From contig NZ_JACUUE010000005.1 of NCBI RefSeq assembly GCF_014859475.1, forward strand, positions 1-38,358: a stretch of DNA of 38,358 nucleotides, in the 5' to 3' direction. The DNA is from Rhodoferax sp. (GTDB taxonomy: Bacteria > Pseudomonadota > Gammaproteobacteria > Burkholderiales > Burkholderiaceae_C). Of this stretch, positions 1-38,358 are shown in pieces. The number at the start of each line of letters is the position of its first letter. The first letter of the stretch is position 1. The notes below the pieces were generated by a model. That model saw only the letters and a list, made by a program, of their open reading frames with translations. It searched no databases and was not told the DNA's origin. Both the position numbers and the translations under genes were made by a program.

Positions 1-33
1 CATGGATTGCTTCACTTCGTTCGCAATGACGAC
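1..33. repeat. Partial REP-like palindromic element at the window edge
   Basis: The first bases contain GGATTGCTTCACTTCGTTCGCAATGACG, with ATTGC (6-10) and GCAAT (23-27) as inverted arms around a GCTTCACTTCGTTCGC core. It resembles the dispersed palindromes of the type CGTCATTGCGA...GAAGCAATCC found in intergenic DNA of many bacteria; that likeness is from memory. The element may continue left of the window. No second full copy was seen here. Confidence 0.4.
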
Positions 34-58
34 GTTCGTTCACGTTAAGCTCGGGGCC

Positions 59-409
59 ATGAAACTTATCCTGAAATGGCTGCTCAGTGCAGCTGCCCTG
101 CTGTGCGTGGCTTACCTATACAGCGGGGTGATTGTCAGCAGCTTTGGTGCGGCGCTGATTGCCGCCTTTGTCATCGGGCTGTTCAACATGGTGCTGCGCC
201 CGGTGCTGCTGGTGCTCACCCTGCCCGTCACGCTGGTCACGCTGGGGCTGTTTTTGTTTGTCATCAACGCCTTGATGTTCTGGTCGGCCGCCGGCATCCT
301 CCAGGGCTTTCATGTGCGTGACTTTTATGCCGCCCTGTGGGGCTCGCTGATCTACTCGGTGCTGGGGCTGTTCATCGACTCAGTTCTCGAGCGCCTGCTC
401 TTTAAATAG
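59..409 (+). CDS. Phage holin family (Phage_holin_4_2/DUF360-like) small membrane protein
   Basis: This 116-residue protein is almost entirely hydrophobic, with about four membrane segments (near residues 5-25, 30-50, 55-78 and 88-110). It has the pattern of the YvlD-like phage holin 4 superfamily, including an FNMVLRPVLLVLTLPVTL stretch followed by a glycine-rich helix. Such proteins are common chromosomal inner-membrane proteins of unknown role, not evidence of a prophage. The ATG at 59 is preferred over the ORF-track start at 2 because the first 19 codons would be translated from a palindromic repeat. The 3' end overlaps the convergent protease gene by 30 bases. Family assignment is fairly safe; function is unknown. 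Confidence 0.75.
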   Translation: MKLILKWLLSAAALLCVAYLYSGVIVSSFGAALIAAFVIGLFNMVLRPVLLVLTLPVTLVTLGLFLFVINALMFWSAAGILQGFHVRDFYAALWGSLIYSVLGLFIDSVLERLLFK

Positions 410-1993
410 TGCCTCGATCTGACGCCGCCGCGTGTCGATGATCGAGGCGTCAATGTAGTCGGCCGAAGCATTGGAAGCCCCGGCACGCTGCAACCGATCC
501 TGCGCGGCCTTGAGCCGGTCTATGGCACCTGCGTAGTCGAGTTGCGCCACCCGCGCCTCGGCCTCGGCGCGCAAGGCGCGCAGGCTCTGGTTTTGCGCGG
601 CGTAAATGCTCGCCAGCCACTGCCACACGAGGGCATCCTGGGGCTGACTGACCAGCCAGACCTGCAGATTTTGCGCCACCTTGTCCAGCACCGCGTCGCG
701 CCCTGCCTGCGTGGCAATTTGCGCCTGCAGCAACAGGTCGGGGCGACGCAGGCTTGCTGCAGAGCCGTCTGCGGGACTGTTCAGGTCGAGCCCGACATCG
801 ACTCCCAGGGCCAGCACCTGCGGGCGCGAGCGGTCGCGTGCCGCGAGTTCAATTTCCAAACCCAGCCAGCGCATTTGGCGCCTGGCCTCGGGCTCATCGC
901 CCACCACTTTTTGCAACTGCGCATACTGTTTGCGCGCTTGCGCCGCATCGCGCAGGCGGCTGGCAGCCATGGCCGCGCCATAAAGCGTGCCCGCCTGCTG
1001 CGCCAAAGCCTGTGCGGGTGCCAGGTTGTCGGCCTGCGCCTGCCAGCCGCGCAGCGCGTCGGCACCGGGGTTGGCCAGCACCCGGGCGCGCGCCGTCAGC
1101 ATGGCGTGCGTCGCGGTGGGCGCCACGTCAACGCTGTGCGGCGCCCCCAGGGGCAGGCGTGACTGCATGTCGGCGATGCGCTCGGTGGTCAGCGGGTGGC
1201 TGCGCAGATAAGGGTAGGCGCCGCTGTCGTTGAGCCTGGCGGCCTGTTGCAGTTTGTCAAACATGCCGACAAAACCCTGCGCCTCGAAGCCAGCCTGCGT
1301 CATCACGCCAAAGCCCACGCGATCGGCCTCGCGCTCCATGTCGCGCGAAAAATTGAGCTGGCTTTGCGCCGACAGGGCTTGCCCGCCGACGATCATGGCA
1401 TTGCCTGCCTCAGGACTTTTGCTGGCCGCCAGCGCGCCCAGAATCATGGCACCGATCATCCAGGGGGTTTGCTTTTCGTTCTTGGAGATCAGGCGCGAAA
1501 TATGGCGCTGGGTGACGTGGCTCAGCTCGTGGCCCAGCACCGAGGCCAGCTCGTCGCGGCTGCTCACCACCGCCAGCAAGCCCAAGTGAACGCCAAAATA
1601 ACCACCCGGCAGGGCAAACGCGTTGACGCTTCGGTCGCGCCCCAGCACAATGCGCCAGGCAAAACGCTCGTCAAGCTCGGGCGTGAGATCACCTCGCGCT
1701 CGGGCGGCGGCCAGCAGCGGCAGCCAGATGCCCTGCACATAGTCGGTGAGCACCGGATCGTCAATAAAATCGGGGTCGCGGTACAGTTCGCGGGCAATGC
1801 GGTCACCCAGGCGGCGTTCGGCACCGGCGCTCATGGCGCTGCCATCGCCGAGCAGGGGCAGCGTGCCGGCAACGCTGCCTCGCGCTTGCAACGGTATTGG
1901 CATGGCCAGGCCAATGGCTGCCAGAAGAAGTGTTGCGCGGCCTGCTGCAATCAGCTTGGCCAGCAACTTGGGTTTGAATTGAGCCATCAACAT
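380..1993 (-). CDS. BepA/YfgC-like periplasmic M48 metalloprotease with TPR region
   Basis: This 537-residue protein starts with a basic then hydrophobic signal segment (about residues 5-36, ending near LQAR). An M48 peptidase domain follows, with the zinc motif HELSH at 155-159 and the third ligand Glu222 in an EADR motif. The C-terminal half is alanine-rich and helical, as expected for the TPR domain of BepA. BepA acts in the periplasm as chaperone and protease during LptD/BamA outer-membrane assembly; that role is transferred from the family. ATG codons at 1993 and 1987 are both possible starts. The gene diverges from moaC, with 123 bases between them, and is convergent with the holin-like gene. 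Confidence 0.85.
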   Translation of the reverse strand: MLMAQFKPKLLAKLIAAGRATLLLAAIGLAMPIPLQARGSVAGTLPLLGDGSAMSAGAERRLGDRIARELYRDPDFIDDPVLTDYVQGIWLPLLAAARARGDLTPELDERFAWRIVLGRDRSVNAFALPGGYFGVHLGLLAVVSSRDELASVLGHELSHVTQRHISRLISKNEKQTPWMIGAMILGALAASKSPEAGNAMIVGGQALSAQSQLNFSRDMEREADRVGFGVMTQAGFEAQGFVGMFDKLQQAARLNDSGAYPYLRSHPLTTERIADMQSRLPLGAPHSVDVAPTATHAMLTARARVLANPGADALRGWQAQADNLAPAQALAQQAGTLYGAAMAASRLRDAAQARKQYAQLQKVVGDEPEARRQMRWLGLEIELAARDRSRPQVLALGVDVGLDLNSPADGSAASLRRPDLLLQAQIATQAGRDAVLDKVAQNLQVWLVSQPQDALVWQWLASIYAAQNQSLRALRAEAEARVAQLDYAGAIDRLKAAQDRLQRAGASNASADYIDASIIDTRRRQIEALFKEQALEN

Positions 1994-2116
1994 GAGCGAT
2001 AAATTTTGTGCACCTACAAAAGAATAAATCAGACGACCACCGTATGATGCCAGCTGTGTGTAAAGGTTCGGTTAAGCCGATGCCTTCATTTCAATCCACC
2101 TCACCCCATTTTTGTC

Positions 2117-2629
2117 ATGAGCACCCTCACCCATTTTGACGCCCAGGGCCAGGCCCACATGGTCGATGTGGCAGCCAAGCCCGCCAGCCACCGCATTGGC
2201 ATCGCGGGCGGGCGCATCAACATGCAGCCCGGCACACTGGCGATCATTGAGAGCGGCAACGCCAAAAAAGGCGACGTGCTGGGCATTGCCCGCGTGGCCG
2301 GCATCATGGCGGCCAAAAAAACCAGCGACCTGATTCCCCTGTGCCACCCGTTGGCACTGACCCGTGTCGCGATTGAATTCAAGGTACTGCACGCCAGCCC
2401 CTCCCATGCCGCCGGCATATTGTGCCAGGCCACCGTCGAAACGGTGGGCCCCACCGGCGTGGAAATGGAAGCGCTCACCGCAGTATCAGCCGCACTGCTG
2501 ACCATTTACGACATGTGCAAGGCGGTGGACCGCGGCATGGTGATGACCGACATCATGCTGCTGGAAAAGCATGGCGGCAAGTCGGGCAGTTTTGTCAACC
2601 CGGGTGCCACCTCCCATGAGAACGTTTAA
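2117..2629 (+). CDS. moaC: Cyclic pyranopterin monophosphate synthase MoaC
   Basis: MoaC converts the MoaA product (3',8-cyclo-GTP) into cyclic pyranopterin monophosphate in molybdenum cofactor synthesis, in the cytoplasm. The 170-residue protein has the family hallmarks in order: MVDV near the N-terminus, [20 protein letters not shown], the LIPLCHPL block, [18 protein letters not shown], and MCKAVDRGM containing the catalytic Asp. The length is normal (about 160). The start falls shortly after a pyrimidine-rich leader without a strong ribosome site. The 3' end overlaps the next gene by 14 bases. No other moa gene lies in the window. Confidence 0.96.
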
Positions 2630-3086
2630 TCCAGGCCTTTGGCCCGCGCGTCTGAGCACCTTGGTGCTTGCGGCCTTGGCCGCGGCCAGCGTGGCGTACT
2701 GGGGCCTGCGCTGGTCCGAGCCGCCCGCTACGCCACGCTTTCAAGGCGAGCCGTTCGGCCAACGCCCCATCGACACGGCCCGGGTCGCACAAGTGCTGGG
2801 CGCCGACGCGATGCCTGTGGGCAACGGCGCGGTGCTCGCCGTGCCCAACACCAGCAGCGACTACAAGCTCGAAGGCGTCATTGCCCAGGGCTTCAGCAGC
2901 GGGCGCGGCAGCGCCTTGATTGCCATCGGCCGCGACAAAGCCAAACCCTACAAAGTGGGCGACCACTTGAGTGATGATCTGGTGCTGCAATCGGTCTCGG
3001 CGCGCGGTGCCGCCCTGGCGCCCGACATGGCGGCGCCGGCATCGGTCGAGCTCGAATTACCGCCGCTCGACGGCGTCAAACCCTGA
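2616..3086 (+). CDS. GspC/PulC-like type II secretion protein, orphan
   Basis: This 156-residue protein has a short cytoplasmic N-terminus, one membrane segment (about residues 12-30) and a periplasmic domain. The domain holds YKLEGVIA, a run ending in SALIAIG, and KPYKVGDHL, the pattern of the GspC homology region that contacts the secretin GspD. The C-terminal PDZ or coiled-coil part of full-length GspC is absent. The start at 2616 fits the start of the membrane anchor and overlaps moaC by 14 bases, which suggests translational coupling. No other secretion gene lies in the window, so this may serve a type II machine encoded elsewhere. Confidence 0.7.
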
Positions 3087-3110
3087 TTTCAGCCCCACCT
3101 CCACCGCACC

Positions 3111-3512
3111 ATGACCGCATCCCCTCGCTACCAATTCCAGGTTCAAGTCCAACCGCGCTACCTGGCTGACCAGTCGGACCCGACGCAGGGTCTGTATTTT
3201 TTTGCCTACACCATCACCATCCGCAACAGCGGCCAAGTGGCAGCGCAATTGATTTCCCGCACCTGGAACGTCAACGACGCCCAGGGCCACCACGAAAAAG
3301 TCAAGGGCCTGGGCGTGGTCGGGCACCAACCGCTGCTGCAACCCGGCGAAGCCTTCGAGTACACCAGCGGCACGCGCCTGCGCACGCCCACCGGCACCAT
3401 GCACGGCAGCTTTTTTTGCGTGGCCGAAGACGGTGAAAAGTTCGATGTCGATGTGCCCATGTTCGTGCTCGACGCGCTGAGCGAGAGTGGCGGCACGCGC
3501 ACCCTGCATTGA
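3111..3512 (+). CDS. apaG: ApaG domain protein
   Basis: This 133-residue protein matches ApaG, a small soluble beta-sandwich (FnIII-like) protein once linked to cobalt/magnesium resistance; its biochemical role is still unclear. The family features visible are FFAYTITIRNSG near the start, SRTWNVNDAQG, VVGHQPLLQPGEAFEYTSG, and TPTGTMHGSFF before the final strand FDVDVPMFVLD. Length and order are typical. It lies 24 bases after the GspC-like gene and 31 bases before thiL, so it probably belongs to the same transcription unit. Confidence 0.95.
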   Translation: MTASPRYQFQVQVQPRYLADQSDPTQGLYFFAYTITIRNSGQVAAQLISRTWNVNDAQGHHEKVKGLGVVGHQPLLQPGEAFEYTSGTRLRTPTGTMHGSFFCVAEDGEKFDVDVPMFVLDALSESGGTRTLH

Positions 3513-3543
3513 CGTTCAGCGTCGATTCAAACTGATCTGAGCT

Positions 3544-4542
3544 ATGGGTGAATTCGATCTGATTGCGCGCTACTTCAAGCGCCCGGTGCGACAGGCAGCG
3601 CTGGGCGTGGGCGACGACTGCGCGCTGCTGCAACCCGCGCCCGGCACCCAACTGGCCATCTCTTGCGATATGTTGGTGCAGGGCCGCCATTTTTTTGCCG
3701 ACACCGACCCGCGCCAGCTCGGCCACAAAAGCCTGGCCGTCAACCTCAGCGACCTGGCGGCCTGTGGCGCCAAACCGCTGGCGTTCACGCTGGCGCTGGC
3801 GCTGCCCGAGGTGAAAGAGCCCTGGCTTGCGGCCTTTGCCCAGGGCCTGTTCGCGCTGGCCGACGCGCACGGCTGTGAACTCATCGGCGGCGACACCACC
3901 GCCGGGCCGCTCAACATCTGCATCACGGTGTTTGGCGAGGTGCCAGTGGTTAACGGCACCTCGCTGGCCCTGCTGCGCAGCGGCGCCCGCGCCGGCGACG
4001 ATCTGTATGTGAGCGGCACGCTGGGCGATGCCCGGCTGGCACTCGACGCAATGCAGGGCAAATTGACCGTGCCCGATGCGGTACTGGCTGCTGCACGCGA
4101 GCGGCTGCAGCGCCCCACGCCACGCGTGGCGCTGGGCCTGGCCTTGCGCGGCATTGCCAGCGCCGCCATTGACGTTAGCGACGGCCTGATCGGCGACTTG
4201 GGGCACATTCTGGAAAGCTCGCGCGTGGGCGCCACGGTGCTAGCGGATCAGGCGGTGGCATGCGTTGCCGGCCATGCCCATGCTGCGCAAAGCACCGACG
4301 CAGCAGGTCTGCACTTGTCGCAAGAACAATGGCGCAGCCTGGCGCTGTGCGGCGGTGACGACTACGAGCTGCTGTTTACCGCCCCGCCATCTCAGCGCGC
4401 GGCCGTCGCCGCAGCCGCCCGGGCCAGCCAGACACCGGTGCGCTGCCTTGGCCAAATCGAAGCCGCCGCAGGGTTGCGGTTGCTGGACGCCCAGGGCCAG
4501 GCCCTGCCCAACCACTACGCCTCGTTCGACCACTTCGCCTGA
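3544..4542 (+). CDS. thiL: Thiamine-monophosphate kinase ThiL
   Basis: ThiL phosphorylates thiamine monophosphate with ATP to give thiamine pyrophosphate, the last step of the pathway, in the cytoplasm. The 332-residue protein starts MGEFDLIARYF and has the metal/ATP motif GVGDDCALL, then LGHKSLAVNLSDLAACGA, the glycine-rich ELIGGDTTAG, IDVSDGLIGDL, and the C-terminal CGGDDYELLF. All are conserved in the PurM/ThiL fold. A thiamine gene here pairs in function with the TPP-riboswitch-controlled thiC about 20 kb away. It is followed by pgpA and pncC, a common betaproteobacterial order. Confidence 0.96.
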   Translation: MGEFDLIARYFKRPVRQAALGVGDDCALLQPAPGTQLAISCDMLVQGRHFFADTDPRQLGHKSLAVNLSDLAACGAKPLAFTLALALPEVKEPWLAAFAQGLFALADAHGCELIGGDTTAGPLNICITVFGEVPVVNGTSLALLRSGARAGDDLYVSGTLGDARLALDAMQGKLTVPDAVLAAARERLQRPTPRVALGLALRGIASAAIDVSDGLIGDLGHILESSRVGATVLADQAVACVAGHAHAAQSTDAAGLHLSQEQWRSLALCGGDDYELLFTAPPSQRAAVAAAARASQTPVRCLGQIEAAAGLRLLDAQGQALPNHYASFDHFA

Positions 4543-4568
4543 GGCCGGGCGCGGCTCTGCATTCGCTC

Positions 4569-4574
4569 GATAAT
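4569..4574 (+). promoter_or_regulatory. -10-like GATAAT placed six bases before the pgpA ATG
   Basis: GATAAT-N6-ATG would put the transcription start on or next to the A of the start codon, giving a leaderless mRNA. No convincing -35 box is seen, so this is tentative. The same geometry occurs before nudJ and before the 45-codon ORF. Confidence 0.35.
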
Positions 4575-4580
4575 CTGACC

Positions 4581-5162
4581 ATGCTTGATCAAAAGACTGT
4601 CATCTACCCGGAAACAACTGCCTCTGCAAAGGCCGCCAGGCCTGCAGTGACTCCCAGCGGCCGCTTCATGATGGCGCACCCCGCGCATGTGATGGCGCTG
4701 GGCTTTGGCTCCGGGCTCAGCCCCAAAGCCCCTGGCACCATGGGCACGCTGTGGGCCTGGGCACTGTTTGCGCTGCTGGAACACCGCCTGACAGAGTCGC
4801 AATGGGGCTGGCTCATCGCCATCAGCATTGTGGCGGGCTGGTGGGTTTGCACGCTCACTGCCAAACACATGCGCGTGCTCGACCCGAGCAGCATCGTTTG
4901 GGACGAAATTGCCGCCTTCTGGCTGGTGCTGTGGTTGGTCAGCCCGACCGGTTTTTGGGGCCAACTCGCTGCCTTTGCCTTGTTCAGGTTCTTTGATGCC
5001 GCCAAACCTGGCCCAGTGGCTTGGGCCGACCAGCTCTACCACGACGTGAATCCGGCCACCGACCCGGCAGCTTGGCACAAGGCCGGCTGGGGCATCATGC
5101 TCGATGATCTGGTGGCCGCTTTTTGCGCCCTGCTGGTGATCGCACTGTGGCGGGTCTGGTGA
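4581..5162 (+). CDS. pgpA: Phosphatidylglycerophosphatase A
   Basis: PgpA dephosphorylates phosphatidylglycerol phosphate to phosphatidylglycerol at the inner membrane. The 193-residue protein has the family's GFGSGLSPKAPGTMGTL block at about residues 47-63, VWDEIAAFW in the middle, LFRFFDAAKPGP, and the C-terminal GIMLDDLVAAF. Several membrane segments separate these acidic motifs. The first 30 residues before MMAHPAH are poorly conserved in character, so a start at one of those methionines is possible. The ATG at 4581 sits six bases after a -10-like box. It lies between thiL and pncC in one direction. Confidence 0.94.
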   Translation: MLDQKTVIYPETTASAKAARPAVTPSGRFMMAHPAHVMALGFGSGLSPKAPGTMGTLWAWALFALLEHRLTESQWGWLIAISIVAGWWVCTLTAKHMRVLDPSSIVWDEIAAFWLVLWLVSPTGFWGQLAAFALFRFFDAAKPGPVAWADQLYHDVNPATDPAAWHKAGWGIMLDDLVAAFCALLVIALWRVW

Positions 5163-5166
5163 GGCC

Positions 5167-5685
5167 ATGACGCGCCTTAGCCCCCAGCATCCGGCAGCTT
5201 TGACAGGCGCAGCAGCTGCCGCTCGGCTGGCCGATCTGTTACTGGCCAAAAACTGGCTGTTGTGCACGGCCGAGAGCTGCACCGGTGGCCTCATAGCCGC
5301 CGCCTGCACCGGCCTGGCGGGCTCGAGCCACTGGTTCGAGCGCGGCTTTGTCACTTACTCCAACGCGGCCAAATGCGAGTTGCTGGGGGTCGATGCCGGG
5401 TTGATCGAAACCCATGGCGCCGTCAGCGAAGCCGTGGCGCGTGCCATGGCAGCAGGCGCCCTGACGCATTCGCACGCCCAGGTTTCTGTGGCCGTCACAG
5501 GCGTGGCAGGCCCCACCGGTGGCAGCGCCGACAAACCGGTGGGCACGGTGTGGTTTGGCTTTGCCCTGCCCGGTGGCGTAACGAGTCAATTGCAGCACTT
5601 CACGGGCGACCGCGCTGGCGTACGCCAAGCCACCGTGCTGCATGCCTTGAACCGATTGAGCGAACTCATCCAAAGCAGGACCTGA
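5167..5685 (+). CDS. pncC: Nicotinamide-nucleotide amidohydrolase PncC (CinA C-terminal family)
   Basis: PncC deamidates nicotinamide mononucleotide to nicotinate mononucleotide in the pyridine-nucleotide salvage cycle. The 172-residue stand-alone CinA-C domain shows the signature AESCTGGLIAAACTGLAGSS near residue 36, a GFVTYSNAAK block, THGAVSE, and VTGVAGPTGGSADKPVGTVW. It lacks the N-terminal COG1058 domain of long CinA proteins. It starts four bases after pgpA and ends one base before the response regulator ATG, so these genes are likely co-transcribed. Confidence 0.94.
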   Translation: MTRLSPQHPAALTGAAAAARLADLLLAKNWLLCTAESCTGGLIAAACTGLAGSSHWFERGFVTYSNAAKCELLGVDAGLIETHGAVSEAVARAMAAGALTHSHAQVSVAVTGVAGPTGGSADKPVGTVWFGFALPGGVTSQLQHFTGDRAGVRQATVLHALNRLSELIQSRT

Positions 5686-5686
5686 A

Positions 5687-6340
5687 ATGAAGATTTTGAT
5701 CATTGAAGATGATGCGTTGATGGGCGCAGGTCTGCAGTCTGCGCTCAACAATGCCGGATTTGATGCGGATTGGGTGGCCGATGGACAGGCTGCGCTCGAT
5801 TTGCTGGGCCACACTTTTTACCGTGCTGCCGTGCTCGACATCACGCTGCCCAGCCTTGACGGCATGGAGGTGCTCAAGCAGCTGCGCGCCAGCGGCAGCA
5901 AGCTGCCGGTGCTGATGCTCACCGCGCGCGACACCACGCGCGACAAGGTGCTGTGTTTTGAGGCTGGCGCCGACGACTTTCTGGTCAAGACCACCGACAT
6001 CGAAGAGCTGATCGCGCGCCTGCAAGCGCTGATCCGGCGCGCCGGCTTTGTCGGCCGGCTGCAGGTCGGCGCGCTGATGCTCGATGCCGACCAGCAACAG
6101 GTCACGCTCAATGAGGAAGCGCTCAACCTGTCCAACCGCGAGTTCAAACTGCTGCGTGTGCTGATGGAAAGCGCGGGCCAGGTGATTGCGCGCGGCAAGC
6201 TCGAGCAATTGGTATTCGGGTCGAGCCACAACAACGACAGCAATGTGCTTGAAGTCCACATCCACCACCTGCGGCAAAAAATTGGCGAGCACAGCATCAA
6301 GACCGTGCGCGGCGTGGGCTACACCCTGCTCAGGCCCTGA
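5687..6340 (+). CDS. OmpR/QseB-type response regulator with altered KTT motif
   Basis: The protein has 217 residues. The receiver domain (1-115) has the acidic pair EDD at 7-9, the phosphoacceptor Asp51 in LDITLPSLDG, Thr79 in LTARD, and Lys101. A winged-helix DNA-binding domain (about 125-217) ends in VLEVHIHHLRQKIG and TVRGVGYTL. The usual KPF after the conserved lysine is KTT here (101-103), so the conserved cis-proline is missing. It is a transcription regulator paired with the kinase 13 bases downstream; the closest subfamily by feel is TctD/QseB. The target is unknown. The start follows the pncC stop by one base, with a GCAGGA-like ribosome site inside pncC. Confidence 0.92.
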   Translation: MKILIIEDDALMGAGLQSALNNAGFDADWVADGQAALDLLGHTFYRAAVLDITLPSLDGMEVLKQLRASGSKLPVLMLTARDTTRDKVLCFEAGADDFLVKTTDIEELIARLQALIRRAGFVGRLQVGALMLDADQQQVTLNEEALNLSNREFKLLRVLMESAGQVIARGKLEQLVFGSSHNNDSNVLEVHIHHLRQKIGEHSIKTVRGVGYTLLRP

Positions 6341-6353
6341 TGGCTTACAAAGC

Positions 6354-7847
<1,494 letters not shown>

Positions 7848-7876
7848 CGCAGCGCAACTCAACCTGGATTCCTCAG

Positions 7877-8218
7877 TTGACCACAGATTTTTTCAGCGGC
7901 TTTGCCACAGGTCTGGCGCTGATCGTGGCCATTGGCTCGCAAAACGCCTTCGTGCTGCGCCAGGGCATTCTGCGCCAGCACGTGCTGCCACTGGTGCTGT
8001 TTTGCGCGTTGTCAGACGCGCTGCTGATTCTGGCAGGCATTGGCGGCGCGGGCGTGCTCATTCGCGGCAACGAGGTGCTGATAACATTCACGCGCTATGG
8101 CGGCGCCCTGTTCCTGGCCGCTTACGGCGTATTGGCCGCGCGGCGCGCCTGGCGCGTGCTCGACGGGCTGATTGCGCTGGCCATGTGGACGCTGGCGGCG
8201 ATGCTGCTGGCGGGCTGA
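7877..8218 (+). pseudogene. LysE/ArgO-family amino-acid exporter with in-frame central deletion
   Basis: The first part (LIVAIGSQNAFVLRQGI, then a LCALSDALL-like helix and GGALFLAAYGVLAARRA) is a clear LysE-family N-terminal half. The sequence then jumps directly to AWRVLDGLIALAMWTLAAMLL, which is the last helix of the family. The reading frame stays open, but the product is about 113 residues against about 205 for the family. Roughly 80-90 central residues are missing, including the NPHVYLDT segment. The junction lies in the repetitive GCGCGGCGCGCCTGGCGCG. A TTG at 7877 gives the family-like start MTTDFFSGF; the ORF track uses a TTG at 7844. Probably non-functional, unless a short half-transporter is made. 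Confidence 0.75.
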
Positions 8219-8289
8219 TCTGTCAGGCGTCGGGGCGCACCCGCATGGATTTTCCGGGCATAAATTCATTCACTGAATAGCTGACCCCA

Positions 8290-8295
8290 TAGAAT
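8290..8295 (+). promoter_or_regulatory. -10-like TAGAAT six bases before the ATG at 8302
   Basis: TAGAAT-N6-ATG has the same spacing as the boxes before pgpA and nudJ. It could start a leaderless transcript of the 45-codon ORF and then read through the aspartic protease gene. No good -35 box was found. Confidence 0.35.
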
Positions 8296-8301
8296 GCAGC
8301 C

Positions 8302-8439
8302 ATGCACCCACGTCTCGCTACGCCACTGACCAAAGATGCCTTGCACTGCGTCCTCGCGGCGTGCGCCGGACGCGAGGTGGCGCCATTTGGCGGCAACTTG
8401 TGGGCCGTGCCACTGTCGGCCGGATGGGCAGCAGTCTGA
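8302..8439 (+). CDS. Possible 45-residue small protein or gene remnant
   Basis: The reading frame MHPRLATPLTKDALHCVL...GWAAV is too short for the ORF track. It ends in TGA two bases before the ATG of the protease gene, so the pair could be translationally coupled. A -10-like TAGAAT lies six bases before its ATG. The composition looks protein-like (an amphipathic start, then APFGGNLWAVPL), but I recognise no family. It could equally be the surviving start of a deleted gene, since the neighbouring LysE gene has also lost DNA. Confidence 0.35.
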   Translation: MHPRLATPLTKDALHCVLAACAGREVAPFGGNLWAVPLSAGWAAV

Positions 8440-8441
8440 AC

Positions 8442-9095
8442 ATGGGCGTTGAAGACCGCGACTGGTACCGCGACGCGCAGCGCGAGCGTGAAAAACAGCG
8501 CCAGATGGACGAAACCCGCAACAAATTTGCGTCGTTTACCCAAAAAAACCTCAACGGCAAGCAGCGGCCGCAAGCTGCGCCTGGCGCGCGTGCGCCCGGG
8601 CAAACCGGGCTGATCCCGATGTTGTTGTTCTGGTTGCTTGTCATGGGCCTGCTTTACGCGCTGATGACGCACTACCTCAAACCCAAAGCTGCGCAGGTAT
8701 TGACCAATGGTGACCTGGTGATTGCGCGGGCGCGCGACGGCCATTTTTATGCCCCAGGCACGGTCAATGGCGAGCCGGTGACGTTCATGGTTGACACCGG
8801 CGCGTCGCTGGTGAGCGTGAGCGAGCCGGTGGCGCGGGCCGCCGGCCTGCGCGGCGGTGTACCCACCACGTTCCATACCGCCAACGGATCACAGCCCGGG
8901 CGGGTGGTGGATGGCGTGACGATCTCGTTGGGCAACGCGCGCGTGACGAATGTTCGCGTGGGCGTAGGACTGCGCATGAGCGACGACCAGCGGGCCTTGC
9001 TCGGCCAGTCGTTCCTGTCAAAATTTGACATCGCCATGACGCAAAACAAAATGGTGTTGCGCGCCAGGCCCCAACTCAAATTGGGGCAAAAATAG
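8442..9095 (+). CDS. Membrane-anchored retropepsin-like aspartic protease (TIGR02281 type)
   Basis: This 217-residue protein starts with a charged cytoplasmic segment rich in Arg/Glu. One membrane helix follows (LIPMLLFWLLVMGLLYAL, about residues 57-76), then a single aspartic protease domain. The catalytic triplet is FMVDTGASLVSVSE, and the family's second motif ALLGQSFLSKFDI lies near the C-terminus. This is the clan AA single-domain type found in many proteobacteria; substrates are unknown. I chose ATG 8442 because the 45-codon ORF ends two bases before it; ATG 8424 is an alternative, and the track's GTG at 8361 is less likely. Confidence 0.85.
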   Translation: MGVEDRDWYRDAQREREKQRQMDETRNKFASFTQKNLNGKQRPQAAPGARAPGQTGLIPMLLFWLLVMGLLYALMTHYLKPKAAQVLTNGDLVIARARDGHFYAPGTVNGEPVTFMVDTGASLVSVSEPVARAAGLRGGVPTTFHTANGSQPGRVVDGVTISLGNARVTNVRVGVGLRMSDDQRALLGQSFLSKFDIAMTQNKMVLRARPQLKLGQK

Positions 9096-9148
9096 CGACC
9101 GCGCTCACCCCGGATGGCGAATTCAATTTATATTGATTGTGAGATGTG

Positions 9149-9224
9149 TGGTGCCGCTTGTCGGATTCGAACTGACGACCTACCGCTTACAAGGCGGTTG
9201 CTCTACCAACTGAGCTAAAGCGGC
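9149..9224 (-). tRNA. tRNA-Thr(UGU)
   Basis: The minus strand folds as a full 76-base cloverleaf. The acceptor stem is GCCGCTT/AAGCGGC, the D-arm GCTC...GAGC, the anticodon stem ACCGC/GCGGT with loop CTTGTAA (anticodon TGT), and the T-arm GTCAG-TTCGAAT-CCGAC. The discriminator is A and the CCA end is encoded. The A-C opposition at 52/62 in the T stem is also present in the E. coli tRNA-Thr(UGU) as I recall it. Confidence 0.97.
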
Positions 9225-9278
9225 ACGGGACGCATTTTACATGACGCAGTTGGTGCCTGGGTCAGGCCTGCGGCCTGC

Positions 9279-9803
9279 TTATTTGATGCGTGTGAGCGTC
9301 GGGCGCGCGCGCGCTTTGCCGGTGGCTGCGGGTTTTTTTCCGGACTTTTTGGGCTCGGCAATGACTGCGGCAGGAACGCTGGCCAGATGCGATGGCGCGG
9401 GTTCAGCACTGCTGCTGTCCTGGGCTTGATCTTCTGGTGTCTGCGAAGAGTCACCAACTTCAGCAGCAAGCCCAACGCGACTGGCTTTGGGGAAAGCCAT
9501 GCCTTGGCCATTTTCGCGCGCAAAGATGGCCAGCACGCGATCCACCGGCACCATCACGTCGCGCACCGCGCCGGCAAAGCGGGCTTTGAACGTCAGGTAA
9601 TCGTTGCTGATTTGCAGGCCTGTGGTGGAGTCGTAGCTGATGTTGAGCACAATTTCGCCGTCCTTGACGAATTCGCGCGGCACCAGTACTGCGCCGTCAA
9701 CTGCCACGGTCACATAAGGTGTCAAACCATTGTCTGTACACCACTCATGCCAGGCGCGGATCAGGTAGGGCTGGGACGATGTCGGCTCTAGGGATGGCTT
9801 CAT
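9279..9803 (-). CDS. sspB: ClpXP specificity-enhancing factor SspB
   Basis: SspB tethers ssrA-tagged and other substrates to the ClpX unfoldase. The 174-residue protein has the folded N-terminal domain (about 1-110) with YLIRAWHEWCTDNGLTPYV, VPREFVKDGEIVLNIS and the VLAIFARENGQGM end. A long low-complexity acidic and Ala/Lys linker follows, then the conserved C-terminal peptide ARPTLTRIK that docks on the ClpX zinc domain. Gene order sspA-sspB with an 18-base gap is the standard operon. Confidence 0.96.
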   Translation of the reverse strand: MKPSLEPTSSQPYLIRAWHEWCTDNGLTPYVTVAVDGAVLVPREFVKDGEIVLNISYDSTTGLQISNDYLTFKARFAGAVRDVMVPVDRVLAIFARENGQGMAFPKASRVGLAAEVGDSSQTPEDQAQDSSSAEPAPSHLASVPAAVIAEPKKSGKKPAATGKARARPTLTRIK

Positions 9804-9821
9804 TGAATCAGCACCTGCTCA

Positions 9822-10433
9822 TTATTTGCGCATGACTTTTTCTGAGGGCGTGAGCGCCTCAATGTAGGCCGGGCGTGAAAAAATGCGCTCGGCATACTTG
9901 AGCAAGGGTGCCGCATTTTTACTGAGCTCGATGCCGTAGTAATCGAGGCGCCAAAGCAACGGCGCAATGGCCACATCGAGCATCGAGAAGCCCTCGCCCA
10001 GCATGAATTTGTTTTTCAGAAACACGGGCGCGAGCTGGGTAAGACGGTCACGAATGTGGGTCCGGGCTTTTTCCAATGCCTTTTCGTTGGTCTTGGCGGT
10101 GCGGGATTCGAGCGTGACCACGTGGGAGAACAGTTCTTTTTCGAAATTGAGTAGAAAAAGCCTGACACGTGCCCGATCGACCGGGTCACCGGGCATCAAT
10201 TGCGGGTGCGGAAAGCGCTCGTCGATGTACTCGTTGATGATGTTGGATTCATACAGGATCAGGTCGCGCTCCACCAAAATCGGCACCTGGCCGTAGGGGT
10301 TCATGACGTTGATGTCTTCGGGTTTGTTGTACAGGTCAACATCGCGAATCTCAAAGTCCATGCCTTTTTCAAACAGGACAAAACGGCAGCGATGTGAAAA
10401 GGGGCAGGTTGTACCCGAGTAAAGCACCATCAT
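9822..10433 (-). CDS. sspA: Stringent starvation protein A (GST-fold RNA polymerase-associated factor)
   Basis: SspA binds RNA polymerase during starvation and stress and has a glutathione-transferase fold without enzymatic activity. The 203-residue protein begins MMVLYSGTTCPFSHRCR with a thioredoxin-like N-domain. It carries QVPILVERDLILYES and the ERFPHPQLMP segment that includes the Pro-His-Pro surface motif known to matter in E. coli SspA. It ends in a helical C-domain with LDVAIAPLLWRLDYYGI. ATG 10433 is chosen because TTTTAGGAG lies just upstream; the longer track ORF runs back into petC. Expression probably starts after the petC terminator or by read-through. Confidence 0.95.
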   Translation of the reverse strand: MMVLYSGTTCPFSHRCRFVLFEKGMDFEIRDVDLYNKPEDINVMNPYGQVPILVERDLILYESNIINEYIDERFPHPQLMPGDPVDRARVRLFLLNFEKELFSHVVTLESRTAKTNEKALEKARTHIRDRLTQLAPVFLKNKFMLGEGFSMLDVAIAPLLWRLDYYGIELSKNAAPLLKYAERIFSRPAYIEALTPSEKVMRK

Positions 10434-10446
10434 GGTGGAGGCTCCT

Positions 10447-10486
10447 AAAAAAGTAAAAGAGCGGGCGGCCGGAAAGCTGCCCACTC
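10447..10486 (-). terminator. Rho-independent terminator after petABC
   Basis: On the minus strand GAGTGGGCAGC and GCCGCCCGCTC form an 11-bp stem with one G-U pair and one mismatch. TTTTACTTTTTT follows immediately. It lies between petC and sspA and would end the bc1 transcript just before the sspA ribosome site. Confidence 0.75.
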
Positions 10487-10540
10487 TGGAGGGTTGAAGT
10501 ACGCAGCCTGAAAGCTTTGTACCAACCAGTGATCGATAGC

Positions 10541-11230
10541 TTACTTGATATCTTTCCAATACGCCTTGTTGAGTTGCCAGGTGAGGAAAGTCAAGCCAGC
10601 CAGGAATATCAAAACCCACATGCCAATGGTTTTACGCGTGGTCTGGGCAGGCTCGGCCATCCACTGCAGGTAGTTCACCAGATCACCCATGGTTTGGTCG
10701 TATTGGCCAGGCGTCATGCTGGCCTGCATTTCCCACAACACATGCGGCATGGCGACGTTGGGAAACACATGATTGTTCCAGCCGGTGGGCTTGGTGTCGT
10801 CCTTGTAAAAGCCGCGCATGTAGGAATAAAGGTAGTCTGCACCCGTGCCACCCGCACCGGCACGCGAACGGGCAATGACGGTGAGGTCGGGCGGATTGAC
10901 GCCAAACCAGGCTTTGGCCTGATTCGGATCGATGGCGGCCTTCATGGTTTCGCCAATTTTGCCATTGGTCACCAGCAGGTTGTCTTTGATCTGTTCGGCC
11001 GTCAGGCCAATGTCGGTCAGGCGGGTGTAGCGCATGAAGGCTGCCGAGTGGCAGTTCAGGCAGTAGTTGACAAAGACCTTGGCACCATTTTGCAGGGCGC
11101 CCATGTCGGCAATCCTGTCCGGAGCCTTGTCCCAGGCTGCGCCAACGGCAGCCGCTTGCACAGTGCCAGCCAACCCTAAGGTCATGGCCACACCGACAAT
11201 GATTTTTTGCGTAAAACCCATAATTTTCAT
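10541..11230 (-). CDS. petC: Cytochrome c1 of the bc1 complex
   Basis: This 229-residue haem c protein passes electrons from the Rieske centre to cytochrome c. It has a signal peptide (about residues 1-27, ending VQAAA), the haem motif CLNCH (Cys57, Cys60, His61), a likely Met ligand in the NVAMPHVLW region, and a C-terminal membrane anchor (about 203-222) followed by KAYWKDIK. This is the short bacterial cytochrome c1 form. It follows petB by 15 bases with an AGAATAAAAAATG-type start region. A terminator lies downstream. Confidence 0.96.
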   Translation of the reverse strand: MKIMGFTQKIIVGVAMTLGLAGTVQAAAVGAAWDKAPDRIADMGALQNGAKVFVNYCLNCHSAAFMRYTRLTDIGLTAEQIKDNLLVTNGKIGETMKAAIDPNQAKAWFGVNPPDLTVIARSRAGAGGTGADYLYSYMRGFYKDDTKPTGWNNHVFPNVAMPHVLWEMQASMTPGQYDQTMGDLVNYLQWMAEPAQTTRKTIGMWVLIFLAGLTFLTWQLNKAYWKDIK

Positions 11231-11245
11231 TTTTTATTCTCCGGT

Positions 11246-12646
11246 TCAGTGGGCCGTGAAATTGACACGACTGGGCACTTGTTTGAACGTACCCAGGCGA
11301 CTCCACCAGGGCATCAGAATGAAAAAGCCGAAGTAGAACAAAGTGCCAAACTGGGAAATTCGACCCGCAATCTCAGACACAGGTTGCGTTCCAAGGTAGC
11401 CGATGACAAAGAAGTTGATGATGAAAGCGGCATAAAGGAGTTTGTGCCAGGTGGGACGGTAGCGGATCGACTTGACCGGGCTGTTGTCCAGCCAGGGCAG
11501 AAAGAACAGAATAACGACACCGCCGCCCATGGCGACCACACCCCAGAACTTGGCATCGATGGCCATCATCATGGCCACCACCACCAGGGCACCGCCCACG
11601 ATCACGGCCTTGAACAGGCTGGGCATTTTTGTTTTGGCAACCGCCAGCACCGCGCCGACCAGCACGCAGCCGATGAGCACATACATCATCTCGGTGGTCA
11701 CGGCGCGCAGCAGCGTGTAGAACGGCGTGAAGTACCAGACCGGCGCAATGTGCAAGGGCGTCTGGAACGGGTCAGCCGGAATGAAATTGTTGTATTCCAG
11801 GAAATAGCCACCCATTTCAGGGGCAAAAAATACGATGGCAGAAAACACGAACAAAAACACACTCACGCCAAAAACGTCGTGCACCGAGTAGTACGGATGG
11901 AACGGAATGCCGTCGAGCGGGATGCCGTTGGCGTCCTTGGTGGCCTTGATTTCGATGCCGTCCGGGTTGTTGGAGCCGACTTCATGCAACGCAATGATGT
12001 GCGCCACGACCAAGCCCAGCAGCACCAGCGGCACCGCGATGACGTGGAAGCTGAAGAAGCGGTTCAGGGTAGCATCGCCCACCACGAAGTCGCCGCGAAT
12101 CAGCAAGGCCAGGTCGGGGCCGATGAACGGAATGGCCGAGAACAGGTTGACGATGACCTGGGCGCCCCAGTAGCTCATTTGGCCCCAGGGCAGCAGGTAG
12201 CCCATGAAGGCCTCGGCCATCAGCGCCAAAAAGATGCCGCAGCCAAACAGCCAGATCAACTCGCGCGGTTTGCGGTAGCTGCCGTACATCAGGCCACGGA
12301 ACATGTGCAGATAGACCACGACAAAGAACGCCGACGCCCCGGTGGAGTGCATGTAGCGGATCAACCAGCCCCAGGGTACGTCGCGCATGATGTATTCGAC
12401 CGAGCCGAAGGCCAGCGCGGCATCGGGCTTGTAGTGCATCACCAGAAAGATGCCGGTAACGATCTGGATCACCAGAACCAGCAGCGACAGCGAACCAAAG
12501 ATGTACCAAATATTAAAGTTCTTGGGCGCGTAGTACTCGCTCATGTGCTCCTTGAAGAGCTTGGAGAGCGGGAAGCGGTTGTCAATCCAGTTCAGGGTTT
12601 TGGCACCGGCCGAGGCATTGGGGGAGATTTCGTGAAAAGTAGCCAT
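11246..12646 (-). CDS. petB: Cytochrome b of the bc1 complex
   Basis: The 466-residue membrane subunit carries the two b haems and both quinone sites. Visible marks are WNYIFGSL-like first helix context ([21 protein letters not shown]), the [20 protein letters not shown] helix with haem-ligand histidines, [17 protein letters not shown], the second histidine pair near [16 protein letters not shown], and the [10 protein letters not shown]-type region (PEWY motif position). The C-terminal extension beyond the basic eight helices is usual in proteobacteria. It sits between petA and petC, 11 bases after petA. Confidence 0.96.
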
Positions 12647-12657
12647 TTTTTTGGTCC

Positions 12658-13275
12658 TTAGGCTTTTTTGTCTTCACCAATGAGCAACTTGGTGTCGGAT
12701 AGGTACATGTGCGGCGGCACTTCGAGGTTGTCTGGTGCCGGCTTGTTTTTGAAAACGCGTCCGGCGAGATCGAACGTGGAACCGTGGCAGGGGCAGAAAA
12801 AGCCACCAGGCCAGTCATCGGGCAGTGAGGGTTGCGCGCCACTCTTGAACTTGTCCGAGGGCGAGCAACCCAAGTGCGTGCAGATACCAACCACCACCAG
12901 GTACTCGGGCTTGATGGCGCGGCTTTCATCCTTGCGCGCATAGTCGGGGGCCTGCTCGGTGGGTTTGCGCTGCGACAGCGGGTCAGCCAGCTGGTCGTTG
13001 TGCTTGGGCAATTCGGCCAGTTGCTCGGGTGTGCGGCGCACGATCCAGACCGGCTTGCCACGCCATTCGACCGTCATTTTTTCGCCTGGCAGGAGCGCTG
13101 AAATGTCGGCCTCAACCGCAGCTCCGGCGGCTTTGGCGCGCTCGGAGGGCTGGAGTGAGCTGACAAAAGGAACGGCTGCGGCGATACCGCCCACGGCTCC
13201 GGCACAGCCGGATGCGATCAGCCAGGTTCTTTTACTCGGGTCGATGGGGCCGCTTGCGGCAAGCGTTTCACTCAT
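12658..13275 (-). CDS. petA: Rieske iron-sulfur subunit of the bc1 complex
   Basis: This 205-residue protein oxidises quinol at the bc1 complex. The N-terminal anchor follows a SKRTWLI motif (residues 14-20), a KR variant of the Tat signal, and remains as the membrane helix. The [2Fe-2S] ligands are Cys132 and His134 in CTHLGC and Cys161 and His164 in CPCHGS; Cys137 and Cys163 form the usual disulfide. I chose ATG 13275 over the ORF-track start because it places the KR motif as in relatives. A TAGAAT box at 13319-13324 on the minus strand is a possible -10. It is the first gene of petABC. Confidence 0.96.
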
Positions 13276-13337
13276 GAGTGTCCTCAATGGAAAAGATGGA
13301 TATTGGTAACAACCCTTGATTCTAACGGAGCCCTTTG

Positions 13338-14447
13338 TCACTTATGCGATAGGGCGGTCTCGCCAGATTCTGCAACGTAGCGGCTTTTGCAGAGCTGGCG
13401 CGCCATGCGAATGGCTTCGATCAGGCTGGCAGCATCGGCTTTGCCCGTGCCCGCAATGTCGAAGGCGGTGCCGTGGTCAGGGCTGGTGCGCACCAAGGGC
13501 AAGCCCAGCGTCACGTTGACGCCTTTGTCCACGCCCAGGTACTTGACCGGAATCAGGCCCTGATCGTGGTACATGGCCAACACCACATCGAACTCGCCGG
13601 GCTGGCCGGGTCGCGCCCGGGCGCGCATGAACACCGTGTCGGGGGCGATCGGGTCGCTGGCCAGCACGCCTTGGGCGCGCGCCGCCTGCACAGCCGGGCC
13701 GATGATGTCAAGCTCTTCGCGGCCAAACAAGCCACCCTCGCCCGCGTGAGGGTTCAAGCCGGCCACGCCAATGCGGGGCGCCCGGCCCAACACGGCTTGC
13801 AGCGCGTGGTGGGTGATCTGCAAGGTCTGCAACACCTGATCGAACGTGACAGCCGCCAACGCTTGCAGCAGCGACACATGAATGCTGACCAGCACCACGC
13901 GCAGCTCGTCGTTGGCCAGCATCATGCGCACCGGCAGCTGCGCCACCGTGGTGTTCACATGCGCCGCCGCCAACGCCTGCAGCAGCTCGGTGTGCCCCGG
14001 AAAAGCGTCATAAGGCGCTCCAGCCAGCGACAACGCGGCTTTGTTGAGAGGCGCGGTGACCATGGCTGCCACCTCGCCGCGCAGCGCAGCGTTGGCCGCC
14101 CAGATCACGCAATCACCGGCCAGTTGTCCGGCTCGGGCGCTGAGTTGGCCAAACAGCGCGGGTGGCTGGCCTTGCAGCGCCGTCGAAGTGATTTGCCAAA
14201 CCGGCACACAGCGGGGTGGGCAGTGCAGCGCCTCCTGCACGTCGGTCAACAGGGCCACGGGCAGGGCCACACCAGCGCCAGCCACGATGCCTGCCGCCCG
14301 GCGCAGGGTGGCCACATCGCCCACCACAAAACAGCCTCGCGTGACATCTGGCGCATCGCGAAACGCCTTGACAATGATCTCCGGGCCAATACCGGCGGGG
14401 TCGCCCAGGGTAATGGCAATGGGCAGGGAAAGTGAGGTTTCTGTCAT
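13338..14447 (-). CDS. pdxA: 4-hydroxythreonine-4-phosphate dehydrogenase PdxA
   Basis: PdxA oxidises 4-phosphohydroxy-L-threonine in the DXP-dependent pyridoxal phosphate pathway. The 369-residue protein has ITLGDPAGIGPEI at the start and the three metal-binding histidines in FPGHTE, LNPHAGEGG and MYHDQGLIP. It ends with the TSPDHGTAFDIAG block. It is somewhat longer than the common 330 residues. ATG 14447 is one base from the Nif3 stop and gives the correct N-terminus; the track's longer start reads out of frame through the Nif3 gene. It sits between nif3 and petA rather than beside surA-ksgA as in enterics. It is most likely the canonical enzyme. Confidence 0.93.
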   Translation of the reverse strand: MTETSLSLPIAITLGDPAGIGPEIIVKAFRDAPDVTRGCFVVGDVATLRRAAGIVAGAGVALPVALLTDVQEALHCPPRCVPVWQITSTALQGQPPALFGQLSARAGQLAGDCVIWAANAALRGEVAAMVTAPLNKAALSLAGAPYDAFPGHTELLQALAAAHVNTTVAQLPVRMMLANDELRVVLVSIHVSLLQALAAVTFDQVLQTLQITHHALQAVLGRAPRIGVAGLNPHAGEGGLFGREELDIIGPAVQAARAQGVLASDPIAPDTVFMRARARPGQPGEFDVVLAMYHDQGLIPVKYLGVDKGVNVTLGLPLVRTSPDHGTAFDIAGTGKADAASLIEAIRMARQLCKSRYVAESGETALSHK

Positions 14448-14448
14448 G

Positions 14449-15207
14449 TCAGGCGGGGTTGTCGATGTCGGTGAATTCATGCACCAGCCCCAATTGGGCG
14501 GCCACATGCGCGGCCACGGCGGGTGCGCCGTAGCGCTCACTGGCGTGGTGGCCACAGGCCAGATAGGCCACGCCGCACTCGCGCGCATAGTGCGCTTGCG
14601 GCTCGGAAAGCTCGCCGGTGATGAAGGCGTCGGCCCCGGCGGCAATGGCGGCCTCAAAATAACTTTGCGCGGCGCCCGTGCACCAGGCAATTTTTTTAAT
14701 CGGTCGATGCGCCTCATCGACCAGCAACACCGGGCGATTCAGGACCTGCTGAATGTGCCCCGCCAGGGCTTGTGCTGACGCAAAGGGCTGGCCGTCGGCA
14801 CGCGCCCCAAGCCAACCCAGCTCCTGCTCGCCAAAACGCGACTGCCCCAGCAGCCCCAGCTTCAAGCCAAGCTGCGCGTTGTTGCCCAATTCAGGATGCG
14901 CATCAAGCGGCAAATGGTAGGCAAACAGGTTGATGTCGTGTGCCAGCAGCAAAGCCAGACGCTGCTTCATCCAGCTGGTGACGCGGCCGTCCTGGCCACG
15001 CCAAAACAGGCCGTGGTGGACAAAAATGGCGTCGGCCCCGGCGGCAATGGCGGCCTCGATCAGGGCCCGGCTGGCGGTGACCCCCGAAACGATTTTGCGC
15101 ACCCGGGCGCAGCCTTCCACCTGCAGGCCGTTGGGGCCGTAGTCGCGAAAACGCTCGGGTTGCAGTAGCGCATCAAAAGCGTGCAATAGTTCGGCTCGTT
15201 CACACAT
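14449..15207 (-). CDS. Nif3-like dinuclear metal centre protein
   Basis: This 252-residue member of the Nif3/YbgI family (DUF34) forms hexameric toroids with a two-metal centre. GTP cyclohydrolase-like activity has been suggested for some members, but the physiological role is not settled. Metal-binding motifs are visible at FVHHGLFW and AYHLPLDAHPELGNN, with the C-terminal ACGHHASERYG supplying the last His and Glu. The start at ATG 15207 is preferred to the track start because the earlier residues look non-coding. It is upstream of pdxA with a one-base gap, and divergent from the S1C protease gene. Confidence 0.92.
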   Translation of the reverse strand: MCERAELLHAFDALLQPERFRDYGPNGLQVEGCARVRKIVSGVTASRALIEAAIAAGADAIFVHHGLFWRGQDGRVTSWMKQRLALLLAHDINLFAYHLPLDAHPELGNNAQLGLKLGLLGQSRFGEQELGWLGARADGQPFASAQALAGHIQQVLNRPVLLVDEAHRPIKKIAWCTGAAQSYFEAAIAAGADAFITGELSEPQAHYARECGVAYLACGHHASERYGAPAVAAHVAAQLGLVHEFTDIDNPA

Positions 15208-15331
15208 GCTTATGTCAGCTCCTTGGTCGCAGCGATGATAAGCCGACAGGTCAGGCAGCTTTCTTGACCCCCGAATAGCCTGCCGTGCGGACATCAGGCA
15301 AAGCTCGGCTCTTGAAATGGGTCAGGACACC

Positions 15332-15337
15332 TACAAT
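15332..15337 (+). promoter_or_regulatory. -10-like TACAAT upstream of the S1C protease gene
   Basis: TACAAT lies eight bases before the ATG of a 15-codon upstream ORF. A CTCTTG at 17-base spacing is only a weak -35. It is placed correctly for a promoter divergent from the nif3-pdxA unit. Confidence 0.4.
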
Positions 15338-15345
15338 TTATCAGA

Positions 15346-15393
15346 ATGTTTGTTGTCCCATTTTCACCCGGCCACGCGCCTGCAATGTCATGA
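15346..15393 (+). CDS. Possible 15-codon upstream ORF coupled to the Deg-type protease
   Basis: The frame reads MFVVPFSPGHAPAMS and stops at a TGA that overlaps the protease ATG as ATGA. The protease start has no evident Shine-Dalgarno sequence, so ribosomes finishing this leader could restart there. It may be chance; length and placement are the only evidence. Confidence 0.3.
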   Translation: MFVVPFSPGHAPAMS

Positions 15394-16532
15394 AAAGATT
15401 TTGGCTCCTGTTTTCCCAGTCTGTCACGGTGTTGCTGGCCGCCTATTTTGTGGTTGGCACGCTCAAACCCGCCTGGCTGGAGGGCCGCAACATCCGCTCA
15501 ACCACCGTCGCCTTGATTGAAGCGCCCGCCACCACGGTAGCCAGCGTGCCAACCGGCAGTTTCCGGCTGGCAGCGCAAAAGTCTTCGTCGGCAGTGGTCA
15601 GCATCAACACCAGCAAAAATGCCAGGTCGGGTCAGAACGACATGGACCCGTGGTTCAGGTTCTTTTTTGGCGACCAAGGCAATGCGCCGCAGGTGGGGCT
15701 GGGCAGCGGCGTGATTGTGAGCGCCGCTGGCTACATTTTGACCAACAACCATGTGGTGGAAAGCGCCGACGAGATCGAGGTGATCCTCAACGACAGTCGG
15801 CGCGCGCCCGCCAAGGTCATCGGCACCGACCCCGACTCCGACCTCGCCGTGCTCAAAATCGCGCTTGACCGGCTGCCAGTGATGGTGCTGGGCAACTCCG
15901 ACAGCCTGCAGGTGGGCGACCAGGTGCTGGCCATTGGCAACCCCTTTGGCGTCGGCCAGACCGTGACCAGCGGCATTGTCAGCGCGTTGGGGCGCAACCA
16001 GTTGGGCATCAACACGTTCGAGAACTTCATCCAGACCGATGCCGCCATCAACCCCGGCAACTCGGGCGGTGCGCTGGTGGACATCGAGGGCAACCTGCTG
16101 GGCATCAACACCGCCATTTACTCGCGCTCGGGTGGCAGCATGGGCATTGGCTTTGCCATTCCGGTGTCCACCGCCAAGCTCGTGCTCGAAGGCATTGTGA
16201 AAGATGGCCAGGTCACGCGCGGCTGGATTGGCGTCGAGCCCAGCGAGCTGACGCCTGAACTGGCGCAAACCTTTGGCGTGTCGGCGCGCCAGGGCGTGAT
16301 CATTACCGGTGTGCTGCAAAACGGCCCGGCGGCCTTGGCGGGCATGAAGCCGGGCGATGTGGTGACCGCCGTGGCGGGGGCCGAGGTCCGCAACGTGGCC
16401 GAGTTGTTGAGCCAGGTGGCAGCGCTCAAGCCAGGCACGGCTGCCGCATTTGAAGTGCAGCGCGCCGACGGGACCATGACGCTGCAGGTGTCGCCGGGGG
16501 TTCGCCCCAAAGCACGTCGCCGGGTGCGCTAA
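15390..16532 (+). CDS. S1C periplasmic serine protease, DegS/AlgW-like with one PDZ
   Basis: This 380-residue protein has an uncleaved-looking N-terminal membrane anchor (about residues 5-25) and a trypsin-like protease domain with His121 (TNNHVV), Asp151 (DSDLAVL) and Ser225 (NPGNSGGAL). One PDZ domain (about 275-370) ends in a basic tail. One PDZ plus a membrane anchor is the DegS/AlgW layout rather than the two-PDZ DegP. In DegS/AlgW systems the protease cuts the anti-sigma factor RseA/MucA; no such gene is in the window, so the role is open. It is convergent with tatC with ten bases between. Confidence 0.92.
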   Translation: MKRFWLLFSQSVTVLLAAYFVVGTLKPAWLEGRNIRSTTVALIEAPATTVASVPTGSFRLAAQKSSSAVVSINTSKNARSGQNDMDPWFRFFFGDQGNAPQVGLGSGVIVSAAGYILTNNHVVESADEIEVILNDSRRAPAKVIGTDPDSDLAVLKIALDRLPVMVLGNSDSLQVGDQVLAIGNPFGVGQTVTSGIVSALGRNQLGINTFENFIQTDAAINPGNSGGALVDIEGNLLGINTAIYSRSGGSMGIGFAIPVSTAKLVLEGIVKDGQVTRGWIGVEPSELTPELAQTFGVSARQGVIITGVLQNGPAALAGMKPGDVVTAVAGAEVRNVAELLSQVAALKPGTAAAFEVQRADGTMTLQVSPGVRPKARRRVR

Positions 16533-16542
16533 CGCGTAACGA

Positions 16543-17337
16543 TCAGTCGGTGTCGGCCGCTCCAGCGGCGTCATCGGGTGCTTGGCTTTGCCTGATGAAA
16601 ATTTGTGCAGCCCAGATGCCCACCTCGTACAGCAGGCACATGGGAATGGCCAGCGCCAGTTGCGACACCACATCGGGCGGCGTCACGATGGCCGCGATGA
16701 TGAAGGCCAGCACGATGAAATAGCCGCGGAATTCCTTGAGCTTTTCAATGCTGAAAATGCCCATGCGAGCCAGCACCACCACCACCACCGGCACCTCAAA
16801 AGCCATGCCAAACGCCAAGAACATCGACAGCACAAAACCCAGATAGGCCTCGATGTCGGGGGAAGCCGTGATGCTGGCCGGGGCAAAGCTCTGAATGAAT
16901 GCAAAGACGCGACCAAAGACGAAAAAGTAGCAGAACGCCACACCCAGGAAAAACAGCACGGTGCTTGACACCACCAGTGGCATCACCAGTTTTTTCTCGT
17001 GCGAGTACAGGCCGGGTGCCACGAAGGCCCACAACTGGTAGAGCACCACCGGTAAGGCGATCATGAAGGCTGACATCAGCAGCACTTTGAGCGGCACCAT
17101 GAAGGGCGATACGACCGAGGTGGCGATCAGCGTTGCGCCCTTGGGCAAGTGCGCCACCAGGGGCGCGGCCATCAGGTCGTACAAGGCGCCCGGGCCGGGA
17201 TAGATGCCAAGCGCCACAGCGACCACGGCGACAGCGATAAACGCTTTGACCAGGCGGTCGCGCAATTCAACCAGGTGGGCCACAAACGGCTGCTCGGTAC
17301 CGGCCAGCTCGTCGTCTTTTTTGGGGGAATCAGTCAT
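16543..17337 (-). CDS. tatC: Sec-independent protein translocase TatC
   Basis: TatC is the six-helix receptor for twin-arginine signal peptides in the inner membrane. The 264-residue protein has the conserved N-terminal [16 protein letters not shown], the [33 protein letters not shown] region, an [10 protein letters not shown] helix, and the [15 protein letters not shown] motif. The start at 17337 overlaps the tatB stop by four bases. A probable client, the Rieske protein, is encoded about 4 kb away. Confidence 0.97.
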
Positions 17338-17810
17338 CGATTGAATTGGGTGGGGCGAAACCGGGCGACCCGGGCCGCGCCCGACAGGGCCTTGGTGCGC
17401 ACGCCAGCGCGGGCCTTGAACCAGTTGGGCGTAGCGCCTTGCTTGAGGCGCCAATTTTTCCTGGGATGCTGGTACTCGGGCACAGCTTCTGGCAGTGTGA
17501 TCTGATAGTCCGAAGTGGGCTCGGATGCCGTGCTGGTGGCTTCAGCCCATGTTTTTTCGAAATCCGAAGCACTGCTTTGCACCGACGCGCTGACGTCTTT
17601 GGCCGCGCTTTCGACCGTTTCCTTCATCTTCTTGAGCTCGTCGAGCTCCATGGAACGGCTGACCTCGGCCTTGACATCGCTCACATAGCGCTGCGCCTTG
17701 CCCAGCAGGGTGCCAACGGTGCGCGCCACACGCGGCAATTTTTCGGGGCCGATGACGATCAGGGCCACGGCACCGATCATGACCAGCTTTGAAATACCCA
17801 GATCAATCAT
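17334..17810 (-). CDS. tatB: Sec-independent protein translocase TatB
   Basis: TatB forms the substrate-receptor complex with TatC. The 158-residue protein has the short N-terminal membrane helix [20 protein letters not shown]. The hinge [13 protein letters not shown] and an amphipathic helix follow, then a variable charged tail. Residue Glu near position 8 of TatB homologues is not obvious here, and the tail is unusually basic at the end. It lies 42 bases after tatA and overlaps tatC by four bases. Confidence 0.95.
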
Positions 17811-17852
17811 GCGAGCCTTGCGCTAGACCACAAGCCGCCAACCATGCACTGA

Positions 17853-18092
17853 TCACGACTTTTGCTTGGCTTCCACGTCAATCGTGGTTTTTTCGGCGGC
17901 AGCGGCATTGGCCACCTGGGCGCTCTCAGCAGGCTTTTCTTCAGGCGCAGCACCGCCCTCTTTCATGCCCTCCTTGAAGCCCTTGACCGCGCCACCGAGG
18001 TCGCCGCCAAGGTTTTTGAGTTTTTTGGTGCCAAAAACCATGATGACGATCAACAAAACAATCAACCAATGCCAAATAGAAAATGAACCCAT
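17853..18092 (-). CDS. tatA: Sec-independent protein translocase TatA
   Basis: TatA multimers form the protein-conducting element of the Tat system. The 79-residue protein has the typical [20 protein letters not shown] helix, the hinge FGTKKL with conserved Phe-Gly, and the amphipathic helix [17 protein letters not shown] short acidic/alanine tail ends it. A strong AGGAGA ribosome site precedes ATG 18092. It opens tatABC and follows the HIT gene in the long his-tat block. Confidence 0.97.
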
Positions 18093-18159
18093 GACGGTCT
18101 CCTAAAGAATGCGTGGATTTTAAGGGGTGCACCTGATTGGCACGCCTGAAAATGAAAAT

Positions 18160-18534
18160 TTAACCCCGCAACCAGGGGCGCGGGCCACCCATCACGTGCA
18201 CATGCAAATGGTGCACTTCCTGAGCGCCTTCTGCACCGGTATTGGCCAGCGTGCGGAAGCCGCCTTCGGGGTAGGGATTGCAGCCCTCCTGCAAGGCCAG
18301 TTTGGGAATCAGCACCATCATGCGCCCCATCAGTGCCGCGTGGTCTTCTGTGAGCAGCGCCATGGACGGAATATGCAGCTTGGGAATGATCAGGAAATGC
18401 ACCGGCGCCCACGGGTGGATATCGTGGAATGCAAACAGCTCGTCGTCCTGATAGACCAATTTGGACGGGATTTTGCCCGCCACAATTTTGCAAAACAGGC
18501 AATCCGGATCACTCGGCACCACGTGTTCGATCAT
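18160..18534 (-). CDS. HIT-family protein (HinT-like)
   Basis: This 124-residue histidine-triad protein has the N-terminal zinc-type CLFCKI motif, the DIHPWAPVHFLIIPKLHI strand region, and the C-terminal HLHVHVMGG triad that binds nucleotide alpha-phosphates. HinT proteins hydrolyse purine nucleoside phosphoramidates. ATG 18534 overlaps the upstream membrane-protein gene by four bases. The long track ORF starting at 18909 is an out-of-frame extension. The position between his genes and tatABC is a known betaproteobacterial arrangement. Confidence 0.94.
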   Translation of the reverse strand: MIEHVVPSDPDCLFCKIVAGKIPSKLVYQDDELFAFHDIHPWAPVHFLIIPKLHIPSMALLTEDHAALMGRMMVLIPKLALQEGCNPYPEGGFRTLANTGAEGAQEVHHLHVHVMGGPRPWLRG

Positions 18535-18956
18535 GCTGACACCTCCATCGGCAAACCTTTGTTCAGGCGCACCATGCCCAGCACGATGCGGTATAAAAAC
18601 CAGACTGAGATGCCCAGCCAGGCCAGCCATCCTGGCAGGAACAGCAGCAGCCACAGGGGCGCCGTCACCAGGTACAGCAGCGCCGCAATGATGACCGTGC
18701 GAATGCGCCAACTGAAGTGCGAAGCGTGCCAGCTGCCCACCGCATCGCCGCGCTTGACCAGGTCGATTACCAGCGCAATGACCAGCAGCAGCGGGCCGAA
18801 CTGGCCGCCCGGAATCAACGCGCCCACAGCCACAATCAAATGCAAAATGTAGCTGACGGTGCCCCAGGCGTTGAGCCCGTTGAGCGTTTGCAGGTCGAGC
18901 TCGCGCCACCGGGCATCGTTTTTCGGGGGTTCGGGGGTGGTGAAGTCCTGGGTCAT
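18531..18956 (-). CDS. DUF4870-like small membrane protein
   Basis: This 141-residue protein has a charged N-terminus and about four hydrophobic stretches (near 35-52, 56-68, 88-112 and 115-128), with [17 protein letters not shown] and a [13 protein letters not shown] stretch as in the DUF4870/YIEGIA-like membrane proteins of the his-tat neighbourhood. No enzymatic motif is present, and function is unknown. It overlaps hisE and the HIT gene by four bases on each side, which argues for tight co-translation. Confidence 0.75.
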
Positions 18957-19345
18957 GGATTTTCTCCTTGCGACTGCGCCTCGCGCACCTTGACCTTGCG
19001 CATGGCTTTTTCTTCGAGGCCGCTGGTGCCTTCGCGGCGCTGCAATTCAGTGATCACATCAGCCGGGCTCAGGCCGTAATGGGCCAGCGCGATCATGCTG
19101 TGAAACCACAGGTCGGCGACTTCACAGACGATCTTGTGTTTGTCGCCACCGTGGTCAGCGTCTTTGGCCGCCATCACCACCTCGGTGGCCTCTTCGCCAA
19201 TTTTTTTCAGAAAGGCGTCCGGCCCCTTGTGCAGCAGCCGCGCCACATAGCTGGCCTCGGGGTCGCCACCACGGGCCGGCAGGCGCGATGCGATAACGGC
19301 GGCCAGCGCAGCCAGGGAATCAGCAGAATTTTTGTCAGAACTCAT
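18953..19345 (-). CDS. hisE: Phosphoribosyl-ATP pyrophosphatase HisE
   Basis: HisE removes pyrophosphate from phosphoribosyl-ATP, step two of histidine synthesis. The 130-residue MazG-like helical protein shows [31 protein letters not shown], with the acidic EExxE-type metal motif, followed by [13 protein letters not shown]. The C-terminal tail after RREG is longer and more basic than in the shortest members. It shares one base with hisI and overlaps the following gene by four bases. HisI and HisE are separate proteins here, unlike the HisIE fusion of enterics. Confidence 0.95.
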
Positions 19346-19737
19346 CAGCTTTTGTAAATGGTTTGCGGGTCTTTCAGAACCGGATCAACAACTTTCCAGG
19401 CACCATTGTCATACACGCTGTAAAAACAACTGTGGCGTCCGGTGTGACAAGCCAGACCCGGCGTGTGGCCGGTTTGCGTGACCTTGAGCAAAATCACGTC
19501 CTGGTCGCAATCGACGCGGATCTCATGCACGGTCTGCACGTGGCCGGATTCCTCGCCCTTGAACCATAACTTGTTGCGCGAGCGGCTGAAATAGACGGCG
19601 CGCCCCAGCTCGGCGGTTTTTTGCAGCGCCTCGCGGTTCATCCAGGCCATCATCAGCACGTCGTTTGAGCCTTGTTCTTGCGCAATGGCCGGAATCAGGC
19701 CTTGCGCATCCCATTTGAGTTGATCGAGAAAGTTCAT
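19345..19737 (-). CDS. hisI: Phosphoribosyl-AMP cyclohydrolase HisI
   Basis: HisI opens the purine ring of phosphoribosyl-AMP, step three of the histidine pathway. The 130-residue protein has [12 protein letters not shown], the [18 protein letters not shown] block, the metal-binding DCDQD, and the zinc cysteines in [13 protein letters not shown] 19737 gives the family N-terminus; the track's longer start is unlikely. It follows hisF by 95 bases, the largest gap inside the his block, in which no other gene is seen. Confidence 0.95.
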
Positions 19738-19832
19738 GGGTGAATTGTCGACGATTGGCCAGCCTTCATCCAAAAAAATATGGCTATCAGAGCAGGCTCA
19801 CTTCGCGCAGCCTTGATCTGTTCGGCAAACTT

Positions 19833-20633
19833 TCAGATTCTGACCGGGATACCGCGCGCTGCCATACGGGCCTTGGCCTGCGCCACGGTGAATTCGCCGT
19901 AATGGAAAATGCTGGCCGCCAGCACCGCATCGGCGCCGCCGATCTGAATGCCGTCTGCCAAGTGGTCGAGCGTGCCAACACCACCCGAGGCGATCACCGG
20001 CACGCTCACCGCGTCACTGACCGCCCGGGTGAGTTCCAGGTCAAAACCCGCCTTGGTGCCATCGCGGTCCATGCTGGTGAGCAAAATCTCGCCGGCGCCA
20101 AAGTCGGCCATCTGGCGCGCCCAGGCCACTGCGTCCAGGCCGGTGTTTTTGCGCCCGCCGTGACTGTAAACGTCCCAACCTGCACCAACCGTTTGCCCGT
20201 TGGCATCGCGCCGCTGCAGGTCGGCAGTGCTGCGACGTTTGGCATCAATCGCCACCACGATGCACTGTGCGCCATATTTACCCGATGCCTCGCGAATGAC
20301 CTGCGGATTGGCGATGGCCGCCGAATTGAAACTGGTTTTGTCAGCGCCGGCATTGAGCAGGCGGCGCACGTCTTCGACCGTGCGCACGCCACCACCCACG
20401 GTGAGCGGTATGAACACCTGGCTGGCCACGGCTTCGATGATGTGCAGAATCAGGTCGCGGCCGTCGCTGGTGGCGGTGATGTCGAGAAAAGTGAGCTCGT
20501 CGGCGCCCTGCTCGTTGTAGCGCGCGGCGATCTCTACCGGGTCGCCCGCGTCGCGCAATTCAACAAAGTTGACGCCTTTGACAACCCGTCCGCCAGTGAC
20601 GTCAAGGCAGGGAATGATGCGTTTGGCTAGCAC
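19833..20633 (-). CDS. hisF: Imidazole glycerol phosphate synthase cyclase subunit HisF
   Basis: HisF uses ammonia from HisH to make imidazole glycerol phosphate and AICAR. The 266-residue TIM barrel begins [21 protein letters not shown] with the catalytic Asp. It shows the phosphate-binding [15 protein letters not shown], a central VVAIDAKR with the second catalytic Asp, and [13 protein letters not shown]. It lies 15 bases after hisA. It pairs with HisH, encoded two genes upstream. Confidence 0.97.
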
Positions 20634-20648
20634 AAAGATGTCTGCTGA

Positions 20649-21389
20649 TCAGCCATTGAGCTCTTCGGCGCGCTCTAGCGCCTTTTCAAAGTCCAGGTCG
20701 CCGCTGTAGATGGCGCGGCCACAAATCACGCCTTCGATGCCTTCGTCTTCCACCGCGCACAAGGCCTCGATGTCGGCCATGTTTGACAGGCCGCCCGAGG
20801 CGATCACCGGAATCGTCAGCGCCTGCGCCAGGCGCACCGTGGCATCGATGTTGATGCCAGTGAGCATGCCGTCGCGGCCAATGTCGGTGTAGATGATGGA
20901 TTCGACGCCGAAGTCTTCAAATTTCTTGCCCAAATCCACCACATCGTGGCGCGTGAGCTTGCTCCAGCCGTCGGTGGCCACCTTGCCGTCCTTGGCATCG
21001 AGGCCGACGATGATGTGGCCGCCAAAGGCGGTGCAGGCGTCCTGCAAAAAGCCCGGATTGCGGACCGCAGCGGTGCCAACAATGACATAGCGCAAACCCG
21101 CATCGAGATAACGCTCGATGGTGTCGAGGTCGCGAATGCCGCCACCCAGTTGCACATCGACCTCGCTGCCGATCGTTTTGAGTATTTTGCGAATCGCCGC
21201 CTCGTTCTTGGGCTGCCCGGCAAAAGCACCGTTCAAGTCCACCAAATGCACCCGGCGCGCGCCTTTGTCAACCCAGCTGCGCGCCATGACCGCTGGCTCT
21301 TCGCTGAAGATGGTGGAGAGTGTCATGTCGCCTTGTTGCAGGCGCACGCAATGGCCGTCTTTAAGATCAATCGCAGGAATTAAAAGCAT
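20649..21389 (-). CDS. hisA: ProFAR isomerase HisA
   Basis: HisA isomerises the ProFAR aminoaldose to the ketose PRFAR. The 246-residue half-barrel repeat protein starts [16 protein letters not shown], with the catalytic Asp. It carries [17 protein letters not shown], the second catalytic Asp region in [11 protein letters not shown], and [13 protein letters not shown]. It sits between hisH and hisF in the standard order, with 63 bases after hisH. Confidence 0.97.
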
Positions 21390-21452
21390 GATGCTTCAGT
21401 GGGAGGGAGTGAATAGGCTTCGACTGGCGCAGCCATGACGATAAAAAAGAAT

Positions 21453-22136
21453 TCAAGGATTCCAGTGGAGAAAATTTCGGTACAGACTCAGGCCATGTTC
21501 AGCGCTTTTTTCAGGATGAAATTGGGTGGCGAAAATATTATCACGGGCAATGGCTGAACTGAAGCGCTTGCCATAGTCGGTTTCGCCCACGCTGTGGCGT
21601 GGATCAGACGTTTTGGCGTAGAAACTGTGCACAAAATAGAAGTAACTGCCATCGGGCACCTCGCCCCAAACGGGGTGCGGCGCGCCGCCATGGTTGTTGC
21701 GCCAGACCTGGTTCCAGCCCATTTGCGGCACCTTGTAGCGGCTGCCATCGGGTTGCAATTGGCCTGCCAGCTCGAATTTGATAACTTCGCCATGAATCAG
21801 GCCCAAGCCGGGCGTATTGCCCTCGGCGCTGTGGTCCAGCAGCATTTGCATGCCCACACAGACACCAAACAGCGGTTTGCTGGCGGCCGCTTCGAGCACC
21901 GACTGCTGCAAGCCCGATTCACGCAGCTCGCGCATGCAGTCGGGCATGGCGCCCTGGCCCGGCAGCACAATGCGCTGTGCAGCACGCACCACATCGGGGT
22001 CTTGTGTGATCACCACCGCAAAACCAGTGCCCACTGCCGCCGCTTTGACGGCCTGCGAGACCGAGCGCAAATTGCCCATGCCGTAATCGACCACAGCAAC
22101 GATTTTTCCGGTACCGGGATTGACGATTGAATTCAT
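21453..22136 (-). CDS. hisH: Imidazole glycerol phosphate synthase glutaminase subunit HisH
   Basis: HisH hydrolyses glutamine to feed ammonia to HisF. The 227-residue class I amidotransferase has [16 protein letters not shown] at the start, the oxyanion strand [11 protein letters not shown], the nucleophile in [10 protein letters not shown], and the His-Glu pair in FHPEKS. The short N-terminal [11 protein letters not shown] extension before VVDYG is variable in the family. It follows hisB by 50 bases. Confidence 0.97.
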
Positions 22137-22186
22137 GGTGTCTTGAGCACAACAGGCGAATGCCGGGGCCCTGTTTGGTCTGGGAA

Positions 22187-22825
22187 CTACAGCGAACCTT
22201 TGGTGGAGGGAACGCTGCCCAAGGCGCGCGGATCAAGCTCCAGCGCCGCGCGCAAGGCACGGGCAAAGGCCTTGAACACCGTTTCGGCCTGGTGGTGCGC
22301 GTTGACACCTTTCAGGTTATCAATGTGCAGCGTGACCAGCGCGTGATTGACGAAACCCTGGAAGAATTCGTGCATCAATTGGCTGTCGAAGTTGCCGATC
22401 ATGGCACTGGTGAAAGGCACGTCCATCACCAAACCGGGGCGACCCGAAAAATCGATCACAACCCGGCTCAAGGCCTCGTCCAGCGGCACATAGGCATGGC
22501 CATAACGGCGAATGCCTTTTTTGTCTCCCACAGCCTTGTAAACGGCTTGCCCGAGCGTGATGCCGACATCTTCAACGGTGTGGTGGCCGTCGATGTGCAG
22601 ATCACCATCAGCATCGATGTCAAGGTCGATCAGACCGTGGCGGGCAATTTGGTCGAGCATGTGATCAAAAAAACCAATGCCGGTATGAAGGTGCGACTGA
22701 CCCGTGCCGTCCAGGTTGACGCGCACGGTAATTTTCGTTTCAGCGGTTTGTCGAACCACTTCGGCGCAACGCGGCGTGTTCGTGGTTGATGCATCAGGAA
22801 GTTCAGTCAAGGGATAGTTTGTCAT
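22187..22825 (-). CDS. hisB: Imidazoleglycerol-phosphate dehydratase HisB
   Basis: HisB dehydrates imidazole glycerol phosphate in step six of histidine synthesis. The 212-residue single-domain enzyme has the manganese-binding motifs [13 protein letters not shown] and [14 protein letters not shown], their second-half counterparts (MHEFFQGF and NAHHQAET), and DFSGRPGLV. It lacks the HisN-type phosphatase domain of E. coli HisB. ATG 22825 is chosen; the first 20 residues are variable and a later start cannot be excluded. It is the first his gene of the window; hisG, hisD and hisC are not upstream. Confidence 0.95.
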
Positions 22826-22909
22826 GGAAGCGTGATCAACAGGAAAAAACACGGTTTGTTATGCGCCCAGACACCGCTAGTGGTTGCATAAGATTTCATG
22901 TTGCAGCAT

Positions 22910-22970
22910 AAGAGTTAAAACTTTATAAAACAACAAATTACGATGCTTACTCAATGTCAAATTAACTCTT
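22910..22970. promoter_or_regulatory. Inverted repeat and -35-like box upstream of hisB
   Basis: AAGAGTTAA (22910-22918) and TTAACTCTT (22962-22970) are perfect 9-bp inverted arms in an AT-rich stretch between hisB and the flavoprotein gene. A minus-strand TTGACA (22955-22960) lies between them, but no good -10 was found at 17 bases. It could be a promoter-operator for the his-tat block. A direct repeat of GCATAAGA also occurs just to the left. Confidence 0.4.
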
Positions 22971-23057
22971 TTCACGCCAAGTAAAGTCTGTAAAGTCCAA
23001 TTTTTGCCGGAATTTCAAAACGTTCGTGCCAAAAGCTTTGACCATTGGTCTCGCTGA

Positions 23058-24197
23058 TTAGTATAGTGCTCTTCCTTGGGCCATCCAAATCACTCCCGCC
23101 TCCTGGCGCAGCCCCAGCGCCTGCATGACGGGCGGCACCGGCAAACCGCGCACCAGGGCCGCAGCCAGTTCACCCATGGCAGGCGCAGTCTGAATACCAT
23201 AGCCGCCCTGCCCTGCCAGCCAGAAAAAGCCGGGGGCATCCGGGGCGAAGCCGACCACCGGGGTCTTGTCGGCCACAAATGAGCGCAAACCGGCCCATTT
23301 GCGCCGCACCCGGCGGATGTGCAGCGTGGTGGCAGCCTCCAGCCGGTCCACAGCAATCGCCACATCGAGTTCCTCGGGCTGCACATCTTGCGCCGGCACT
23401 GGGTCGGCGTTGGCGGGCGACACCAGCAGCAGCCCGGCCTCTGGCTTGAAGTAAAACGTCTCGCCGGCATCAATCACCAGAGGCCAATCCTGTATCTGCG
23501 CGGATGCTGGCACCTCGCATGTGAAAGCAGTGCGCCGCATCGGCACCAGACCCACCGGCCTGATGCCGGCCTGCTGCGCCAGTTCATCGCACCAGGCCCC
23601 CGCCGCATTGACCAGAATGGGCGCGCAAAAACGCCCGGCGGGCGTGCTCACGCACCACTGGCCAGATTCAAAGCCGATCTCGCTGACCCCGGCGTTGCAC
23701 ACCAGCTGCGCCCCGGCCACCTTGGCGCCGCGCAAAAACCCCTGGTGAATGGCGTGCACGTCCATGTCCATGGCGTCGGGCTCAAACACCCCATAAACCG
23801 CTGCCTCAGGTTTGAGCACGGGCACCCGTTGCAAGATTTCAGCCTGTGTCCACCATTGAATATTGGGCACCAGTGCGCGCATGGCCTCCAGCGTCTGGCG
23901 CAGCGCGTCGTGGTCCGCCGCCGCGCCAACGATTAAAGCACCGCGCGGCGTGACCAGCGGATACGACGAAAAACCTTCGGGCGGCTGGAGATAAAAGGGT
24001 TTGGAGGCGGTTGTGATGGCGCGCACCGTGGCATTGCCATAAGTTTCCGAATACAGCGCGGCCGAGCGCCCGGTCGAATGGTAGCCGGGCTGCGACTCGC
24101 GCTCCAGCACCGTGACCTTGACATGAGGTGCCAGAAAATAAGCTGCCGAAGTGCCCGCCATCCCGGCGCCGATGATGAGAACGTCTGTGCTTTGCAT
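23058..24197 (-). CDS. FAD-dependent D-amino-acid dehydrogenase, DauA-like
   Basis: This 379-residue flavoprotein has the ADP-binding motif VLIIGAGMAGTSAAYFL at the N-terminus, then LERESQPGYHSTGRSAA, the ILVNAAGAWCDELA block, and a C-terminal WAGLRSFVADKTPVVG, with GGYGIQTAPAMGE closing the FAD site. These blocks closely resemble the catabolic D-arginine dehydrogenase DauA of Pseudomonas aeruginosa as I recall it, including SPANADPV. The likely reaction is oxidation of a D-amino acid to a 2-oxo acid, with electrons to the respiratory chain; the exact substrate is not visible. ATG 24197 is preferred to the track's TTG. No DauB/DauR partner lies nearby. Confidence 0.82.
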   Translation of the reverse strand: MQSTDVLIIGAGMAGTSAAYFLAPHVKVTVLERESQPGYHSTGRSAALYSETYGNATVRAITTASKPFYLQPPEGFSSYPLVTPRGALIVGAAADHDALRQTLEAMRALVPNIQWWTQAEILQRVPVLKPEAAVYGVFEPDAMDMDVHAIHQGFLRGAKVAGAQLVCNAGVSEIGFESGQWCVSTPAGRFCAPILVNAAGAWCDELAQQAGIRPVGLVPMRRTAFTCEVPASAQIQDWPLVIDAGETFYFKPEAGLLLVSPANADPVPAQDVQPEELDVAIAVDRLEAATTLHIRRVRRKWAGLRSFVADKTPVVGFAPDAPGFFWLAGQGGYGIQTAPAMGELAAALVRGLPVPPVMQALGLRQEAGVIWMAQGRALY

Positions 24198-24253
24198 GAT
24201 TTTCAATTCGTGTTGATCATGCAATCACTGTAACGCGTGTCCGTCCGGTGGTG

Positions 24254-26325
<2,072 letters not shown>

Positions 26326-26492
26326 TTAAAGTGTAAACGAGCCCTTGAAGACACTGTTGTCAGCATGACCATGGCCTGCTTGGCCAGGCGGTTAATGTCC
26401 CGCGAGAATTTCTTTCATGCGAGGTACTACAGTTTTCAGGCAACTGTTCGCCCGGACATCTTAAGATGACGCAGCCTGAAAGGACCCCTGTT

Positions 26493-27647
26493 ATGCCCAT
26501 CATCACCAACATCGAAGACCTGCGCCTTCTTGCCCAAAAACGTGTGCCGCGCATGTTTTACCAATACGCCGATTCGGGTTCGTGGACCGAATCGACCTAC
26601 CGCGCCAACAGCGACGATTTCCAGAAAATCAAGCTGCGCCAGCGCGTCGCCATCAACATGGAAAACCGCAGCACCGCCAGCACCATGATCGGACAAAGGG
26701 TTGCCATGCCGGTGGCCATGGCACCCGTCGGTCTGACCGGCATGCAGTGCGCCGACGGCGAGATCAAGGCTGCCAACGCCGCCAAAAAATTTGGCATCCC
26801 GTTCACACTGTCCACCATGAGCATTTGCTCGATTGAAGACGTGGCAAAGGAAACGGGAGGCCATCCATTCTGGTTCCAGCTCTACGTCATGAAAGACCGC
26901 GACTTTATTGAGCGCCTGATTGACCGCGCGCGTGCCGCCAACTGCTCGGCGCTGATGCTCACGCTCGACCTGCAGATCATCGGCCAGCGCCACAACGACA
27001 TCCGCAACGGCCTGTCGGCGCCACCCAAACTCACCGTGCGCAACATGCTCAACATGATGACCAAGCCGCGCTGGGGACTGGGCATGCTGGGCACGCAGCG
27101 ACGCGGCTTTGGCAACATCGTCGGCCACGTCAAGGGCATCGAGACCATGGGCACGCTGAGCGAATGGACTGCCAAGCAGTTCGACCCGGCGCTCAACTGG
27201 GGCGACGTGGAATGGATCAAAAAGCGCTGGGGTGGTAAGCTCATCCTCAAAGGCATTCAGGACGCCGAAGACGCCCGACTGGCAGTGGCATCAGGCGCTG
27301 ATGCGCTGGTGGTCAGCAACCACGGTGGCCGCCAGTTGGACGGTGCGCCCAGTTCCATCAGCGCCCTGCCCGCCATCGTCGATGCCGTGGGCAGCCAGAT
27401 TGAAGTGCACATGGACGGCGGTATTCGCAGCGGGCAAGACGTGCTGAAAGCCCGCGCCCTGGGTGCACGCGGCAGCTACATTGGCCGCGCCTTTTTGTAT
27501 GGTCTGGGAGCGATGGGCGAGGCCGGTGTGACCCGCGCGCTGGAGATCATCCACAAGGAGCTCGACCTGACCATGGCCTTTTGCGGGCGCACCCACATCG
27601 ACACGGTGGACAAGGGGATTTTGCTGCCCGGGACGTATCCCGCGTAG
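26493..27647 (+). CDS. FMN-dependent alpha-hydroxy-acid (L-lactate) dehydrogenase
   Basis: This 384-residue TIM-barrel flavoenzyme of the LldD/glycolate oxidase family oxidises an L-2-hydroxy acid, probably lactate, at the membrane face. Motifs include MFYQYADSGSWTESTYRAN, MPVAMAPVGLTGM, the catalytic VVSNHGGRQLDGAPSS with the proton-abstracting His, and the FMN-binding DGGIRSGQDVLKA and GARGSYIGRAFLYG. ATG 26493 gives the family start MPIITNIEDLRLLAQKR. It is divergent from thiC. The 150-base gap holds a TGGCC-TGCTT-GGCCA inverted repeat, which might bind a regulator. Substrate assignment is inference. Confidence 0.88.
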   Translation: MPIITNIEDLRLLAQKRVPRMFYQYADSGSWTESTYRANSDDFQKIKLRQRVAINMENRSTASTMIGQRVAMPVAMAPVGLTGMQCADGEIKAANAAKKFGIPFTLSTMSICSIEDVAKETGGHPFWFQLYVMKDRDFIERLIDRARAANCSALMLTLDLQIIGQRHNDIRNGLSAPPKLTVRNMLNMMTKPRWGLGMLGTQRRGFGNIVGHVKGIETMGTLSEWTAKQFDPALNWGDVEWIKKRWGGKLILKGIQDAEDARLAVASGADALVVSNHGGRQLDGAPSSISALPAIVDAVGSQIEVHMDGGIRSGQDVLKARALGARGSYIGRAFLYGLGAMGEAGVTRALEIIHKELDLTMAFCGRTHIDTVDKGILLPGTYPA

Positions 27648-27670
27648 CGTGCAGTTATCTTTTGCAATGC

Positions 27671-28062
27671 CAGGTACTGCTCGCCGATGAGTCGCCGATC
27701 ACCATCCTGGGGGGGGGAAGCGCGGCTACATCTGAGCCTATGCCAGTGGCGTGCATGAAGACGTTGCAGCCATGGTGCACCACGCCAAGCAGGGGCGCAA
27801 TGGTCAACATGCCAGGGATTTCTTGCAGCATGCCCCACCCGTGCGTGCGCTCGATCAGAATGCCAATGCAGCGCCACCGGTCAGGCGCTGGGCTGTGGGC
27901 AAGAATTGGCTCTTCAGTGGTAGCCTGGCCGCAGGTGCGCGCGCCGCCGACATCATGAGTCTGATTCAGACGGCCAAGATCAATGGCATCGAGCCGCTGA
28001 CGTATTTGACCGATGTGCTGACGCGGTTGCCTACGCATCCCAATAGTTACGCTTTACTGCCC
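27671..28062 (+). pseudogene. IS66-family transposase (TnpC) relic
   Basis: Fragments of an IS66 transposase are readable on the plus strand in more than one frame. An N-proximal piece reads QVLLADESPITIL, the catalytic ADE(T/S)P region. After a run of nine G (27709-27717) and lost sequence, LDQN...WAVGKNWLFSGSLAAGARAADIMSLIQTAKINGIEPLTYLTDVLTRLPTHPNS matches the C-terminal NNxxENxIRPxAxGRKNWLF and following helices. Stops, frameshift and the short distance between the pieces show it is dead. No tnpA/tnpB or terminal repeats were found. Confidence 0.8.
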
Positions 28063-28226
28063 GATCGCCCTGCTTGGCAGCACCTTCTATGCGATTCTTG
28101 TCCACAGACAAGTGATTTACGCTCCACGCTTCCTTCCCACACTTGGTCACCCTCGTGCGGTTGCGATTCGCTTCGTTCGCTGAGATCAGCTTGCGGGAGG
28201 ACTTGCACCTCCAGAAGCCTGAAAGA
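28063..28226. other. Non-coding stretch between the IS66 relic and pntB
   Basis: No gene is seen. The sequence contains GCGATTCGCTTCGTTCGCTGAGATC, which shares the TTCGTTCGC core with the repeat at the window's left end, and a GGAGG-ACTTGCA-CCTCC hairpin. Translation of the stretch (LRFASFAE...LREDLHL) looks familiar from tails of mobile-element-associated repeats in betaproteobacteria, but I cannot name it. Together with the relic it makes up the only gap over 300 bases without an intact gene (27648-28226). Confidence 0.4.
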
Positions 28227-29645
28227 TCAGGTTCTCAAAGCCGTCAGCACCTCGTCGAGCATCTTCTTGGCATCGCCAAACAGCATGCGGTTGTTGTCCT
28301 TGTAGAACAGCGGGTTGTCCACGCCGGCGTAGCCGCTGGCCATGCTGCGCTTCATGACGATGCTGGTCTTGGACTTCCAGACCTCAAGCACCGGCATACC
28401 GGCGATCGGGCTGTTGGGATCGTCCTGGGCACTCGGGTTGACGATGTCGTTGGCGCCAATCACCATGGTCACATCAGTGGCCGGAAAGTCGTCATTGAGT
28501 TCGTCCATTTCGAACACGATGTCGTAGGGCACCTTGGCCTCGGCCAGCAACACGTTCATGTGGCCCGGCATACGGCCAGCCACCGGGTGAATGCCAAAGC
28601 GCACGTTGACGCCCTTGTCGCGCAGATGCTTGGTGATCTCGAACACCGTGTGCTGGGCCTGCGCCACCGCCATGCCGTAGCCCGGCACAATGATCACGCT
28701 CTTGGCATCACGCAACAGCTCGGCGGTTTCGCTGGCGCTGATCGGGGTGACCTCACCGGCGGGCTGCTCACCGCCAGCAGCCGCTGCGGGCTTGGCACTG
28801 GTGGTCCCAAAACCACCGGCAATCACGCTGATGAAGCTGCGGTTCATGGCGTTGCACATGATGTACGACAGAATCGCACCGCTGGAGCCCACCAGCGCGC
28901 CGACCACAATCAGCAAGTCGTTGCTGAGCATGAAGCCAGTGGCTGCTGCCGCCCAACCCGAATAGCTGTTGAGCATGGACACCACCACCGGCATGTCAGC
29001 GCCGCCGATGGCCATCACCATGTGGATGCCGAACAGCAGCGCGATCACGGTCATGACGATGATCGGCATCATGCCGTCTGCCACCGTGTGGGCGTCCATG
29101 AAGACACCGCCGAAATAAATCACCACCAGCAAGCCGGCAAGATTGAGCCAATGGCGCCCGGGCAGCAGCATCGGGTTGCCGCTGATGCGCCCGCTGAGCT
29201 TGCCAAAAGCGATGACCGACCCCGACAAGGTGACCGCACCGATGAAGATGCCAATATAGATTTCAAGCTCATGAATGGTGCGGGCCGAGCCCTCGAACCC
29301 TTCCGTGGCCGTGGGGTCAACAAAAGTGGCAAAGCCCACCAGCACCGCAGCCAGACCGACCATGCTGTGCATGAAGGCGACCAGCTCGGGCATTTGCGTC
29401 ATTTGCACGCTGCGCGCCAGATACAAGCCGATGCTGCCGCCGATGACCATTGCGCCAATGATCCAGGCGTAACCACCGCTGTTGACTTGCGGCCCGAACA
29501 CCGTGGCCAGCACGGCAATCGTCATGCCGATCATGCCGAACAGGTTGCCGCGGCGGGAACTTTCCTGGTTGGACAAACCGCCCAGGCTCAAAATGAACAA
29601 AATGGTCGCGCCGATGTAGGCGACTGTGGCCAGACTCGAATTCAT
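28227..29645 (-). CDS. pntB: NAD(P)+ transhydrogenase subunit beta PntB
   Basis: PntB forms the rest of the proton-translocating transhydrogenase with PntA, driving NADPH formation at the inner membrane. The 472-residue protein has nine or so membrane helices in the first 270 residues, starting [22 protein letters not shown]. The soluble NADP-binding domain III follows, with [48 protein letters not shown] and the lid motif [14 protein letters not shown]. It lies 16 bases after pntA. Confidence 0.96.
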
Positions 29646-29661
29646 GCGTGGCTCCTTCTTC

Positions 29662-31320
29662 TTATTTGCGGAACATGGCCAGCATGCGCTGGGTGACGGC
29701 GAAGCCGCCGAACATATTGATGGCCGTCAGGGCAATGGCCACCGCCGCGATCCAGGTGATCAGGCTGTTGGGCCGCTCGGCCGCATCCATCAAGGGCGAG
29801 ATTTGCACCAGCGCGCCAATCGCGATGATGCTCGATATGGCGTTGGTCACGCTCATCAGCGGCGTGTGCAGCGCGGGTTTCACGTTCCACACCACCATGT
29901 AGCCGACAAAGCAGGCCAGCACGAACACTGTGAAGTGCGACATGAACTCCTTGGGCGCGCTGTGGCCGATCAGCCAAAACAGCACGGCGACCACGGCGAA
30001 CATCATGACCAGTTTGCCCGCAGGCATGGGGGCGCTGGGTTCGCCATGGCCGTGCGCCTTTTTGGCCACCGGAGCCGCTGTCGGCTTGGCAGCCGCAGGC
30101 GGTGCCGCCGCCACTTTGGGTGCCGGTGGCGGCCAGGTGATGCTGCCCTCCTTGATGACCGTGAGACCACGAATGGCGTCGTCTTCCATGTTGACATTGA
30201 CGATGCCGTCCTTGGTCTTGCACAGTTCCTCGGTGAGGCGAAACAAGTTGGTGCCGTACAGCGTGGACGACTGCCTGGACAGCCGCGAGACCAGGTCGGT
30301 GTAGCCGACGATGGTCACGCCGTGCTTGACCACCGCCTGGCCTGGCTCGGTCAGCTCGCAGTTGCCGCCCTGCTCGGCGGCCATGTCAACAATCACGCTG
30401 CCGGGCTTCATGCTCTGCACCATCTCGGCTGTGATCAGCTTGGGTGCCGGTCGCCCGGGGATCAGCGCGGTGGTGATGATGATGTCAACATCCTTGGCCT
30501 GCTTGGCGTACATCACGCGCTGGGCTTGCTGGAAGCCTTCGCTCATGACCTTGGCGTAGCCGCCGCCGCCCGAGCCTTCTTCCTCATAATCTACCTTGAC
30601 GAATTCGCCACCCAGCGACACCACCTGGTCAGCCACTTCGGCACGGGTGTCATTGGCGCGAACGATGGCGCCCAGGCTGGCGGCGGTGCCAATGGCAGCC
30701 AGGCCAGCCACGCCGGCACCGGCAATGAAAACCTTGGCCGGCGGCACCTTGCCCGCAGCCGTGATCTGGCCGCTGAAGAAGCGACCAAAAGCGTTGGCGG
30801 CCTCAATGACGGCGCGGTAGCCGGCAACCCCGGCCTGCGAGGTCAGGGCATCCATCTTCTGGGCACGGCTGAGCGTGCGCGGCAGCGCGTCGATGGCCAG
30901 CACGGTCACCTTTTTGGCGGCCAGCAGTTGCATCAGGTCGGGGTTTTGTGCGGGCCAGATGAAACTGATCAAGTTCTGACCTTCATGCATCAGCGCGACT
31001 TCTTCGGGGGTCGGGCCGCGCACCTTGAACACGATGTCGGCGGCGGCCCAAAGCGCTGCCGCGGTGTCAACCACTTCGGCACCGGCGGCGCGATACGCCT
31101 CGTCGGTGCAATTGGCCAAATCGCCCGCACCCGATTCGACGGCCACCTTGAAACCGAGTTTGATCAGCTTTTCAACCACCTCGGGCACGGTGGCAACGCG
31201 TTTTTCACCTGGAAAAACTTCGCAGGGAATACCAATGCATTGCGGCGTGGGTGGCGATGATGGGGGCGGTGAAACGACGGATTTATCCGATGAGCCTTGA
31301 GTGGTGGCACCAGCTTGCAT
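29662..31320 (-). CDS. pntA: NAD(P)+ transhydrogenase subunit alpha PntA (single-chain)
   Basis: PntA binds NAD(H) and couples hydride transfer to proton flow. The 552-residue protein combines the soluble NAD domain I (about 27-400; [49 protein letters not shown]) with a Pro/Ala/Lys-rich linker and three to four membrane helices at the C-terminus. This is the enteric-like fused alpha form, rather than the split PntAA/PntAB of many alphaproteobacteria. The first 26 residues (a Ser/Pro/Gln-rich run) precede the usual start [18 protein letters not shown] or ATG codons nearer that point could be used. Confidence 0.95.
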
Positions 31321-31473
31321 GAAGCGTCTCCTCGTGTGATTTTGGGCAGAACCGAACTAACCGCGCGAGCTTACATCAGTTTTTTCAACTTTGGGAATGG
31401 CGACGCATTCACTATTTGATCCATCTCAAACTTTTGGGATGGGTGCCAGCGGCAGGCAATGGCGCAATTTGCC

Positions 31474-31479
31474 GATAAT
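31474..31479 (+). promoter_or_regulatory. -10-like GATAAT placed six bases before the nudJ ATG
   Basis: GATAAT-N6-ATG gives the same leaderless geometry as at pgpA. No convincing -35 hexamer is seen. Confidence 0.35.
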
Positions 31480-31485
31480 CCCGGC

Positions 31486-32004
31486 ATGAAAATCCGATGG
31501 AAACCCAGCGCCACCGTGGCGGCAATCATTGAGCAAAACGGCAAGTTCCTGCTGGTCGAAGAGCACACCCCCGAGGGCCTGCGCCTGAACAACCCGGCCG
31601 GCCATCTGGATGAAAGCGAGAGCTTGGTGAACGCCTGCGCGCGCGAGGCGCTCGAGGAAACCACACACCTGTTCACCCCCACGCATTTGCTCGGTATCTA
31701 TATGTCGCGCTTTCAGCGCCCGGCGCGTGCGCAACATGCTGCCGAAGACATCACCTACCTGCGCTTTGCCTTCTGCGGCAAGCTCGGCGCAGTGCAACCC
31801 GGGCGCAGCCTCGATACCGGCATCGTGCGCACCCTGTGGTTGAGCCCGGACGAGATTCGCGCCAGCTTTGAGCACCACCGCAGCCCGCTCATCGTCAAAT
31901 GCATGGACGACTATCTGGCAGGCCAGCGCTACCCGCTCACCTTGCTTCACACCGACCCCGGCGTGCTTGAGTCCGGCGCGCCAACCGCGGGCCGGGGCGC
32001 ATGA
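31486..32004 (+). CDS. nudJ: NUDIX hydrolase, NudJ-like
   Basis: This 172-residue NUDIX enzyme is predicted to act on nucleoside or thiamine-type pyrophosphates. The Nudix box reads GHLDESE...[11 protein letters not shown], with the catalytic glutamates intact and Thr in place of the usual Gly after EE. The N-terminal [22 protein letters not shown] and NNPAGHLD match NudJ. ATG 31486 is favoured over 31459 on family length and the upstream GATAAT box. It overlaps mnmA by four bases, the same order as nudJ-mnmA in E. coli, which strengthens the assignment. Confidence 0.9.
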
Positions 32005-33110
32005 GCGCGCTGCGCCAACGCGTGGTGGTGGGCTTGAGCGGCGGTGTGGACTCCGCCGTGACCGCCTGGCTGCTCAAGCAGCAGGGCCATGAGGTGATCG
32101 GCATCTTCATGAAAAACTGGGAAGGCGACGATGACGATGACTACTGCTCATCGCGCCAGGATTTTCTGGATGCTGCTGCCGTTGCTGATGTGATCGGCAT
32201 CGAGATCGAGCACGTCAATTTTGCCGCCGAGTACAAGGACCGCGTGTTTGCCGAGTTCCTGCGCGAATACAGCGCCGGGCGCACGCCCAACCCCGACATT
32301 TTGTGCAACGCCGAAATCAAGTTCAAGGCGTTCCTGGACCACGCCATGCGCCTGGGCGCCGACAAGATTGCCACCGGCCATTACGCCCGCGTGCGCTTCA
32401 ATGCCGCCACCAAAAAGCATGAGCTGCTCAAGGGCCTGGACCCGGCCAAGGACCAAAGCTATTTTTTGCACCGGCTCAACCAGAAGCAACTGGCCAACAC
32501 GCTGTTTCCGGTGGGTGAGTTGCTCAAAACCGAGGTGCGCCGCATCGCGCTGGAGATCGGCCTGCCCAATGCCAAAAAGAAGGACTCGACCGGCATCTGT
32601 TTCATTGGCGAGCGGCCGTTCCGAGAATTTTTGAATCGCTTCATTGCCAAGGAGCCCGGCCCGATCAAGAACGACAAGGGTCACACCATTGGCGAGCATG
32701 TCGGCTTGAGCTTTTACACCCTGGGCCAGCGCCAGGGACTGGGCATTGGCGGCCTGAAAGCCAAAGGCGCGCCACGCGGCGGCGGCGACCACGCACCCTG
32801 GTTTGTGGCACGCAAAGACATGGGCCACAACACGCTGTGGGTAGTGCAGGGCCACGAGCACCCATGGCTGTTGTCGCACGAACTCACAGCGCAAGATGCC
32901 AGCTGGGTCGCGGGCCAGGCGCCGGATGCCACGGCGCTGGCCGCCAAGACTCGCTACCGCCAGCTTGATGCGCCCTGCCACCTGCGCGTGAACGGCGCAG
33001 ACGCTTTCAGCCTGAAGTTTGCAGAGCCGCAATGGGCCGTCACGCCGGGTCAGTCGGCCGTGCTGTACGACGGCGAGGTCTGCCTGGGAGGCGGCATCAT
33101 CGCGGGTTAA
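32001..33110 (+). CDS. mnmA: tRNA-specific 2-thiouridylase MnmA
   Basis: MnmA thiolates U34 of tRNA-Lys, -Glu and -Gln, taking sulfur relayed from IscS. The 369-residue protein has the ATP PP-loop [10 protein letters not shown] at the N-terminus, the first catalytic Cys in [30 protein letters not shown], and the second catalytic Cys in [15 protein letters not shown]. Length and order are typical. It is convergent with the CsoR-type gene, with four bases between the stop codons. Confidence 0.97.
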
Positions 33111-33114
33111 CCGG

Positions 33115-33405
33115 TTAGCCCATGCGCGCCATCAGGGTTTCCATGTCCTTGAGCATGGCTGCCAGCGACTCCTTTTGTGACACGTCGGGGCGCAGGTGCT
33201 CATCCATCTCCTGTTCCATGAAGCAAATGGTCATGCGCATGTAGGTGCTGTCGAGCGCTTTGCGCACCGCAGAGAATTGCTGCGCGATCTTCAGGCAGCT
33301 CTCACCCTCTTCGATCATGCGCTGCACACCCCGGATTTGTCCCTCCGCCCGACGCAGTCGGTTCAGAACATCGGTGCGCCCCGCTCCGTTGGTCAATGCA
33401 GTCAT
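33115..33405 (-). CDS. CsoR/RcnR-family repressor with altered ligand set
   Basis: This 96-residue all-helical protein is a CsoR/RcnR/FrmR/CstR (DUF156) regulator, a tetrameric repressor that binds G-tract operators. The DNA-binding face LNRLRRAEGQIRGVQRMIEEG is intact. The first sensor cysteine is Cys37 (GESCLKIAQQ). The positions expected for His and Cys in a Cys-X24-His-X3-Cys copper site hold Phe62 and Glu66; instead Cys61 lies beside the His position. A two-cysteine set suggests thiol or persulfide sensing, as in CstR, rather than copper; this is inference. It is the last gene of the RND operon, 18 bases after the DUF2892 gene, and probably represses it. Confidence 0.88.
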   Translation of the reverse strand: MTALTNGAGRTDVLNRLRRAEGQIRGVQRMIEEGESCLKIAQQFSAVRKALDSTYMRMTICFMEQEMDEHLRPDVSQKESLAAMLKDMETLMARMG

Positions 33406-33423
33406 GCAAGGTCCTTCAGAGAG

Positions 33424-33645
33424 TCAATGGCAGCCAATTTGCTGTTCCGGCACACCCAGTTTTTTCAGGATGATGCCCAGCGGGCAAAAATTGGTGAAAC
33501 CAGATTGAAACAAATTGGCACCCACAAAAGCCGTGAAGGCCAACGCCCACTTGCTGACAAACAGCGGGCTGCCCTCCACCCCCAGCGCCAGTGAAATCAT
33601 GATGAACAGGCCGGCGAAAACCAAAATATAACGTTGTACGGTCAT
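33424..33645 (-). CDS. DUF2892 (YgaP-type) small membrane protein
   Basis: This 73-residue protein has two membrane helices and the family signature NLFQSGFTNFCPLGIILKKLGV, with the conserved FCP cysteine. The domain is best known as the membrane part of the rhodanese YgaP, and it often lies beside sulfur-trafficking and CstR-type genes. It ends with a second cysteine near the C-terminus (GCH). It has a strong GAGGAG ribosome site and lies 30 bases after the RND permease. The specific role is unknown. Confidence 0.88.
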   Translation of the reverse strand: MTVQRYILVFAGLFIMISLALGVEGSPLFVSKWALAFTAFVGANLFQSGFTNFCPLGIILKKLGVPEQQIGCH

Positions 33646-33675
33646 GGTAAAAACTCCTCAGGGACAGTTAAAAAA

Positions 33676-36600
33676 TCAGCTTGCATGCACATTGGCGGGT
33701 GCCGTCGGTGGCGCAGCAGGCACCTGGTAGTTACGGCGCCAGTACAGCGCGTAATACAACACCGGAATCACCACCAGCGTGAGCAGGGTGGACACCAGAA
33801 TGCCAAAAATCAGCGAAATGGCGAGGCCGTTGAAAATCGGATCGTCCAGAATAAAGAAGGCGCCAATCATGGCCGCCAGTCCGGTCAGGGCAATCGGTTG
33901 GGCGCGCACGGCGGCTGACTGCACCACCGCGTCCTTGAACGCTACGCCTTGCGCCACCTGCAGCTCGATGAAGTCCACCAACAAAATGGAGTTGCGCACA
34001 ATGATGCCCGCCAGCGCAATCATGCCGATCATCGACGTCGCAGTGAACTGCGCATTCAGCAAGGCATGCCCGGGCATGACGCCAATGATGGTTAGCGGAA
34101 TCGGTGCCATGATCACCAGCGGGGTCAGGTAGCTTCTGAACTGCGCCACCACCAGCAGGTAAATCAGGATCAGGCCGACACCATAGGCGGCGCCCATGTC
34201 ACGGAAAGTGTCATAGGTGATCTGCCACTCGCCGTCCCACTTGACCGCGTACTGGCGATACGGGTCGCTGGGTTGGCTGATCCAGTACTCGCCCAATTCG
34301 CCGGTACCGGGCAAAGCTGCCACCTGCAGTTTGTCGCGAATGGCAAACAGGCCATAAAGAGGTGAGTCGAGCTTGCCGGCCATGTCACCAAAAACGTAGC
34401 TGACACCCTGCAGGTCTTTGGTGAAAAAGGGCTTGTCGATCACGCCCTGCTCCACTTGCACCAGCTCTGACAGCGGCACCATCTGGCCATTGGCAGCACG
34501 CAAAGGCATGGCCAGAATGGCATCGAGCCCGACCTGGTCTGCCAGCGGCAATTGCAGGCGCACCGGCACCGGGTATTTGGTATGGCCATCATGCAGGTAA
34601 GCGGCATCGACCCCGCCGAGCGCCATGGCCGCCGTTTGCGCCACCATCGCCACCGAAATGCCCAGCGACTCGGCGCGCTGGCGGCGCACCCGCAGGTAAG
34701 CGCGCGGCGCGTCGTCTTTGAGCGAGGTATCCACCCCCACAATGTCGGGCGTGGCCATAAAGGCCTGCGCCACCCGGCGCGCCAGCGCCTGGCGCCCGGC
34801 CTCATCCGGGCCATAAACCTCGGCCACCAAGGGCGACATCACCGGTGGCCCAGGTGGCACTTCGACCACCTTGACCAGGGCATGGTGGCGCGCGCCAATT
34901 TGCTCCAGCGCCGGACGCAGCCGCTGGGCAATGGCATGGCTCTTGTCATCGCGAAACTGCTTGTCCACCAGATTCACCTGCACGTCGCCCTGCTCGGCAT
35001 CGGCGCGCAGGTAATACTGGCGTACCAGGCCGTTGAAGGTGATCGGTGAGGCGGTGCCGGCATAGGCTTGCAGGTTCAGCACCTCGGGTTGCTGCGCCAG
35101 ATAGGCCCCCAACTCATGCAGCGCGGCGGCGGTGTTCTCCAGCGGTGTACCGGTCGGCATTTCGACCACCACCTGGAACTCGCTCTTGTTGTCAAAGGGC
35201 AGCATCTTGAGCACCACCCATTGCACCAGGGTCAGCCCCACCGACAGCAGCAATGCCACCAAGATGCCCGCGAGCAGCAGCCAGCGCTTTTTGGCACTGG
35301 TCAGGAACGGGGTCAGCACCCAGGCAAAAAGGCGCTGCAGTTTAGGGCCGAGACCAGTCTCTGCGGCCGCAGCGCCATGACCCGGCGCGTGCTGACGCAT
35401 CACTTTGAGCGCCAGCCAGGGCGTGACCGTGAAGGCAATGACCAGCGAGATGGCCATGCCCAGGCTGGCGTTGATCGGGATCGGGCTCATGTAAGGGCCC
35501 ATCAGACCGCTGACAAAGGCCATCGGCAGCAAGGCGGCAATCACCGTCAGCGTGGCCAGAATGGTGGGGCCCCCCACTTCATCCACCGCGGCCGGAATGA
35601 TCTCGCGCAGACTGCGCTCCGGGTACAGGTTTTGATGACGGTGGATGTTTTCCACCACCACAATCGCGTCATCCACCAGAATGCCAATGGAAAAAATAAG
35701 TGCAAACAAAGACACCCGGTTCAGCGTGAAGCCCCAGGCCCAGGAGGCAAACAAGGTCGCCATCAGCGTCAGGATGACGGCGGCACCCACAATCACGGCC
35801 TCACGCCGGCCCAGCGCAAAGCCCACCAGCAAAATCACCGAGCCGGTGGCAAAGGCCAATTTCTGGATCAGCTTGTTGGCTTTTTCTGCCGCCGTCTCGC
35901 CATAGTCCCGGGTGATGGTGGTTTGCATGTTGTGGGGGATCACGGTGTTGCCCAGCTCCTGCACCCGCGCACGCACGGCGCGTGCCACATCGACCGCGTT
36001 GGTGCCCGGTTTTTTGGTCACCGTCAGGGTCAGGGCCGGATAGACCCCGCCAGCCGCCACGGCCTGATCCGCCCCCGGCGTGAACCACACATAGCGCTGC
36101 GGCAACTGCGCACCCGTCTCGATGCGCGCCACTTCGCGCAAAAACACCGGTTTGCCCTGGCTGATGCCGACCACCAAATCGCCCACATCCTGCTCCGAGC
36201 GCAAAAACTCACCCGTTTCCACGCTCAGCATCTGGCCACCGGGCACCTGCGGGTCAAGCACCGCGCCAGACGGCATGCTGGTATTGGCTGCGGCCAGCAA
36301 GGCCTTGAGCGACAACACATCAACACCGCGCTCGCGCAGGCGCACCGGATTGAGCCAGACATGCACCGCGCGCTGCGGTCCGCCAATGGTTTTTACCTCG
36401 CGCGTTCCAGGCACCCGCTTCAATTCGACCTCAACCGTGCTCGCGACACGCTCCAGGTCAACCGCGGGCAGCGCGTCCTTGCTCCACAAGGTCACCGCGA
36501 TCACCGGCACATCGTCAATGCCCTTGGGCTTGACAACGGGCGTGAGCGTGCCCAATTCGCTTGGCAACCAGTCCTGATTGGCATTGAGCACGTCATACAG

Positions 36601-36948
36601 CCGCACCAGCGCCTCAGTGCGCGGCACCCCCACCTTGAACTGAACGGTCAAAACCGCCATGCCGGGCCGCGCCACCGAGTAGGTGTGCTCAATGCCGGCA
36701 ATCTGACTCAGTACCTGTTCAGCCGGACGCGCCACCATGTTGTGCACATCAACGCTGCTGGCACCGGGGAACGGGATCAGCACATCGGCCATGGTGACGT
36801 TGATCTGCGGCTCTTCTTCGCGCGGCGTCACCAGCACGGCAAACAGGCCCAGCAAAAGCGCTACCAGCGCCAGCAAAGGGGTGATGGCGTTGAGCTTGAA
36901 CGCGCGCGCCATGCGCCCGGAAATGCCCATTTGGTTTTCGTTCAACAT
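33676..36948 (-). CDS. RND-family efflux transporter permease
   Basis: This 1090-residue inner-membrane pump has the twelve-helix, two-repeat RND layout with two large periplasmic loops. The first helix is followed by VTPREEEPQINVTMADVLIPFPGAS and a VARPAEQVLSQI stretch. The proton-relay motif ILVDDAIVVVENIHRH lies in helix 4 and resembles drug-type (HAE) pumps, not the VDGA/E form of many metal pumps. Helix 10-12 motifs (ATSMIGMIALAGIIVRNSILLVDFIE) are intact. ATG 36948 is chosen; the track's start reads back into the adaptor gene. It lies 7 bases after the adaptor stop. Substrate is unknown; no outer-membrane channel gene is in the window. Confidence 0.94.
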   Translation of the reverse strand: MLNENQMGISGRMARAFKLNAITPLLALVALLLGLFAVLVTPREEEPQINVTMADVLIPFPGASSVDVHNMVARPAEQVLSQIAGIEHTYSVARPGMAVLTVQFKVGVPRTEALVRLYDVLNANQDWLPSELGTLTPVVKPKGIDDVPVIAVTLWSKDALPAVDLERVASTVEVELKRVPGTREVKTIGGPQRAVHVWLNPVRLRERGVDVLSLKALLAAANTSMPSGAVLDPQVPGGQMLSVETGEFLRSEQDVGDLVVGISQGKPVFLREVARIETGAQLPQRYVWFTPGADQAVAAGGVYPALTLTVTKKPGTNAVDVARAVRARVQELGNTVIPHNMQTTITRDYGETAAEKANKLIQKLAFATGSVILLVGFALGRREAVIVGAAVILTLMATLFASWAWGFTLNRVSLFALIFSIGILVDDAIVVVENIHRHQNLYPERSLREIIPAAVDEVGGPTILATLTVIAALLPMAFVSGLMGPYMSPIPINASLGMAISLVIAFTVTPWLALKVMRQHAPGHGAAAAETGLGPKLQRLFAWVLTPFLTSAKKRWLLLAGILVALLLSVGLTLVQWVVLKMLPFDNKSEFQVVVEMPTGTPLENTAAALHELGAYLAQQPEVLNLQAYAGTASPITFNGLVRQYYLRADAEQGDVQVNLVDKQFRDDKSHAIAQRLRPALEQIGARHHALVKVVEVPPGPPVMSPLVAEVYGPDEAGRQALARRVAQAFMATPDIVGVDTSLKDDAPRAYLRVRRQRAESLGISVAMVAQTAAMALGGVDAAYLHDGHTKYPVPVRLQLPLADQVGLDAILAMPLRAANGQMVPLSELVQVEQGVIDKPFFTKDLQGVSYVFGDMAGKLDSPLYGLFAIRDKLQVAALPGTGELGEYWISQPSDPYRQYAVKWDGEWQITYDTFRDMGAAYGVGLILIYLLVVAQFRSYLTPLVIMAPIPLTIIGVMPGHALLNAQFTATSMIGMIALAGIIVRNSILLVDFIELQVAQGVAFKDAVVQSAAVRAQPIALTGLAAMIGAFFILDDPIFNGLAISLIFGILVSTLLTLVVIPVLYYALYWRRNYQVPAAPPTAPANVHAS

Positions 36949-36955
36949 GCTGATC

Positions 36956-38053
36956 TCACTTGCCCGGGTTGACAACGGCCGTGGCCCCCGCCAGCCCGGC
37001 GCGCACCGGCTCCAGCGCCACTTGGTCGGCATCAGTCAAACCGGCCAACACCTCAACGCCCTGCACGCCGTGCTCGGCGCCAAGTCGAATCGCCTTGAGC
37101 GCAAAGCCCTGGCCAGACACCACATAAACCGCCGTCAACTCACCCCGGCGCAACACAGCGGAGGCAGGAATGAGCAAGCGCTGCGACTGGCCTGCGGCAA
37201 AGCGCACCCGCACCTGCTGGCCCGGCAACAAGCCCCGGCTTGCGCTGGCAGGCAATTCAAGGCGCCACTCAATGGTTTGCGACACCGCGTCTGCCGTGGG
37301 CAGGTGGCTGGTCTGGCTGGGTCGGACCCATTGGGGCGAGCCATCGGCCGCGCGCACCTGCACCTCCACGGCGCTGCTGCCCTGCACCAGGCTTGAGCGC
37401 GACACCGGCACCTGCACCACCGCCCGCAGCGGCAAGGGCGCATACAAGGTCAACAAAGGTTTGCCGGGAAAAGCCAGGTCGCCGGCCTCGGCCAGTGTTT
37501 GCAACACAAAGGCATCGAAAGGTGCCGTCACGCGCGTGAAGCCCTGCGACAAGCCGGACTGCTTTTCGCCTGCACTGGCCTGGTCGCGGCCCGCTTGCGC
37601 AGACTTGAGCTGGGCATCGGCCGTGTCCATGGCGGCCTGGCTGACAAACCCCTGCGCCAGCAGCTCGCGCGTGCGATCAAAATTGGCTTGGGCGTTGCGC
37701 AACTCGGCCTGCGCCTGCGCTGCCTGGGCCCGGCTAAGCTGCACCCCGGTTTGCGTTTCGCGGTCGTCAATGGTGGCCAGCAACTGCCCGGCCCGTACCA
37801 CATCGCCCGCCTTGACCACCAGCGTGACCAACCGCCCTGAAGCCTGGGCCGACACCGTGCTTTGCTTGACTGGCTGCACCACGCCATCCATTTCAAAGCC
37901 GCTGCCCACAGCCTTGAGCTGCACGGCCGCCACGTTCACTGTGGCAGGCGTTTGCGCCGCTACCGACAGCGCTGCCAGCGACATGAGCGCAAGCAACGAC
38001 CGGCCCACCCGACCGCACCGAACCACGGAACGCAATAAAGATGACTTGTGCAT
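36956..38053 (-). CDS. RND efflux periplasmic adaptor (membrane-fusion protein)
   Basis: This 365-residue adaptor has a signal peptide (about residues 1-34, ending SVAAQ) and then a lipoyl half GVVQPVKQSTVSAQASGRLVTLVVKAGDVVRAGQLLATID. An alpha-helical hairpin (about 105-160) follows, then the second lipoyl half VTAPFDAFVLQTLAEAGDLAFPG, a beta-barrel and a C-terminal membrane-proximal domain. It joins the inner pump to an outer-membrane channel of unknown location. It is the first gene of the four-gene operon, and its promoter carries the operator-like repeats. Confidence 0.94.
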   Translation of the reverse strand: MHKSSLLRSVVRCGRVGRSLLALMSLAALSVAAQTPATVNVAAVQLKAVGSGFEMDGVVQPVKQSTVSAQASGRLVTLVVKAGDVVRAGQLLATIDDRETQTGVQLSRAQAAQAQAELRNAQANFDRTRELLAQGFVSQAAMDTADAQLKSAQAGRDQASAGEKQSGLSQGFTRVTAPFDAFVLQTLAEAGDLAFPGKPLLTLYAPLPLRAVVQVPVSRSSLVQGSSAVEVQVRAADGSPQWVRPSQTSHLPTADAVSQTIEWRLELPASASRGLLPGQQVRVRFAAGQSQRLLIPASAVLRRGELTAVYVVSGQGFALKAIRLGAEHGVQGVEVLAGLTDADQVALEPVRAGLAGATAVVNPGK

Positions 38054-38067
38054 AAGGCTTCCTGAAA

Positions 38068-38083
38068 AATACTCTGGCTAGTA
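38068..38083 (-). promoter_or_regulatory. Operator-like repeat 2 (TACTAGCCAGAGTATT)
   Basis: This is the second of two tandem 16-mers upstream of the RND adaptor gene; it matches the first at 11 of 16 positions (TACT-G---G-GTATT). It overlaps the proposed -10 box. It lacks the G-run of the first copy and may be a weaker site. Confidence 0.5.
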
Positions 38084-38085
38084 TA
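38080..38085 (-). promoter_or_regulatory. -10-like TATACT of the RND operon promoter
   Basis: TATACT on the minus strand lies about 25 bases before the adaptor ATG at 38053. No clear -35 is found at 17 bases; the G-rich operator-like sequence fills the spacer region. Confidence 0.45.
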
Positions 38086-38089
38086 TTTG

Positions 38090-38105
38090 AATACCCCCAC
38101 CAGTA
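38090..38105 (-). promoter_or_regulatory. Operator-like repeat 1 (TACTGGTGGGGGTATT), CsoR-type G-tract
   Basis: The minus-strand 16-mer has a G-tract flanked by TACT and GTATT, the general look of RcnR/CsoR/CstR operators. It lies between the proposed -10 and the -35 position, and its start is 22 bases from that of repeat 2, about two helical turns. The only known candidate regulator in the window is the CsoR-type gene at the end of the same operon. Confidence 0.6.
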
Positions 38106-38128
38106 CATGAGAAAACGCAATAGACCAT

Positions 38129-38166
38129 AAAAAACCCCGGAAAATCATCGACTTTCCGGGGTTTTT
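38129..38166. terminator. Strong bidirectional intrinsic terminator
   Basis: AAAAACCCCGGAAA and TTTCCGGGGTTTTT form a perfect 14-bp stem with a 9-base loop, with A/T runs as part of both arms, so it can act on either strand. It separates the RND operon promoter from whatever lies to the right. Confidence 0.85.
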
Positions 38167-38171
38167 ATTGA

Positions 38172-38279
38172 AACCGTACTGACTCAGAACGGTTATACCC
38201 AGTCAAATTTGTAACTGAAAGCGGGCTAAAAGTCCCTCCGTTTTACCTCCCTGAACGGAGCCCGAAAGGGTTACTGCCC
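38172..38279 (+). other. Unassigned structured stretch, possible small RNA or element end
   Basis: Two hairpins are visible: AACCGT...ACGGTT (38172-38194), and a nested CGGGC...TCCGTT-TTACCTCCCTG-AACGGA-GCCCG (38222-38264). A plus-strand terminator follows. No ORF and no recognised RNA family is seen. Confidence 0.3.
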
Positions 38280-38301
38280 AGCCCAGCGCTGGGCTTTTTT
38301 T
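38280..38301 (+). terminator. Plus-strand intrinsic terminator
   Basis: The perfect palindrome AGCCCAGCGCTGGGCT is followed by TTTTTTT on the plus strand. It would end a plus-strand transcript of the structured stretch before it. Confidence 0.7.
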
Positions 38302-38358
38302 GGACGGCACATCGCACTCCAGCAGCCAAACCTCCCAAAAAATCCACCTCCTGCTCGG

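Follow-up and report, generated by a model that had tools for sequence, protein, structure and literature searches.

The locus and its relatives

The gene considered here encodes a small repressor of the CsoR fold and is the last of a minus-strand operon in Rhodoferax sp. The DNA analysed, hereafter the window, is a stretch of 38,358 nucleotides. The coordinates given for the repressor in a first-pass annotation are exact; the strand, unstated there, is minus (33405-33115). The genes of the operon, in order, and the two cysteine codons are as follows.

36956..38053, minus strand: RND periplasmic adaptor (membrane fusion protein), with which the operon starts
33676..36948, minus strand: RND permease, HAE/AcrB-like and not CusA/CzcA-like; start Met inferred from relatives, the open reading frame opening at 37032
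33424..33645, minus strand: 73-residue membrane protein with a YgaP-like TM domain (PF11127, formerly DUF2892), its gene 18 nt ahead of that of the repressor
33115..33405, minus strand: CsoR-fold repressor of 96 residues, with Cys37 and Cys61 and without His62 or Cys66, assigned by a PF02583 match and the predicted fold
33295..33297, minus strand: codon of Cys37, at the N-terminus of helix 2
33223..33225, minus strand: codon of Cys61, the clade-defining second cysteine

The gaps within the operon are short. The permease scores far higher as an HAE-type than as a CusA/CzcA-type pump; a copper-resistance setting for the operon was rejected in view of this pump type and of the missing metal ligands described below. 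The repressor gene and mnmA, which encodes a tRNA 2-thiouridylase, have their 3' ends facing each other, 4 nt apart (window 33110-33115), and this tail-to-tail order is retained in most orthologous loci.

Of 56 orthologous loci, 53 have a YgaP-like TM gene adjoining the repressor gene and 37 carry a gene of the sulfide:quinone reductase (SQR) type, for which the closest solved SQR is 3sz0 (E=2e-175). The operon is also present in Rhodoferax antarcticus (locus L015). Other orthologous loci have a gene for OsmC or for a second Pyr_redox_2 flavoprotein, and SLAC1/TDT genes are also found in related operons. SQR is absent from the window operon, and a search of the rest of the genome gave no close SQR; the best match is weak (31%) and covers part of another FAD oxidoreductase. 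Because no sulfur enzyme is encoded in the window operon, the sulfur role proposed below rests on relatives. Just 30 nt (window 33646-33675) lie between the permease and the YgaP-like gene, and it is this place that the SQR gene fills in the loci that have it (L002, L012 and L034 were compared, amongst others).

Fold and residue register of the repressor

The protein matches the PF02583 profile (DUF156, the CsoR/RcnR superfamily) with 76 bits, against a curated cut-off of 22.8, and no second PF02583 protein was found in this genome. Its AlphaFold2 model (pLDDT 91) has helices at residues 7-32, 37-71 and 75-95, the three-helix CsoR fold. The top 20 Foldseek matches of the model in the PDB are all CsoR, CstR, FrmR or InrS structures, with probabilities of 0.99-1.00; the E-values (0.01-0.16) are modest, as is expected for a short all-helical protein. 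The fold assignment of the first-pass annotation is thereby borne out.

The CsoR copper ligand set, Cys-X24-His-X3-Cys, is incomplete in the repressor: Cys37 is kept, Phe62 stands in place of the His and Glu66 in place of the distal Cys, as had been noted from the sequence, together with the second cysteine at 61. In a phmmer alignment with Streptococcus pneumoniae CstR (residues 13-83, without gaps), Cys37 falls on the first Cys of CstR, Glu66 on its distal Cys and Cys61 on a Glu. A quick MAFFT run had introduced a one-turn (4-residue) insertion in helix 2; it was ruled out by an L-INS-i alignment of the repressor with eight solved CsoR, CstR, FrmR and InrS sequences, which has no gap in that helix, and by the predicted structure, in which residues 37-71 form a single unbroken helix. 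The original register therefore holds, and the family alignment revealed no conserved His or Cys ligand in register that had been overlooked. These results support the view that the repressor is not a metal-type CsoR.

A C-X23-C branch of the CsoR family

All 57 close orthologs (from the 56 orthologous loci, largely of Rhodoferax, and from the window itself) have both Cys37 and Cys61, without exception, so that the arrangement is not a matter of chance. Genome searches also turned up remoter relatives, which belong to further families, orders and classes within the phylum. A tree was calculated from 105 sequences over 84 columns, column 61 being left out. All 41 sequences with Cys61, together with seven others, form one clade of 48 members (support 95/82), which separates from the CsoR, RcnR/DmeR-like, FrmR and CstR references. 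Within the clade Cys61 occurs in 41 members, His62 in none and Cys66 in none, whereas amongst the 57 sequences outside it the counts are 0, 49 and 51, respectively. The residue at 61 in these outside sequences is, with few exceptions, a polar one (Asp, Lys, Glu, Arg or Asn). The states of residue 61 require four changes on the tree, which fits one gain and three losses. The FrmR pair is separate from the clade at 100/99, its His60 corresponding to Phe62 of the repressor. S. pneumoniae CstR also lies outside, but on a poorly placed long branch of 2.1 changes per column; deep placements in this tree are uncertain because there are just 84 columns and several long branches, this one included.

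The repressor has all the marks of the clade, namely Cys37 and Cys61, no His62, no Cys66 and an operator-like ATACY-N6-RGTAT site. The sequence comparison supports placing it in a proteobacterial branch that is set apart within the CsoR family and marked by C-X23-C; the distinct subgroup that had been suspected from the unusual spacing is thus recovered. Cysteine is common as a third such residue at position 70 in Rhodoferax orthologs (His70 in the window) and is missing from distant clade members. A subgroup around L152-L155 is without Cys61 (L099, L101, L104, L108 and L128), and L108 is also without Cys37.

Could the protein nonetheless be a metal sensor in which Cys37 works with non-standard ligands, be they Cys61', Glu66', His70 or the N-terminus? 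The CsoR fold, the retained Cys37 and the His70 of the window are in keeping with this; Glu66 is the residue that FrmR has there, and an E64H variant of that protein is reported to sense metal (PMC5016687). However, His62 and Cys66 are missing from the entire clade, residue 70 varies amongst orthologs (Cys, His or others), the pump is far better described as HAE than as CusA/CzcA type, and the neighbours are sulfur genes. We consider metal sensing very improbable.

Operator-like palindromes

Two palindromes lie in tandem upstream of the operon.

38069..38084, minus strand: operator-like palindrome ATACTAGCCAGAGTAT, the nearer of the two to the adaptor ATG, overlapping an inferred TATACT –10-like hexamer at 38080-38085
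38091..38106, minus strand: operator-like palindrome GTACTGGTGGGGGTAT, the distal one, its centre 22 bp from that of ATACTAGCCAGAGTAT

These 16-bp sites (ATACY-N6-RGTAT) lie 15 bp upstream of the ATG of the adaptor, the first operon gene. The looser pattern RTACY-N6-RGTAY occurs in the 38-kb window at these 2 sites only, against 0.01 expected, and the tandem palindrome, at 0 mismatches, is present in a single copy in the genome. Over 85 loci there are 39 palindromes against 0.6 expected, many of them directly before the repressor gene or its operon. Across 61 genomes of the genus, tandem sites were found in 19, namely in 18 of the 43 that have the repressor and in 1 of the 18 that lack it. Seventeen of the 18 fetched tandem sites from outside the window precede the same adaptor gene, the exception being in a genome that lacks the repressor; the match in that genome (G720, L201) was rejected as a chance GTAC repeat. 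The single site was also counted in 11 other genomes, where it is scarce (1-8 copies each); 9 of them have one copy or more inside the repressor locus or the operon promoter. Two loci, L142 and L144, have a divergent order, in which the repressor and the YgaP-RND genes share one intergenic region with palindromes. Upstream of the palindromes in the window (38129-38166) there is a perfect hairpin bordered by runs of A and T, probably a bidirectional terminator, which is not in the terminator-scan list.

Sulfur genes in the company of the repressor

Across the clade the palindrome precedes csoR-like, persulfide dioxygenase, OsmC, sulfate-permease (SulP) and sulfur-transport (Sulf_transp, YeeE/YedE type) genes. 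Copies near or away from the repressor locus precede SulP and MBL genes in one genome (G564), and an MBL gene of the persulfide dioxygenase type and an OsmC gene in another (G321). An MBL enzyme encoded downstream of a palindrome is closest to 9g8t, 4ysk and 4efz; of these, 4ysk is a Pseudomonas putida persulfide dioxygenase. The palindrome is also found before a peroxiredoxin gene with SLAC1 and before an operon of BLH-phosphatase, YgaP and RND genes; in L160 a 1-Cys peroxiredoxin gene has an operator-like palindrome nearby, and L161 has a BLH-phosphatase gene with one. In L139 the gene directly after the repressor encodes an ETHE1-rhodanese (persulfide dioxygenase-rhodanese) fusion related to BpPRF.

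Sulfur-type genes lie in the fetched flanks of 14 of 29 loci of clade-type genes as against 1 of 23 comparison CsoR loci (Fisher p=5e-4), a value that is indicative only, since flank lengths and taxa differ between the two sets. One subclade (L145, L146, L148 and L151) has no sulfur neighbours. The CstR-like trait of having sulfide or persulfide enzymes next to the regulator gene is thus seen in orthologs and clade members, not in the window operon. Taken as a prediction from sequence, the regulation of sulfur genes by the repressor is well supported, and the same evidence indicates that it would control genes for sulfide and persulfide detoxification, including an efflux pump, and not metal-resistance genes.

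A thiol switch for other electrophiles or oxidants, such as disinfectants, quinones or peroxides, would make the sulfur genes secondary and have the RND pump export a toxic compound. It has in its favour that an HAE-type RND pump with its adaptor is the sole transporter of the window operon, that SQR is missing from the window genome, and that relatives have OsmC genes and, in L160, the 1-Cys peroxiredoxin gene near an operator-like site. OsmC proteins act on organic peroxides. We nevertheless think such a switch improbable, as genes for SQR, persulfide dioxygenase, sulfate permease and Sulf_transp recur beside the repressor or the palindrome across families.

A proposed reactive-sulfur switch

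The explanation that we favour, with a probability of roughly 0.78, is an autoregulating reactive-sulfur repressor of the CsoR fold, CstR-like in its working, that would be derepressed by persulfides or polysulfides, with Cys61 as a partner or second acceptor. In unstressed cells the repressor, probably a tetramer, would bind the two palindromes over the promoter and silence its own gene along with those for the RND pump and the YgaP-like membrane protein. Were reactive sulfur to accumulate, Cys37 would become sulfurated, Cys61 serving as its partner or taking up sulfur separately; the repressor would then leave the DNA and the operon would be expressed. The same switch would also activate SQR in most relatives; elsewhere in the clade its further targets would be persulfide dioxygenase, OsmC, SulP, SLAC1/TDT or YeeE/YedE genes. 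It is from the gene company and the operator-like sites that we infer the inducer to be reactive sulfur.

The first-pass annotation had called the protein a thiol-switch sensor. That reading can be extended, to a probable sensor of reactive sulfur, by the conserved operators and the SQR and persulfide dioxygenase neighbours; the part that fares less well is a dithiol switch cross-linked between Cys37 and Cys61. The C-X23-C spacing leaves Cys61 off the face on which the CsoR and CstR ligands lie. A parametric model of an antiparallel helix pair was built, constrained by the distances expected for a 62/66 metal site and leaving out helix 1, kinks and motion. The Cb37-Cb61' distance in this crude model is 11.6 A (5-95%: 9.7-13.2), which speaks against a simple disulfide, the model being too rough to settle the question. 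With a separation of ~10-13 A, a direct Cys37-Cys61' disulfide would require rearrangement; the rough model argues against one in the ground state, not against sensing.

A variant compatible with the favoured explanation is that Cys37 alone senses reactive sulfur, Cys61 having a structural or separate role without a cross-link. The modelled distance would suit this, as would the probable exposure of position 61, given that it is polar in nearly all non-clade sequences; furthermore, of the seven clade members without Cys61 some retain an operator-like palindrome (L152 and L154, before the repressor gene). On the other hand, Cys61 is invariant in the close orthologs, and the helix model disregards helix 1 and helix kinks. 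CstR forms di-, tri- and tetrasulfide links between Cys31 and Cys60 of its protomers (PMC9774590), which shows that bridges of some length can form and that local movement can occur. We would put this variant at a little under even odds.

A more speculative proposal, which we think rather unlikely as a whole, is that the clade is an undescribed proteobacterial CsoR branch that detects reactive sulfur with a pair of thiols lying away from the metal/CstR face, by a different allosteric route, and controls RND export of sulfur species or of a product, in effect a reactive-sulfur efflux route.

Comparison with known systems

The closest likeness is to CstR (Staphylococcus aureus, Enterococcus faecalis, S. 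pneumoniae; YrkD of Bacillus licheniformis), which shares the CsoR fold, the place of the first Cys, the lack of the metal-site His and the link to SQR, persulfide dioxygenase and rhodanese genes (PMC9774590, PMC9918477). In E. faecalis CstR both cysteines are persulfidated in cells (PMC9405070). However, the distal Cys of CstR (Cys60 in S. aureus, C-X28-C) occupies the distal-ligand position of CsoR, where the repressor has Glu66, its own second Cys being five residues earlier, at 61; moreover, the present clade is proteobacterial, is found with RND and YgaP-like genes and branches apart from the poorly placed S. pneumoniae protein. The repressor may thus be CstR-like in working but is not a CstR, as its second thiol is elsewhere.

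BigR and SqrR, of the ArsR family, are likewise dithiol repressors of proteobacterial sulfide-detoxification operons, but have an unrelated winged-helix fold and an intra-chain Cys pair. In the bigR operon a DUF442-ETHE1 enzyme is encoded together with a sulfite exporter (PMC5823870), and the BLH-phosphatase gene with its operator-like site in L161 is a further point of likeness. The metal sensors CsoR, InrS and RcnR/DmeR-like proteins have the fold, the helix-2 Cys and a palindromic operator with G/C runs in common with the repressor, but their metal-site His and distal ligand are missing throughout its clade. FrmR has the equivalent of Cys37 and an acidic residue at 66 (Glu64; PMC5016687), but it keeps His60 and splits off in the tree; no formaldehyde-detoxification gene was seen near the repressor. 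TTHA1953 of Thermus thermophilus is also a cysteine-modulated CsoR-family regulator of sulfur-oxidation genes but, by its description, controls distant sox operons and not its own gene cluster (PMC10318464).

In the literature found, the persulfide-sensing repressors named from Proteobacteria are of the ArsR type (BigR, SqrR), FisR being an activator, and most descriptions of CsoR-type persulfide sensors come from Firmicutes. No account was found there of a CsoR protein paired with DUF2892, nor of this system with RND, SQR or OsmC, and the clade may already figure in a published CsoR-family sequence network. If the favoured explanation is correct, Proteobacteria have CsoR-type sulfur regulators of their own, and many genes labelled just 'metal-sensitive repressor' are misnamed. 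An RND pump would be tied to sulfide stress, the defined operator-like site would make regulons predictable from sequence, and the clade would offer a natural test of how far a sensing thiol can shift within one fold.

Other ligand arrangements were encountered in CsoR-like proteins. Those of three Roseiflexaceae loci (L063, L064 and L065) have Cys at the His62 position and Ser at 66. One from Acidimicrobiales (L069) has Cys37 with Ala at 61, 62 and 66, and its gene lies near persulfide-dioxygenase-like and SulP genes.
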